Source: Erwinia psidii (lineage in GTDB: Bacteria; Pseudomonadota; Gammaproteobacteria; Enterobacterales; Enterobacteriaceae). From it: a DNA stretch of 64,000 nt. Positions within the stretch are counted from its first letter, which is position 1. Each line of letters opens with the position of its first letter. Location: contig NZ_RHHM01000008.1 of the NCBI RefSeq assembly GCF_003846135.1, forward strand, positions 124,001 to 188,000, given 5' to 3'. The position numbers and the translations under genes are program-made. Shown here in pieces: positions 1 through 64,000 of the stretch. Under the pieces are notes generated by a model. That model worked only from the letters and a program-made list of their open reading frames with translations. It was not told where the DNA came from and made no database searches.

Positions 1-1
1 T

Positions 2-364
2 GTGGTTCAGTTTGCGATTGCACCTTCGGCGCGTGAACTTATTCACCAACGTATTGCGTTGCGTTTTCAGCAGATGTTAGCGTGCGGATTTGAAGCAGAG
101 GCCCGGATGCTGTATGCCCGGGGTGATTTGCACACGGACATGCCCTCCGTTCGTTGCGTCGGTTACCGCCAGATGTGGTCATATCTGGCGGGTGAAATTG
201 ATTACGATGAGATGGTTTATCGGGGAATTTGTGCCACCCGGCAACTGGCTAAGCGTCAGATGACATGGCTTCGTGGCTGGGATGACGTTCACTGGCTGGA
301 TAGTGAACATCATGATGCCGCGCTGACCACTGTGTTACAGGTTCTTAGTGCGAAGCCTGGGTGA
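2..364 (+). CDS. miaA: tRNA dimethylallyltransferase MiaA, C-terminal part
   Basis: This is the last 120 codons of a gene that begins before the window. It continues in frame from the first bases and ends with TGA at 362-364. The segment carries the conserved C-terminal MiaA features RCVGYRQMW and [17 protein letters not shown], so the identification is firm although the N-terminal P-loop domain is not visible. MiaA transfers a dimethylallyl group to adenosine 37 of tRNAs that read UNN codons. It lies directly upstream of hfq, the conserved enterobacterial order. The first GTG in the window should not be taken as the real start. Confidence 0.95.
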
Positions 365-452
365 TTGTGTACAATTGATACGTTATAGTGCGCGAATTTT
401 TAGGCAGTATTTCAGGGCAAAGGCCCTCAGGTAGTAAACAACAAACATATAA

Positions 453-776
<324 letters not shown>

Positions 777-975
777 GTACTGTTTTTTCAGGACGGGTCA
801 TACTGAGTTTCATCCTCCCGTCCTGATTATCTTCCGTTCGTCCGGTCTGGCCCATCACCATCAAGGTGGGTGAGACCATGCTCTCAATACGTTATTTAAT
901 ACGCATTTGACTCTGATTTTTACACGGTGTGGCCATCGCGCAGCAGTTGCAACAAGGTTCTGAGAGGTTACAAGT

Positions 976-2256
976 TTGTTTGACCGTTATGATGCTGGTG
1001 AACAGGCCGTACTGGTGCATATCTATTTTTCCCAGGAAAAAGATACCGAAGATCTACAGGAATTTGAAAGCCTGGTATCTTCTGCGGGCGTTAACGCGCT
1101 GTGTGTGGTAACAGGCAGTCGCAAGGCGCCACATCCCAAATATTTTGTTGGCGAAGGAAAGGCGGTTGAGATTGCTGAAGCGGTGAAAGCCAGCGGTGCA
1201 TCTGTCGTACTCTTCGATCATTCCCTAAGTCCTGCCCAGGAGCGCAATCTGGAAGCGTTGTGCCAGTGCCGTGTCATCGACCGTACTGGTTTAATCCTGG
1301 ACATTTTTGCCCAGCGTGCGCGGACCCATGAAGGTAAATTGCAGGTGGAACTGGCTCAGCTTCGCCATCTTGCCACGCGCCTGGTTCGCGGTTGGACGCA
1401 CCTTGAACGCCAGAAAGGGGGGATTGGTCTTCGTGGACCGGGGGAAACTCAGCTGGAAACCGATCGCCGCTTACTGCGTAACCGAATCACCCTGATCCTC
1501 TCACGTCTTGAACGCGTGGAGAAGCAGCGCGAGCAGGGCAGGCAGGCCCGTAATAAAGCGGATGTACCCACCATTTCGCTGGTCGGCTACACCAATGCGG
1601 GTAAATCAACCCTGTTTAACTGTCTGACATCGGCAGACGTGTATGCTGCCGATCAGCTGTTCGCTACGCTGGACCCGACGCTTCGTCGGCTGGATGTAGC
1701 TGATGTGGGTGAGGTGGTACTGGCTGATACGGTGGGTTTTATCCGTCATCTGCCGCATGATCTGGTCGCCGCTTTTAAAGCGACCTTACAGGAAACCCGT
1801 CAGGCAACGCTACTGCTGCATGTGATTGATGCGGCGGATTTGCGCATTAACGAGAACATCGCGGCGGTGGAAGATGTACTGACAGAGATCGAGTCTGATG
1901 AAATCCCCACCCTGCACGTGATGAATAAAATCGACATGCTGGAGGACTTTGTTCCAAGGATTGATCGTAACGAAGAGAATTTGCCTGTTCGCGTATGGCT
2001 GTCCGCGCAAACGGGCGAGGGCATTCCCCTGTTGTTCCAGGCGCTGACCGAGCGGCTGGCAGGAGAAATTGCCGAATATGCATTACGTTTGCCGCCTGAA
2101 GCAGGGCGGTTACGCAGCCGTTTTTATCAGTTGCAGGCGATTGAAAAAGAATGGAATGACGATGATGGTAGCGTAGGCCTGGCTGTACGTATGCCTGTTG
2201 TCGACTGGCGGAGACTGTGTAAACAGGAGCCTGAGCTGGTGAATTACATTGTTTAG
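976..2256 (+). CDS. hflX: Ribosome-splitting GTPase HflX
   Basis: A 426-residue HflX-family GTPase that binds the large ribosomal subunit and rescues stalled or heat-damaged ribosomes. The N-terminal HflX domain and the Gly-rich linker [12 protein letters not shown] (about 148-159) precede the G domain. The P-loop GYTNAGKST is at 204-212, the G3 motif DTVGF at about 250 and the G4 motif NKID at about 317. The start is TTG at 976: the E. coli protein begins with the same residues ([20 protein letters not shown]), and a GAGAGG ribosome binding site lies just upstream. It sits between hfq and hflK, as in the E. coli hfq-hflXKC superoperon. Confidence 0.97.
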
Positions 2257-2322
2257 CCGATTTTGCCTGATGCCTGTCCCTGCCTGGGGCAACACCGCAC
2301 ACACTATTAATGGAGTATAAAC

Positions 2323-3546
2323 ATGGCGTGGAATCAGCCCGGTAATAACGGACAAGACCGCGACCCGTGGGGAAGCAGCAATAATCAAGGCGGCAACTCC
2401 GGGGGTAACAAAGGGGGACGCGACAAGGGGCCTCCTGATTTGGATGATATTTTTCGCAAGCTGAGCAAAAAGCTGGGCGGTTTTGGCGGCGATAAGAGTG
2501 GTGGGCAGAAAACCCCAGGTTTTGGTGGCCGGGCGATCGGTTTCGTGGTGGTTGCTGCCGTGGTGATTTGGGCAGGGAGTGGTTTCTATACCATCAAAGA
2601 AGCAGAGCGTGGGGTGGTAACGCGCTTTGGTAAATTCAGTCATCTGGTGGAGCCAGGCCTGAACTGGAAACCCACCTTTATCGATCGGGTCCGGGCGGTA
2701 AATGTTGAAGCCGTTCGTGAACTGGCCGCGTCAGGCACGATGCTGACGTCGGATGAAAACGTCGTGCGGGTGGAAATGAACGTGCAGTATCGCGTGACTA
2801 ACCCGGAACGCTATTTGTTTGCGGTGACCAGTGCAGATGACAGCCTGCGTCAGGCCACCGACAGCGCATTGCGCGGAGTGATCGGCCGTTCCACCATGGA
2901 CCGTATTCTGACTGAAGGCCGTACCGTGGTTCGTAGCGACACGCAACGTGAGCTGGAAGAAACTATTCGGCCATACGACATGGGTATTACCCTGCTTGAT
3001 GTCAACTTCCAGGCTGCACGTCCACCGGAAGAGGTGAAAGCGTCGTTTGATGATGCAATTGCCGCACGGGAAAACCGTGAACAGTATGTACGTGAAGCGG
3101 AAGCTTATGCCAATGAAGTTCAGCCACGGGCGAATGGCCAGGCGCAGCGCATCCTGGAAGAGGCGCGCGCTTATAAAACCCGTACTGTGCTGGAAGCGCA
3201 GGGTGAGGTTGATCGCTTCGCAAGGATCCTACCGGAGTATAAATCTGCTCCGCAGATCACCCGTGAACGTCTGTATATTGAAACTATGGAGCGGGTGCTC
3301 AGCCATACCCGTAAAGTGCTGATAAACGACAAGGGTAACAACCTGATGATGTTGCCACTGGATCAGCTAATGCGTGGTCAGAACACGACGAAAACCAGTA
3401 CTCCGCAGGACAGCAGTAGCAATAATCTGCTCCGTATGCCTCCGGCCAGCAGCAGCGGCAATTTTTCGAACATGTCTGCCAGTTTCATGGATCAGCGTCG
3501 GGCAAATGCTCAGCGCAGCGATACCCAGCGCGCAGGGGGGGAGTAA
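2323..3546 (+). CDS. hflK: FtsH protease modulator HflK
   Basis: A 407-residue SPFH/band 7 membrane protein that assembles with HflC into a large periplasmic cage around the FtsH protease. The N-terminal 75 residues are cytoplasmic, rich in Gly, Asn and charged residues. A single transmembrane segment follows at about 76-97, then the SPFH domain, a coiled-coil region (about 240-310) and a Ser/Asn/Gln-rich tail. ATG at 2323 follows a GGAG-type site. Only 3 bp separate it from hflC, indicating translational coupling. Confidence 0.97.
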   Translation: MAWNQPGNNGQDRDPWGSSNNQGGNSGGNKGGRDKGPPDLDDIFRKLSKKLGGFGGDKSGGQKTPGFGGRAIGFVVVAAVVIWAGSGFYTIKEAERGVVTRFGKFSHLVEPGLNWKPTFIDRVRAVNVEAVRELAASGTMLTSDENVVRVEMNVQYRVTNPERYLFAVTSADDSLRQATDSALRGVIGRSTMDRILTEGRTVVRSDTQRELEETIRPYDMGITLLDVNFQAARPPEEVKASFDDAIAARENREQYVREAEAYANEVQPRANGQAQRILEEARAYKTRTVLEAQGEVDRFARILPEYKSAPQITRERLYIETMERVLSHTRKVLINDKGNNLMMLPLDQLMRGQNTTKTSTPQDSSSNNLLRMPPASSSGNFSNMSASFMDQRRANAQRSDTQRAGGE

Positions 3547-3549
3547 GCG

Positions 3550-4560
3550 ATGCGTAAGCCATTAATCATAGTGCTGATTGCTGTACTGGTGGTGCTGTAT
3601 ACGTCACTGTTTGTTGTACAGGAAGGCCAACGCGGGATCGTGATGCGTTTCGGCAAGGTTGTACGTGATGGTGAAAATAAGCCACTGGTGTATGAGCCGG
3701 GTCTGCACTTTAAGATCCCCTTCATGGAATCGGTCCAGTCACTGGATGCCCGTATTCAGACCATGGATAACCAGGCAGACCGCTTTGTGACCAAAGAGAA
3801 AAAAGACCTGATCGTTGATTCTTATATCAAATGGCGGATTAGCGACTTCAGTCGTTACTATCTGGCGACAGGCGGTGGAGATGTTTCTCAGGCTGAAGTG
3901 CTGTTGAAGCGTAAGTTCAGTGACCGGCTCCGTTCAGAGATCGGACGTCTTGATGTAAAAGAGATTGTCACTGATTCCCGAGGGCGTTTAACCACGGATG
4001 TCCGGGACGTACTCAACGCCGGAAGTGCCGGTCAGGATGACGAGGTAGCGACACCGGCAGCAGATGATGCTATTGCCTCTGTAGCCGCCCGTGTGGATCG
4101 AGAGACGACCGGTAAAGAGCCTGCGGTTAATCCGAACAGTATGGCGGCGCTGGGTATTCAGGTGGTGGATGTCCGTATAAAACAGATCAATCTGCCGACC
4201 GAAGTGTCAGATGCGATCTACAACCGTATGCGCGCAGAACGTGAAGCGGTCGCGCGAAGCCAGCGCTCACAGGGGCAGGAAGAGGCAGAAAAACTGCGGG
4301 CAACGGCAGACTATGAAGTCACCCACACCCTGGCAGAAGCTCAGCGTACCGCACTGATCACCCGTGGTGAAGGGGATGCTGAAGCGGCTAAATTGTTTGC
4401 TGATGCGTTCAGCCAGGACCCGGATTTTTACGCCTTTATCCGCAGCCTGCGTGCTTATGAAAACAGTTTCAGAAGCAATCAGGATGTGATGGTACTCAGC
4501 CCGGACAGCGACTTCTTCCGCTTTATGAAATCGCCAGCGAGCAGTATCAACAGTCACTGA
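3550..4560 (+). CDS. hflC: FtsH protease modulator HflC
   Basis: A 336-residue partner of HflK. Residues 4-22 form the membrane anchor, followed by the SPFH domain, with RGIVMRFGKV near the start of that domain. Between about residues 155 and 195 lies an insert rich in Asp, Ala and Thr, in the region where HflC homologues vary. Coiled-coil residues follow (about 215-285). The gene is immediately downstream of hflK and is followed by a strong hairpin terminator, so it is probably the last gene of this transcription unit. Confidence 0.97.
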   Translation: MRKPLIIVLIAVLVVLYTSLFVVQEGQRGIVMRFGKVVRDGENKPLVYEPGLHFKIPFMESVQSLDARIQTMDNQADRFVTKEKKDLIVDSYIKWRISDFSRYYLATGGGDVSQAEVLLKRKFSDRLRSEIGRLDVKEIVTDSRGRLTTDVRDVLNAGSAGQDDEVATPAADDAIASVAARVDRETTGKEPAVNPNSMAALGIQVVDVRIKQINLPTEVSDAIYNRMRAEREAVARSQRSQGQEEAEKLRATADYEVTHTLAEAQRTALITRGEGDAEAAKLFADAFSQDPDFYAFIRSLRAYENSFRSNQDVMVLSPDSDFFRFMKSPASSINSH

Positions 4561-4580
4561 TCGCGCTGGCAGTGACATCA

Positions 4581-4610
4581 GCCGGGAATAGCGATATTCC
4601 CGGCTTTTTT
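4581..4610 (+). terminator. Rho-independent terminator of the hfq-hflXKC unit
   Basis: A perfect 10-bp stem (GCCGGGAATA with TATTCCCGGC) closed by a GCGA tetraloop is followed by six T residues. It starts 20 bp after the hflC stop codon. Confidence 0.93.
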
Positions 4611-4954
4611 ATATCTGGTCGGGGCAACCATATTCCCGATATCGTCCCTTTACTGCCAGCAGATGACTGAACTGGAGGACCCGCCAGCCTTTTTTAGTGG
4701 GAGATTTATTCAGGGATAAATGCAGCGCCAGCAAAACAGTGTCCTGAACCGGTCTTTTGGTATCCACAGGTCAAGCATGCAGCCTGTGTTCTCAGCGCGT
4801 TTTTATTCTGCCGCCTGCGGTGCCAGTTTCTTTTTGGTAAAAACAGGAATGAAGCCTTAGCGCAACGCTTTGAAGAAATCTTTCATTTTCTCCGGGCAGA
4901 ACGCCGGAAAGCCGTGGCATACTGTGGCTCTTTTTTCCAGACCCTTATCGTTCT
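4611..4954. other. Intergenic region hflC-yjeT
   Basis: A 344-bp stretch with no convincing gene. A minus-strand frame ending near 4859 reads ...AFCPEKMKDFFKALR-stop and could be the tail of a decayed gene, but I see no start, no family match and no extended frame. A plus-strand frame (4870-5145) overlaps yjeT and has no recognisable content. Confidence 0.5.
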
Positions 4955-5158
4955 ATGAAAACAACTATATGGATGGCACTGGCATTGGTGCTTATTTTGG
5001 AAGGGCTTGGCCCGGTGCTGTTCCCGCGTATCTGGCGTCGGTTCATTCTGACAATGGCACAGTTACCGGATGCGCTTCTGCGTCGTTTTGGCGGTGGGCT
5101 GGTCGTGGCGGGTGCCGTTATATACTACATGGTCAGTGTCCGTAACGGTGGCAGTTAA
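4955..5158 (+). CDS. yjeT: YjeT, DUF2065 small inner membrane protein
   Basis: A 67-residue protein closely matching E. coli YjeT, with the conserved stretches LEGLGPVLFP and LRRFGGGLVVAG. Two hydrophobic segments (about 3-20 and 46-60) suggest an inner membrane protein. Function is unknown. It is conserved between hflC and purA in enteric bacteria, and that is the context here. Confidence 0.9.
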   Translation: MKTTIWMALALVLILEGLGPVLFPRIWRRFILTMAQLPDALLRRFGGGLVVAGAVIYYMVSVRNGGS

Positions 5159-5204
5159 ATGTAAAATCGCGCGTTTAGCGTACTCACTGCACCAGCAAAA
5201 AAGT

Positions 5205-5220
5205 ACGCAATCGTATACTA
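5205..5220 (+). promoter_or_regulatory. Candidate PurR operator upstream of purA
   Basis: ACGCAATCGTATACTA lies about 65 bp before the purA start and matches the PurR consensus (ACGCAAACGTTTTCGT) at roughly 11 of 16 positions, including the central CG. PurR represses purA in E. coli. The match is imperfect, so this is a suggestion only. Confidence 0.35.
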
Positions 5221-5285
5221 AAAGAGCTGAAAGACGATTTTTACGATGGTAGAATCCATTTTTAAGCAATCGGTGATTTGGATAA

Positions 5286-6584
<1,299 letters not shown>

Positions 6585-6595
6585 TGCCATCTTCA

Positions 6596-6615
6596 AGGCC
6601 GGACTTGTCCGGCCT
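6596..6615 (+). terminator. Hairpin after purA
   Basis: A perfect 9-bp stem (AGGCCGGAC with GTCCGGCCT) with a 2-nt loop lies 11 bp after the purA stop. No run of T follows, so termination may be partial or the hairpin may only stabilise the 3' end. Confidence 0.5.
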
Positions 6616-6764
6616 CACTCCATGAACGCTTTCCTTCCCTGACTCGCCTGCTTAAATAAAATGCCCCGACCGGGCAGGCTGGTTTATCATCATTTTTAAC
6701 CTACTCATTTTTAGCGGATTATGGCAGTGTCGCTGGTATCGATGCTCCGGCTTTTGAGGTAACT

Positions 6765-7208
6765 GTGCAGCTAACAAGTTTTACCGATTATGGTTTGCGT
6801 GCGCTGATTTTTCTGGCGGCGCTGCCTGACGGTAGCATGACCAGTATTACTGAAGTGACAGCCGCTTATAGCGTGTCGCGTCATCATATGGTCAAAATTA
6901 TCCATCAGCTTAGTCGGACAGGCTATGTGTCTGCTGTACGGGGGAAAAAGGGTGGTATTCGGTTGGGAAAACCCGCCAGTCAGATTGTGATTGGTCAGGT
7001 CGTACGCGATCTTGAACCGTTGCAACTGATCCAATGCCACAGTGATTTTTGCCACATTACTTCTGCCTGCCGTCTGAAGATGGTGTTACAGGATGCGGTG
7101 CAGGCTTTTCTTGCCGTGCTGGATGATTACACGCTGGCAGATATGGTTGCTGATAACTATCCGCTCTACCAATTATTGCAGATTGAAGCACCTTCAATCC
7201 GCAGCTGA
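6765..7208 (+). CDS. nsrR: Nitric oxide-sensing repressor NsrR
   Basis: A 147-residue Rrf2-family repressor that senses nitric oxide through an iron-sulfur cluster and controls NO-detoxification genes. The winged helix-turn-helix occupies about 1-80. The three cluster cysteines Cys91, Cys96 and Cys102 are present in [12 protein letters not shown], with E. coli spacing. The start is GTG at 6765, preceded by TGAGGT. It heads the nsrR-rnr-rlmB arrangement found in E. coli; rnr starts 19 bp after its stop. Confidence 0.95.
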
Positions 7209-7227
7209 TGACAACGGAGGAACCGCT

Positions 7228-9684
7228 ATGTCAAAAGATCCTTTTCAGGAACGGGAAGCTGAAAAATATGAAAATCCCATCCCCAGTCGCGAATATATCC
7301 TTGCTCATTTAGATAAACGCGAAAAACCCGCCAACCGTGAAGAGCTGGCGGCAGAACTCTCTGTTTCCGGTGAAGAACAGACAGAAGCGTTACGCCGCCG
7401 CCTGAGGGCTATGGAGCGTGACGGACAGCTGGTGTTCACCCGTCGGCAGTGCTACGCGCTGCCTGAACGTCTTGACCTGCTGCGTGGCAAGGTGATCGGT
7501 CACCGTGATGGCTTCGGTTTTTTGCGCGCGGAAGGCAGCAAAGACGATCTGTACCTCTCTGCTGAGCAGATGAAAATGTGTATGCACGGCGATGTGATCC
7601 TGGCTCAGGCGATGGGTGCCGATCGTAAAGGTCGCCGTGAGGCGCGTGTGGTACGCGTGTTGGAACCACGCACTAACCAAATCGTTGGCCGCTACTTCAC
7701 TGAAGCAGGGGTCGGCTTTGTCGTGCCTGATGACAGCCGCCTCAGCTTCGATATTTTGATCCCGCAGGACGCATTGAACGGCGCCAGGATGGGGTTTGTC
7801 GTGGTAGTGGAACTGACACAGCGGCCCACTCGCCGCAGCAAGGCGGTGGGTAACGTCGTGGAGGTGCTGGGTGATAATATGGGCACCGGTATGGCGGTCG
7901 AAATGGCGTTGCGTACCCATGATATTCCTCATGGCTGGCCGGAGGCGCTGCAAAGTCAGATTGCCAGTCTGAAAGAAGAGGTGCCGGAAAAAGCCAAGGT
8001 TGGGCGGGTGGATCTGCGCGATCTGCCGCTGGTCACCATCGATGGTGAAGATGCCCGTGATTTTGATGATGCCGTATTCTGCGAAAGAAAACGTGGAGGA
8101 GGCTGGCGACTGTGGGTAGCTATCGCGGATGTCAGCTATTACGTCCGTCCGGGTACGCCGCTGGATGATGAAGCGGTGAACCGGGGAACCTCGGTTTACT
8201 TCCCGTCGCAGGTGGTGCCTATGTTGCCGGAGGTGCTGTCGAATGGTCTCTGCTCGCTAAACCCTCAGGTTGACCGCCTGTGCATGGTCTGTGAAATGAC
8301 AATTTCCGCTACCGGTAAGCTGACAGGCTACAAACATTATGAAGCGGTGATGAACTCCTGGGCGCGTCTGACGTATAACAAAGTCTGGAGCATCCTCCAG
8401 GGCGATCAGCCGTTGCGTAAACAGTATCAGCCGCTGGTAAAAGATCTTGAAGAGTTGCACCGTATGTATCTGGTGCTGGAAAAGGCCCGCGAGCAGCGTG
8501 GCGGCATCTCGTTTGAGACCGATGAAGCGAAATTCATCTTCAACGCCGAACGTCGTATTGAACGTGTTGAACAGATTTCCCGCAATGATGCGCACAAGCT
8601 AATTGAAGAATGCATGATCCTCGCCAATATTGCGTCAGCACGTTACGTTGAGAAGAATAATGAGCCAGCCTTGTTCCGCGATCATGACAGGCCCAGCGAG
8701 GAAAATATCAAAAGCTTCCGCTCGGTGCTGAATGAGCTTGGACTGACGCTGGGCGGAGGTATTAAGCCGCATCCACTTGATTATGCTGAACTGCTGACCC
8801 GGATCGCCAGTCGCCCTGATGCGGAAATGCTGCAAACTATGCTGCTGCGCTCCATGAAACAGGCGGTGTACGACCCGGAAAACCGGGGGCACTTCGGCCT
8901 GGCGCTGGCGTCATACGCGCACTTTACTTCGCCTATCCGCCGCTACCCAGACCTGCTGTTACATCGCGCAATCAAATATCTGCTGGCGAAGGAAAATGGC
9001 ACGCTGGAAGGCAATACCACGCCAACCGGCGGCTTCCATTATGATCTGCCACAGATGTTGCAGTTTGGTCAGCACTGCTCGATGACCGAACGCCGGGCCG
9101 ATGAAGCCACCCGCGACGTGGCCGACTGGCTGAAATGTGATTTTATGCAGGATCAGGTAGGTGAAACCTTCACCGGTGTGATCTCAAGCGTTACTGGCTT
9201 CGGCTTCTTTGTTCGCCTGACCGATCTGTTTATCGATGGGCTGGTGCATGTCTCCACGCTGGATAATGATTACTACCGTTTTGATGCGGTCGGACAGCGG
9301 CTGATCGGAGAGTCGGGAGGTAAAACTTACCGCCTGGGTGATGCGGTTGAGGTTCGGGTTGAGGCCGTGCATATGGATGAGCGCAAAATTGATTTCGCGA
9401 TGATTTCCAGCTCACGTAAACCGCGTGGTGAAGGTAAAACTGAACGCGATCGCGCTAAAAAAGACACCGCGTCACCGCAGGGCAAACGTCGTCGTAATCA
9501 AAGTAAAAAGGTGAATTTTGAGCCGGACAGCGCCTTCCGTTCTGGCAACGAGCAACAGAGCGCCGGCGCGAAAAAAGAGAGAAAGGCGAAAAAACCGTCG
9601 GATAAAACCCGTAAAATTGCCTCGGCCACCCGCTCGAAGCGTGCGGCTAAAAAGACATCTGATACCGCCGTTAAAAATGACTAA
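7228..9684 (+). CDS. rnr: Exoribonuclease RNase R
   Basis: An 818-residue 3'-5' exoribonuclease that degrades structured RNA, including rRNA and mRNA with extensive secondary structure. Domains in order: helix-turn-helix region (about 20-90), cold-shock domains, the RNB catalytic domain with the metal-binding aspartates in DARDFDDAV (about 274-282), an S1 domain (about 645-725) and a Lys/Arg-rich tail from about 725 to the end. The open frame extends upstream into nsrR, but ATG at 7228 with GGAGG 7 bp upstream gives the enteric N-terminus [20 protein letters not shown] and is chosen. rlmB follows after 15 bp. Confidence 0.97.
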
Positions 9685-9699
9685 CTGAGTAACCGATTA

Positions 9700-10434
9700 A
9701 TGAGTGAGATTGTTTTTGGAATCCATGCCGTAAAGGCGCTGCTGGAGCGTGATCCACAGCGCTTTCAGGAAGTGTTTATTCTCAAAGGCCGCGATGACCG
9801 CCGCCTGCAGCCGTTAATTAAGGCGCTGGAAGCGCAGGGAATAGTGATCCAGATGGCCAACCGTCAGTGGCTGGATAATCAGGTGGAAGGCGGCGTACAT
9901 CAGGGGATCGTGGCGAAGGTAAAAGCGGGTCGCCAGTATCAGGAAAATGATTTGCCGGACTTGCTTTCAAGCCTTGAAACACCGTTATTACTGATCCTTG
10001 ATGGCGTGACCGACCCACATAATCTGGGTGCCTGCCTGCGTAGCGCTGATGCGGCCGGGGTGGATGCGGTTATTGTCCCACGCGATCGTTCTGCCCAGTT
10101 GAATGCCACGGCGAAGAAAGTGGCCAGCGGCGCAGCCGAAAATGTCCCCTTGATCCGCGTAACGAATCTGGCACGAACCATGCGCCTGTTGCAGGAAGCG
10201 AACATCTGGATCGTCGGCACAGCGGGAGAAGCCGATCACCACCTTTACCAGTGCAAAATGAGTGGCCCAATGGCGCTGGTGATGGGAGCAGAAGGTGAAG
10301 GTATGCGCCGTCTGACCAGAGAGCATTGCGATGAGCTGATTAGCATTCCAATGGCTGGCAGCGTCTCTTCACTGAATGTTTCTGTCGCCACCGGAATTTG
10401 CCTGTTTGAAGCGGTACGTCAGCGGAAAGGCTGA
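9700..10434 (+). CDS. rlmB: 23S rRNA (guanosine-2251-2'-O)-methyltransferase RlmB
   Basis: A 244-residue SPOUT-family (SpoU) methyltransferase acting on G2251 in the peptidyl-transferase P loop of 23S rRNA. An N-terminal substrate-binding domain (about 1-75) is followed by the knotted SAM-binding domain with the motifs [16 protein letters not shown] (about 105-120) and [10 protein letters not shown] (about 225-234). It lies directly after rnr, as in E. coli, and ends 4 bp from the convergent bsmA stop. Confidence 0.97.
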
Positions 10435-10438
10435 GGCT

Positions 10439-10768
10439 TTACGGATGTTTGCTGGTAGCAGCCACGGCTCCCCCATAAAGGACCGCCGTGGCATACCAGT
10501 AACCGGGCACCGCCGTTTCGCTAACCAGCTGGACCAGATACCAGTTTGCGCCTGCTGCATTGGCTTTTCCGGCAATTGCGCGTAGCGCATCGTCAGGAGA
10601 CCCCCTTACACTCACGCTAACCGTGCCCATTCGCTGTAAATTGACGCTTTGTGCACGATTGATCTCCTGTGCCTGAGTGGTGGCAGGCGGCGGCGATGCT
10701 GGTCTGACGGTGAACGAACCACAGCCGCCAGTCATTAACAGCAGCAATGAAAAAAGTAACTGACGCAT
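10439..10768 (-). CDS. bsmA: BsmA-like biofilm/peroxide stress lipoprotein (DUF1471)
   Basis: A 109-residue predicted lipoprotein. The hydrophobic signal peptide ends at a lipobox-like GGC (Cys16), followed by a Pro/Ala-rich linker and a DUF1471/YhcN domain with [20 protein letters not shown]. This matches E. coli BsmA (YjfO), reported to affect biofilm formation and peroxide resistance. In E. coli bsmA lies next to yjfP; here a chemoreceptor gene separates them. It is convergent with rlmB. The lipobox is weak but acceptable. Confidence 0.82.
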   Translation of the reverse strand: MRQLLFSLLLLMTGGCGSFTVRPASPPPATTQAQEINRAQSVNLQRMGTVSVSVRGSPDDALRAIAGKANAAGANWYLVQLVSETAVPGYWYATAVLYGGAVAATSKHP

Positions 10769-10955
10769 TCTTGTTTCTCACCGGTGAGATAGCTCAAGTG
10801 TAAGAGCCTGTTCCGCGGGCTATTGTCCTTGCCATTTTGACTCCAGGCCGTGTTCGCCATCCTCACGCACGGCCTGTACGTTTCGTTGACTGTGCCCAAG
10901 CTGGCCGCGACAATTACGCCTGCCAGGACAGACTCTGTATTATTCCACATCATTA

Positions 10956-12890
10956 TTACGCTTTTACGGTAAAAATTTGTACCAATTGACCAAGGTGATG
11001 CCCCTTGCGGCTCAGTTCCTGTGCGGTCTGTTCGGACCTGGTGATAAGCTCGCTGCTTTGATGCGTTGCCAGGCTTATTTGAGTTATTGCCTGATTAACC
11101 TGGCCAATCCCGGCTGACTGCTCTTTTGATGCAGTATTAATTTCACTCATCAACACTTTCACCTGTTCAATACGGCCAACAATATTGTCCATTTCCTGGC
11201 GAGTCTGGCCGGAAAGATCGTGCCCCATGGCCACTTTACTCAGTGAGTTTTCAATCAGGCCATCAATTTCTTTCGCTGCCTGGGCACTACGTTGTGCCAG
11301 TGCGCGAACTTCTGCTGCCACCACCGCAAACCCTTTCCCGTGTTCACCTGCCCTCGCTGCTTCCACTGCCGCATTCAGCGCCAGAATATTGGTCTGAAAG
11401 GCTATTGATTCAATAACCTGTGTGATATCAGCAATACTTTGCGAGGCGTTTTTGATGTCGCTCATTGTCACCACAGAGCGGGAAACGGTGGTCCCCCCTT
11501 TTTCCACTGCGGTAGCGGCTTCATCAACCAGCGTTAACGCCTGCGCCACGTTAGCTGCATTCTGTGCCACCGTAGCGTTCAGTTGCTCCATTGCGGCAGA
11601 CGTTTGTTCAACGCTGCTGGCCTGACGGGAGATTTGTTGGCTGATGTTTTCACTACCTTGTGCAATGTTACTGGTGCCATCATTGATATCCTGGGCAGTT
11701 TCACGGACCTGCGACACGATACGTTCGAGTCCGTCTCCGATGCCGTTAATTGCGACAATCAGTTGTCCTACCTCATCGCTGCGGCGGGTTTCCAGAGTCG
11801 CTTGCAAATTGCCTGCCGAATACTGGCGAGCCAGCTCAATCACCTGCTGAAGTGGCCTGCTCAGCCAGCGGCGGATGGTGACCACAAAACAGAACGCAAA
11901 CAGTGCAACCAGTGCTGCACCGATCAACAGAAACAGGTTTCGAATATGCTGAATGGGTGCCAGCAGGCTTGCCTTGCTTATTTCTGCGAGGATAACCCAG
12001 CCCAGTTCCGGTAAATGGTGCCAGGCGATAATCTGTGTATTGCCGTTTTCGTCTGCCGTCTCAATAGTTCCCTGCTCCTGATTTAACAGCTGTTGTTGCA
12101 GTGAATCTGGCCAGGTAGGGGACTTGCCCTCCTGCGTTGAGTGAAAAACATACTTTCCGTAGCTTTTGCCTTTGGCATCGCTGATAACGATAAACTGCCC
12201 GCTGTCGCCCAGTTTCTTCGAAATGACTTTTTCACGAAGCAGGGCAAATTGTTTGGTGATGTCCAGACCGACGAAGATGACGGCAATAACGTTACCGGTG
12301 CTGTCTTTCACCGGCTGGTATTGGCTGATATAGCGTTTGCCAAACAGCATGGTGACGCCCCGGTAAACTTCGTCATTACGCATTTTATCCCAGGCTGGGC
12401 TGCTATGATCCAGGCGGGTACCGACAGCGCGTTCGCCGTCCTCTTTGCGCAGTGAGGTGGAAACGCGGATAAAGTCGTCACCCATTCGGACAAAAATAGT
12501 CGAGATTGCCCCTGTTCTTTGCTGGAAATCGTCGACCAGCACCTGATCAAGATTCAGGGTTTTCAGGCCAGCTCGCAGGGTCGGTGTTTGTTCATTGCCT
12601 ACGGGAATGATTTGTGAGCTATCAACAGAAAAGCGTTTGGGCAAAAAGCTTTGAAACAGTGCCGTATAATTCGTCACCTCTTCAATTAATGAACTGTTAA
12701 AGATGGACGCCATATCGCCAATGCCATTAACCTGGTTTTCCATGTTTTGCAGCGTCAGCACTTGCAATTGCTTTGCTGAATTCTGGCTCAGAGCCAGTGT
12801 TAAAACCAGGAACAGAACGGCCACGGTCACTGAGGTGATGACCGACAATTTGACGCCGAGGCTCCAGCGATGAAAGGATAATTTGTTCAT
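10956..12890 (-). CDS. Methyl-accepting chemotaxis protein with Cache-type sensor
   Basis: A 644-residue transducer. TM1 is at about 9-30, a large periplasmic sensor that looks like a Cache (PAS-like) domain spans about 35-310, TM2 about 315-337 and HAMP about 338-395. The cytoplasmic signalling hairpin has its tip at about 493-533 ([18 protein letters not shown]). There is no C-terminal NWETF-type receptor-methylase tether; it ends FTVKA. The longer frame begins at 12959, but that start lies upstream of a clear sigma-28 promoter (12929-12955), so ATG 12890 is chosen. The ligand cannot be told from sequence. It interrupts the E. coli-like bsmA-yjfP neighbourhood. Confidence 0.92.
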
Positions 12891-12928
12891 ATTTTGGCCT
12901 GTTACCATCTGTAGAGCGGATATAACGG

Positions 12929-12955
12929 TTAACGGCAATCCCGTTAAAACATTTA
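12929..12955 (-). promoter_or_regulatory. Sigma-28 (FliA) promoter of the Cache chemoreceptor gene
   Basis: On the minus strand TAAATGTT, 11 nt, GCCGTTAA. The FliA consensus is TAAAGTTT-N11-GCCGATAA, so the -10 differs at one base and the spacing is exact. It places the receptor in the late flagellar regulon. Confidence 0.8.
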
Positions 12956-13035
12956 GCAATCAATTTTGTGAGCAGGGCTATAGACTGGGCCTGTGATGGT
13001 GTTGACGGTGATGAAAACCTTACTGGGGAGAGGCG

Positions 13036-13788
13036 ATGATTGAAATCAACATGGAAACTTTTGCGGGTATTGAATGCCTGCATGCTTCACCGGTGGGGCA
13101 ACGCCACCACCCTTTGCCGACCATTCTCTTCTTTCACGGGTTTACGTCTTCAAAAGAGGTTTACTCCTGGTCCAGTGTCGCGCTGGCTATGGCCGGATTC
13201 CGCGTGATCCTGCCCGATGCCGATTTGCATGGTGCCCGCCATAACGGCAATGATGAGCAGCGGCTGGGGCATTTCTGGGAAATCCTGCGTAGCAATATTG
13301 ATGAAGTGCCGTTGCTGGAGGCGGCATTGCGTGAGCAGGGACTGGTTGCACAGCAGCGGATCGCGCTGGCGGGTGCGTCGATGGGGGGGATGACGGCGCT
13401 GGGTGCGATGGCACGTTATCCGCGTTTTGCCTGCGCTGCCTGTTTGATGGGCTCAGGATATTTTATGTCGCTTTGTCAGACGTTATTCCCGCCGGGAGTG
13501 GCGGACACAACGTCTGCACAGCAAGACGTTGTGTGCGGACGAACCGCAACGCTTGCCGAATATGATATCCGTAAGCGTCTGGAAAAGGTTGCCGACCGAC
13601 CGCTGTTGGTCTGGCACGGTGACGCTGATGAACTGGTGCCGGTCACTGAGAGCCTGCGTTTGGAAAAAGACCTGCGGGAAGCGAAGCTCAACGACAATCT
13701 GCATATGGTTATTGAGAAGGGCGCCGGGCATCGTATTACCCCAACGGCGCTGACAGTGCTGGTGACATTCTTTCAGCAACATCTGTAA
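13036..13788 (+). CDS. yjfP: YjfP-like alpha/beta-hydrolase (carboxylesterase)
   Basis: A 250-residue alpha/beta-hydrolase closely resembling E. coli YjfP, an esterase active on short acyl chains in vitro. The oxyanion-hole region is FFHGFTSSK (about 32-40), the nucleophile Ser115 sits in GASMGG (113-118), the acid is in HGDADELVP (about 195-203) and the catalytic His in GAGHRI (about 229-234). No signal peptide is visible, so it is cytoplasmic. GGGGAGAGGCG precedes the ATG. It is divergent from the chemoreceptor gene. Confidence 0.9.
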   Translation: MIEINMETFAGIECLHASPVGQRHHPLPTILFFHGFTSSKEVYSWSSVALAMAGFRVILPDADLHGARHNGNDEQRLGHFWEILRSNIDEVPLLEAALREQGLVAQQRIALAGASMGGMTALGAMARYPRFACAACLMGSGYFMSLCQTLFPPGVADTTSAQQDVVCGRTATLAEYDIRKRLEKVADRPLLVWHGDADELVPVTESLRLEKDLREAKLNDNLHMVIEKGAGHRITPTALTVLVTFFQQHL

Positions 13789-13934
13789 AGGTTTCGGGCC
13801 GGAAACTGAACCTGCCGCTCTCTGGCGGCAGCACGGTAAAATAATTTGCCCCCACAGCTAAATTGACCTTGAGTTATCCCACCTGCGTCAGTAAGATTAC
13901 GCGTCAATTTTTTCAGCCGTACAAACATACACGT

Positions 13935-14949
<1,015 letters not shown>

Positions 14950-14975
14950 CGGCTTCTGTCCATTAACGACTTTAA

Positions 14976-15440
<465 letters not shown>

Positions 15441-15460
15441 CAGCTTTAGTTTCGTAGAAG

Positions 15461-15491
15461 AAACGCCGGCCCTGGGCCGGCGTTTTTTTTT
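15461..15491 (+). terminator. Rho-independent terminator of the rpsF operon
   Basis: Stem ACGCCGGCC with GGCCGGCGT, 3-nt loop CTG, flanked by AA upstream and a run of nine T downstream. It starts 21 bp after the rplI stop codon. Confidence 0.95.
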
Positions 15492-15516
15492 ACCTACTCA
15501 GATTACCCCGATCTCA

Positions 15517-16077
15517 TCAATGTGCACGAAGGAAAGTGCCATCTGATTGACGGGTAAACAGAATCTGCCCGTTAACGCCATCCACTGTCAGTCCTGTCAC
15601 CACGCCCTGTTCGTTCTGACGGATTTTTACCGTCTGTCCGCTTTGCAGATTACTCAGAGGTTTATCATTCCCTTCCCCCTGCGCCATGGCGAACACATCA
15701 TTAACCGCCAGGTTGTGATCCCGAAACAGCTGTGCCAGGGTCTGGCCGGAGGCAATTTGATAACTGTGCCACTGTCCCTGCGAATCGCCATCGGTGGCGC
15801 GCGGTATCGCCTGCTGCCGGGTGGTCCCCTGTTGGTCGCGGAGTTCTGCCTGCATGGGGGGGGTGGAGATGGCTGGTCGGCTGCTGTTGATGACAGGTTG
15901 CCGCTGCTCATGAGTCGCGGATGGCCAGAGAAAAGCCAGCACAATCACCGACACCGCGACAATGATGCCGCGACGGTGAAAAGAAGGGAGCGGATCCATC
16001 CAGCGAGCCGCATCCGGCAGCAACCAGATCTTATGGAACCATAGCGCAATTCGTTCTGTTAAAGGGGCGCTTGGCAT
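15517..16077 (-). CDS. ytfB: YtfB/OapA-like cell-division-associated LysM/OapA protein
   Basis: A 186-residue single-pass membrane protein. The cytoplasmic N-terminus contains WMDPLPSFHRRG; a transmembrane segment follows at about 37-54, then a Gln/Pro-rich linker and a C-terminal OapA/LysM-like domain (about 100-186) with SYQIASGQTLAQLFRDHNL and VKIRQNEQGVVTGLTVDG. E. coli YtfB is a cell-division protein that binds peptidoglycan-derived glycans. ATG 16077 is chosen because AGGAGG lies 7 bp upstream; the upstream extension lacks conserved sequence. It is convergent with rplI. Confidence 0.88.
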   Translation of the reverse strand: MPSAPLTERIALWFHKIWLLPDAARWMDPLPSFHRRGIIVAVSVIVLAFLWPSATHEQRQPVINSSRPAISTPPMQAELRDQQGTTRQQAIPRATDGDSQGQWHSYQIASGQTLAQLFRDHNLAVNDVFAMAQGEGNDKPLSNLQSGQTVKIRQNEQGVVTGLTVDGVNGQILFTRQSDGTFLRAH

Positions 16078-16367
16078 GGATTTATCCTCCTGGCGCGAAC
16101 CTCGCGCAAATAGTGAGCTTTGGGCTAAGCGGTGCAACATACCATTCAGCGAAAGCGGCTGGCTTTTCCGTTGCCGTTGGGCAGGATGGCCCATTTTTAC
16201 CTCGGTTGAAAGATCTATTGTTTGTGCAGTGGTGAGCCTGCGACAGGGATGCGGCTATTGTTTCCTTTTGTCAGTGAAAAGTCACCTGGAGAAGATGGCA
16301 TTTTACGCCTGTTGCCTGCACTGATATGCTTCGTTTTCGGTTTTATCAATAAAGAAAAGGAAAATCC

Positions 16368-16988
16368 ATGACAACCCCTTCTTTTGAAAGTGTTGAGGCG
16401 CAGGCAAGTTACGGTATCGGTTTACAGATCGGTCAGCAATTGCTGGAGTCCGGGCTACAGGGTCTTCAACCCGAATCCTTATTGGCTGGCTTGTGTGATG
16501 CGCTGGAAGGGAATACCCCAGCCGTACCGGTTGATGTGGTACACCGTGCGCTGCGTGAAGTCCATGAGCGTGCGGATGCTGTGCGCCGTGAGCATCAGGA
16601 GTCAATGGCTGCGGAAGGACAGAAATATCTGGAAGAGAACGGTAAGCGCGAGGGGGTCAGCAGCACTGAGTCCGGTCTGCAATTCCGTGTGATTGCTCAG
16701 GGCGACGGTGCTATCCCATCCCGTCAGGATCGCGTTCGCGTACATTATACCGGTAAACTGATCGATGGTTCCGTGTTTGACAGTTCCGTACAGCGTGGAG
16801 AACCGGCTGAATTTCCGGTCAGCGGCGTTATTTCCGGCTGGATTGAGGCACTGACATTAATGCCTGTTGGTTCCAAATGGGAACTGGTTATTCCACAAAA
16901 TCTGGCTTATGGTGAGCGTGGTGCGGGTGCGTCTATTCCTCCTTTCAGTACGCTGATTTTTGAAGTCGAGCTGTTGGAAATTATGTAA
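16368..16988 (+). CDS. fklB: FKBP-type peptidyl-prolyl isomerase FklB
   Basis: A 206-residue FKBP22-type prolyl isomerase. The N-terminal dimerisation domain is helical (about 1-100); the C-terminal FKBP domain (about 115-206) carries [24 protein letters not shown] and [19 protein letters not shown]. No signal peptide is visible, so it acts in the cytoplasm. AAAGGAAA precedes the ATG. It is divergent from ytfB. Confidence 0.95.
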
Positions 16989-17172
16989 TTCAGTGTGACT
17001 AACTGCCACGGATAGATATATTTCTCTTTATCAAAAGTGATGCATATTGATATATTATGTGTCACTTCATACCAGGGTTGAATTTTTCTGTTCTTTTTTA
17101 TTAATAAGTAATTTGTTTTTTCTTATTTATTTCCTGATATTCAGGTGTTGCATTTAATTATCCTGGTAAAGG

Positions 17173-17201
17173 TTGACATGTTTTTTTGTCTGGAATATAT
17201 T
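17173..17201 (+). promoter_or_regulatory. Near-consensus sigma-70 promoter of the small peptide gene
   Basis: TTGACA (17173-17178), a 17-bp spacer and TATATT (17196-17201). The -35 is perfect and the -10 differs at one base. It lies about 40 bp before the start codon at 17243 in an AT-rich intergenic region. Confidence 0.8.
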
Positions 17202-17242
17202 TCTTTTGCTTATAGGGAATGTAAAAATACTAAGGGGATAAT

Positions 17243-17521
17243 ATGCGTAAATTAAATAGTGTGGAAATTGAGTCAGTATCTGGTGCATGGATTTTTTCAG
17301 ATATTGGCTCATCTGTTGGCTTTGTTGTGGGTTCCATAATCAACAAAGGTGCATCCGATGGAGGTATTACCATTGACTCGACCACTGCTTCCGCACAGAT
17401 TGGTTCAGGCCTTGGTAAAATTATCGAACTGAACCTTTCCGGCGCAATAAGCGATCTTGGCAAAGGGATTGTAGGTTGGCTGGCTATTGCTTCCAGTGCT
17501 AAAGATCAGGCTTCTGCTTAA
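17243..17521 (+). CDS. Small double-glycine-leader peptide, possible class II microcin/bacteriocin
   Basis: A 92-residue protein I do not recognise by name. The first 15 residues, MRKLNSVEIESVSGA, have the shape of a double-glycine-type leader (Leu4, Glu8, Val12, then Ser-Gly-Ala; compare the colicin V leader). The remaining 77 residues are hydrophobic and glycine-rich, with GxxxG spacings at 22-26, 26-30 and 54-58 and near 73-78, typical of pore-forming class II bacteriocins. There are no cysteines. A near-consensus promoter, AAGGGG ribosome binding site and downstream terminator make it a monocistronic, expressed-looking unit. No peptidase-transporter or immunity gene lies next to it, which is the main doubt. 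Confidence 0.6.
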   Translation: MRKLNSVEIESVSGAWIFSDIGSSVGFVVGSIINKGASDGGITIDSTTASAQIGSGLGKIIELNLSGAISDLGKGIVGWLAIASSAKDQASA

Positions 17522-17563
17522 CGTTATTCGCTGATAGTCATCAAAGATATTAGTCAATAAAAT

Positions 17564-17598
17564 AAAGCCAGTTCTTGATTTTTCTGGACTGGCTTTTT
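17564..17598. terminator. Bidirectional terminator between the peptide gene and cpdB
   Basis: Arms AAAGCCAGT (17564-17572) and ACTGGCTTT (17588-17596) with T-rich flanks on both strands. It can serve the peptide gene and the convergent cpdB. Confidence 0.85.
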
Positions 17599-17612
17599 AG
17601 TTTTTATCTGGA

Positions 17613-19550
17613 TTAATCCAGCTTTATCCGGTAAATGGCGAAGCCAATATTATCATCATTCAGCCTTTGCACAGAATAATGGCTGTATTTATGGATAAAT
17701 TCAGCAGCCTTATCTGTAGGTGAAGTCTCAAATCTGATATCCAGTGGCGTGGCACTTTTTATATTCTTAATTTCCCAATTATTATCTACCTGCGGGCTGA
17801 ATTTACCATAACGCTGAGACTGAGCCTGGATATAAGCTGCAACCACTGAGCGATTTTCATCCGGTGATGCAAAGGCAACATGATTATCCCCTGTACCGGC
17901 AAACTTTCCGCTGTAAGCACGATAATTGTTAGTGGCAATCAGGAACGTTGCGCTGGGATCAACAGGTCGGCCGTCAAATGTTAAATCGCGGATGCGAGAT
18001 GCGTCAGCATTAACCAGCTGGCATTCTGTGTCATAGCGTGCTGGTTGCGTCACATCAATACGGTAATTAACGCCATCTATGACGTCAAAATTGTAGGTGC
18101 GGAAATCCCAGTTAATCAGCGACTGCGGTTTGCCACTGGTCACGTCGATTTGATTAAACTGGCCCGCAGAGCACTCCAGCCACTCTTTAACTTCCTCTCC
18201 TGACACCTTCAGCACCACCAGCGTGTTGGGGTAAAGATACAGGTCAGCCGCGTTACGGAAAGTGAGCGGCCCCTTTTCCACTTCAACATAGCTGGCTGGA
18301 TCATTTTTTCGGCCACCTGCTTTGAACGGCGCCGCCGCTGACAACACCGGCAGATGTGCCAGATCGGGATCGCCCTGGATAAAATGCTGCACATAATCGC
18401 GCTGAGCATTATTGACGATCTGCACCGTAGGGTCGTCCTGCACCAGTGACAGATAGCTATACATCACATCCGCTGACTGGCCTATTGGTTTACCGACAAA
18501 TGTACGGGTGGCGTGATGATCATCTTTCAGCAGATGGACCAACGCAGGGTCTTCTGCTGCGAGGGATCGCTTCGTCGCAATATCGTATATTGGACGGGCT
18601 TCTGCTTTTGCGCTACTCACCTGCCAGCGACCGGCATCATTATTCAGCACCAGGTCAACCACACCAAGATGATCGCCCCACATGCCGGGCATCACTGCAG
18701 GTACACCGTTCAGCGTTCCCTGAGTAATATCTGCCCCCTTGATGCTGGCAAAATCTTTACCGGGGAAAACGGCATGAGCATGACCGAAGAGGATGGCGTT
18801 AATGCCGGGAACCTCGCTGAGATAGTAAACGGAGTTTTCCGCCATGGCCCGATAAGGGTCCCCCGACAGGCCGGAATGGGGAATGGCCACCACCAGGTCG
18901 GCACCCTGTTTGCGCATCTCCGGCACCCATTTGCGTGCTGTCTTTGTAATATCATTGACGGTGATCCTGCCGCTGAGGTTCTTCTTATCCCACACCATAA
19001 TCTGTGGCGGAACAAAACCGATATAACCGACGTTTAGCTGATGGGTTTTACCGTCACGGTCAGTCACCTGCACGGGTTTGATCAGATAAGGCGTAAACAT
19101 GGGCTGGCCGGTTTTGAGGTCGATAATATTCGCGTTGATATAGGGAAACCGGGCACCGTTGAGGGCTTTTTGCAGGTAATCCAGGCCATAGTTGAATTCA
19201 TGGTTGCCCAGGTTGCCGACGGTATAATCCAGCGTATTCATGGCCTTATAGACCGGATGGACTTCCCCCTGTTGCAGCCCTTTGGCGGCCATATAATCCC
19301 CCAAAGGGCTGCCCTGAATGATATCGCCATTGTCCACCAGCACGCTGTTTTTGACCTCATTACGTGCATGTGCAATCAGTGTCGCGGTGCGTACCAGACC
19401 AAATTTCTCGCTGGGGGTGTCTTTGTAATAGTCAAAGTCCATCATATTGCTGTGCAGGTCGGTCGTTTCCAGCAGCCGAAAATCTACCGTGGCGGCGTGT
19501 AGCGTACTGCTTACCAATACTGCGAGTATGGTGAAAGAAGGCCTGGTCAT
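17613..19550 (-). CDS. cpdB: Periplasmic 2',3'-cyclic-nucleotide 2'-phosphodiesterase/3'-nucleotidase CpdB
   Basis: A 645-residue periplasmic metallophosphoesterase that opens 2',3'-cyclic nucleotides and dephosphorylates 3'-nucleotides. A signal peptide (about 1-19, ending LHA) precedes the metallophosphatase domain with [37 protein letters not shown] and LFGHAHAVF. The C-terminal 5'-nucleotidase domain spans about 370-560. The frame could start further upstream, but ATG 19550 (or the adjacent ATG 19553) follows GGAG and gives the proper signal peptide. It is divergent from cysQ. Confidence 0.96.
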
Positions 19551-19797
19551 CATTTTCTCCGTAAAATTTGTACTCCTCAATCTCACAGAATCGCAAAAAT
19601 CTGCAAAATTATTAGGTCACATCTCACATTATGTGATCTGTCAAACGTATTTATTACGATTGTAGACTCCTGTAGTGGCTAACCTGTGGCGCCAGGCCAT
19701 GCTACGATTGTCAGAGGTCAGTTTGAGTTATGTGACCGACACCGGGAAATTCATTTTGCGATTAATATTGGGATACGCCTGTTACAGGAGGTGGAAA

Positions 19798-20538
19798 ATG
19801 CTGGATAAGATTTGCCAATTGGCTCGAAATGCGGGGGATGCCATCATGAAAGTGTATGACGGGCAGGTCCCGCTTGAGGTTTCCCACAAATCGGACAACT
19901 CGCCGGTAACCGCCGCAGATATGGCTGCTCATCAGGTCATTTTGCAAGGTCTGGCGGCGATCTCCCCCGATATTCCGCTGCTTTCAGAAGAAGACCCACC
20001 TGCCTGGGAGGTGCGCCAGCACTGGCAGCGTTACTGGCTGGTTGATCCACTTGATGGCACCAAAGAGTTTATTAAGCGCAATGGTGAATTCACCGTCAAT
20101 ATAGCCCTGATCGAAAATGGTCGACCCGTGCTGGGGGTGGTTTATGCGCCGGTGCTGGATGTTATGTATTCTGCTGCTGCTGGGAAGGCATGGAAAGAAG
20201 AGGGCGGCCACAGGACTCAGATCCAGGTACGGGAAGCCCGTCCTCCGCTGGTGGTGGTAAGTCGTTCGCATTCAGATAGCGAACTGGAGGATTATCTCAG
20301 CCACCTTGGTGAGCATCAAACCACTGCGATAGGCTCTTCACTGAAGTTTTGTCTGGTGGCAGAGGGTAAGGCACAGCTTTATCCTCGTTTTGGACCAACC
20401 AATATCTGGGACACCGGAGCAGGCCATGCCGTGGCGATTGCTGCTGGTGCCCATGTACATGACTGGCAGGGAAAGACACTGGACTATGCGCCCCGCGAGT
20501 CATTTCTCAATCCTGGCTTTCGGGTGTCCATCTTCTGA
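19798..20538 (+). CDS. cysQ: 3'(2'),5'-bisphosphate nucleotidase CysQ
   Basis: A 246-residue member of the inositol-monophosphatase superfamily that hydrolyses PAP, recycling the by-product of sulfate assimilation. The metal-binding motifs are LSEEDPP (about 61-67), [12 protein letters not shown] (about 83-94) and [10 protein letters not shown] (about 203-212). ATG 19798 is chosen over an upstream in-frame start because AGGAGG lies 7 bp upstream and the protein then matches E. coli CysQ from residue 1. Confidence 0.96.
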
Positions 20539-20614
20539 TTGCCCACTGCCAGACAGAAGCGAATGCTGGCAAAGCGGATCATAAAGACGAACAGAACTAC
20601 CGGGTGGCACTGTT

Positions 20615-21190
20615 TTACTCATTGGTGCCGTCCTGCTGCATCAGCTGCTTCACCAACGTAATCACGTGTTGGATTTCATCCGCGGTTAGCGCGCCATCTT
20701 TAGCGAAGCGCACCCGCCCGGCCTTATCCAGAACAACAACGGCTGACCCTTCGTCTTCCAGTTGCCAGACCTTTTTGGCTACACCATTGTTATCCACGAT
20801 GAACTGTGACCAGGGGAACTGTTTTTTATTATTTTCAATGTTACTGCGAACTAACATACCGGTGCCGGGGATAGCATCGTCGGTATTGATTAGCGTTGTG
20901 GTCTGATAGTGGTCGCGCGGAAATTTTGCCGCCTTGATGGCCTCAATCAGCGCGGCGTTTTTTTCTTTAGAAGAGGTGCGACCAGCGATGTGCTGCAACA
21001 CCCTGATCTTGCCCGGCAGTTTCGTGCTGTTCCAGCTCTGATAACTGAATTTATTCTGTTGCCACAACAGCTCTCCTTTATCCGCGATGGCGACCGGCGG
21101 AACGCGTTGCCCCATCACAAAATTGTGCGCGCTGGCAGCCATTGGCAGCAGAAGGGTTAACAGCATAAAAAACGAGCGAAACGTTGTCAT
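20615..21190 (-). CDS. ytfJ: YtfJ family periplasmic protein
   Basis: A 191-residue exported protein: the signal peptide ends at about residue 21 (MAASA), followed by a thioredoxin-like region without a CxxC motif. It matches E. coli YtfJ through QRVPPVAI, VLQHIAGRTSSKEKNAALIE and TTTLINTDDAIPGTGM. No catalytic role is established. It is convergent with cysQ and lies next to ytfK, as in E. coli. Confidence 0.9.
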   Translation of the reverse strand: MTTFRSFFMLLTLLLPMAASAHNFVMGQRVPPVAIADKGELLWQQNKFSYQSWNSTKLPGKIRVLQHIAGRTSSKEKNAALIEAIKAAKFPRDHYQTTTLINTDDAIPGTGMLVRSNIENNKKQFPWSQFIVDNNGVAKKVWQLEDEGSAVVVLDKAGRVRFAKDGALTADEIQHVITLVKQLMQQDGTNE

Positions 21191-21496
21191 AACAGCTCCA
21201 TTGATGATTATCTGACCAGTGAGTCATGTTCCTGCAATAATAAACGCAGATGATATGGGTGTCGCATCTGTGAAATACTTATGCAACAAAATACACGCGT
21301 TGTTTACATATGAATTTTTATGCTGTTTTTTTATTTTTTAATGAAATTGTAAACTGTTATTTTTTGTAAAGTAAGTAAAAAAATCAATATATCGCTACGC
21401 AAGGCAGACATTAGTCTACAATAAAACCACTTTGCGCTGATGACGTTGTACCAGGTCTGGACACATCACGCGTTTATATTCAGGAGTAGGGCCAGA
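21191..21496. other. Intergenic region ytfJ-ytfK
   Basis: A 306-bp AT-rich region between divergent genes. It must hold both promoters. TACAAT near 21417 could be a -10 for ytfK, but no convincing -35 accompanies it. No reading frame of note is visible. Confidence 0.5.
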
Positions 21497-21703
21497 ATGA
21501 AGATTTTTCAGCGATATAATCCGCTGCAAGTGGCAAAATACGTTAAGACATTGTTTCGTGGCAGGTTTTATATCGAAAATGTCGGTGCGTTTGAATTTGA
21601 TAAAGGCAAGATACTGTTGCCCCGCATTAAAGATAAACAGCACTACAGCGTGATGTCAGAAGTAAACCGCCAGGTGCTGCGTTTGCAAAGCGAATTCAAT
21701 TAA
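21497..21703 (+). CDS. ytfK: YtfK, stringent response modulator (DUF1107)
   Basis: A 68-residue protein matching E. coli YtfK almost throughout ([44 protein letters not shown]). E. coli YtfK binds SpoT and favours its (p)ppGpp synthetase activity during phosphate or fatty acid starvation. The start at 21497 is chosen because the upstream extension is not conserved and AGGAG lies upstream. Confidence 0.93.
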
Positions 21704-21825
21704 GACCACAAAGGCGGGGGTAGCTTTCCGCCCCTGAGCTGTAGCGGCGTTGCCGTGAAGACTTCGCGTCAACAGCTGGTTGCCGGTGTGCTGATAATAA
21801 ACCACGACACTACCGCCAACGCGCT

Positions 21826-23157
21826 CTAGCCTTCCATCTTCTCTTCTTCCTGTTTACCGATCGCCGAAGCGGGGCGCGCATCAATACGGGTCACCAGCAG
21901 CTGATCGATACGGTAACTGTCGATATCAACCACCTCAAACTTATAGCCGTGGAACTTAACGAAGTCGGTGCGCTTGGGGATCTTACGCAACATATACATC
22001 ATAAAGCCGCCGATGGTTTCATAGTTGCCAGAGTGAGGAAACTCATCGATATGGAGTACGCGCATCACATCATCAATGGGTGTTCCCCCTTCAACCAGCC
22101 ACGAATTCTCATCACGTGCCACAATCTGTTCTTCCAGTCCCTGGCCAACCAGATCGCCCATCAATGTGGTCATCACATCATTAAGCGTGATGATGCCGAC
22201 CACCAGCGCGTATTCATTCATGATAACCGCGAAGTCTTCACCTGCGGTTTTAAAGCTTTCCAGCGCTTCTGATAACGTCAGCGTGTCAGGCACGATAAGT
22301 GCTGAACGGATCTGCACGCCGCTGTTCAGCGCCATACTCTGATGGCCAAGTACCCGTAGCAGCAGCTCCTTGGAGTCGACATAACCAATAATATGGTCAA
22401 TATCTTCATTGCAAACCAGAAACTTGGAATGTGGGTGATTGGCAATTTTTTCTTTCAGACTGTCCTCTTCTTCGTGCAAATCGAACCAGACCACGTTTTC
22501 GCGTGAGGTCATGGAAGAAGGTACCGTCCGCGATTCCAGCTCAAATACATTCTCAATCAGCTCATGCTCCTGCTTGCGCAGTACGCCGGCGAGCGCACCT
22601 GCCTCAACCACGGCATAAATATCATCTGAAGTGATATCGTCCTTGCGCACCAGCGGGATTTTAAACAGACGGAAAATGATGTTAGCACCGCCATTGAAAA
22701 ACCAGACCAGTGGGCGGAAAATCATCAGGCAGAAGCGCATCGGATTGATTATCTTCAGTGCGATGACTTCCGGGGATATCATCCCCAGCCGCTTGGGGAG
22801 AAGGTCAGCGAACAGAATAAACAGGCTGGTGACAACGGTAAATGAACAGACAAAGCTTAACTGTTCTGCCAGTTGCGGATTAAAAAAACGGTTAAACAGC
22901 TCTCTGAAAACCGGAGTGAAGGCGGAATCGCCCACGATCCCTCCAAGGATTGCCACTGCATTGAGACCAATTTGCACCACAGTGAAAAACATACCGGGGG
23001 ATTCCTGCATTTTCAGGACTCTTAGCGCATTGATATTTCCGTCATCCGCCAGCAGCTTGAGCTTAATTTTGCGTGCCGCGGCCAGCGAAATTTCCGACAG
23101 TGAAAAAAATGAACTGATCGCAATCAGTAGTAAGATGACAAGCAAGTTGTCTAACAT
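21826..23157 (-). CDS. ytfL: PaeA/YtfL, CNNM-CBS-CorC_HlyC membrane protein
   Basis: A 443-residue inner membrane protein. The N-terminal CNNM domain (about 1-190) has four hydrophobic segments, a pair of CBS domains follows (about 205-330), then a CorC/HlyC domain at the C-terminus (about 345-430). E. coli YtfL has been renamed PaeA, for export of cadaverine and putrescine at stationary phase. In E. coli msrA lies between ytfL and tamA; here it is missing from that position. Confidence 0.92.
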   Translation of the reverse strand: MLDNLLVILLLIAISSFFSLSEISLAAARKIKLKLLADDGNINALRVLKMQESPGMFFTVVQIGLNAVAILGGIVGDSAFTPVFRELFNRFFNPQLAEQLSFVCSFTVVTSLFILFADLLPKRLGMISPEVIALKIINPMRFCLMIFRPLVWFFNGGANIIFRLFKIPLVRKDDITSDDIYAVVEAGALAGVLRKQEHELIENVFELESRTVPSSMTSRENVVWFDLHEEEDSLKEKIANHPHSKFLVCNEDIDHIIGYVDSKELLLRVLGHQSMALNSGVQIRSALIVPDTLTLSEALESFKTAGEDFAVIMNEYALVVGIITLNDVMTTLMGDLVGQGLEEQIVARDENSWLVEGGTPIDDVMRVLHIDEFPHSGNYETIGGFMMYMLRKIPKRTDFVKFHGYKFEVVDIDSYRIDQLLVTRIDARPASAIGKQEEEKMEG

Positions 23158-23647
23158 AAAACATCCATAAAATGGCTGATTCAGTCGCGTTACAGATAAA
23201 CAGGCTGAAACAAACCTTAGGTTAATGACTTGTCATTTTTGGCCTGGGCAACGCGTCAGGTGAGAATGGGCTATCCGTGCCAAAAATGTCTGCGCCACGC
23301 GGGCTGATGCCCTGGGCAGAATACCGTCAGGTCAGCAGATGACCTGTGCAGGGGATTATAGCCGTGGTGATGATGGCATACAATTGCGGCTTCTTAAGCC
23401 CGGGTGTTTTCCCTGTACCGGGAAAATGCATAAGATTTATCTGACTATGAAGTGGCTATGGGCAGGAGATTGCACGCCATGTTGTATCGTGTCGTTTCTT
23501 TGCACACAATAAGTTAAAACGTTCGTTATACATAAAGAAAAGCCAGGTATGGCTGTCTGTTGCCGGATGCAGTATCCCGCTCAGATTAATGAAGGCAAAA
23601 AGTGTGCCCATCTGGAATCAGGGCCTGACACAAAATCAGGAGTTAGC
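23158..23647. other. Intergenic region ytfL-tamA (E. coli msrA position)
   Basis: A 490-bp region between divergent genes. It contains a perfect 7-bp inverted repeat, CAGGTCA-5 nt-TGACCTG (23328-23346), that could be an operator or hairpin. I see no trace of msrA. The tamA frame is open from 23549 but the chosen start is 23648. Confidence 0.5.
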
Positions 23648-25387
23648 GTGCCACGAATTCATTGGTATTGCATGTTTTGCCTGATCGCCGCCGCCCCTTT
23701 CGCTCAGGCAGCGAATGTGCGTTTGCAGGTAACAGGATTATCCGGGGAATTACAAAAGAATGTCCGTGCGCGGCTTTCCACCATTTCGAGTGATGAAGTC
23801 GCCTCTGATGGCCGCTTTCGCGCCCGCGTGGATGATGCGATCAAAGAGGGGCTGAAGGCGCTTGGGTATTATGAACCTGATATCGACTTCGAGCTTCAGC
23901 CGCCGCCGTCGGGCGGAAAGCGTCCGGTTTTGCTGGCCAAAGTTACACCGGGTAAACCAGTCATTCTGGCGGGAGAGACGGTGATTTTTCGTGGCGGAGC
24001 CAGTAAAGATCCCGATTATTTGGCGCTGCGTAGCACTGGTCGCGCTAAAATCGGTAAGGTGTTGAATCACGGTGATTATGACGGTTTTAAAAGTTCGCTG
24101 AGTAACCTGGCGCTGCGTAAAGGGTATTTTGATGCGGACTACGGCAAAAGCCAGCTTGGTGTTTCCGTGGAGCGGCGGCAGGCATTCTGGAATATCGACT
24201 ATAACAGTGGCGAGCGCTATCGCTTTGGTGCAGTAAGCTTTGAAGGTTCCCAGATCCGCGAAGAATACCTGCAAAATCTGGTGCCATTCAAAAAAGGCGA
24301 TGACTACAGCTCGCGGGATCTGGCTGAACTTAACCGTCGTCTTTCCGCCAGCGGCTGGTTTAATTCCGTGGTGGTGGCTCCGCAGTTTGAACAGGGACGC
24401 AAAAGCAAAATTCTGCCATTACACGGCGTGGTCAGCCCACGCACTAAAAACACCATCGAAACCGGCGTGGGCTATTCCACGGACGTTGGCCCTCGCGTTA
24501 AGGCCACCTGGAAAAGACCGTGGGTTAATTCCTATGGTCACAGTTTCACTACCAGCGCCAACATCTCAGCGCCTGAGCAGCAGCTCGACTTCAGCTATAA
24601 AATCCCGCTACTGAAAGCGCCCATTGAGCAGTATTACCTGTTGCAGGGGGGACTGAAAAGAACCGACCTGAATGATACCAAAGCGGATTCATCCACGCTG
24701 GCGGCTTCGCGCTACTGGGAAGCCGAATCCGGCTGGCAGCGGGCGGTTAACCTGCGCTGGAGTCTTGATCACTTTACCCAGGCTAACGTCACCAATACCA
24801 CCATGTTGATCTATCCTGGGGTCAGCATCAACCGCACCCGTTCAAAGGGGGGGCTGATGCCGGACTGGGGGGATTCACAGCGTTACTCGCTGGATGTATC
24901 TGACACCAGTTGGGGATCGGATATTGATTTTGCCGTGGTGCAGGCGCAAAACGTCTGGATCAGAACGCTGGCAGAGAAGCATCGTTTTGTGTTGCGTGGC
25001 AATCTTGGCTGGATTGAAACCAATGACTTTGATCGTGTGCCGCCGGATCTGCGATTCTTTGCCGGGGGTGACCGCAGCATTCGCGGTTACAAATATAAAG
25101 GTATCTCTCCGCGTGACGATGACGGCAAACTGACCGGTGCATCCAAACTGGCCACCGGATCGCTGGAGTATCAGTACAACGTCAGCGGCAAATGGTGGGG
25201 CGCGGTATTTGTCGATTCCGGGGAAGCCGTCAATGATATCAGACAGAGCGACGTTAAAACCGGTGCCGGTTTTGGCGTGCGCTGGCAGTCGCCGGTTGGG
25301 CCTGTCAAACTGGATATCGCTCGCCCGATTGGTGATGATAACAACCGGGATATACAGTTCTACATCGGATTGGGGCCTGAATTATGA
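23648..25387 (+). CDS. tamA: Translocation and assembly module outer membrane protein TamA
   Basis: A 579-residue Omp85-family protein. The signal peptide (about 1-21, ending FAQA) is followed by three POTRA domains (about 22-265) and a 16-stranded barrel with the conserved [14 protein letters not shown] motif and C-terminal IGLGPEL. With TamB it moves autotransporters and phospholipids to the outer membrane. GTG 23648 is chosen: AGGAG lies 5 bp upstream, and a start at 23549 would put 33 unconserved residues before the signal peptide. It overlaps tamB by 4 bp. Confidence 0.96.
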
Positions 25388-28300
25388 GTCGCTGGAAGAA
25401 GGTCCTGATTGGCATCTTGCTTTTTCTGCTGCTGCTGTTGAGCGGCGTGACGTTTTTAATTGTTACCACGCCGGGACTGCATCTGTTGCTGAATGGTGCA
25501 ACGCGTTGGGTGCCTGGTCTGGCTATCAAACAGGTTAATGGTGGCTGGCGCGATCTTCGTGTCAGCGGCTTGCGATATGAAATGCCGGGTATCACGGTGA
25601 ATGTCGGTGAATTTCATCTCGCGGTCCGGTTGGGTTGCCTGCGACACAGTGCCTTTTGCGTGAACGAGATCGGTCTGAAAGATGTACAGGTGACGACAGA
25701 CAGCAAAAAAATGGCACCCTCTTCAGCCGTGCCAGAAGAAGAGAACAGCGCAACCACTGAACTGAGTACGCCTTATCCCGTCACCTTACGTCATCTGACG
25801 TTGCACAACATCAATGTGACGGTGGATGACACGGCAATATCACTGGCGGATTTCACCTCCGGTATTCACTGGCAGGGGCGCGCGCTCACGCTGACACCTA
25901 CCCACATTCAGGGCCTGTTAATTACTTTGCCAAAGGCGGCGAGGGTCGCTGATGAACAGGTGGTGCAATCAAAAGTAAAGCAGCCGCAGGAAGCGCCCCT
26001 GGGACAGACGCTGAAAGCCCTGTTCGCCAAACCGCTACTGCCTGAGCTGCCTGATTTCAGAATGCCGCTGGATGTGGATATTCAGCAAATCCTGGGAGAG
26101 CAGCTACGTATTACCGGCGACAGCGATATTGCGGTTAACCGCCTGCTGGTAAAAGCCCGTACCGAAGATCGTCTGCTGCATCTGGAAACGCTGGATGTGG
26201 ACTCGCCATTGGGACAGTTGAATGCACAGGGACAGGCCACACTGAGCGGAAACTGGCCGGTGAGTTTTACCCTGAACAGTGCCGCAAACGTCGATCCAAT
26301 AAAGGGTGAGAAAATTAAAATAACGGCGGCAGGTGGCCTGCGTGAGCAACTGGGCGTGGCGCTAAACCTTTCCGGTCCTGTGCAGATGCAAATGGATGCG
26401 CAAACCCGACTGGCAGAAGTCGGCCTGCCGCTGTCGGTAACGCTGCAAAGCCCCCAGCTACGCTGGCCGCTGACCGGAGAAGCAGCCTGGCAGGCGGACG
26501 ATCTGCATTTCAGTTTTAGCGGCAAAATGACGGACTATGTAATGTCACTGAAAGCGGCACTGAAAGGGGAGGCCATTCCGCCTGCCACCCTGACGCTGGA
26601 CGGAAAAGGCAACGCAGAGCAGTTTTCTCTGGATAAACTCCGTCTGGCGGCCCTGCAAGGCAATACCGATCTTACCGCGTTGGTGGACTGGAGCAAAGCC
26701 ATTAGCTGGCACAGTGAGTTAACGCTGTCCGGCATTAACACGGCCAAACAGTATCCTGACTGGCCTGCAAAACTGGACGGGAAAATCACCACGCGCGGCA
26801 GTCTGTATGGCGGAAGCTGGCAGGTGCGGGTACCGGAGCTGCAACTACGCGGTAACGTCAGACAAAATGCGGTGACGGCGGATGGCGCGCTGTACGCTAA
26901 CAGCTACAACCAGTGGGATATACCGGGTATCCGGCTGGTGCTGGGACGTAACAACGTTGATTTGAAAGGCTCGCTCGGCGATAAGCTCAATCTCGATGCC
27001 AGCATTGACGCACGCCATCTGGACCATGCGCTGCCGGGGCTTGGCGGCGTGGCGGAGGGGACAATCAAAGCGCGTGGCGATTTGAAAACGCCGCAACTGT
27101 TGGCCGATCTGACAGCCAGCGGTCTGCGCTGGCAGGCGATGAGCATTGGTCGCGTTGCCCTGAAAGGTGAAGTCAGTTCCGGTGAGCAGATCCAGGGGAC
27201 GCTTGCGTTGCGGCTCGATCGCCTCAAGCAGGATGCGCTGGAGATTTCCCGCCTCAATCTGGAGGCGAACGGCAGTGAGAAGCAGCACCAGCTGAAGCTT
27301 TCCGTCAATGGTAAGCCAGTATCGGGGCAGTTACAGCTCAATGGCAGTTTCGATCGGCAGGCGCAGCGCTGGCAGGGTAGCCTGAATAATACCCGTTTTG
27401 ATACGCCGGTTGGCGTCTGGCGTCTGACGCGGGCTATTTCACTGGATTATCTCAACAGCACGCAGACGGTTTCTGTCGGCGCACACTGTTGGCAGAACCC
27501 TGATGCCGAGCTTTGCGTACCGCAAACCATTGAGGCAGGGCCATCCGGCCATGCAAAGGTGGTGCTTAATCGTTTCAATCTGGCCATGGTGAAGCCTTTC
27601 CTCAGCAATGAAACCAAACTCAGCGGGATATTTAGCGGCGATGCTGATGTTAGCTGGACAGCCGATGGTGCGCTGCCAGAGGGCCGCATTGCCCTGAAAG
27701 GCAAAGGCGTGAAGGTTGAGCAGGATGTGCAGGGCAACACCTTGCCGATTGCCTTTGATACGTTGAACCTTAATGCGGCGTTGCGTAATGGCAAGGCGCA
27801 GCTCGACTGGCTGGTTCGTATTGCAAAAAATGGTCAGCTCGACGGTAGTCTGGAGATAGCCGATCCGCAAAAGAAACGGCTGCTTTCGGGGAACGTGAAC
27901 ATTACCCGCTTCAATCTGGCTTTGCTCAATCCTGCTCTGATGCAGGGTGAGAAAGTGGCCGGGATGCTGAACAGCAATTTGCGCCTTGGCGGCAGTCTGC
28001 AAAAACCGCAGGTATTTGGTCAGCTGGCACTAAAAAGTGTCAATGTGCAGGGCAACTTTATGCCGGTTGATCTCACTACCGCCAGCGTAAATATGCTGTT
28101 TAACGGCATGAGTTCGACCCTGGAAGGGGTGGTACAGACATCCCGTGGGCAGATTGCGCTAAATGGTGATGCGGACTGGAGCCAGCTGAATGCCTGGCGG
28201 GCGCGTATTGCTGCCAAAGGAACCCGTGTACGCGTAACCGTGCCACCGATGGTCAGGATGGATGTCTCGCCCGATCTGGTGTTTGAAGCCACGCCACAGC

Positions 28301-29151
28301 TGTTCAATCTGAGTGGTCGTGTCGACATTCCGTGGGCGAGGATAGTGGTGCAGGAGGTGCCGGAAAGCGCAGTCGGTGTCTCTTCTGACGAGGTGCTGCT
28401 GGATAAAAACCTGCAACCCGTTGCCCCTCAAACTGCCTCGATCCCGATCAACAGCAATCTGGTGATCCATATCGGTGATGATGCCCGGCTTAATGCCTTT
28501 GGCCTGAAAGCGAAACTGAATGGCGATCTGAAGCTGGCACAGGATCGCCGGGGGCTGGGCCTTAATGGGCAGATCAATATTCCTTCCGGGCGTTTCCATG
28601 CTTACGGACAGGATCTTATCGTGCGTAAAGGGGAATTGCAGTTCGCAGGCCCTGTCGATCAGCCTTACCTGAATATTGAAGCGATCCGCAATCCCGAAGT
28701 AACCGAAGACAGCGTTACTGCGGGCGTTCGTGTGACCGGCCTGGCAGACGAACCCAAGGTGGAGGTGTTCTCCGATCCCTCAATGTCACAACAGGAAGCG
28801 CTCTCTTATCTGCTTCGTGGGCAGGGGCTGGATGCTTCCGGTAGCGACAGCGCTGCATTAACTTCCGCGCTGGTTGGATTGGGGCTTGCGCAAAGTGGTC
28901 AGGTTGTGGGTAAAATCGGTGAGACTTTCGGCGTGAGTAATCTTGCTTTGGACACCACTGGCGTCGGCGACAGTCAGCAGGTTCAGGTAAGTGGCTACGT
29001 ATTGCCGGGTTTGCAGGTAAAATATGGTGTTGGTATATTCGATTCACTGGCGACCTTAACACTGCGTTATCGCCTGATGCCCAAGCTTTATTTGGAAGCC
29101 GTGTCTGGCGTGGACCAGGCACTTGATGTGCTCTATCAGTTTGAGTTTTAG
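25384..29151 (+). CDS. tamB: Translocation and assembly module inner membrane protein TamB
   Basis: A 1255-residue AsmA-like protein. One N-terminal transmembrane segment (about 7-27) anchors it in the inner membrane; a very long beta-taco groove then spans the periplasm, ending in the C-terminal DUF490/TamB domain (about 900-1255) that docks on TamA. Length is close to E. coli TamB (1259). ATG overlaps the tamA stop codon by 4 bp, showing coupling, and ytfP follows after 2 bp. Confidence 0.97.
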
Positions 29152-29153
29152 CA

Positions 29154-29507
29154 ATGCGAATAATTGTCTACGGTAGCCTGAGGCGTAAGCAGGGCAACAG
29201 TCACTGGATGACCAACGCTCAATGGCTCGGCGATCACCAGATTGACGGCTACGATCTGTATAATCTGGGGCACTACCCTGGCGTGGTAACCGGCACCGGT
29301 CAGGTCTGTTGTGAGGTTTACCGGATTGATGCCTCCACGCTGGGTGAGCTGGATGCACTACGCGGCAAGGGGGAAGAGTATAAGCGAGAGCTGGTACAAA
29401 CGCCTTTTGGTAGTGCCTGGCTCTACGTGTATCAGCGTTCTGTCAAAGGAAAACAGCGTCTTAAGAGTGGTGACTGGTTGCTGCGTGATGCGGAACAAGC
29501 TGACTGA
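29154..29507 (+). CDS. ytfP: YtfP, gamma-glutamylcyclotransferase-fold protein
   Basis: A 117-residue GGCT-fold (AIG2-like) protein. The substrate-loop motif VYGSLRRKQGNSHW at 4-17 is characteristic, and the likely catalytic Glu lies in GKGEEYKRELV (about 71-81). The in vivo substrate is not established. It is the third gene of tamA-tamB-ytfP and is followed by a strong terminator. Confidence 0.92.
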   Translation: MRIIVYGSLRRKQGNSHWMTNAQWLGDHQIDGYDLYNLGHYPGVVTGTGQVCCEVYRIDASTLGELDALRGKGEEYKRELVQTPFGSAWLYVYQRSVKGKQRLKSGDWLLRDAEQAD

Positions 29508-29522
29508 CTGCTTTACAAACAA

Positions 29523-29551
29523 AAACACCGCTCGGTGAGCGGTGTTTTTTT
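29523..29551. terminator. Bidirectional terminator ytfP/ppa
   Basis: AAACACCGCTC pairs with GAGCGGTGTTT around a 3-nt loop, with A-rich and T-rich flanks. It lies between the convergent ytfP and ppa genes. Confidence 0.94.
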
Positions 29552-29565
29552 ACGGCAGAAATAAA

Positions 29566-30096
29566 TTATTGCTTCGCCGCACGTTCGAAAGAGCTAAGGA
29601 TTTCTGCTTTCGCCGCTTCCGCGTTATCCCAGCCTTCCACTTTCACCCATTTGCCTTTTTCCAGAGCTTTATATTGCTCAAAGAAGTGCGTGATTTGACC
29701 GCGCAGCAGCTCAGGGAGGTCGTTCACATCTTTAATGTGATCGTACTCTTTGGACAGTTTCGTGTGTGGAACGGCAACCAGTTTGGCATCTTCACCCGAT
29801 TCGTCGGTCATTTTCAATACGCCGACCGGACGGCAACGGATCACAGAGCCTGGCTGCAATGGATAAGGGGTAGGCACCAGTACATCGACCGGGTCACCAT
29901 CCAGTGACAGGGTATGGTTGATGTATCCGTAGTTGCACGGATAGAACATCGCGGTTGCCATAAAGCGGTCAACAAACAGTGCACCAGACTCTTTATCCAC
30001 TTCGTATTTGATTGGCGCGGCGTTGGCCGGGATCTCAATTACCACGTAGATGTCTTCTGGCAGATCTTTACCCGCTGGAACCTGGTTCAAACTCAT
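29566..30096 (-). CDS. ppa: Inorganic pyrophosphatase
   Basis: A 176-residue family I soluble pyrophosphatase, the same length as E. coli Ppa. The metal-binding aspartates are in [10 protein letters not shown] (about 65-74); [17 protein letters not shown] (about 87-103) is also diagnostic. A TTG two codons upstream keeps the frame open, but ATG 30096 with AAGGA upstream gives the standard N-terminus. It is cytoplasmic and drives biosynthetic reactions by removing pyrophosphate. Confidence 0.97.
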
Positions 30097-30361
30097 GGTC
30101 AATTCCTTACATATCAGTCTTCGATCAAGTGGCGCTCATTATAGCTGACTGGTGATGAAAGTATCCCCCCTTTTTGGCGTTTCGGAATGCTCCAGTATGG
30201 TCCTGAACGCTTCTGCTTTGCCCACCGTGCTGATAAGTTGAGCTAAAATTATGGCGAAATTTTAACCAAAAATCCTGGTATTCTTCACGGTGGACATTTT
30301 TTCTGCAATTCATGTTGGTGGTTTTCCAAAAATTTGCACTATTACTCACTGTTAAGAATTA

Positions 30362-30508
30362 ATGGATTATCAGATTAAGATGTTGATATCAGCTATCACC
30401 TGGGGTCTTATTGTTGCAATAGTTCTGCATTTTTGGCAGCTTTACGCTATAAGACGCCGGATATACTCTCTTTTTTCTCACGCCATTCAGAATGCTTCCA
30501 TCAATTAA
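30362..30508 (+). CDS. Possible 48-residue single-span membrane protein
   Basis: A short frame, MDYQIKMLISAITWGLIVAI... with a hydrophobic segment at about 7-26 and a basic cytoplasmic stretch IRRRIY (about 30-35). The shape is that of a small membrane protein, but the ribosome binding site is weak (TTAAGAATTA) and I recognise no family. It ends just before the sigma-28 promoter of the next gene. It may be fortuitous. Confidence 0.3.
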   Translation: MDYQIKMLISAITWGLIVAIVLHFWQLYAIRRRIYSLFSHAIQNASIN

Positions 30509-30510
30509 GC

Positions 30511-30538
30511 TAAATGTTCCGCCAGTTGCTGCCGATAA
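30511..30538 (+). promoter_or_regulatory. Sigma-28 (FliA) promoter of the Tsr-like chemoreceptor gene
   Basis: TAAATGTT (30511-30518), 12 nt, GCCGATAA (30531-30538). The -10 is a perfect FliA element and the -35 is the same as that of the other receptor in this window; spacing is one base longer than optimal. It lies 55 bp before the receptor start. Confidence 0.78.
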
Positions 30539-30592
30539 TCTTAATCTCTTTTTGGCGATTACAGGTTATATGGTTCCTGGGGGTGTCAGATT

Positions 30593-32155
30593 ATGCTTAA
30601 AAAAGTATCAATACGAACCGGTCTGTTAGTTTTGTTAGCATTAATGACAATGATGCTATTGGTGGTCAGTGTGATGGGCATTATTGCCATCAACAAAGGG
30701 AATCGTTCTCTGGATGTGGTGAATCGCATTCAGGGCGTTGAGTTGAATAGTCTGTTACTGACCAACAACAATTTGCTCTATGCCCGCGCTGCCGCTGCCC
30801 TGTCCATACGTAAAATGGAAATTGGTCTGCCCAATGAATCCCGCGCGGTTTACGGACAGGCCAGCACCTACATCGCGGCGTCTCATGAAGAGATGAAAAA
30901 ATTTGTTGATGCTGGCACCGTTACCGCCCATGGCAAAATGCTGGCCGATGCGATTATTGCCGCCTACGAAAAATATATGGCAGAGGGTATCCAGCCGATG
31001 ATGGCTGCGGTACAAAGAGAAGATCCTGATAGCTATTATTCTTTGCTTGAGGGCAAGCTGGCACCACTCAATATTGCGTTATCCAAAACGGTGAATGAAT
31101 TCAAGTTTTTTGCCGATCAGGTAACCAATGCCCGTCTGGAAGAGGCGGCCAGGAATCAGCAAATTCTGACCTTGCTGATCGTCTGTTGCGGCATTTTGAC
31201 GGTTATCCTGTTAAGTGCTTCCTGGGTCCTGCTACGGGTTATTCTGCTCACACCGCTGGATTCCGCTATCGAACATCTTGAATTTGTTGCCGCGGGGGAT
31301 TTGACACAAATCCTGCCGGACAGTGGTAAAAATGAGCTGGGCCGCCTGAACAGCGCCCTGGCTGAAATGCAGATGTCATTGCAACAGTCTGTCAGTCGGG
31401 TACGTGATGCCAGTATACAAATCGATACCGGTAGCCGGGAGCTGTCTTTTGGCAACCTGAATCTTTCGCAACGCACGGAAGAGTCAGCGGCTTCCCTTGA
31501 GCAGACTGCCGCCAGCATGGAGCAGCTTACCGCCACCGTTAAACTGAATGCTGAGAACGCCAGCCAGGCGCATGAGCTGGCGCAATCCGTTTCTGAAAGT
31601 GCTGAACGTGGCAGTACGGTTGTCAATTATGTGATGGAGAAAATGCAGGAAATCACCCACAGCTCAAGACGGATTGGTGACATTCTCGGCGTCATTGATG
31701 GTATCGCATTCCAGACCAACATTCTGGCACTTAACGCCTCTGTGGAAGCAGCCCGCGCTGGTGAACAGGGCAGGGGCTTTGCGGTGGTTGCCAGCGAAGT
31801 GCGCAATCTGGCGCAACGCAGTGCGACAGCGGCAAAAGAGATCCGTGAACTGATTGGGGAATCGGAGATCCGCGTGACGGAAGGATCGCAGATGGCGACC
31901 AAAGCCGGGGATACCATGCACGAAATCGCCAGTGAAGTGATGCGGGTGACCTCGTTGATGAAAGAGATATCCAGCGCATCACAGGAGCAGAGTAAGGGCA
32001 TTGAGCAGGTAAACCTGGCCGTGACGCAAATGGATGAGGTGGCACAACAAAACGCCGCGCTGGTGGAGCAGGCTGCTGCGGCTACGCAGTCGCTTGAGGA
32101 ACAATCACAGCAACTGGTTCAGTCGATGGCGGTATTTAAAGTCAGCCTGGCATAA
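30593..32155 (+). CDS. Methyl-accepting chemotaxis protein, Tar/Tsr type
   Basis: A 520-residue transducer: TM1 at about 8-32, a periplasmic four-helix-bundle sensor (about 33-187), TM2 about 188-214, HAMP about 215-268, and a signalling domain with the conserved tip [20 protein letters not shown] (about 363-382). Methylation helices flank the tip. It ends FKVSLA, without the NWETF receptor-methylase tether of Tar and Tsr. A FliA-type promoter precedes it. The ligand is not predictable by eye. It sits between ppa and fbp. Confidence 0.93.
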   Translation: MLKKVSIRTGLLVLLALMTMMLLVVSVMGIIAINKGNRSLDVVNRIQGVELNSLLLTNNNLLYARAAAALSIRKMEIGLPNESRAVYGQASTYIAASHEEMKKFVDAGTVTAHGKMLADAIIAAYEKYMAEGIQPMMAAVQREDPDSYYSLLEGKLAPLNIALSKTVNEFKFFADQVTNARLEEAARNQQILTLLIVCCGILTVILLSASWVLLRVILLTPLDSAIEHLEFVAAGDLTQILPDSGKNELGRLNSALAEMQMSLQQSVSRVRDASIQIDTGSRELSFGNLNLSQRTEESAASLEQTAASMEQLTATVKLNAENASQAHELAQSVSESAERGSTVVNYVMEKMQEITHSSRRIGDILGVIDGIAFQTNILALNASVEAARAGEQGRGFAVVASEVRNLAQRSATAAKEIRELIGESEIRVTEGSQMATKAGDTMHEIASEVMRVTSLMKEISSASQEQSKGIEQVNLAVTQMDEVAQQNAALVEQAAAATQSLEEQSQQLVQSMAVFKVSLA

Positions 32156-32157
32156 CG

Positions 32158-32183
32158 CCAGGCGATCCTGAGATCGCCTGGTT
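32158..32183 (+). terminator. Hairpin after the Tsr-like receptor gene
   Basis: A perfect 10-bp stem, CCAGGCGATC with GATCGCCTGG, loop CTGA, begins 2 bp after the stop codon. Only two T residues follow, so it is a weak intrinsic terminator. Confidence 0.6.
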
Positions 32184-32274
32184 GCCGGAAGAGGGAGGTG
32201 AACCGCCTGCCACCGACAGATAACGTTGACAGCACGAAGCGGTATGGGTTGAACCATCCGCTTTTTTGTCTCCG

Positions 32275-33273
32275 TCAGGCATCCGGGAACTGACTCAGGA
32301 AACGTTCCTGATCGTTCACCATTTCGGTATTGCCTACAAAGAACGGTGAGCGTTGGTGCAGGGTTTGCGGTACCAGGTCCAGAATACGGTTTGCGCCATC
32401 GCTGGCTTTGCCACCTGCCTGTTCCGCAAGAAATGCCATCGGGTTGCATTCATACAGCAGACGCAGCTTACCTTTTGGATGGCTGGCGGTGCTTGGATAA
32501 AGATAGATCCCGCCTTTCAGCAGATTACGATGGAAATCTGCCACCAGTGAGCCGATATAACGTGAGGTATAAGGGCGGTGCGATGCCTTATCTTCTTCCT
32601 GGCAGAATTTCAGGTACTTTTTCACACCCTGCGGGAAGCGGATGTAATTTCCTTCGTTAATGGAATAGGTATACCCCTTTTCAGGAAATTCCATTTTTTC
32701 AGCACTGAGGCAGAAAACGCCCAATGAAGGATCGTAGGTGAAAGCATGGACGCCACAGCCGGTGGTATAAACCAGCATGGTGGACGAGCCATAAACCACA
32801 TACCCTGCGGCGACCTGCTGGCTGCCCGGCTGCAGGAAATCTTCCTCCGTTACCGGGGTGCCAGACGGGGTGATACGGCGGTAGATAGAGAAAATGGTGC
32901 CGACAGAAACGTTGACGTCGATATTGGATGAACCATCCAGAGGGTCCATCAGTACCACGTATTTTCCGTTTTCAACGCCTTCGAAGATGACAATTTCATC
33001 TTCTTCTTCCGACGCGATACCGGCCACAATTCCGCGTGCTTTCAGCGCCGCTTTGAGTTTTTCATTGGCAAACAGATCGAGTTTCATCTGCTGTTCGCCC
33101 TGAATATTCTCAGCACCGCTGGCACCCAGAATGTCCACCAGGCCGGCTTTATTTATATCGCGATGAATTATTTTCGCGCCCAGCTTGATGGCTGAAATCA
33201 GAGCCGTCAGCTCACCTGTGGCGTGAGGAAAGTCGTGTTGCTTCTCGACGATGAATTCGCCTAACGTTTTCAT
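32275..33273 (-). CDS. fbp: Fructose-1,6-bisphosphatase class I
   Basis: A 332-residue gluconeogenic enzyme, the same length as E. coli Fbp. The metal/phosphate motif is [15 protein letters not shown] (about 112-126), and [15 protein letters not shown] (about 280-294) is in the C-terminal part. It converts fructose-1,6-bisphosphate to fructose-6-phosphate. It is divergent from mpl, as in E. coli. Confidence 0.97.
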
Positions 33274-33441
33274 AACACAATTCCTGAATCTGCGGTTGAA
33301 CAGCAGTTTAATTAATAAACTGCCTGTATGTGCGTAGGCAGTGTAGCCGAATGGATGCTAAAGAACATAGGGCAAATCCGTTTCTTCCGCTCGAGGGTGA
33401 CGGTACACTATGGCCCGAACTTTCCAGTTAACGGACTTTTT

Positions 33442-34800
33442 ATGCGTATCCATATCCTCGGCATCTGCGGTACTTTCATGGGAGGGCTGGCGATGCTGGC
33501 CCGCGCTCTGGGGCATGAAGTGACCGGCTCTGATGCCAACGTCTATCCGCCAATGAGCACGCTTTTGGAAAAGCAAGGTATTGATTTAATACAGGGTTAT
33601 GATGTTTCTCAGCTTGATCAGGCACCCGATTTGGTGATTATTGGCAACGCCATGGCCAGAGGGAACGCCTGTGTTGAAGCGGTGCTTGAACGCAATATTC
33701 CTTATCTTTCCGGTCCGCAATGGCTGCATGACTTTGTGCTAAAAGATCGCTGGGTGCTGGCGGTGGCCGGTACGCATGGTAAGACCACCACAGCGGGAAT
33801 GGTTGCGTGGATTTTACAGGCCTGCGGGCTGGAACCGGGTTTTGTGATTGGCGGCGTACCGGGAAATTTCCAGCTATCGGCAACGCTCGGAAACAGTCCG
33901 TTCTTCGTCATCGAAGCAGACGAATATGACTGTGCTTTTTTCGACAAACGTTCCAAATTTGTCCACTACTGTCCGCGCACGTTGATCCTCAACAACCTTG
34001 AGTTTGACCATGCCGATATCTTTGACGATCTGCGGGCGATCCAGCGTCAGTTTCATCATCTGGTGCGTATCGTGCCTGGAAGCGGCAGGATACTGGTGCC
34101 AGAAGATGACACCAACCTGAAGCAGGTGCTGTCGATGGGCTGCTGGAGCGAACAGGAGAGCCTGGGTGAGGAGGGGGGCTGGCAGGCGAAAAAGCTGTCG
34201 CAGGACGCCTCACGCTGGGAAGTCTGGCTGGATGGCGAGAAAGTGGCGGAAGTCAACTGGGCGCTGGTGGGTGAACACAACATGCATAATGGCCTGATGG
34301 CCATTGCTGCGGCGCGCCACGTTGGCGTGAAACCAGAGGATGCCGGACGGGCCCTCAACGACTTTATCAATGCCCGTCGTCGTCTCGAACTGCGTGGCGA
34401 AGCGAGCGGGATAAAAGTGTATGATGATTTTGCCCATCATCCCACGGCGATCCTCGCGACCATGACCGCACTCCGCAGTAAAGTGGGTGGAACGGCACGC
34501 ATTCTGGCGGTGCTTGAGCCACGCTCCAACACCATGAAAATGGGTATCAGCAAGGACGATCTCGCTCCGGCGCTCGCTCGGGCAGACGAGGTGTTTCTGT
34601 TCCAGCCGCATCACATTCCGTGGCAGGTGTCCGAAGTCGCTGATGCCTGCGTGCAGCCCGCGTACTGGAGCGCTGATGTGGATGCGCTGGTGGAAACCAT
34701 CGCCAAAACGGCTCAGTCGGGAGATACCATCCTGGTGATGAGCAACGGGGGCTTTGGCGGAATTCATCAGAAGCTACTGGATCGGCTGGCGAAGAAATAG
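33442..34800 (+). CDS. mpl: UDP-N-acetylmuramate:L-alanyl-gamma-D-glutamyl-meso-DAP ligase Mpl
   Basis: A 452-residue Mur-ligase family enzyme that reattaches recycled murein tripeptide to UDP-MurNAc. The N-terminal Rossmann motif is HILGICGTFMGGLA (about 4-17), the ATP P-loop AGTHGKTTT (about 109-117), and NNLEFDHADIF and GEHNMHNGLMAIAAA mark the central domain. ATG 33442 gives the enteric start MRIHILGICGTF; the frame upstream to 33328 is not conserved. Confidence 0.96.
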   Translation: MRIHILGICGTFMGGLAMLARALGHEVTGSDANVYPPMSTLLEKQGIDLIQGYDVSQLDQAPDLVIIGNAMARGNACVEAVLERNIPYLSGPQWLHDFVLKDRWVLAVAGTHGKTTTAGMVAWILQACGLEPGFVIGGVPGNFQLSATLGNSPFFVIEADEYDCAFFDKRSKFVHYCPRTLILNNLEFDHADIFDDLRAIQRQFHHLVRIVPGSGRILVPEDDTNLKQVLSMGCWSEQESLGEEGGWQAKKLSQDASRWEVWLDGEKVAEVNWALVGEHNMHNGLMAIAAARHVGVKPEDAGRALNDFINARRRLELRGEASGIKVYDDFAHHPTAILATMTALRSKVGGTARILAVLEPRSNTMKMGISKDDLAPALARADEVFLFQPHHIPWQVSEVADACVQPAYWSADVDALVETIAKTAQSGDTILVMSNGGFGGIHQKLLDRLAKK

Positions 34801-34835
34801 CACAACGCAGACGTCATCAGTAAAGCAGGTGTGAC

Positions 34836-34855
34836 GGGACGCGACCGGGCGTCCC
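34836..34855. terminator. Possible hairpin between mpl and darP
   Basis: GGGACGC pairs with GCGTCCC around a 6-nt loop between two convergent genes. No T-run follows on either strand, so its function is uncertain. Confidence 0.35.
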
Positions 34856-34863
34856 ATCATGGC

Positions 34864-35406
34864 TCAGGCCTCGGCCAGTTCACGCAAATACTGAAAAATC
34901 TGTCGGTAGGCTTTCGTCGGCTTACCTGCCGATTTTTCTTTCTGGGCGTTGCGGATCATCTGACGTAACTGCTGGCGATCGGCATCCGGGTAGAGGTTTA
35001 ACACCTCTGCCATCGCCTCATCCCCCTGGTCCACGAGGCGATCGCGCAGCATCTCCAGCTTATGAAACAGGGCAACCTGCTGGTTATGACGGTTTTTCAG
35101 CTTGTCCAGCGCCAGACGGATCGGTTCTTCTTCGCGTGAGCGGAGCAGTTTGCCGATCAGCTGCAACTGGCGACGTCGCCCTTCCTTTTTGATCTTTTGT
35201 GCCAGTTCAATGGCGTCACGAAGCTGATCGTCCAGCGGGATCTTATCCAGAGCGTTTTTACTCAGATCCACCAGTTCTGCACCAAGGCGCTTGAGCTCCT
35301 CAGCATCACGTTTAATTTCACTCTTACTGACCCAGATAATTTCGTCGTCGTCTTCTTCTTCATTATCCGGTACATCATCAAGCCAGTCATCGGGCTGTCT
35401 GGTCAT
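34864..35406 (-). CDS. darP: Ribosome-associated protein DarP (YjgA)
   Basis: A 180-residue highly charged helical protein that binds late 50S assembly intermediates. Residues match E. coli YjgA across [30 protein letters not shown] and [16 protein letters not shown] 35406 with GGAG upstream is chosen over a start four codons earlier. It lies between mpl and pmbA, divergent from pmbA. Confidence 0.94.
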
Positions 35407-35572
35407 GGAAGGCTCCAAAAAAAAGAGGCTAATGCTATCAGGAAACTCAGGCGACTGCGAAATTGTTCTCTGACTCTGTTAGACTCAAATTAACCTTAAT
35501 CACGAAAGAGCCGGGAAATCTGGCATGTTGATACAGACCAGAGAAACCCTCTGTTAATTATATGGTAGGTCG

Positions 35573-36913
35573 ATGAAATTACTCTCCCAAGTTGCAGAAC
35601 AGCGTAAAATCCTGGAGCAGGCGGTAGCAACGGCACTGGAACTGGCAAAAGTGAGCACCGATGGGGCGGAAGTCGCCGTGACCAAAACCACCGGCATCAG
35701 CGTCAGCACCCGCTATGGTGAAGTTGAAAACGTTGAATTTAACAGTGATGGCGCGCTTGGCATCACCGTGTATCATCAGCACCGTAAAGGGAGCGCTTCG
35801 TCTACCGATCTCAGCCCGGAGGCGATCAAACGCACCGTGCAGGCGGCCGTTGATATTGCCCGTTACACCTCTCCCGATCCTTGTGCGGGCGTAGCGGATC
35901 GGGAACTGCTTGCTTTTGATGCGCCGGATCTTGATCTGTTCCATCCTGCCGATCTTACGCCGGAGCAGTCGATCGAACTGGCGGCACGCGCTGAACAGGC
36001 CGCGCTGAAAGCCGATTCTCGGATTACCAATACGGAGGGGGGCAGCTTTAACAGCCATGTCGGTATTAAAGTTTTTGGTAACAGTCACGGCATGCTCCAG
36101 GGCTACAGCTCCAGCCGCCACTCACTCTCCAGCAGCGTTATTGCACAAGCGAACGGCGATATGGAGCGTGATTACGCTTACACCACTGGTCGCGCCCTGA
36201 GCGATTTGGCTTCGCCTGAATGGGTCGGGGAAGAATCGGCCCGTCGCGTACTGTCGCGTCTTTCACCGCGTAAACTAGCCACCATGAAAGCGCCGGTTAT
36301 CTTTGCAGCTGAGGTAGCGACCGGTTTGTTTGGTCATCTGGTCGGGGCCATCAGTGGCGGCAGCGTTTACCGCAAGTCCACCTTTCTGTTGGACTCTCTC
36401 GGTAAGCAGATCCTGCCTGCGTGGTTGACCATCAATGAGCAGCCACATCTGTTGAAAGGACTGGCTTCCACGCCTTTTGACAGCGAAGGTATACGCACTG
36501 AACAGCGTGACATTATTAAAAACGGCGTGTTGCAAAACTGGCTGATGAGCAGTTATTCCGCGCGCAAGCTGGGCTTACAAAGCACCGGTCATGCCGGAGG
36601 GATTCACAACTGGCGCATTGCCGGCCAGGGAGACAGCTTCGCCCAATTGTTGAAGAAAATGGGTACGGGTCTGGTCGTCACCGAACTGATGGGCCAGGGC
36701 GTCAGCGGTATTACCGGCGACTATTCCCGTGGCGCGTCCGGTTTCTGGGTGGAGAATGGCGAAATTCAGTATCCGGTCAGTGAAATCACTATCGCGGGCA
36801 ATCTGAAAACGATGTGGCGCGATATCGTTACCGTTGGCAGCGATATTGAAACCCGCAGTAATATCCAGTGTGGCTCTGTGCTTCTGCCAGAAATGAAAAT
36901 TGCCGGGCAGTAA
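35573..36913 (+). CDS. pmbA: Metalloprotease subunit PmbA/TldE
   Basis: A 446-residue TldE subunit of the TldD/TldE protease, which processes microcin B17 and degrades CcdA. Recognisable stretches are [33 protein letters not shown]-type HAGGIHNW and [20 protein letters not shown]. TldE lacks the metal-binding residues of TldD, as expected here. It is followed by a terminator and cybC, the E. coli order. Confidence 0.95.
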
Positions 36914-36940
36914 TTTCTTCACATTTAGGTACTATTATCA

Positions 36941-36964
36941 GGGTGGCTTGAGGCCACCCTTTTT
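36941..36964 (+). terminator. Rho-independent terminator after pmbA
   Basis: GGGTGGC pairs with GCCACCC around TTGAG, followed by five T residues, 27 bp after the pmbA stop. Confidence 0.88.
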
Positions 36965-37002
36965 GTTGTCCTGTTGGTAGATAAAAATAAAGGAACTGAG
37001 CA

Positions 37003-37386
37003 ATGCGTAAAACGTTATCGGCCGTGTTAGCGGCGTGCCTGTTATGCTCCAGCGTCTCCGCGCTGGCGGACCTGGAAGGCGATATGGGAGCGTTGAAAGA
37101 CGCCTATCGCACCGTAATGAAAACTGACGATGCGACGGCATTTAAAAAAGCGCTCACTGATATGCGCAAAGCGGCAGAAGATGCCAAAACACAGACGCCG
37201 GAAAAGCTGGAAGGCAAGCCCGCTGACAGCGCGGAAATGCAGGCTTACCGTGCTCAGATGGACACGTTAATCGGACAGATTGATGCCAGTATGAAACTGG
37301 CAGAAGCCGGTAACATGGCTGGTGCGAAGGAAGAAGCGAAGAAATTCGATGACACCCGCAAGGATGGACACAAAAAATTCCGCTAA
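37003..37386 (+). CDS. cybC: Soluble cytochrome b562
   Basis: A 127-residue periplasmic four-helix-bundle haem protein. The signal peptide (about 1-22, ending ALA) is followed by DLEGDM. The axial ligands are present: Met28 of the precursor and His123 in KDGHKKFR. No CxxCH motif exists, consistent with non-covalent b-type haem. Physiological partners are not known. A small hairpin (37393-37408) follows the stop. Confidence 0.93.
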   Translation: MRKTLSAVLAACLLCSSVSALADLEGDMGALKDAYRTVMKTDDATAFKKALTDMRKAAEDAKTQTPEKLEGKPADSAEMQAYRAQMDTLIGQIDASMKLAEAGNMAGAKEEAKKFDDTRKDGHKKFR

Positions 37387-37818
37387 AAGTGTGGGCTCAC
37401 CGGAGCCCCTTTCCTGCCGGCCAGCGTCGCGGATAACTGCCTTAAGGTTGCCGAATATGCTGCGCGCGCTCACTGACTGCCAGCATGCCGCGGGGTAAGC
37501 GGTTTCATCACTTTTTCCTATCTTTCTGGCTCTGACCTCCCTGTTTTTGGTGCGAAGCTTCCGGTGGCTGCGTCAGATCTGTCTTCTGATGCCCATTAAG
37601 ACGACTTTCGTGCTACTCACTGCGTTTTTCTGCACAAAATAATCTTTTTGTGGCGGCGATCTCTTCCTTCGCCGTTATTTCCACTTCGAAGCGGAAAAAG
37701 TCGGCCTCCAAATATCCGCTGCCTGTCGTTAATTTATTTTCGTCGAGAATAAACGGTGTTTCGTGCCTTTGCCGAAACGGAAAGTAAGGTGACGTGGGTG
37801 AAAAATGGAGTGGTATCG
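37387..37818. promoter_or_regulatory. Control region of the DgaE/DUF4310 catabolic cluster
   Basis: A 432-bp gap without a supported gene. It begins with a hairpin, GGGCTC-4 nt-GAGCCC (37393-37408), that may end cybC transcription. Two clear palindromes follow: CACAAAA-6 nt-TTTTGTG (37633-37652) and the 20-bp TTTCCACTTCGAAGCGGAAA (37678-37697, one mismatched pair). A third repeat, GTTTCG-9 nt-CGAAAC, is at 37758-37778. They are candidate operators for the PRD regulator at 44646. Confidence 0.5.
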
Positions 37819-38142
37819 GTGAATCAAACAAACGGTGACCAGGCTATTCAGGCTTTGACAGACAGGGTGATGACGCAAATCGCCCACTTATTTGCCGACA
37901 AGGCCATTTACCCTAACAGCGTGCAACAACAGATGCTGCTGTCGCATGTCAGCGCAATGGCATTGCGATCCCTTACCAGAGAGGCGCTACCGGAAGTGGA
38001 CGCTGAACTGTTTGAAGATATCTCACCAGAGTCAATGGCGCTGGCCCAACAGGTCGTTGATCTGTTTGGCAATCTGACAGAAGAAGAGGCATGGCTGCTG
38101 TCAGTCCACTTCGAAGTCGCAAAAGCAAACCAAAAGTCGTAG
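37819..38142 (+). CDS. Stand-alone PRD-domain protein
   Basis: A 107-residue protein consisting of one PTS regulation domain. The two histidines expected to be phosphorylated by the phosphotransferase system are His43 (MLLSHVSAMALR) and His97 (WLLSVHFEVA). There is no DNA- or RNA-binding domain, so it probably acts through protein contact. GTG 37819 is chosen: GGAG lies 8 bp upstream, and the upstream frame is not conserved in style. It is the first gene of the catabolic operon, 25 bp before the SFCGS gene. A similar lone PRD protein (YhfY) lies in the E. coli yhf cluster. Confidence 0.75.
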   Translation: MNQTNGDQAIQALTDRVMTQIAHLFADKAIYPNSVQQQMLLSHVSAMALRSLTREALPEVDAELFEDISPESMALAQQVVDLFGNLTEEEAWLLSVHFEVAKANQKS

Positions 38143-38167
38143 TCAACGGAAAATGAGGGAACAAAGC

Positions 38168-38530
38168 ATGTCACAAATCATTGTAGTGATTGGCGATCGT
38201 CTGGGCAAAGGGCAGAAAGTTGCCGCAGGCGTGGAAATGGCGGGTGGTAAGGCCATCGTTGTGCCCGGTGTGGCGGCAGATATGAAGTTGGGCGACGTTA
38301 TGAAGGCAGAAAACGCCTCATTTGGTATTTCGTTCTGCGGTAGCGGTGGTGCGGGGGCTATCACCGCACAGAACAAATATGGCTATAAAGCGAAGCACGG
38401 TATGCGTTCCATTGATGAAGGGGTTACGGCGATCAATGAAGGCGCAACGGTGCTGGGGTTCGGATTTATGGATAAAGAGGAGCTGGGCGAGCGTCTGGTT
38501 CAGGCATGGCATAAAAAGCACGGTAGCTGA
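38168..38530 (+). CDS. Glycine-rich SFCGS family protein
   Basis: A 120-residue cytoplasmic protein with the signature SFCGSGGAGAIT at 55-66 (Cys57), preceded by IIVVIGDRLGKGQKVAAG. The family is known only as a companion of DUF4310/DUF4311 membrane proteins. The E. coli yhf cluster protein YhfU has an analogous small glycine-rich segment, suggesting a shared role in transport or its control. GAGGGA precedes ATG 38168. Its stop codon abuts the next start. Confidence 0.75.
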   Translation: MSQIIVVIGDRLGKGQKVAAGVEMAGGKAIVVPGVAADMKLGDVMKAENASFGISFCGSGGAGAITAQNKYGYKAKHGMRSIDEGVTAINEGATVLGFGFMDKEELGERLVQAWHKKHGS

Positions 38531-38830
38531 ATGATGAAGGCGCAATTCACCACCACGGTAAACGTCAGCGGAACGGGCGACAGCAAAGCCAGAGCGTTTG
38601 CTGACGCGCTGAGCCGGGTGCAGAAAACGCTACTGCAATCAACCAGCAAAGTTCTGCTGCGTATCGAACCACAGGATGTGAGGGTGGTTCAGGCACGGGA
38701 AAGCATCAGGCGGGAGACGTTTTTATTCTTCTTTCTTGCCAGAACGCGACGGTGTTTCAGCGTTGAGCTGGAAATTACCGTCAACGTGAGCGTTATCGAC
38801 GTGGATAAAGTGGATTTCGTCACGCAATAA
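38531..38830 (+). CDS. DUF4312 family protein
   Basis: A 99-residue small cytoplasmic protein beginning MMKAQFTTTVNVSGTGDSKA. It contains LLRIEPQDVRVVQARESI and FFFLARTR and matches the kind of protein annotated DUF4312 in operons of this type. Function is unknown. The start is at 38531 or the next ATG (38534), directly after the SFCGS gene; 69 bp separate it from the first membrane protein. Confidence 0.7.
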   Translation: MMKAQFTTTVNVSGTGDSKARAFADALSRVQKTLLQSTSKVLLRIEPQDVRVVQARESIRRETFLFFFLARTRRCFSVELEITVNVSVIDVDKVDFVTQ

Positions 38831-38899
38831 AGCTCTGCCCGTAGTGGTAGCAATAACCATCACTTAAAAACGTTGGCGTAAGCCTGCAAGGAAAGACTG

Positions 38900-39676
38900 A
38901 TGTTTTTAATTATTCTTTTAAAGTCACTCATCATCGGCGGCCTGGTTGGTGTCGGCGTTGGCGCTGGGGCGGCACGCATGTTTCATGCCCCTGCAACCCA
39001 GGGAATGGGGGCATTTCGTACACTGGGCGAGCTTAACTCCTGTGAGGGCGATCCGGCTTCTCACTTCTCTTTTGGCCTGGGTTTTTTCTTTAATGCCTGG
39101 GCCTCTTCCGTAGCGGCCGGCTCGTTCACTCAGGACGTTGACCATCGCATTATTCCGCACTGGGGGGCCGCCGCGCTGATGGTAAGAAACCGCAACGTGG
39201 CTGAAACCCTGCACAATCCGAAAAAGATGGCCGTTGTCTGCGGCGTTATCGGCATGGTTGTGGTGGCTTTTCTCAATTCCACTGCTTCGGCCGTGCCGGC
39301 CGCATTGCAGATTACGGCGGTAAAAGTACTGGTGCCGGCTGCTAACCTGCTGGTGAATACGGTAATGCCGGTTATTTTCTGGCTGGCGGCTATCGACGCT
39401 GGCAAGAAATCAGGCCTGTGGGCCACGGTGTTCGGTGGGTTTGCCCAGCTCATTATGGGCAATGCCGTGCCGGGCCTCGTGCTGGGTATTCTGATTGGTA
39501 AAGGTGTCGAGGAGAGCGGCTGGAACAGAGTCACTCAGTTGATGATGCTCGTGATCATTGTGCTGTTTGTGCTCAGTGGTTTTTTCCGGGGTTTCGATAT
39601 GAAAGTGTTGCAGTCTTTCCAGCTGGGTGTTCCGGCCTGGCTTGAGATGTTCCATAACACCCTGAGCGGTAAATAA
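38900..39676 (+). CDS. DUF4311 family membrane protein
   Basis: A 258-residue polytopic membrane protein with roughly six to seven hydrophobic segments (for example 3-23, 110-130, 145-165, 178-200, 214-232). Conserved-looking loops include GAFRTLGELNSCEGDPASHF and GSFTQDVDHRIIPHWGA. Its partner DUF4310 follows after 7 bp. The pair probably forms the membrane part of a transporter for the substrate of the downstream enzymes; this is inference from context, as no member of the family is characterised to my knowledge. Confidence 0.75.
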   Translation: MFLIILLKSLIIGGLVGVGVGAGAARMFHAPATQGMGAFRTLGELNSCEGDPASHFSFGLGFFFNAWASSVAAGSFTQDVDHRIIPHWGAAALMVRNRNVAETLHNPKKMAVVCGVIGMVVVAFLNSTASAVPAALQITAVKVLVPAANLLVNTVMPVIFWLAAIDAGKKSGLWATVFGGFAQLIMGNAVPGLVLGILIGKGVEESGWNRVTQLMMLVIIVLFVLSGFFRGFDMKVLQSFQLGVPAWLEMFHNTLSGK

Positions 39677-39683
39677 GAGGACC

Positions 39684-40334
39684 ATGCAAATGGACGAGTC
39701 AAAAAACGGTTTCTGGTATGCCGACTGGTCTTTCCCCATTTTTGTCGGACTGCTCTCTGCCGGGGTATTTGCAGGGACGCATATGTATTACGTCTATGGT
39801 CTCGGCGCGTTTAACGAAGTGGCCTTTGTCTCAATGTTGCGTTCCGGTATGGAAACCGGTGTCTACGGTGCCGTGGCGGCGTTTGGTGCCAGTTTTCTTT
39901 TTGCCCGCATCATCGAGGGATCGCTGGTGGGCATTCTGGATATTGGCGGTGCGATCCAGACTGGTGTTGGCTTAGGTGTACCGGCGCTGCTGCTGGGCGC
40001 GGGGATTGTCTATCCGGTCGCCAATTTTGCCGCCTCGCTGGCGACCGGAATGCTGCTGGGTGTGGCGATTGGCTATCTGATTATTCTGGCGCGTAAATTC
40101 ACCATTAATAACAGTGATTCCACCTACGGGGCGGACGTGATGATGGGGGCAGGTAACGCGTCCGGTCGCTTTCTTGGGCCATTAATCATCCTGTCAGCGA
40201 TGGCCGCGTCGATCCCGATTGGCCTTGGTGCGCTGGGTGGTGCGCTGCTGTTCTATCTGTGGCAGAAACCGATTACCGGCGGGGCTATTTTGGGCGCAAT
40301 GCTACTGGGCGCCTTTTTCCCGGTCACACTCTGA
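39684..40334 (+). CDS. DUF4310 family membrane protein
   Basis: A 216-residue polytopic membrane protein with about five to six hydrophobic segments and many glycines (GGAIQTGVGLGVPALLLGAG, GAGNASGRFLGPLII). It starts at ATG 39684 after AGAGGACC, 7 bp downstream of the DUF4311 gene. With DUF4311 it is the presumed permease of the cluster. The protein has no recognisable phosphotransferase or ATP-binding domain. Confidence 0.75.
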   Translation: MQMDESKNGFWYADWSFPIFVGLLSAGVFAGTHMYYVYGLGAFNEVAFVSMLRSGMETGVYGAVAAFGASFLFARIIEGSLVGILDIGGAIQTGVGLGVPALLLGAGIVYPVANFAASLATGMLLGVAIGYLIILARKFTINNSDSTYGADVMMGAGNASGRFLGPLIILSAMAASIPIGLGALGGALLFYLWQKPITGGAILGAMLLGAFFPVTL

Positions 40335-40396
40335 ATCAGAGGCGGTTTGTCGCTGTCCGCGCAAGCCGCACTGACAGACAGCTACAGGAGCTGGTT

Positions 40397-41530
40397 ATGT
40401 TTGATCTGATTATCCGTCGTGCGCGTCTTGTCGATGGCAGCCAGACGGATATTGCGATACGTGACGGTAAAATTGCCGCGTTGGGTGAGGTAAAGGGCAG
40501 TGCTGTGCAGCAGTGCGATCTTCATGGCCGCTACTGGCTGAGTGCAGGCTGGATCGATTCCCATGTTCACTGTTATCCGCACTCACCTGTCTACCACGAT
40601 CGGCCGGATTCTGTCGGCGTGGAGGCGGGCGTTACCACCGTGGTGGACGCTGGCAGTACCGGCGCAGACGAGGTGGAGCGCTTTTATCAACTCACCCGCA
40701 GCGCCAGCACGCAGGTTTATGCGTTGCTGAATATTGCCCGCTGCGGCATCGTGAGGCAGAACGAGTTAGCGGAGATGAGCCAGATCGATCCGCAGGCAAT
40801 ACGGGATGCGTTAGCCCTTTTGCCGGATTTCATTGTCGGCCTGAAGGCCCGCATGAGCAGCAGCGTGGTCGGTGACAATGGGATCAGGCCGCTGCACCGT
40901 GCAAAAGCGATCCAGAAGGAAAACGGCGACCTGCCTCTGATGGTGCATATTGGCAACAATCCGCCCGATCTGGATGAGATTGCCGATCTGTTGAGCCAGG
41001 GAGATATCATCACCCATTGCTATCACGGTAAACCGGACCGCATTCTTACCCCAGCCGGAACGTTGCGGGCATCCATCAGGCGCGCGCTGGAGCGTGGCGT
41101 AAGGCTTGATGTGGGACACGGCAGTGCCAGCTTCAGCTTTGAGGTGGCAAAAGTCGCCATCGCCGCCGGTATTCTGCCGCACACCATCAGCTCTGACATC
41201 TATTGCCGTAACCGGATCGAGGGTCCGGTACGCAGCCTGGCACATGTGATGTCCAAATTTCTCAGTATTGGTATGACGCCAGGGCAAGTCATTGATTGTG
41301 TGACGATCAATGCGGCACAGGGGCTACGCCTGAATGCCAAAGGCTGTCTGCGTGTGGGCGGTGACGCCGACCTGACGCTGTTTGATATCAATGAGGAAAA
41401 CAGTCTGTTTACCGATGCGGAAGGACAGTCTGTCAGCGGAAAAAAACAGTTAATACCGCTGGTCGCCGTGGTGGGCGGCAGGTGGTTTATTACCGATGAA
41501 GGGAAAAAACATCATGTCTTCTGTCTATGA
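40397..41530 (+). CDS. Amidohydrolase/deacetylase family metallohydrolase
   Basis: A 377-residue amidohydrolase-superfamily enzyme. The metal-binding HxH pair is His56 and His58 in GWIDSHVHCYP, and GLKARMSSS (about 151-159) contains the likely carboxylated lysine. Two further candidate histidines are in MVHIGNN and THCYHGK. The C-terminal part returns to the small beta domain. It probably removes an acyl group from an N-acylated sugar acid or amino acid before the lyase acts. ATG 40397 with CAGGAG upstream is chosen over the open frame back to 40259. It overlaps the next gene by 17 bp. Confidence 0.8.
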   Translation: MFDLIIRRARLVDGSQTDIAIRDGKIAALGEVKGSAVQQCDLHGRYWLSAGWIDSHVHCYPHSPVYHDRPDSVGVEAGVTTVVDAGSTGADEVERFYQLTRSASTQVYALLNIARCGIVRQNELAEMSQIDPQAIRDALALLPDFIVGLKARMSSSVVGDNGIRPLHRAKAIQKENGDLPLMVHIGNNPPDLDEIADLLSQGDIITHCYHGKPDRILTPAGTLRASIRRALERGVRLDVGHGSASFSFEVAKVAIAAGILPHTISSDIYCRNRIEGPVRSLAHVMSKFLSIGMTPGQVIDCVTINAAQGLRLNAKGCLRVGGDADLTLFDINEENSLFTDAEGQSVSGKKQLIPLVAVVGGRWFITDEGKKHHVFCL

Positions 41531-42635
41531 AAAATATGGCCTGAAACAGGTGATCAACGCCTCAGGCCGTATGACCGTACTTGGCGTGTCTACTCCGGCT
41601 GCTGACGTGGTTGATACCGTGCAGTATGGCCTTAATCACTATTTTGAAATGCAGGATCTGGTCGACAAAACGGGTGCTTATATCGCGGGTTTACTCGGTT
41701 GCGAAGATGCGGTGGTGGTCTCCTGTGCTTCTGCCGGAATTGCCCAGTCCATTGCCGCCGTGATTGTGAAAGACAATGACTGGCTGCTGGAAAACCTGCA
41801 TGCGGCGCCGCTGATGGTGCCGCATGACGTTGTGATACCAAAAGGCCACAATGTGAATTACGGTGCGCCGGTAGGCACCATGGTGACGATGGCGGGGGGA
41901 CGCCTGGTTGAAGCGGGGTACGCCAACGAATGTTCTGCTGAACAACTGGCGGCGGCGATCACGTCACAAACGGTTGCCATCCTTTATGTCAAATCTCATC
42001 ACTGCGTACAAAAAAGTCATCTCAGCGTTGCCGATGCAGCGCACATTGCCCGTCAACACGGTGTACCGCTGATCGTCGATGCCGCGGCAGAAGAAGACCT
42101 GCAGTGTTACTACCTGGCGGGTGCCGATCTGGTGATTTACAGCGGCGCGAAAGCGATCGAAGGACCTACCAGCGGGCTGGTGATGGGGCGTCAACAGTAT
42201 ATTGCATGGGTTAAACGACAGTCGAAGGGCATTGGCCGGGCGATGAAGGTCGGTAAGGAGGGCATTCTTGGCCTGGCCCATGCGATTGAAAACTATATGG
42301 TCAGGGAGCGGGTTTCAGGCGCGCAAATGGTGGAAAAAATGACGCCGTTTATTAACCGGCTCAATACGCTGGACGGTATCAGCGCCTGCGTGGTCTGGGA
42401 TGCGGCGGGGCGTGATATTGCCCGCACAGAAATCCATTTTGATGACGCGATCGTTGGCCGGGCAACGGCTGATGTGGTCCGGGCACTGAAAACAGGGGAT
42501 ATCGCCATTTATTTCCGGGGCTACAAGGCGAACGAGGGGAAGGTGGAGGTGGACGTGCGCAGTGTGTCAGCTGAGCAGTTGAACACCCTGTTTTTATGCA
42601 TTAATGCGCTGATATCAGGAGAGAAAAACGCATGA
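41514..42635 (+). CDS. dgaE: DgaE-like PLP-dependent ammonia-lyase
   Basis: A 373-residue fold-type-I PLP enzyme of the SelA/DgaE group. The PLP lysine is Lys213 in SGAKAIEGPTSG and the pyridine-binding Asp is Asp189 in LIVDAAAEED. Salmonella DgaE dehydrates D-glucosaminate-6-phosphate to 2-keto-3-deoxygluconate-6-phosphate with loss of ammonia, and the aldolase that follows would take that product. ATG 41514 is preceded by GAAGGGA. The gene overlaps both neighbours (17 bp and 4 bp). Confidence 0.83.
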   Translation: MSSVYEKYGLKQVINASGRMTVLGVSTPAADVVDTVQYGLNHYFEMQDLVDKTGAYIAGLLGCEDAVVVSCASAGIAQSIAAVIVKDNDWLLENLHAAPLMVPHDVVIPKGHNVNYGAPVGTMVTMAGGRLVEAGYANECSAEQLAAAITSQTVAILYVKSHHCVQKSHLSVADAAHIARQHGVPLIVDAAAEEDLQCYYLAGADLVIYSGAKAIEGPTSGLVMGRQQYIAWVKRQSKGIGRAMKVGKEGILGLAHAIENYMVRERVSGAQMVEKMTPFINRLNTLDGISACVVWDAAGRDIARTEIHFDDAIVGRATADVVRALKTGDIAIYFRGYKANEGKVEVDVRSVSAEQLNTLFLCINALISGEKNA

Positions 42636-43372
42636 CTCTGACTCCCAAATTTTATCGCGATCGCGTTTGCCTGAATGTGCTGGCCGGCTCGAAAGAGAAT
42701 GCCTGTGACGTCTGGCAGGCAGCAGAAGGCTATGTGCTGGTTGGCGTACTGTCGAAAAATTATCACAACGTGGCGAGCGCTGTGGCGGATATGCGTGACT
42801 ATGCGCTGCTTATTGATAATGCGTTGTCCGTTGGCCTGGGCGCGGGAGATCCGAATCAGTCAGCGATGGTCAGCGCTATTTCGGCGCAGCTTCAGCCGCA
42901 GCACGTCAACCAGGTCTTTACCGGTGTGGCAACCAGTCGGGCGCTGTTGGCACAGGATCAGACGGTGGTCAACGGCCTGATCTCCCCTACCGGTACGCCA
43001 GGAAAAGTGAAAATTTCCACCGGGCCGCTAAGCTCACAGGTAGCCGACGGAATTGTGCCGGTGGAAACTGCCATTGCCATGCTGAAGGATTTTGGCGGAA
43101 GCTCAGTAAAATATTTCCCGATGGGAGGACTGCAGGCCATTGATGAGTATAAGGCAGTAGCAAAAGCCTGTGCAGAGCAGGACTTCTGGCTGGAGCCAAC
43201 TGGCGGTATCAGTCTCGATAACTATCAGCAGATTTTGCAAATCGCTCTGGATGCCGGGGTCAGTAAGATCATCCCGCATATTTACAGTTCAATCATTGAT
43301 AAAGCCTCAGGGAATACCCGCGCTGGCGAGGTAAGCACGCTGCTTGGCATTACCAAAAAACTGCTCGGCTGA
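42632..43372 (+). CDS. dgaF: KDGP-type aldolase (DgaF-like)
   Basis: A 246-residue TIM-barrel aldolase of the family annotated as 2-dehydro-3-deoxy-phosphogluconate aldolase in dga-type operons. Likely active-site segments are GLISPTGTPGKVKIST (about 112-127) and SSVKYFPMGG (about 156-165), the latter with the candidate Schiff-base lysine. It would split 2-keto-3-deoxy-6-phosphogluconate into pyruvate and glyceraldehyde-3-phosphate. It overlaps dgaE by 4 bp. Confidence 0.8.
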   Translation: MTLTPKFYRDRVCLNVLAGSKENACDVWQAAEGYVLVGVLSKNYHNVASAVADMRDYALLIDNALSVGLGAGDPNQSAMVSAISAQLQPQHVNQVFTGVATSRALLAQDQTVVNGLISPTGTPGKVKISTGPLSSQVADGIVPVETAIAMLKDFGGSSVKYFPMGGLQAIDEYKAVAKACAEQDFWLEPTGGISLDNYQQILQIALDAGVSKIIPHIYSSIIDKASGNTRAGEVSTLLGITKKLLG

Positions 43373-43435
43373 CGGTTTCCGGCGGGCTTATTGTCCGCCA
43401 TCTCATTCATTTTCCCGGACGTAGGGAGGAACATC

Positions 43436-44578
43436 ATGCGTAATGCCCCTTTTGCCTTCGCCATTGCTTTAGCCCTGATAACAACCTCGTTTGCCACTGA
43501 TGCGCAGTACGCTTATGTCGGCACTTATCAGCCCAATGGTGAAGGTATTTATCGCTTTCAGGTCAACCCGACTGACGGCGCGTTGCGTGAGAAAACGCTG
43601 GTCAGTCACCTTACCAATCCGGCCCAGCTCACCATCGATGCACGGGGAAAAACGCTGTACGCTGCCAGTGAAAGCGAAAAGGGCGTCGTCGTGGCGTATG
43701 CCATCGCCAAAGATGGCAGCCTTACCATGCTTAATCAGGTCAGTTCACAGGGTGCCGGGCCGGTCTTCCTGTCGCTGACGCCGAACGGTAAATTTCTACT
43801 GGTGGCGAATTACACCAGCGGCAGCATCGCGGTTCTGCCCGTGTTGGCAGATGGCCGACTGGCAGAGGCCAGTGATTCACGGCAGCACCAGGGGCCGGTG
43901 GGCTCTGCCCGGCCAGCGGCAGCGGCAGAAGGCAGCTTTGCCATCAGCGATCATAACGGTCCACATGCCCACATGATTGCCAGCGATCCCTCTGGCCAGT
44001 TTGTGTTCTCAACCGATCTGGGTTTGGATCGTATCTGGCAATATCGCCTGACCCAGGATGGCAAGTTACAGGCCAGCCAACCGGCGTGGATTGCCGCCTC
44101 CTCAGCCGGCGCCGGGCCACGCCATTTTGTCTTTCATCCGGGCGGTAAATCCCTGTACCTGATTAATGAAGAAGCCTCGACGCTGACCCGTTATCTGCTT
44201 GATGCCAGCAGCGGCACGCTTCATGAAGACAGCACCGTTTCGGCATTACCGGCGGGCTACAAAGGGACCAGTTTTGCCGCCGGGCTGGCGATCGATAAAG
44301 CGGGGAAGCATCTCTGGGTGGCGAATCGGTTGCATAACAGTATCGGGCATTTTGTGATTGAAGCTGATGGCAGACTAAAGCACAAAGACGATGTCTGGAC
44401 GCGGGGCGATTATCCGCGCACGCTTACCCTGTCAGCAGACGGCAAAACGCTCTATGCGCTTAACCAGCGCAGCGATAACGTCACCCGATTCCAGGTGGAT
44501 ACGGCCAGCGGGACGCTGTTATTTAGCGGGGATTACACGGCGGTCGGCGCCCCGTCGCAGCTGGTGCTGACGCCCTGA
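43436..44578 (+). CDS. Exported lactonase-family beta-propeller protein
   Basis: A 380-residue protein of the seven-bladed 6-phosphogluconolactonase-like (YbhE/PF10282) family. The signal peptide (about 1-21) predicts export, unlike cytoplasmic Pgl. Typical repeats are QYAYVGTYQPNGEGIYRF, NPAQLTIDARGKTLYAASE and GGKSLYLINEEASTLTRY. It could open a sugar lactone in the periplasm so that the acid can be taken up. It follows the aldolase after 63 bp with a GGGAGGA site. Confidence 0.8.
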   Translation: MRNAPFAFAIALALITTSFATDAQYAYVGTYQPNGEGIYRFQVNPTDGALREKTLVSHLTNPAQLTIDARGKTLYAASESEKGVVVAYAIAKDGSLTMLNQVSSQGAGPVFLSLTPNGKFLLVANYTSGSIAVLPVLADGRLAEASDSRQHQGPVGSARPAAAAEGSFAISDHNGPHAHMIASDPSGQFVFSTDLGLDRIWQYRLTQDGKLQASQPAWIAASSAGAGPRHFVFHPGGKSLYLINEEASTLTRYLLDASSGTLHEDSTVSALPAGYKGTSFAAGLAIDKAGKHLWVANRLHNSIGHFVIEADGRLKHKDDVWTRGDYPRTLTLSADGKTLYALNQRSDNVTRFQVDTASGTLLFSGDYTAVGAPSQLVLTP

Positions 44579-44645
44579 TGTTGTCGCGTGTGGCAACCGC
44601 AAACGTGAGATTTGCCTTTGATCGCTTTTCAATACAGGAACCGCC

Positions 44646-46556
44646 TTGAGATTTCCTAACCAACGCCTTGCCCAGCTGTTTGCCATGTTGCAAAACGAAA
44701 GTTTACCTCAGGATGAGCTGGCGCGACGCCTGGCTGTCTCCACACGCACCGTACGCACGGATATCACCACGCTGAATGAGCTACTGGCTGACTATGGCGT
44801 ACGTTTCGTGCTGAATCGTGGCACAGGCTATCAAATCCATATTCAGGACGCCATTCGCTACCGGCAGTTGCAGCAGCAGTCGCCCTCGCATTTGCGCGTG
44901 CCACGTACTTCGGCTGCACGGGTTCAGTATCTGTTAACGCGTTTTCTCACGTCTGCCTTTTCGTTAAAACTTGAAGATCTGGCTGATGAGTGGTTTGTCA
45001 GCCGCGCCACATTACAGGGAGATATGGCTGAAGTGAGGGAGTGGCTGGCGCGTTATCAGTTGGTCATTGAAACCCGACCGCGCTATGGCATGAAACTGTT
45101 TGGCCGTGAGGTGGCGGTGCGTACCTGCCTGACTGAGTTGCTTTACCAGATTGCGCAGGAGGATGCAGACGATCCATTGCTCCGGCTTGAAGCACTGAAC
45201 GGCGGGATGCTTGAAACGTTACAACCTCTGTTAAATCAGTGTTTCACCCGCTGCAATATTCGCCTTAACGATGACAGTGAATTTTACCTGCGGCTCTATT
45301 GCGCCGTGGCGGTGCGGCGCATCAGTGAGGGCTATCCACTGTCTGATTTCAGTGCAGACGACGTTGATGATGATGTGCGAGATGCGGCCCGACACATTAT
45401 CAACCTGATGCAGCCTGTCACCGGGAAGATAATCTCCCCGGCAGAGGAAGCCTACCTGCGGGTGAATATTGCTGCCCGTCGGGTGCTGGATATTGCGCCA
45501 AGCGCCATCAACCCGGATGACGGTGAGTCACTGGTGATTTACATCCTAAGTTATATCAACAGCCACTATAACTTTGATCTGCAGGGCGATGCGCAATTAC
45601 GCGCCGATCTGCTCACGCATATCAAAACCATGATCACCCGTGTACGTTATCAGATAAATATTCCCAATCCGCTGTTGGCGAATATTAAACAGCATTACCC
45701 GATGGCATGGGATGTGACGCTGGCAGCGGTTTCCAGCTGGGGAAAGTACACGCCTTATATCATCAGCGAGAACGAAATTGGTTTCCTGGTGCTGCATATC
45801 GGCGTTGGCCTGGAGCGTCACTATAATGTTGGTTACCAGCGTCACCCTAAAATACTGCTGGTGTGCGACACCGGGAATTCAACCGTACGGATGATCCAGG
45901 CGATGCTGTTGCGTAAGTATCCACAGGTGGTGGTCAGTCACATTGTGTCGCTGCGTGATTATGAACAGCAGGAGAATATTGAAGAGGATTTTGTGATCTC
46001 CACGGCGCGGTTAATTGAGAAAAATAAGCCGGTGGTCGTTATGTCTCCCTTCCCGACGGAGTATCAGCTGGAACAGATAGGTAAACAGGTGCTGGTGGAC
46101 CGCACGCGGCCCTATATGCTGGAGAAATTTTTTGATGCCGGCCACTTCCGCATCATTGACAGGCCAGTAAGGCAAACGGACCTTTTTCGTCTCCTCTGCG
46201 ATCAGCTGGAAGCAGAAGGGGTGGTGGATATTGATTTCTGTCCTTCTGTTGAGGAGCGTGAGGCGATAGTCAGCACCATGTTGGGAGAAGGTATCGCGTT
46301 GCCGCACTCTCTGGGATTGCTGGCGAAGAAAAGTGTGGTCTACACCGTACTTGCTCCACAAGGAATAGTCTGGGGGGACGAAACGGCATATGTGATTTTC
46401 CTGCTGGCAATCAGTAAAACCGAATACGAAGAAGCAATGGCGATTTACGATCTGTTTGTCACTTTTATGCGCGAAAGGGCAATGGTCAGACTGCGGGACA
46501 GTACGGATTTCTTAAGCTTTAAGGCTGTCGCGCTGGACTGCCTCAGCCGGATATAA
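44646..46556 (+). CDS. BglG/MtlR-type PRD transcriptional activator
   Basis: A 636-residue multidomain regulator: HTH_11 (about 4-60), Mga-like HTH (about 85-165), two PRD domains (about 170-400), an EIIB-like domain with Cys407 in LLVCDTGNSTVRM, and an EIIA-like domain with His554 in GIALPHSLG. Phosphorylation by phosphotransferase components normally controls such activators. It lies 67 bp after the lactonase gene on the same strand and most likely controls the cluster upstream. The start is TTG 44646 after AGGA. No phosphotransferase permease is in the cluster. Confidence 0.85.
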   Translation: MRFPNQRLAQLFAMLQNESLPQDELARRLAVSTRTVRTDITTLNELLADYGVRFVLNRGTGYQIHIQDAIRYRQLQQQSPSHLRVPRTSAARVQYLLTRFLTSAFSLKLEDLADEWFVSRATLQGDMAEVREWLARYQLVIETRPRYGMKLFGREVAVRTCLTELLYQIAQEDADDPLLRLEALNGGMLETLQPLLNQCFTRCNIRLNDDSEFYLRLYCAVAVRRISEGYPLSDFSADDVDDDVRDAARHIINLMQPVTGKIISPAEEAYLRVNIAARRVLDIAPSAINPDDGESLVIYILSYINSHYNFDLQGDAQLRADLLTHIKTMITRVRYQINIPNPLLANIKQHYPMAWDVTLAAVSSWGKYTPYIISENEIGFLVLHIGVGLERHYNVGYQRHPKILLVCDTGNSTVRMIQAMLLRKYPQVVVSHIVSLRDYEQQENIEEDFVISTARLIEKNKPVVVMSPFPTEYQLEQIGKQVLVDRTRPYMLEKFFDAGHFRIIDRPVRQTDLFRLLCDQLEAEGVVDIDFCPSVEEREAIVSTMLGEGIALPHSLGLLAKKSVVYTVLAPQGIVWGDETAYVIFLLAISKTEYEEAMAIYDLFVTFMRERAMVRLRDSTDFLSFKAVALDCLSRI

Positions 46557-46773
46557 AAAGCGATATGAGCCAGAAGCTGGTTTATTGCTTATATCAGATG
46601 CACACATTCTTAATGTGCTGAATAAGATAATGCACTATCTTAAGTGGAGTGAAATTTCATTTTTCTTCTCTTTTTAATTTACCTCTCTACAGGACTCTGC
46701 CAGAGTTCCACTTTTGTTATTCCATTAATACCTTTGTGAAAAGTTTGGTAAAATTAAATACTGAGAAGTATAG

Positions 46774-47846
46774 TTGTTTTTTTCTTTTAAAGCATCCGCC
46801 CACTATGATGATGCTTATTTCCATAGTGCCAATGATCCGTTTACGTATAAAAATAAATGGATGGCCGATATCAGGGATAATGTTCGGCTTAACGAGATGG
46901 CATTACCAGGAACGCATGACAGTGGAACTTATAAACGGTGGGAGCCGATGGTTGGCACACAGGTACTAACGATCCGAAAACAGTTGGATTATGGCATCCT
47001 GGTTCTGGATATCAGGATTAGACATACGGGTAACAAATTTGCACTTCATCATGGTAAAGTCTTTCTCAATATAATGTTTGATGATGTACTTAACCAGATA
47101 GAAAATTTTCTAAAGGAAAATCCAACGGAAACCGTCCTTTTTCGCCTGAAAGAGGATTGCCCGGCAAACAATAATAACACCCAAAAAATGTCGAAAACGC
47201 TGACGGACTATCTGGCAAAATCGCCCAGATACCTGAATACCTCCAACAGTGGCATTACGATGGGGGAGGCAAGAGGGAAATATATTATTCTGACAGATAA
47301 TTATAATTTCCGGGGATACCCTGGGTAAGGGCCATTACTCAGGATAACTATTTGATCGGGACAAACTGGGATCTTCACTGGAAATGGATGACAGTCAAAG
47401 AGCATCTTGATAAAGCGATAAATGGTTACAGCGATACTTTTTACATCAATCATCTTTCAGCATCTGGTGGATCATTCCCTTATTTTGTTGCAAGTGGACG
47501 TATATCAGCAGGCACATCTTCATCCCGTCTGGCTACCGGCCTGACGACGCCAGGCTGGAAAAACACTTACCCTTATTTTCCACGTGTTAATTTTTTTATC
47601 GGTATCTGTACCATTGCATTCGAAGGAACCAATATTCTTGCCCGTAATGAAACCAGAAAAATAAATGCGATAATTAAATTATCAAATATAATTAACAGTG
47701 TGCCTGTGAATATTTCAGTCAATAAAAAAGAGACTGTGAAAATAATGGTTGGTATTATTATGGCCGACTTTCCCGGAGAGTCATTGATTCAGGAAATAAT
47801 AAAAAATAACGTTAAATTAAAAAATAGCCCTGAAATTAACGGATAA
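46774..47846 (+). pseudogene. Frameshifted phosphatidylinositol-specific phospholipase C-like gene
   Basis: The first part (46774-47328) contains PI-PLC X-domain features: the first catalytic His in ALPGTHDSGTYKRW and the second in FALHHGK, with VLDIRIRH between. The frame ends at TAA 47326-47328. The rest continues in another frame from about 47319 (PWVRAITQDNYLIGTNWD...) to 47846, so one base appears lost in a C/G run near 47319. The N-terminus is also damaged: a TAG lies just before the first possible start and the expected signal peptide is not in frame. DNA is AT-rich, unlike the flanks. Confidence 0.75.
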
Positions 47847-47967
47847 TTAGATAAAGTCTGCTGAAGGAAAATACACTTTCATTATTTTATTTTTTTATCA
47901 GATATCCGTAACTGGCTTCTCCGGCTACGAATTTTTTGTCTAAAGAACCTCTTCAGCCAGTTATTAA

Positions 47968-48464
47968 CCCCCTTTTGATTTGTTAAAACACCTTGCGATT
48001 TGGCAATGGCAAGAATCAAACAAGAAATCAAAAAGGGGGACCAATGGGTGACGAAAAGCGCCTGACGCACACCCGATGGAACGGTAACTATCACATAGTT
48101 TTTGCTCCGAAGTACCGAAGACAGGTATTTTACGGTGAAAAACGCAGAACAACAGGCAGCATATTAAGAAAACTGTGTAAATGGAAAAGCGTGAACATTC
48201 TGCAGGCGAGTTAATATCCATATGCTTGTGGAGAGCCTGCTGAAGATGAGTATGTCGGGATTAATAAGGTATCTGAAAGGGAAGAGTAGCCTGATGCTTT
48301 ATGAGCCGTTTGGTTATCTGAAATTCAAATACAGGAACAGGGAATTCTGGTGCAAAGGATATGACGCCTACACGGTAGGTAAGAACGCAGGGAAGATCCG
48401 GGAACACATAAAACACCCGCTGGAGCAGGATAAACTAACAGTTATCAATCCCGTATCCGGGTAG
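47968..48464 (+). mobile_element. Decayed IS200 (IS200/IS605 family)
   Basis: The left part has an inverted repeat, CCCCCTTTTGATTT (47968-47981) against AAATCAAAAAGGGGG (48025-48039), which matches the terminator-like hairpin at the left end of IS200. The transposase remnant follows. Exact element ends are not determined, since this family has no terminal inverted repeats or target duplication. Confidence 0.8.
48044..48464 (+). pseudogene. tnpA: Inactivated IS200 transposase TnpA
   Basis: The first 56 codons (MGDEKRLTHTRWNGNYHIVF...) match IS200 TnpA, then TAA at 48212-48214. The remainder (48222-48464) runs in another frame with LIRYLKGKSSLMLYE, FKYRNREFWCKGYDAYTVGK. The metal-binding HUH motif is broken: where HIHM is expected the sequence reads NIHM. 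The catalytic-tyrosine region is altered too (YDAYTVGKNAGKI). It cannot be active. Confidence 0.88.
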
Positions 48465-48545
48465 CCTGTTTACGGGCCGTAAGTAATCCAGAGATGCAAA
48501 TGTCAGATAGCAAAGCGCTGCTGGCAGGAGAGCCTTATGGCAGTG

Positions 48546-48569
48546 AAAAACCTCCGGCTATACCGGAGG
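48546..48569 (-). terminator. Terminator of the dolP transcription unit
   Basis: On the minus strand CCTCCGG-5 nt-CCGGAGG followed by five T residues, about 42 bp after the dolP stop codon. Confidence 0.88.
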
Positions 48570-48610
48570 ATATTTATTACGGCCAGCTGATATTGGCCTG
48601 AGCCCGACGA

Positions 48611-49183
48611 CTACTTCAGAATAGTGAACGCCGTGGTAACATGCTTCACGCCATTTACCCGACTGGCAATGTCGGCAGCTGCTTTGCCTTCTGCATCCGT
48701 TACCAGACCCAGCAGGAACACTTCACCATTTTCGGTGGTCACCTTCACATTGGATGATTTCACCTGGTCGCTTGCTAACAGCTGTGAGCGGACCTTGGTG
48801 GTAATCCATGTATCGGAAGACGCAGTGCCAAAGCTGGCTTTATCGGTGGTACGGATCTCATTATAGACTTCGGTAGCACCGTCAACGCCCAGGGTAATTT
48901 GTTTGGCGCGGCTGGCAATGGTGGCGTCAGGTGCCTGGCCAGTTAACAACACTTTTCCCTGGTAGGCGGTAGCGACAATGTGTGCATCCGTTTTGATCTG
49001 CTGATCTTTGGACAGCGCGTTGCTGACACGCAGTTCAAGCGTACCATCGTCCACCTGTGTGCCTACCGTCCGGGGATCGGAGGCGGTCTTGGTTGCCACT
49101 GCGGCACTGCCAATAACGGCTGCCACACAGCCCTGTAACATCAGCGCGGTAAACACCACGGCAATAGTGGGTAATGCCTTCAT
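48611..49183 (-). CDS. dolP: Outer membrane lipoprotein DolP (YraP)
   Basis: A 190-residue lipoprotein with a lipobox LQGC (Cys19) and two BON domains (about 47-115 and 124-190). It contributes to outer membrane integrity and division-site amidase control in E. coli. VDDGTLELRVSNALSKDQQI and DTWITTKVRSQLLASDQVKS are nearly as in E. coli. It lies 11 bp after diaA, likely in one operon. Confidence 0.95.
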   Translation of the reverse strand: MKALPTIAVVFTALMLQGCVAAVIGSAAVATKTASDPRTVGTQVDDGTLELRVSNALSKDQQIKTDAHIVATAYQGKVLLTGQAPDATIASRAKQITLGVDGATEVYNEIRTTDKASFGTASSDTWITTKVRSQLLASDQVKSSNVKVTTENGEVFLLGLVTDAEGKAAADIASRVNGVKHVTTAFTILK

Positions 49184-49194
49184 TTCAGCTCCTT

Positions 49195-49785
49195 TTATAC
49201 GTCCTGGTGGGGAAACAAGGTGTTATCAATTAAATCGCACAGGCAATTCACGGTCAGCATATGCATTTCCTGAATTCTTGCGCTGCGATGTGAGGGGATG
49301 CGAATTTCAACGTCCTGTGGCCCTAACAGGCCCGCCAGCTCGCCGCCGTCATGTCCGGTGAGCGCAATAATGGTCATATCGCGCGTTACCGCTGCTTCCA
49401 GCGCCTTGACAATTTCCCGGCTGTTACCGCGTGTGGAGATAGCCAGCAAAATATCACCTGCATTACCCAGGGCCCGCACCTGTTTGGCATACACCTCTTC
49501 ATGTATGCGATCGTTGCCAATTGCTGTCAGTAGCACGTTATCCGCACTGAGGGCAATCGCTGGCAAGCTGGGCCGTTCAGTTTCGAAGCGGTTAATCATA
49601 CTGGCCGCAAAATGCTGGGCATTAGCGCTGGACGTACCATTGCCGCAGCTCAGAATTTTGTTACCGTTCAGCAGTGACTGAACCATGGTCATCGCCGCCC
49701 GTGATATTGCATCCGGTAACGCTTCCGCTGCGGCAATCTGCGTTTGAATACTCTCGGTAAAACAGACTTTAATTCTCTCCAGCAC
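49195..49785 (-). CDS. diaA: DnaA initiator-associating protein DiaA
   Basis: A 196-residue SIS-domain protein that binds DnaA and promotes timely initiation at ori[21 protein letters not shown] (about 44-63) and [16 protein letters not shown] (about 109-124) mark the sugar-isomerase fold. GTG 49785 is chosen because it gives the exact E. coli length and AGGTGA precedes it; a TTG seven codons upstream keeps the frame open. Confidence 0.93.
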
Positions 49786-49817
49786 TTCTTTCACCTGGTC
49801 AGTCAATGACAGAGCCG

Positions 49818-50210
49818 TTACTCCGCCGGGAAAGCATTGGGTAGCCAGTCGGTGTTCGCGCCGGTTACGGCGATCACATCAAAGCGACAGTCTGCGGTTT
49901 CCAGGCTTTCACCCTGACGTTGCAGCCACAACGCGGCCGCTTTTAACAGCTTCTGTTGCTTGCTGCGGTCAACACTGGCTGCCGCGCCGCCGAATAAGGC
50001 ATTACGACGATAGCGAACCTCAACAAAAACCCAGCTCGTTTTATCCCGCATAATCAGGTCGATTTCTCCGACCCGGAAGCGAACATTCGCCGCGACAAAA
50101 GTCAGGCCGGCTTGTTCCAGCAGGTAGCGGGCATGCCGTTCGCAGTCCGCTCCTGTTTGCTGCCTGCTCAGGAAACCGGAACGATTTGCCCCTGATGATA
50201 CTGGCTCCAT
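49818..50210 (-). CDS. yraN: YraN family endonuclease-like protein (UPF0102)
   Basis: A 130-residue restriction-endonuclease-fold protein with the PD-(D/E)XK-like signature GEIDLIM ... VFVEVRYR (about 48-70). Function is unknown; other members are linked to DNA uptake or repair. The N-terminus overlaps the 3' end of lpoA by 43 bp at the chosen ATG (50210). Order lpoA-yraN-diaA-dolP is as in E. coli. Confidence 0.9.
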
Positions 50211-52228
50211 ATCAACTTCCTGTTGATCACACAATCCGTTGTGGCACTCAGGTTGCCTGTTGCCCCTTTCAGCTGGAAGCCCGGCATCTGGCGGATATCG
50301 TTAAAGTGGTTAGCCAGTGTCCAGGCATCGACACCCATCGCATACAGCCGCACCAGTGAGTAGTCATTTTTAAAGGTTTTTGCTGCCTGCTGTAACAGTG
50401 CCGGCTGGCTGCCTGTCAGCAGCGGCGCGTCACTGAATTGTAAACCTTCCATCTCCAGACGGTAGTCCGGGCCTGCACCGGCCTGGAAGCTGCGTGAGCT
50501 GGCGTACATTTGTACCATGTTACGGCTACTGACGCGCATTGAGATCATAGGCTTAATCAGCTCCATCTCATCCTGGGTGGCGACGATGTAAACCGAATCC
50601 ACGTTACCAGCGCTACCCGTCACGGCCGTTTGTGAGCCGGTTACCGGTGCCGGGATGGTGAGCCCTGCGACCGTTACCCCCTGAGGCTGCTCCGTCTGAA
50701 TTGCGATCGGTGTACCACTTAAACTCAGACCTGCACCGCTATTAATTCCCTGTTTCAATTCTGCCGTTGAACCAAACTGCTGTTGCAACACGGTGCTACC
50801 GCCCAGCTTTTGCCACTCTGTTGCAAAGGCTTTGCTAACACGGTCGCCCAGTGAACTGCGTGGCGCCATCAACAATGGCGTTCGTTTGCCCTGATCCCAC
50901 ATATGATGAGCTGCATCACGCGCTTCGTCTTCAGGAGAAAGCGCAAAATAGCAAAGATTCGGATGGTTCTGTACTGATTCCGGTTCGTTGAGCGCCAGAA
51001 TATTCAGCGGTGTTTGTACTGAAGCCAGCTGCTCAACGTGATTTTTCAGCAGGGGGCCCACCACCAGCGTGGCGCCGTCTTTCTGCGCTTGTGCCAGAAC
51101 CTGATCGATTGGCTGGCTACTGGTATCGTAAATCTGCACCTGCGTCGAACTGGAAGGGGGGGCTATCGCTGTATTGCTGCCCTGCGTGGCTGGTTGCTCC
51201 ACGCCTGCAACAGGGCTTGCCGCTGGAGAAGCGGTGGCAGGGTCCGTTGTGGGCGCTGCCACCGGATTGCCCGCGCTGCCGGGCGCCGCATTTGACGTGG
51301 CGTTTATCGCTGCGGTGTTTCCGTCACCAGGTTGCGCCACGGTGGGGGCGGAGACCTGCGTCAGCACGCCGTTTTTGGCGTCGTTAAAACCCTGCTGGAT
51401 GGCATTGGCAAAAACCTGTGCCTGGCCACTCAGCGGCAGCAGTAGTGCGATTTTACCCATTGAGGATGGCTGGAAGCTATGCACCTGACTGAGCGCTGTC
51501 GGCAACATTTTGGCCGCCGGATTATACGGATAGCGCGTCTGCCAGTCGCTGATACCTGCTTTCAGTAGGTTCGGATCGTTGCTGTTGGCTTTGAAAACAC
51601 TAAGCAGATCGAGCCAACCCTGGAGAGTATTTTCATTGGCATTGATCACCAGGCTGTTAATCTGATCCGGCGTCATTTGCATCAGTACCTGCCAGGTGGC
51701 GTCAATATTTTTTTGCCTGTCAGCTGGATTTTGTAGCAAAGGTTCCTGGGCGATCCAGGCGCGCAGAACGTTCAGAGAGGGACGCCCACCACTTGCAGCA
51801 ATCTGTAATGAATAGTAACGCGCCTGCTGCTCTTTCGACAGTGAGCTGGCGTCAATCTGCTGCAACAGCTGGTTTGCACTGTCCGGGTCATTCTGGCTAA
51901 TTTTTAACTGAGCCTGTAACAGTAGTGCTTCCTGGCGTTGTGTATCGTTCAGTTTTTGTGGAAGCCGCGTAACCTGGTCACTGGCATCAGGAATTTTCCC
52001 TTCTTTTAACAGCGCCCTGATCGCGAGTAATTGCCAGTCAACCTTGTTATCATCTGAACTTTGTTGCATCTGTTGCAGGTAATAGTCGGAGGTGCCTGAA
52101 GCTGCACCCTGAACATTCACCGTAGGGGTTTGGGGGCTTTGACCTGTACACCCGGCAAAAATCAGGGCGGCCAGCAGAACAGGCAGGCCGCGCCCTGTTT
52201 TTTTAAAAATGACTTTCGAAGGAAGCAT
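50168..52228 (-). CDS. lpoA: Penicillin-binding protein 1A activator LpoA
   Basis: A 686-residue outer membrane lipoprotein that reaches through the murein to stimulate PBP1A. Lipobox FAGC (Cys27). The N-terminal TPR-like domain spans about 35-255, and a periplasmic-binding-protein-like C-domain follows, interrupted by a low-complexity Ala/Pro/Thr/Ser-rich segment at about 300-370 and a second insert near 520-550. It is divergent from rsmI, with 62 bp between starts. Confidence 0.95.
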
Positions 52229-52290
52229 ACTGTATCCAGTGATGTTTTTTTCAAGATGCTCAATATTAAATCGCTAAACCGGATCAAACA

Positions 52291-53148
52291 ATGAAACAAC
52301 GCGAAGAGATTTCTGCCAGCACGCTTTATATTGTGCCGACGCCGATCGGCAACCTGGGCGATATCACCCAGCGCGCTCTGGAGGTGCTGGCAAATGTCGA
52401 TCTGATCGCAGCGGAAGATACACGTCATACCGGCCTGTTGCTACAACATTTCGCCATCAATGCGCGACTGTTCGCATTACATGATCACAACGAGCAACAG
52501 AAGGCTGAAACCTTGCTGGCCAGGCTACAGGATGGGCAATGCATCGCGCTGGTGTCTGATGCCGGGACGCCTTTGATAAACGATCCTGGCTACCATCTGG
52601 TCCGTCTTTGCCGTGAGGCGGGTATCAATGTGGTGCCACTGCCGGGAGCCTGTGCCGCTATTACAGCATTAAGCGCCGCCGGGCTTCCGTCTGATCGATT
52701 CTGTTACGAAGGATTTTTGCCCGCAAAAAGCAAAGGTCGCCGCGATGTGCTGCTAGCACTTGAACAGGAGCCACGCACGCTGATTTTTTATGAATCAACT
52801 CACCGACTACTGGAAAGTTTGCAGGATATGGTATCCGTGTGGGGTGCCGAACGCTATGTCGTGCTGGCGCGGGAAATAACCAAAACCTGGGAATCGATTC
52901 AGGGTGCGCCAGTGGCAGAGTTGCTTGCCTGGGTGCAGGAAGATGAAAATCGCCGCAAGGGCGAGATGGTGCTGATTGTCGAGGGGTTTCATGCCAAAGA
53001 GGATGCCCTACCACCGGAGGCGCTGCGCACGCTGGCATTGTTACAAAAAGAGCTGCCGTTAAAAAAGGCCGCTCAGTTGACGGCTGAGATTCATGCGGTG
53101 AAAAAGAACGCGCTTTATAAGTATGCCCTGGAGCAGCACGAGGGGTGA
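52291..53148 (+). CDS. rsmI: 16S rRNA (cytidine-1402-2'-O)-methyltransferase RsmI
   Basis: A 285-residue SAM-dependent tetrapyrrole-methylase-fold enzyme that methylates C1402 in the decoding centre. [20 protein letters not shown] (about 11-30), [11 protein letters not shown] and [18 protein letters not shown] are diagnostic. It is divergent from lpoA, as in E. coli, and rnpB follows 32 bp downstream. Confidence 0.96.
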
Positions 53149-53180
53149 CAAACCGCGTGAAATACCCTATCATCCGCGGC

Positions 53181-53557
<377 letters not shown>

Positions 53558-53825
53558 ACTTATTTAAAAACAATACGTTGGTGTGTCTCAGGTGCTCATA
53601 AGCAAAATGGGATACACCAACGGTTGTTACATCCCCAACACATTCCGCCGAAACGACATTTACTGTGTCTGTTATCGCCTGTCCGAACGCCTGTTTTTTC
53701 GCTGCTTTTTAGAAACTGATAGCCCTCGCCGTTGCCGGTTCATCATTTCTCCACCCAGTCCGTACATATCGCTCCTCCGACCTGGTAGGACAGGGAGTGA
53801 ACAACTTCTCAGGATGATTGGAACA
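53558..53825. other. Unexplained stretch downstream of rnpB
   Basis: A 268-bp region that is open in one plus frame (from 53583), but the translated sequence is rich in Arg, Cys and Pro without recognisable structure. I see no attachment-site repeat of rnpB in it. Confidence 0.4.
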
Positions 53826-54122
53826 ATGAAGAAACTAACGACGCAGGATATTGATTTATTCGTGGCTGGCATGAATGCCGAACTTCTGCAATATGTTGAG
53901 GATATTCCGGGCGAAGCACGAGCAGAGCGAATAAACAATGAAGAACCTACGCCGATAGAGATCAGAGAAGTGTGCTCCTCTTTCTTTCAGCAACCTTATC
54001 AAGATGTTCTTTTCGGCGGTGATGAATCAGGCGCGGAAAATTACTTCACGTGGGCACTGTTGTCTTGTAGTGATGTGATGGACGCCTTTTCCCAACGCAG
54101 TCAGTGCCATATTTTTTACTGA
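53826..54122 (+). CDS. Hypothetical acidic protein next to rnpB
   Basis: A 98-residue acidic protein (MKKLTTQDIDLFVAGMNAEL...) that I do not recognise. It is predicted to be soluble and largely helical, with a second half FFQQPYQDVLFGGDESGAEN. ATG 53826 follows AGGATGATTGG. It stands alone on the plus strand between rnpB and the minus-strand gene cluster. Its size and acidity would fit an immunity protein or antitoxin, but nothing in the sequence proves that. It may also be a fragment. Confidence 0.4.
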   Translation: MKKLTTQDIDLFVAGMNAELLQYVEDIPGEARAERINNEEPTPIEIREVCSSFFQQPYQDVLFGGDESGAENYFTWALLSCSDVMDAFSQRSQCHIFY

Positions 54123-54148
54123 CTGAGTTAATCCGGCAGTAATATCAC

Positions 54149-54193
54149 ATGAACAAGCTCAGCGTTATTGGTATCGATATTGCCAAATACTGA
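54149..54193 (+). mobile_element. N-terminal stub of an IS110-family transposase
   Basis: Fifteen codons read MNKLSVIGIDIAKY then stop. MNKLSVIGIDIAK is the usual start of IS110-type transposases and includes the first catalytic Asp of the RuvC-like domain. The rest is missing. Between it and 54305 another frame reads ...HQMLALVSLWMGEELQ... to a stop at 54303-54305 and may be a second gene fragment. Confidence 0.6.
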
Positions 54194-54330
54194 GCGACTG
54201 GAGCGCGCGAAGCATCAAATGCTCGCGCTTGTTAGCCTGTGGATGGGTGAAGAGCTGCAGGACGATCACACCCAGGTCAGCTACCCGGAGAGCTTTGGCA
54301 TCTGAGGGTAAGAGGCCGAAGGCGGAAGCG

Positions 54331-55008
54331 TCAGTATTCGCTGTCAGTGATGACAAACTCACAATACATACCGGGATGGTAATGATTTTGATTTTGTGAC
54401 GCAGCGCTGCGTAGCACTCTGAGCTTTAAAACAGTGTTGCGATCCTGAAAAATATCCGCATCGGAGTCACCATAATATATAGCGATCTTATTCCTTTTAA
54501 TAAAATAATCTTTGTTTCTTTTTACACCATTAATATAAGACTTGAATATAACAACATTCCTTTTGTAAAAAGGAATGTTAAAATCATCTGCCAGTCGAGA
54601 GCTTAATTTTTCCGTGGTAGTGCGCGGGCGATCGGTAATAAAATAGATGTTATCATCTCTTTTCAGGTGATAATTAATTATCTTTTGCATCGATTCTTTC
54701 TTCTTTGAGTAAACCAGCAGGCCATTGTTGACCTGCTGCCAGAAATTGGCATTGTGTGACCATGCATCGCTGTTTACTGAAAAAATAGCTTTACCCAGTA
54801 CAAAAGAAGGCGTCGAGAAAAGCAGTGTATCATCCACATCGAATCCCACATTCTGAGGCTCAGGAAATTTTGAATTTATAACGGAGCTAATCTCTTTGGA
54901 TGTGTAAAATTGCTTAATATTACACCGAGAGTTCTGAGCTGAAGAAGAAAAGGAAAGTACAATGAGAACGGCAGTAGTTAAGATAGCTCTAGGTTCTGTA
55001 TTAAACAC
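54331..55008 (-). CDS. Exported class B acid phosphatase (AphA-like)
   Basis: A 225-residue HAD-superfamily phosphatase. A hydrophobic signal segment (about 8-24) precedes the mature part. The nucleophile and acid/base aspartates are in GFDVDDTLLFSTPSF (Asp57 and Asp59), FITDRPRT supplies motif II and YGDSDADI motif III; it ends in NSEY-like TDSEY as E. coli AphA does. It is distant from E. coli AphA, and is the last gene of the cluster, overlapping the preceding gene by 31 bp. The start is GTG. In this context it may dephosphorylate the cluster's product in the periplasm (inference). Confidence 0.8.
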   Translation of the reverse strand: MFNTEPRAILTTAVLIVLSFSSSAQNSRCNIKQFYTSKEISSVINSKFPEPQNVGFDVDDTLLFSTPSFVLGKAIFSVNSDAWSHNANFWQQVNNGLLVYSKKKESMQKIINYHLKRDDNIYFITDRPRTTTEKLSSRLADDFNIPFYKRNVVIFKSYINGVKRNKDYFIKRNKIAIYYGDSDADIFQDRNTVLKLRVLRSAASQNQNHYHPGMYCEFVITDSEY

Positions 55009-55505
55009 TCAAGTTCTCTCTTCGATTTGATATAGTAAACGGGCGCGCTTATGTCTTCCAACTGATCTTTAATTCTTGCCAACCGGCCAGAATGGGTAGC
55101 TAATATAAAGCGTAAAAATTCCATATCTATCTTGTCCGGGCAGCCTTCTGGTAAATCTTTACGCACGCCGCCATTTTTTGCTCTGCGGGCAACGACACGC
55201 CATAAGCTTTTCCACTTTCCAGCCAGAACAACGATGACCAGATCAGCCTGCAACGCACGCTGCCTGAGGGAACCTATATAACCACCTTCAATAATCCATG
55301 ATGAATTATTAATAATCTCACTTTGACGCTGGAGAAATTCGTTTTCGGTGACGGATTGCCAGTTGGATTGCCAGAAAATACGGTCAAGATGAAATAATGG
55401 TAAGCCGGTTTTTTGATGCAGATGCAGCGCCATGTAGGTTTTTCCGCTGCCGGGAGAGTTCCCCGTAATTACCACGCGCTTGATACTATGTGGTGAAGAA
55501 TTCAT
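54978..55505 (-). CDS. Adenylate-kinase-like P-loop protein (FlaR type)
   Basis: A 175-residue P-loop kinase-like protein. Walker A is GNSPGSGKT (15-23); LFHLDRIFWQSNW and WIIEGGYIGSLRQRAL are typical of the group annotated as DNA topology modulation protein FlaR or adenylate-kinase-like. The lid is short with several Arg (RVVARRAKNGGVRKDLPEG). Substrate is unknown. It overlaps the upstream Nudix gene by 4 bp and the phosphatase gene by 31 bp. Confidence 0.78.
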   Translation of the reverse strand: MNSSPHSIKRVVITGNSPGSGKTYMALHLHQKTGLPLFHLDRIFWQSNWQSVTENEFLQRQSEIINNSSWIIEGGYIGSLRQRALQADLVIVVLAGKWKSLWRVVARRAKNGGVRKDLPEGCPDKIDMEFLRFILATHSGRLARIKDQLEDISAPVYYIKSKRELECLIQNLELS

Positions 55506-55927
55506 GACGGTTCTTTCCTGTAATACGCCAGATTATTCAGTAAGAACTGTCGCAGAGGTTCAGGTTGTAACGGCAGATCGATCAACTCTGACATGCTCAC
55601 CCAGCGGCATTGTCGCGCAATATGATCTTCATGGTTAATCACATCGCCAGTACAGGATGAATTAAAAATAACCATTGTTTCATTGTAAAAACAATCATCA
55701 ATATTAAAATGATTTTCAATCATTCCACGAAAGGTGATATCCGTCAGTTTAAGGCTCAGTTCTTCATAAATTTCACGCTTTGCAGCATCATACCAGGATT
55801 CACCCGTTTCCTTTTTACCGCCGGGGAGTATCCAGTAATCGTCACTATTTTCTTTGATAAAAAGAAAGTCGCCACGATCATTTTTGAGTAAAACGCAGCT
55901 GCGATTTTTCTCTTTATACAATTTCAT
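55502..55927 (-). CDS. Nudix hydrolase
   Basis: A 141-residue Nudix protein. The Nudix box GKKETGESWYDAAKREIYEE fits Gx5Ex7REUxEE from Gly37, though the final Gly is replaced by Ser58. It would hydrolyse a nucleoside diphosphate linked to another moiety; the substrate cannot be told. The gene overlaps both neighbours by 4 bp, so it is co-translated with the two kinase-like genes. Confidence 0.85.
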   Translation of the reverse strand: MKLYKEKNRSCVLLKNDRGDFLFIKENSDDYWILPGGKKETGESWYDAAKREIYEELSLKLTDITFRGMIENHFNIDDCFYNETMVIFNSSCTGDVINHEDHIARQCRWVSMSELIDLPLQPEPLRQFLLNNLAYYRKEPS

Positions 55928-56460
55928 TTTTTACTCCTGATGGTGTCGATGAGTTGCACCAGTTTAGCCAAAGAATTTTCTGTGAACAAAGAAGAATTAA
56001 AGGAATAGGCTGGCACCTGTCTGAAGTAACCATTCTGACAAACCCATTCATATAATGACTTCATTTTAACTATATTTTCTTTCCGCATCCAGGGAGAAGG
56101 ATCAGAGTGACACGACATTGAAGGAAAACTGATATTATCCTGAGCATCGGTAAAAACAATGATTGCATCAATCGAAGAGAGGTATTCGGAACAAAAAAAC
56201 GGGCGTGGCTCAACCTGGTCAACCACCCATGTGGAAAGTGGTGAGCGATCAATCAGACAGTGATGGCCTTTTTTCCGTTGTTCCAGCGCCGCAAGATGCT
56301 TGTAGTAATCATTAAGCTGAGCACTCTGGCCATCGGTCACATCGACAATCGTCTCCGGTATATAGTGACGACAGAAACCGCTGTGCAACAGAGCCTTGAG
56401 TGCAGACGTCTTACCAGTGAATGGCATTCCCTCAAAGGCGATCGAGGTAATCTGTGACAT
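55924..56460 (-). CDS. P-loop nucleoside/nucleotide-kinase-like protein
   Basis: A 178-residue P-loop protein. Walker A is EGMPFTGKTS (10-19); CLIDRSPLSTWVVDQ (about 68-82) resembles the DRSP/DRS motif of deoxynucleoside and thymidylate kinases. The lid region is not obvious. Substrate is unknown. It overlaps the HPr-kinase-like gene by 29 bp and the Nudix gene by 4 bp. Confidence 0.72.
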   Translation of the reverse strand: MSQITSIAFEGMPFTGKTSALKALLHSGFCRHYIPETIVDVTDGQSAQLNDYYKHLAALEQRKKGHHCLIDRSPLSTWVVDQVEPRPFFCSEYLSSIDAIIVFTDAQDNISFPSMSCHSDPSPWMRKENIVKMKSLYEWVCQNGYFRQVPAYSFNSSLFTENSLAKLVQLIDTIRSKK

Positions 56461-57508
56461 AAGAAAGTCCGTTATAGGGGTTAAAATCTAAGCTGTGACA
56501 CGGCAAGCCGTGCAGAACATTTGTGGTTGATGGCCCGGAAGAAGGGTTTCCGAAGAGAGACTCTGGATAATCCGTGTCGCGCACCGAAAAGAAGTTTGCG
56601 TTCAGTAGCGCAGAGTGGGATGACAGCTGAGAAGGCTGAATAGAGCCGGAGCAGCCTGGATCCGAGCGTCGACTGAATACGATTAAATCCACGCGGGAGT
56701 GATCGATAATCTGTGCATCAAAGATATAATTCATTTCAGCCGGTGTGAGTTCGAATTTTTTTTTGTTGCCCCAGTAATCTCCTTTCTGGTCTATTTCACT
56801 AAGAAAATTTTTAACACTACCTGAACGGTCGGAAACCAGTTTCGACAGTCGCTGATTATCCATGTTCCTCAATAACCCACCGCCAACGCGAAATGATGTC
56901 ACATGAGGCCAGGCTGCGGGTTTTCCTTTGGCATCATGGCCAATAAATAATTTGTCGTTGGAAAGCACTTTACCGCCCGCGCCCGCCAGATGCAGGGTCA
57001 GGGAAGTCTTACCGGCGCCAGAATCTCCCACGATAAGAATGCCTTTATTCCTGTAGTTCACCAGTGCAGCGTGATAACACTTTCGATCGGATAAATAGTG
57101 AATATCAGCGATCAAAGCACGTAGAAAACGGATGACGTAGATAGACTTCGCCAGCGATGAAATGAAAATTGAAAAGCTGCATTTTGGATGAGGGAAGTTA
57201 ACATCGATGTGATAGCAATAATCAGGTGCTTCTGAACCAATGATGTAAGCTTTGCCATTCTTGCACTTTTTCTGGATAAGTTTGATATCATTTTTGTAAT
57301 TAATGGTTTTATGATTATTGAATTGAGTGATTTTTTTTAGGTGTTCAGGGTCAACTGAAACATTAATATTAAATTCCCGATTATGATTATTGAAAGGCGG
57401 AGGGGAATCACTGGCGGCAGGATAGTAATTCTTAACTACGGATCTAATTTCAGAGCGACAGTTTATAATAATAATATTCTTACGATCGATAGGTAAAAAT
57501 AGCGTCAT
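56432..57508 (-). CDS. HPr-kinase-related protein
   Basis: A 358-residue protein with a C-terminal domain like HPr kinase. Walker A is GDSGAGKT (161-168) after KGILIV; KVLSNDKLFIG (180-190) corresponds to the strand with the conserved acidic residue. The N-terminal 140 residues are unrelated to bacterial HprK and may recognise the substrate. Related kinases occur in peptide and polysaccharide clusters, where they phosphorylate a product or precursor rather than HPr. It overlaps the upstream phosphotransferase gene by 4 bp. Confidence 0.72.
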   Translation of the reverse strand: MTLFLPIDRKNIIIINCRSEIRSVVKNYYPAASDSPPPFNNHNREFNINVSVDPEHLKKITQFNNHKTINYKNDIKLIQKKCKNGKAYIIGSEAPDYCYHIDVNFPHPKCSFSIFISSLAKSIYVIRFLRALIADIHYLSDRKCYHAALVNYRNKGILIVGDSGAGKTSLTLHLAGAGGKVLSNDKLFIGHDAKGKPAAWPHVTSFRVGGGLLRNMDNQRLSKLVSDRSGSVKNFLSEIDQKGDYWGNKKKFELTPAEMNYIFDAQIIDHSRVDLIVFSRRSDPGCSGSIQPSQLSSHSALLNANFFSVRDTDYPESLFGNPSSGPSTTNVLHGLPCHSLDFNPYNGLSYVTDYLDRL

Positions 57509-58476
57509 TTATGATTCCATGTCAAATGATAGGTTTGTGGATTAATCACCCGGTTAAGCGCAATTATGCTAATAAGTAAAAATTCCTGTAGCCAGCTACG
57601 TTGGTAATGGAAGGGAAGTACACCTGCCAGTAGTAATGCTCCAGAGATATAACTCAGCCATCCACCCGCCGTTTTTTGCCTGAAGTAATCCAGGGTTTTA
57701 TTCAGGTTATAATGGTTATTTTCTTGCTGCAAATACCACTTTTTACCATCGTAAAATGACCGGAACTTCCCGGAGACAATGTTTGAGTACTCAAAAAAAA
57801 CATCGTGAATGATTTTTCCTTCATCATAGAGAGGAGAAAACCATGCGTTGGAGTTAATAAATCTGCCGCGTGGATCTATAAGTTTAACATCTTTACCATT
57901 TGTCATTATATTCCCGGCATGGGGATCTCCATGACAAAGAATGGCCTTTTGCGGTGACGCCAGCAGAGTGCAATGGCCTGATATAATATGCTCAATACGC
58001 TGTAGGCATGACATTATGCTGAGATAGGCATTATCGTTTATTACCACGCTGTCATATGTCAACTTATTGATCAGTGGATTTTTTCCACAGTATGACATGA
58101 TGCGATTACTTGTTTGCTTAAATAAATAGGTCAGCCATTCCCGCTGTGAGAGCACCACGTTACTTTTAAAGCTGTGCATTTCATCGAATATCTTATCTAT
58201 GGCATGACAATAAATTGTATTATTATCACTGCAACAATCAGGATAGGTAGAAAACCGATCAAGCAGACTTGAGTAATCAACAAGCCTTTCAATCGAGAGG
58301 CTTAGGCTATCATTTTCCTGAGATGATGCGTAATATTTTGGGAAAAAACTAAACTTGTCGCTATGCGTCCTATACCAGTATATTTCATCCAATGCTTTCT
58401 GACGAAGATGGCAAGGCCATGTTTTGATAAAGTGTTTGCCAACTAAACTATACGCAGCGCCGGAAGCTCCATTCAT
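57505..58476 (-). CDS. APH/choline-kinase-family phosphotransferase
   Basis: A 323-residue protein-kinase-fold small-molecule kinase. The catalytic loop is LCHGDPHAGNIM (HGDPHAGN at 182-189) and the metal-binding Asp201 lies in LIDPRGR. A C-terminal hydrophobic stretch (about 275-300) is unusual. The frame is open to 58566, but ATG 58476 has AGGTGAG just upstream and lies 4 bp after the preceding stop. Adjacent to a nucleotidyltransferase, it resembles AmgK/MurU or LicA/LicC pairs, in which a small molecule is phosphorylated and then nucleotidylated. Confidence 0.8.
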   Translation of the reverse strand: MNGASGAAYSLVGKHFIKTWPCHLRQKALDEIYWYRTHSDKFSFFPKYYASSQENDSLSLSIERLVDYSSLLDRFSTYPDCCSDNNTIYCHAIDKIFDEMHSFKSNVVLSQREWLTYLFKQTSNRIMSYCGKNPLINKLTYDSVVINDNAYLSIMSCLQRIEHIISGHCTLLASPQKAILCHGDPHAGNIMTNGKDVKLIDPRGRFINSNAWFSPLYDEGKIIHDVFFEYSNIVSGKFRSFYDGKKWYLQQENNHYNLNKTLDYFRQKTAGGWLSYISGALLLAGVLPFHYQRSWLQEFLLISIIALNRVINPQTYHLTWNHK

Positions 58477-58480
58477 ATTC

Positions 58481-59200
58481 TCACCTGTTGATATGAGAGT
58501 GGTATTGCTCTGGTGTACCAAGAATAATTGTCTGGTTTTCGTTGTAGATAGTGTGCGCGAATACATCGTTATTTTTGATTATCGCTTCTTCTATTACCTG
58601 ACTGATATACTTTTCATCGTTATAGAATGAAGAAGTATAATAAAGTTCTTTATAGAAAGAACCTGATGAAAATCCATACAGACCACTTGAAGCATAATTC
58701 GATATGACTTCTTTTTCTTTTATTTCCGTTATTGAGTCACCATGCTTTTTTGCATAACTGAAGTTGCTGGTTTTAATTTTAGGTTCAAAAAGATCAACAT
58801 AACAAGCCCGGCCTGAATACAATCTTTCTCCAATATCATTGAAATCGCGCTGCTTTATTATTGTGTCATTATTCATAATAATGATCGGGCGGTCGTTGTC
58901 GATTTGGCTTATGGCAATGAATGCAGTTTCAGCTTGCCCAGTTGTATCGCTGTTATAATTCAGAGTGAAACCACAGGGTAATGTAATTTTTTCAATAACT
59001 GATAGTGTCTCCTGTTCAAACTTACGGTATTTTGTATTGAAAAGAAAGTGGATATTTGATTCTTCTGGGAGGGTAATAGCTTCCAGTATGTGTTCAAGAA
59101 TTGTTCTGTTATCATTTAATTTCAGAAGAAACTTAGGCCTTGTGAAACCTTTATCAGTAAACCGTACCCCGTTACCACAGAATGTGAATATAAAGTTCAT
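58481..59200 (-). CDS. Small-molecule nucleotidyltransferase
   Basis: A 239-residue protein with the GT-A-like fold of sugar-phosphate and choline-phosphate nucleotidyltransferases. The nucleotide loop is CGNGVRFTDKGFTRPKFLLK (8-27), GQAET at 88-92 contacts the base or sugar, and MNNDT (109-113) supplies the metal-binding Asp112. It probably makes an NDP-activated molecule from the product of the adjacent kinase. It lies 2 bp after the glycosyltransferase gene. Confidence 0.75.
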   Translation of the reverse strand: MNFIFTFCGNGVRFTDKGFTRPKFLLKLNDNRTILEHILEAITLPEESNIHFLFNTKYRKFEQETLSVIEKITLPCGFTLNYNSDTTGQAETAFIAISQIDNDRPIIIMNNDTIIKQRDFNDIGERLYSGRACYVDLFEPKIKTSNFSYAKKHGDSITEIKEKEVISNYASSGLYGFSSGSFYKELYYTSSFYNDEKYISQVIEEAIIKNNDVFAHTIYNENQTIILGTPEQYHSHINR

Positions 59201-59202
59201 TT

Positions 59203-60390
59203 TTAACGCTCGGTAGAGTAGTTTTTAACGTATCTGTCGTTCACAGTTAAAAAATAGCTTAATGTGATAGCTTGCAAGACAGGCCGGCTAAAGGGAGAAA
59301 TGATAAGATGAAGTAACGTCATGCCCGGCGTGGGGAATGTTATGATCTTCCTGAAGTAGCTGATAATAAAAATTTGAATACAGAATTCAGCTAACCAGTA
59401 AGCTAAAACATAAAAACCATTCATCCTCATGGCTGAAAAAATAACCGTGAGGAGGAAAACAAAGAGTGAAAGAAAATTGGTCGAGTATGTTACCAATTTG
59501 GTTGTTGCGGTATAGGCTTTTGAGCCGGGTATATCATGAAAAACGCGTTTGAGAGATAACACTCCCAGCATAATTTTGGAGTATTGCTTTAAGTATGAAC
59601 CGAAGGCGTTGACCGGCGTCATCGTGGGATATTCCATTATTGTTTTTCTACGAACTGTCAGCAGGTCGAGCCGATAGCCCAGCTCGATGTCATCAGAATA
59701 TTTGGGAAATCCGCCTGTCCTGTCCAGCGCGGTGCTCCTGATAAGTAAGCAAGCTCCCATGCCCAAACGCAGGTAATACTTCCACTTAAAATGGTTGAGA
59801 AAGCTCTCAACAAATAACACACGGTAGAGATGGTTTAATACGCTCAGAGATGAAAACCATCCCATTCCCGGCGCGGCAGTGGTGACGGGGATCGCCTGGA
59901 TCATTTCTGTGCCTTGTCCGGCGCGAGTTTCTGCTATGGCCCGTTCAATCAACGTCGGTGAGGGTCTGGCATCAAAATCAAAAACAAATATCCAGAATGG
60001 CTGGGGGCTGTTAGCTTTAATTTCGCTGTAAATGCGATTAAGTTTCTCCTGCTTGGATTGGCTCAATCTATCGTGTTTCAATGTGATTGGATATGCCTCT
60101 TGCAGACGTTGAATGCATTTATATGTGCTATTTTCACCTGTTTCCGGTGAGGTGATAATTACCAGCTCACATTGCTGTGAATATGGCTTTATCAGTTCGT
60201 AGTAATACGAGACAGTTTCCTCTGCAATCTTTGCCTCATTTAAGGCTGGTAAAATAAACCAAATTTTTTGAGAAGAGCCCTGCTGCAAAACAGAAGGCGA
60301 ACCGGATCTCTTTAGCTTGTACCATGTCAATATCAATGCAATGGCTCTGATAATAAAAAATGTAATTACAATGATGTAAAATAAATCCAT
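59203..60390 (-). CDS. Membrane-bound family 2 glycosyltransferase
   Basis: A 395-residue GT2 protein. TM1 is at about 3-22. The catalytic GT-A domain has FILPALNEAKIAEETV (45-60), the DxD motif FVFDFDA (135-141) and an acid-pair motif YSDDIELGYRLDLL (231-244). Three to four hydrophobic segments follow (about 308-385). Such enzymes transfer a sugar or sugar-like group from an NDP donor at the inner membrane. It lies 2 bp before the nucleotidyltransferase gene, which may supply its donor. Confidence 0.78.
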   Translation of the reverse strand: MDLFYIIVITFFIIRAIALILTWYKLKRSGSPSVLQQGSSQKIWFILPALNEAKIAEETVSYYYELIKPYSQQCELVIITSPETGENSTYKCIQRLQEAYPITLKHDRLSQSKQEKLNRIYSEIKANSPQPFWIFVFDFDARPSPTLIERAIAETRAGQGTEMIQAIPVTTAAPGMGWFSSLSVLNHLYRVLFVESFLNHFKWKYYLRLGMGACLLIRSTALDRTGGFPKYSDDIELGYRLDLLTVRRKTIMEYPTMTPVNAFGSYLKQYSKIMLGVLSLKRVFHDIPGSKAYTATTKLVTYSTNFLSLFVFLLTVIFSAMRMNGFYVLAYWLAEFCIQIFIISYFRKIITFPTPGMTLLHLIISPFSRPVLQAITLSYFLTVNDRYVKNYSTER

Positions 60391-60455
60391 CTGATAATAT
60401 TCCTTTTGAAATAAAGAATTTGATGGCGGTTGAAGTATGTCGTGAGTTGGCTGTT

Positions 60456-61466
60456 TTAACGTTCTAAAGTGAGTGAGTTAAATACTTCTTTATAATTTTT
60501 ATGTGATGTGAACATCAGATTGACAAAGCTACCGGTTGCCTTACAGAGCTTGCCTTTATGCTCAATAAAAGCATGCTGGCTGGCTATGCTGTCCAGATGC
60601 AGCTCGCGTTCACACAGCGCTGAGCAGAGCTGAGTTAACATCTGGCAGAGAGTATGTGTCTCTTTATCGAGCTTATCACAGTTGATATTTAAGCGATTAA
60701 GCAACATGACATCGATCACAGAGGTCAGATAAGGCGGCCTTTTTTGCAATGAAGTGAGGAAAACGCATTCGCGGTACAAATGAAGCAGGGTATGTAAGTA
60801 GTTATAATAGGGATCCAGGCACGATATGCCGCTTATCTCAGCCGTTTTGCGCAATATTTCTTCTGTGCATAGTGGGTCCTGTTTCGTCGCCCAGCTGAGC
60901 GTAAAGGCAATATCGATGACGATCGGTATTCCGTCGACTACTTTAACATAGTGCGGTAGATGGTCCGGGCTCATACGGTATTTGAGTAGCGTTTCAGGTT
61001 TGTGCGCGTGCACAGTGCGCGTTTGATGGTGATAAAACCCACAGGTAAAGCCCGCCTCGGCCAGCAGTGATTTCATGTTATTTGCACTGGATACATCAAT
61101 CAACAGATCCACGTCGTTTGAAGTACGATGGCTGGGGTGGTGGTAGAGCGCTGCCAGCGACTTTCCCTTTCGCAATGCATAATGAATTTTTTCCTGTTTC
61201 ATCATTTTCGTCAACGCAGCCAGTTCGCTGTCAGCAAAAATCTGTTTCTTTTCAAGATGTGAACAGTAACTGGCAATGAGCTCACAATCTTTATAGCCTA
61301 CTTCTTTGAACAGGTTCTGCTGATGGATAACATAGTTTAACAGCGGCAATAACTTATGCTGATTCAGGAAGGAGATATCAATGTCCCTGCTGTTTTCAAA
61401 TGATTCATTATAAAAGTAAGCATTATATAATTCTCTGAAAAGAGTTAACTTGCTCTGGCCTGACAT
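60456..61466 (-). CDS. NTP_transf_5-like nucleotidyltransferase family protein
   Basis: A 336-residue protein resembling the uncharacterised nucleotidyltransferase family PF14907. LRKGKSLAALYHHP (98-111) and RTSNDVDLLID (114-124), with the paired aspartates Asp118 and Asp120, are the pol-beta-type signature. The helical C-terminus has no other motif. Members often sit next to HPr-kinase-related genes in peptide or polysaccharide clusters; here that partner lies four genes downstream. Function is unknown. Confidence 0.68.
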   Translation of the reverse strand: MSGQSKLTLFRELYNAYFYNESFENSRDIDISFLNQHKLLPLLNYVIHQQNLFKEVGYKDCELIASYCSHLEKKQIFADSELAALTKMMKQEKIHYALRKGKSLAALYHHPSHRTSNDVDLLIDVSSANNMKSLLAEAGFTCGFYHHQTRTVHAHKPETLLKYRMSPDHLPHYVKVVDGIPIVIDIAFTLSWATKQDPLCTEEILRKTAEISGISCLDPYYNYLHTLLHLYRECVFLTSLQKRPPYLTSVIDVMLLNRLNINCDKLDKETHTLCQMLTQLCSALCERELHLDSIASQHAFIEHKGKLCKATGSFVNLMFTSHKNYKEVFNSLTLER

Positions 61467-61485
61467 ATCAGCCTCCTGGCTACTC

Positions 61486-62649
61486 TCAATTTATAATTTC
61501 GCTAATTTTGGCCTTGCCATGAAATCCGTTAAGTGACGCGTTGCTACAGTAAGCACCCAGATTGTCACAGTGTAATACGGTGCCTACGCTGATAGCGTGC
61601 GCGGAAAGCGTTGCATAGCCCAGCATATCGAGAGCAGTACAACTGGAGCCATACACCCGGCAGCGGATGGTCGGCGTGTGAATCGCCTCTGATGCACCAT
61701 GATAAAATTCGAGATCGGGCTCTTTTAATCTACGCAGCAGATAAAGGCCGGCTATTTGCGCAATACCACTGTTAATCACTACATAGGGGTTGGCAGAGTT
61801 GAGATTGTGGTCGAGCACCGTGCAGCTGAGCCTGCCAGCGCTGCCTGTCACCGCTCTGCCACTTTCAAAAAGCAGTGAAACCGGCGGAAGGTGGCTCTCA
61901 GCGATGACTTTTTCCAACTCTTCTGAGAGGTTATGAGCGGAAGTAAACGTCTGCGTTTTCATCTTCTGGCCATAGGGAGCAGGAAATCCACCGCCAACGT
62001 TTAGCATGTGGATTTGTGCAACAAAATCAGGGTCAACTCTTTTAATTTCTTCAACTGCACAGCGCAGGGTTTCACTTAGCTGATTCATGTCGGAAATTTG
62101 TGAACCAATATAGAGATGAAACCCGGCTACTCTCTGTTTTTCTCCGGGCTGAGCTCTGGATAGTAGCGTGTTAATCGTTTCTGCTGTCATGCCAAAAGGG
62201 CTATCCGGCAGCCCGTTAAAAATTCCGTAGCGGACAGAAGGAAAGTATGACAGTCGAAACAGGCCCTCAACATCGATACCCTGCTCTGTAAGCTGGCAGA
62301 AAAAGAGAAAATCATTAGGTGATTCAATAGAATAAATCAGGTTATGCTTTGTTGCGGCATCGCGCAGCGCTGACAGCGGTATGGAAATTTTATCGTTACC
62401 TGTGAGGCAGAGAGTTCTTTTTTTGCCGACATAACTGCTGATTAATGCCAGCTCTTCTTGCGATGCGATATCAAAGCCGTCCACCGTGTGACTGAGAAAT
62501 TTTATTAATTCTGGATTGTTATTTGCTTTCAATGAATAGAGAATTTGACTGCTATCAGGTAACACCTTCCTAAGGTGGTTAACATTATCGTTTAGCTTTT
62601 CAGTTTTATACTCAATATACGCCTCTGTTATGCTATTCACTGAAGGCAT
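61486..62649 (-). CDS. Fold-type-III PLP decarboxylase, probably acting on a carrier-bound amino acid
   Basis: A 387-residue alanine-racemase-fold PLP decarboxylase of the ornithine/diaminopimelate group. The PLP lysine is Lys41 (LYSLKANNNP); GSQISD (182-187), NVGGGFPAPY (217-226) and ESGRAV (262-267) bind PLP phosphate and pyridine nitrogen; Cys337 in YGSSCTALDML and DNLGAYC (362-368) complete the active site across the dimer. It overlaps the carrier protein gene by 17 bp. BtrK (butirosin) and VinO (vicenistatin) are relatives that decarboxylate aminoacyl-carrier proteins, so the same role is likely here. Confidence 0.83.
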   Translation of the reverse strand: MPSVNSITEAYIEYKTEKLNDNVNHLRKVLPDSSQILYSLKANNNPELIKFLSHTVDGFDIASQEELALISSYVGKKRTLCLTGNDKISIPLSALRDAATKHNLIYSIESPNDFLFFCQLTEQGIDVEGLFRLSYFPSVRYGIFNGLPDSPFGMTAETINTLLSRAQPGEKQRVAGFHLYIGSQISDMNQLSETLRCAVEEIKRVDPDFVAQIHMLNVGGGFPAPYGQKMKTQTFTSAHNLSEELEKVIAESHLPPVSLLFESGRAVTGSAGRLSCTVLDHNLNSANPYVVINSGIAQIAGLYLLRRLKEPDLEFYHGASEAIHTPTIRCRVYGSSCTALDMLGYATLSAHAISVGTVLHCDNLGAYCSNASLNGFHGKAKISEIIN

Positions 62650-62860
62650 TTATGATCTCCCCAAAGGTAAAATCTTCAGAAATCATCTTTTCTAACTTAT
62701 CTTCCGGTAAGATCTTTCCGCTGTTAGCTTCAAGCTCTACAATCAGCCCAACCAGTAATAGAGAATCAAGGCCCGCGTCATAGACATTCATCGTTAGTAA
62801 ATCATTATTATACTGATGTCCAGTGTTGCGTTCTACAAAAGTATTTATGATATCAATCAT
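62633..62860 (-). CDS. Acyl/aminoacyl carrier protein
   Basis: A 75-residue phosphopantetheine-binding protein. The prosthetic group attaches to Ser33 in DAGLDSLLLVGLI (28-40), a variant of the usual DSL motif; the four-helix pattern and length are typical. It overlaps the dehydrogenase-like gene by 8 bp and the decarboxylase gene by 17 bp, so the three proteins are made together. No phosphopantetheinyl transferase is in the window. Confidence 0.87.
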   Translation of the reverse strand: MIDIINTFVERNTGHQYNNDLLTMNVYDAGLDSLLLVGLIVELEANSGKILPEDKLEKMISEDFTFGEIINAFSE

Positions 62861-63914
62861 TTTTATCTCGCTTGAATTTTTTCAGGATTTGTAATGTTTC
62901 GATGTTAATCTTATTTAAATCAGCATTGTTAAACATGAGCGGAGCAGATAATAAATCGGTATAGGCCTGTTGAAACCAGTTGTTTTCCTCTCGTTTCTGA
63001 TAGCCTTCTTTAAATCCCAGTATATCCAGCATAATTTTCATTCCGCTACATACATTCTCTGCAATGATTATTTTTGCTGAGTTATTATGAATGTGCTGCT
63101 CAAGTACATCAGTGATTTTTTCTTTATTTAAAGCAGGGAAGTGGTGTTCAAGACGCTCGATCAGGCATGAATTAATGAGATCTATATTTATTACCTGTTG
63201 CATTTTTTCATAATGGTAAAATTTATATTCTTTTACGGTACGCCTTACATAGTGCAATGCCCGATTGAACATAGCTGCCCAGGATATTCCCCAGTAAAGA
63301 TGAGCATAAAAGGCCAACACATTGTTCGACAGATTCAGATTATGATCGTCTATGATATAGCAAGATTTCTTCTGAACGCTGAATTCTACCCTCTCAATTC
63401 TATTTCCTGTCATACCCCAGGTCTCAATCGTCTCCTCTTTTTCAATATGCAGATCGTTCTTATGGCAAAAAACGATTGAATTTTTAGTGCCTACCAACCC
63501 AGTAAAGATGAGATGAGTGGCTTCAGCGAAATAACTTACACAGGGGCAATTTCTGGTCAGAAGTTCAGCATTAGCTTCAAGGCATACTCTGCTGTTCAGG
63601 CTCGCCCCTTTTACTGAGGTTGTTGCCGATGCAATTAATCCCGTGTGTTTCAGGCTGCTGATGGAGGACATTTTGAGCACATTTACAGCTTGCATATGCT
63701 GGCTGAAGGTCACTGCAAGAGAAAGCGAGACGGCTGTCAACTGCTCAATTATTGACCGGATGTCTTTATGTCCGAATTCATTTTTTAAATACAGGTCATT
63801 GAAATGACTCTCACATAGCCGACGGGACAGTTCGTCAATGTTTTTAGATTGAATAATAAACTCTACTAAATTAACTTCATGTTGAAAATTTACTGATAAT
63901 TCTGGATTCTTCAT
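62853..63914 (-). CDS. Acyl-CoA-dehydrogenase-like protein
   Basis: A 353-residue protein with the general layout of acyl-CoA dehydrogenases: a helical N-domain with AVSLSLAVTFSQHMQAVNVL (61-80), a beta domain with TGLIASATTSVKGASL (91-106) and ETWGMTGNRIERVEF (164-178), and a helical C-domain. Sequence divergence is large and I cannot see the catalytic Glu or the full FAD-binding motif, so the activity is uncertain. Next to a carrier protein it may oxidise a carrier-bound acyl or amino acyl group. Confidence 0.6.
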   Translation of the reverse strand: MKNPELSVNFQHEVNLVEFIIQSKNIDELSRRLCESHFNDLYLKNEFGHKDIRSIIEQLTAVSLSLAVTFSQHMQAVNVLKMSSISSLKHTGLIASATTSVKGASLNSRVCLEANAELLTRNCPCVSYFAEATHLIFTGLVGTKNSIVFCHKNDLHIEKEETIETWGMTGNRIERVEFSVQKKSCYIIDDHNLNLSNNVLAFYAHLYWGISWAAMFNRALHYVRRTVKEYKFYHYEKMQQVINIDLINSCLIERLEHHFPALNKEKITDVLEQHIHNNSAKIIIAENVCSGMKIMLDILGFKEGYQKREENNWFQQAYTDLLSAPLMFNNADLNKINIETLQILKKFKRDKND

Positions 63915-64000
63915 GGAGGTTTTCCATCAGCTGAGAAATGTGAGGCGCAAGATTGAAATTTTTCTCTTTAATAGCCATCTGATTTATAGATACCGAGAGA
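63877..64000 (-). CDS. C-terminal end of an upstream cluster gene
   Basis: The minus strand is open from the window edge (first full codon 63999) to TGA at 63879-63877, giving 40 residues that end ENLHEESRIISKFST. It overlaps the dehydrogenase-like gene by 38 bp, so it belongs to the same operon. The segment is too short to identify; a loading enzyme for the carrier protein would be expected somewhere upstream. Confidence 0.55.
   Translation of the reverse strand, partial: LSVSINQMAIKEKNFNLAPHISQLMENLHEESRIISKFST

Follow-up and report, generated by a model that had tools for sequence, protein, structure and literature searches.

We propose that an AT-rich island of the plant-associated Erwinia psidii encodes a ribosomal/non-ribosomal hybrid pathway, in which an aspartate-derived β-aminoacyl unit would be joined to a tripeptide borne by a leader peptide, decorated, cleaved after a double glycine (GG) and exported; we put the probability of this reading at roughly 0.55. 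The cassette forming the unit, the precursor and the mobility of the island are supported by the comparisons presented here. We infer the coupling, where on the tripeptide it occurs and what is finally made, most likely a competition or signalling metabolite.

Organization of the operon

The window, i.e. the whole stretch of 64,000 nucleotides analysed, contains at positions 54331-63914 twelve complete ORFs, all on the minus strand, and a 13th (63877 onward) truncated at the window end, as an earlier note made from the sequence alone had described. The 12 junctions comprise eight overlaps of 4–38 bp, one overlap of 86 bp and three gaps (2, 19 and 65 bp), in line with the spacing given in that note (gaps of at most 65 bp, mostly 4–38 bp overlaps); the 86-bp value, for the APH-like ORF and its neighbour, applies only with the longest start. 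That these genes form one biosynthetic operon, as the note proposed, is supported, but 64000 is not its end: the operon extends about 4.8 kb further upstream, up to a 32-aa precursor-like ORF which is its first gene, and totals 17 genes. The extension, which the note had advised, thus reveals parts missing from its reading, namely the precursor peptide, a C39 exporter, an AMP ligase and most of the gene for a 291-aa protein (P291); a 158-aa membrane protein is also encoded there. Positions beyond the window are given on L002, the window coordinate being L002 + 52000; all the genes are on the minus strand.

In Erwinia oleae the 17 genes are all present, on two contigs and in unchanged order, with dN/dS values of 0.08–0.39 (325 of 395 residues being compared for the GT2 gene), so that, judged from the sequences, the tight packing and the gene set are beyond chance. 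The AT-richness noticed earlier is real, the G+C content being 40.9% for the whole operon vs 52.2% for window positions 1-53560. A simple promoter scan of the minus strand upstream of the 32-aa ORF and an RNA family search around it gave no match, and PADLOC recognized no defence system among the 10 of 17 operon proteins submitted.

Most of the distal genes encode putative tailoring enzymes. They begin, at the 3' end of the operon, with an AphA-like class B acid phosphatase (HAD IIIB; 54331..55008; DVDDT at residue 57), above the cut-off for PF03767 and below it for TIGR01672 (147 bits, cut-off 195.8), which is probably exported, judging by eye from its N-terminus. Then come a small P-loop kinase-like protein of the FlaR/DNA-topology-modulation type (54978..55505; NF005994, 119 bits, below the cut-off of 215; P-loop GNSPGSGKT), a Nudix hydrolase (55502..55927; PF00293, 63 bits; Nudix box), a P-loop kinase-like protein matched only weakly, by AAA_28 (55924..56460; E 0.018), and an HprK-related P-loop kinase (56432..57508; TIGR04355, 37.9 bits, and PF07475, 26.2 bits, both sub-cut-off; GDSGAGKT). 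The APH/choline-kinase-like phosphotransferase (57505..58566) has weak APH, Choline_kinase and MTRK matches and the motifs HGDPHAGN and DPRGR; its real start may lie more downstream. It is followed by a sugar-phosphate nucleotidyltransferase-like protein (58481..59200; PF00483; 4evw, E 2.3e-12), a membrane GT2 glycosyltransferase with hydrophobic segments close to both termini (59203..60390; PF13641) and an NTP_transf_5 nucleotidyltransferase-like protein (60456..61466; PF14907, 82 bits), 33% identical to its homologue in a third Erwinia, G1034. These assignments, with the decarboxylase and carrier described below, agree with the families named in the earlier note.

A cassette of the β-amino-acid type

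Four genes resemble the sets that load and decarboxylate an amino acid on a carrier protein. The ligase (L002 12752-14104) has VinN as its top PDB match (3wvn, E 2.9e-27) and keeps the positions for aspartate recognition: D177, T246 (Thr replacing Ser) and R278 are equivalent to Asp230, Ser299 and Arg331 of VinN, the residue numbers of the chain and those in print being taken, by our own count, to differ by 16. The D/T/R positions and a TECKR motif are present in all seven ligases compared. The carrier (62633..62860) is a stand-alone protein, slightly above the PF00550 cut-off (21.6 vs 20.8 bits), with its serine in a DSL motif at residue 32. The decarboxylase (61486..62649) is a BtrK-like type III PLP enzyme (top PDB match BtrK, 2j66, E 1.9e-14; motifs SLKAN, SCTALD and DNLGAY). 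The fourth protein (62853..63914) is a diverged acyl-CoA-dehydrogenase-like enzyme; direct Pfam/NCBIfam scans gave no match and the comparison with solved structures only chance-level matches, yet profiles relate it to acyl-CoA dehydrogenases and to the dehydrogenase of a Streptomyces cassette (hhalign probability 97%, E 1.2e-10). It matches the dehydrogenases of the Streptomyces cassettes, and the second dehydrogenase of L032 gives no match; on two Streptomyces plasmids the gene order is ligase-decarboxylase-carrier-dehydrogenase. The identity of the four genes as a VinN/BtrK-type β-aminoacyl carrier set with dehydrogenase is thus supported, and a β-alanyl or dehydro-β-alanyl thioester is its predicted product.

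Vicenistatin (VinN/VinL/VinO) and butirosin (BtrJ/BtrI/BtrK) biosynthesis likewise put an acid on a free carrier before type III PLP decarboxylation, and these cassettes supply a polyketide synthase or an aminoglycoside. The BolO/BolC/BolN/BolQ set of bolagladin in Burkholderia gladioli has the same four kinds of protein, the specificity positions being kept here save Thr for Ser; unlike bolagladin, whose set feeds an NRPS, the Erwinia operon shows no NRPS module but a GG-leader ORF and a C39 exporter. According to an excerpt of PMC7756342, the bolagladin/vicenistatin-type cassette consists of ligase, carrier, BtrK-like decarboxylase and acyl-CoA-dehydrogenase-like enzyme, and makes in bolagladin a dehydro-β-alanyl unit. 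The earlier note's view that no product is recognized is supported for the set as a whole, and this part of it has that precedent. In the open-licence literature no paper on the 17-gene set was found among the matches listed.

The best NCBIfam matches of the decarboxylase (TIGR03099) and ligase (TIGR03098) are exosortase A-associated families, so that the cassette might decorate a surface polysaccharide with an acylamino group. A GT2 enzyme and a sugar nucleotidyltransferase are indeed in the operon, and a weak relative of the dehydrogenase lies in a glycan-like cluster, adjoining a DUF1839 gene. However the scores are far under the curated cut-offs (136 of 478 and 116 of 592 bits respectively), the operon scan gave no polymerase or flippase match, and a GG-leader ORF and a C39 exporter are present; we consider this explanation improbable.

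A precursor-like peptide and a C39 exporter

The 32-aa ORF (L002 16716-16814) is the first cistron and is preceded by a ribosome-binding sequence. It ends in ...AIAGG-MKA, a double-glycine leader followed by just three residues. Its length is the same in the three genomes having it; GG and the terminal KA are invariant, the tail being GG-MKA in E. oleae and GG-LKA in G1034. The peptide is 66% identical overall to the G1034 copy, compared with 33–47% for the six shared proteins (ligase, carrier, decarboxylase, dehydrogenase, P291 and NTP_transf_5) and 29% for the C39 domain. Its dN/dS vs E. oleae is about 0.12, an estimate resting on few changes. Hairpins of different sequences are equally placed 3' of the stop in the three genomes (z −1.97, −2.87 and −3.84). 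The precursor search gave a single good match per genome in all three, the sole further match having E 3, and the profile found 1 of 212 family genomes, a sample of a larger group. The ORF and its conservation are thus plain, and its role as a precursor is suggested by the sequence. By bacteriocin standards the GG-xKA tail, three residues in all three genomes instead of a bacteriocin-sized mature peptide, is very short, which counts against our main reading.

The exporter (L002 14126-16174) combines a C39 peptidase with an ABC transporter (PF03412, PF00664 and PF00005). Its start was set at MMRKKI, since in E. oleae a stop codon interrupts the longer frame; with this shorter start its dN/dS is 0.082 (682 codons). 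It reaches 400 of 853 bits for the NHLM exporter family TIGR03796, below the equivalog cut-off. A scan covering 16 of the 17 operon proteins showed no HlyD-type adaptor or membrane-fusion protein. The 158-aa membrane protein (L002 16182-16658) has one hydrophobic segment and no family above cut-off in Pfam/NCBIfam. A GG leader on a conserved small ORF beside a C39-peptidase ABC exporter recalls GG-leader peptides such as the class II microcins; unlike the systems for these, the operon has a three-residue tail and biosynthetic enzymes, and lacks a visible HlyD-type adaptor.

A 96-aa microcin V-like ORF with a GG-type leader lies about 9 kb away (L003:13348-13638), outside the block common to E. 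oleae. The 32-aa ORF could then be what is left of a bacteriocin gene that was once longer, with the exporter serving peptides from elsewhere, such as this one. We hold this to be very doubtful: E. oleae has exactly this length and tail, and G1034 nearly so despite the divergence of the six shared proteins, the dN/dS of the 32-aa ORF is low, and the microcin-like ORF does not belong to the shared block.

Another explanation, which we judge rather unlikely, is a non-peptide metabolite, with a β-aminoacyl group on a sugar or nucleotide as in butirosin, and the 32-aa peptide acting as a pearlin-like amino-acyl carrier or as a co-regulated signal released unmodified. The decarboxylase is of the butirosin type, kinase, nucleotidyl- and glycosyltransferase genes are numerous, and an excerpt of PMC9303977 gives a precedent for carrier-peptide logic. 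Like the pearlin carrier peptides TglA and TmoA, the Erwinia peptide is a short ribosomal product and a possible scaffold; unlike them, it comes with no PEARL-like (LanB) domain match in a scan of 16 of the 17 operon proteins (all but the 32-aa peptide), and with carrier-protein thioester chemistry in place of aminoacyl-tRNA. Moreover a C39 peptidase is found in both cluster types and, with just three residues following GG, cleavage would free the tail plus any attachment.

P291 and the proposed pathway

P291 (63877..64000 in the window; whole gene L002:11877-12752) has C7, H111 and D131 unchanged across three sequences. Pfam gave nothing for the E. psidii and E. oleae copies and one insignificant match for that of G1034; the profile gave one match of no evident meaning among solved structures (6lbu, E 0.0056, over 87 positions). 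Kinship with DUF1839 was rejected (hhalign not significant), as was homology with the Streptomyces gene similarly adjoining the ligase (not significant, 39 of 100 column-shuffled controls scoring at least as high); another Streptomyces neighbour and two Paenibacillus neighbours did not match. In a forced MAFFT alignment with the ligase-adjacent Streptomyces gene the DC and HM motifs coincide, which is suggestive only.

In the hybrid pathway that we favour, the 32-aa peptide would supply the leader and the tail Met/Leu-Lys-Ala. From the families, the specificity residues and the bolagladin precedent, the ligase would put the β-carboxylate of aspartate or a relative on the carrier, the BtrK-like enzyme would strip the α-carboxylate to leave a β-alanyl-type thioester, and the dehydrogenase-like enzyme would desaturate it. 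Candidates for coupling the unit to the tripeptide, via Lys or the C-terminal Ala, are P291 and NTP_transf_5, which the two cluster types have in common. The kinases, nucleotidyltransferase, glycosyltransferase and Nudix enzyme may attach a phosphate- or sugar-bearing group; since these tailoring genes differ between clusters, the product presumably varies. The C39 domain would cleave after GG, the small modified peptide would be exported, and the AphA-like phosphatase may act beyond the cytoplasm to strip off a protecting phosphate.

The clusters of the lasso peptides paeninodin and pseudomycoidin likewise encode a kinase together with a protein annotated as a nucleotidyltransferase, the pair there being HprK-like and NTP_transf_5. 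Unlike in lasso peptides, no leader peptidase (B) or cyclase (C) match was seen in 16 of the 17 operon proteins, and the C-terminus has no Ser.

If this reading is correct, a ribosomal leader would hand a tripeptide to carrier-protein chemistry, bringing together two usually separate systems. More tentatively, the leader-borne tripeptide as acceptor of a carrier-bound, aspartate-derived (dehydro-)β-alanyl unit, P291 and NTP_transf_5 as a new transferase family and release by C39 could define a new hybrid class. With a precursor of 32 aa, of which three residues form the tail, such clusters are easily overlooked; the eight elements listed below, together with the invariant GG-(M/L)KA ending, offer a search signature and a short list of enzymes.

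Distribution and mobility of the island

Linkage in other genomes, proposed in the earlier note as a check, was found in two other Erwinia, wholly in E. oleae and partly in G1034. The diverged G1034 cluster shares eight elements on one contig (32-aa ORF, ligase, P291, dehydrogenase, carrier, decarboxylase, NTP_transf_5 and C39 peptidase, the latter in a protein without ATPase domain match), and its remaining tailoring genes differ. The contig ends point to a probable insertion element within the GT2 gene of E. oleae, so that the full product may not be made from that copy.

The genome sets searched for relatives overlap one another and are, at family, order, class and phylum level, samples of larger groups. 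The decarboxylase was found in 1 of 295 family genomes (its own) and 2 of 369 class genomes (its own and a 28% match whose neighbourhood shares the decarboxylase only); among 394 order genomes the dehydrogenase was found in two, its own and one matched weakly; and P291 was found in 3 of 37 genus, 1 of 247 order and 3 of 398 phylum genomes, two of the last being weak matches with internal stops. P291 carriers in these searches are thus three genomes, all Erwinia. P291 was absent from the plasmids searched and, by pattern scan, from viral contigs; megablast of window 54331-64000 against E. coli genomes and of L002:9000-17100 against plasmids gave no match. A pattern scan of genome contigs, which reaches close relatives only, found one locus, in E. 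oleae.

Mobility of the island, i.e. the acquisition suspected in the earlier note, is supported by its flank: the sequence past the island (about 72.6–74.7 kb in extended window coordinates) lies within 1.5 kb of rnpB in 13 of 29 other Erwinia rnpB loci, including that of E. oleae.

Extent, acquisition and neighbourhood of the operon

The earlier note had described twelve complete and one cut minus-strand reading frames across 54331-64000, with intergenic gaps of at most 65 bp, and this layout holds. In the extended sequence (L002, to which 52000 is added for window coordinates) the operon of this genome of about 4.5 Mb continues past the window end and comprises 17 genes by our own count. 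Beyond the window, all on the minus strand, lie the genes for P291, a 291-aa protein (L002:11877-12752, the gene cut at 64000), an AMP ligase (L002:12752-14104), a C39-peptidase ABC exporter (L002:14126-16174) and a 158-aa protein (L002:16182-16658), then a 32-aa precursor-like ORF (L002:16716-16814).

The AT-richness noted earlier is borne out, with a G+C content of 40.9% in the operon versus 52.2% in window 1-53560, and so is the proposed acquisition, which is seen in this contrast, in a block of similarity that ends on both sides and in flanks differing from those of Erwinia oleae. The stretch that resembles E. oleae at the nucleotide level begins just beyond the stop codon of the phosphatase gene and reaches about 420 bp upstream of the precursor-like ORF; at both limits the similarity ceases. 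In E. oleae, a TraG-like gene and genes for a phage-type integrase and an integrase-core transposase flank the cluster. Our genome has rnpB to one side of it and, to the other, a VapC-like ORF together with an integrase-core transposase.

rnpB was matched in all 37 genomes of the genus, and 30 loci were retrieved. At 13 of the 29 other Erwinia loci, the sequence lying past the island in our genome (about 72.6-74.7 kb) is found within 1.5 kb of rnpB; E. oleae is among these 13, so its copy of the cluster sits elsewhere. The other 16 gave no match to this sequence within the stretch compared. What lies downstream of rnpB differs among Erwinia genomes (L038-L066 compared with window 53561 onward): three loci (L043, L044 and L053) have sequence resembling window 45.3-46.6 kb, and the remainder show neither neighbour in the compared stretch. 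A second AT-rich stretch lies at window 46001-49000 (G+C 0.41-0.43).

Within the searches made, the cluster is carried by three genomes only, all Erwinia: this one, E. oleae, and a third in which it has diverged (G1034). The genome taken here as E. oleae (G1035) shares with strain DAPP-PG531 of that species a contig that is identical in reverse orientation. Two E. oleae contigs both end within the gene of the membrane glycosyltransferase GT2, with about 200 bp at each end unmatched in our genome (L015:12653-12852 and L024:11157-11365). By eye, these resemble the two ends of one element, which we take to be of IS3 type; GT2 is therefore probably interrupted in this strain, and for that reason the two contigs are presumably adjacent. 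Each of the other 16 genes is whole on one of the two contigs. An Rce1-like CAAX protease gene (L024:4252-4923) adjoins the E. oleae cluster end, outside the conserved block.

A putative cassette for an amino acid unit

The closest solved relative of the ligase is VinN (E 2.9e-27), in which the α-amino and α-carboxyl groups of the substrate are described as being recognised by Asp230 and Ser299/Arg331 (PMC7756342). Assuming a constant offset of 16 in chain numbering (our own count), D177, T246 and R278 of the ligase align with VinN Asp230, Ser299 and Arg331, and they are identical in 7/7 ligases: our own, those of E. oleae and G1034, two from Streptomyces, one from Paenibacillus and one from Rhizobium. 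Among solved structures BtrK is nearest to the decarboxylase, which has what we take to be the PLP-lysine and C-terminal motifs. The dehydrogenase-like protein has no family match of its own; its matches are the dehydrogenases in cassettes on two Streptomyces plasmids (E 1.2e-10 and 5.2e-8). Both cassettes run ligase, decarboxylase, carrier, dehydrogenase, and in one the decarboxylase is annotated as alanine racemase. On both plasmids (L032 and L035) a protein stands ahead of the cassette, in L032 with a C-terminal carrier domain.

For bolagladin, it is proposed that the four corresponding proteins load aspartate, decarboxylate it and desaturate it, and deletion of bolQ is reported to have led to β-alanine analogues (PMC7756342). 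The cassette of the operon is likewise predicted to form a β-alanyl or dehydro-β-alanyl unit. Elsewhere, at L026:8105-10344, an acyl-CoA-dehydrogenase-like gene stands immediately before a DUF1839 gene; the cluster that holds them also has glycosyltransferase-like and sulfotransferase-like genes, both named by eye.

The 32-aa peptide and its relation to known classes

The product of the first cistron is MHFNDELELNETHEAVELTQEEMMAIAGGMKA. ACGGAG stands ahead of its ORF, and two stops and a hairpin come after it; the tail reads GG-MKA here and in E. oleae, and GG-LKA in G1034. Comparison of our genome with E. oleae gives 5.0 changes over 18.3 synonymous sites and 3.0 over 74.7 non-synonymous sites, for a dN/dS of 0.12, which is rough because the changes are so few. 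Hairpins stand at the same place after the stop in the three genomes (z -1.97, -2.87 and -3.84), that of G1034 being unlike the other two in sequence. With a profile built from the three precursor sequences, each of these genomes yields a single good match, and the 211 other genomes in one draw from the family yield none; that sample presumably excludes G1034 and the E. oleae genome, neither having a row in it. We infer a precursor role for the 32-aa peptide.

Lasso peptide clusters resemble the operon in pairing a kinase with a nucleotidyltransferase, presumably of the HprK and NTP_transf_5 families respectively; the tail of the 32-aa peptide has no Ser. The kinases of such clusters, PadeK and PsmK, carry out phosphorylation, and PsmN, the partner annotated as a nucleotidyltransferase, puts hexoses on the phosphorylated C-terminal Ser (PMC9266682). 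Judged by the genes tested, the product is neither a lasso peptide nor a pearlin; the operon proteins fall short of the exosortase-A models, as does the exporter of the NHLM model. Nor is this a standard class II microcin, since only three residues follow GG.

Tailoring, export and product

Beyond the cassette enzymes, the nucleotidyltransferase-like protein NTP_transf_5 is the only other enzyme common with G1034 by BLAST. In G1034 the cluster has instead two proteins that score under the Pfam cut-off, one methyltransferase-like and the other a second nucleotidyltransferase-like protein, along with a PALP enzyme, a Cys/Met-metabolism-like PLP protein and two PEP-utiliser-like proteins. The C39 domain of the exporter retains DCGHAC, HYVVF and IDP; in G1034, too, a C39 peptidase is encoded, as part of a protein with no ATPase match.

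The cassette unit would be joined to the 32-aa peptide, the joining enzyme, the site and the action of the product being equally putative. In other antibiotic pathways the action of a cytoplasmic protective kinase is reversed by an exported phosphatase; by analogy, such a pair in the operon is only a possibility.

About 9 kb past the exporter, a 96-aa ORF on the plus strand (L003:13348-13638) has a microcin V-like leader, with PF17508 under the cut-off (E 0.094). A relative of it, 38% identical and with one internal stop, lies at window 17243-17521 (plus strand), and weaker relatives occur on contigs C9, C12 and C38 of the same genome.
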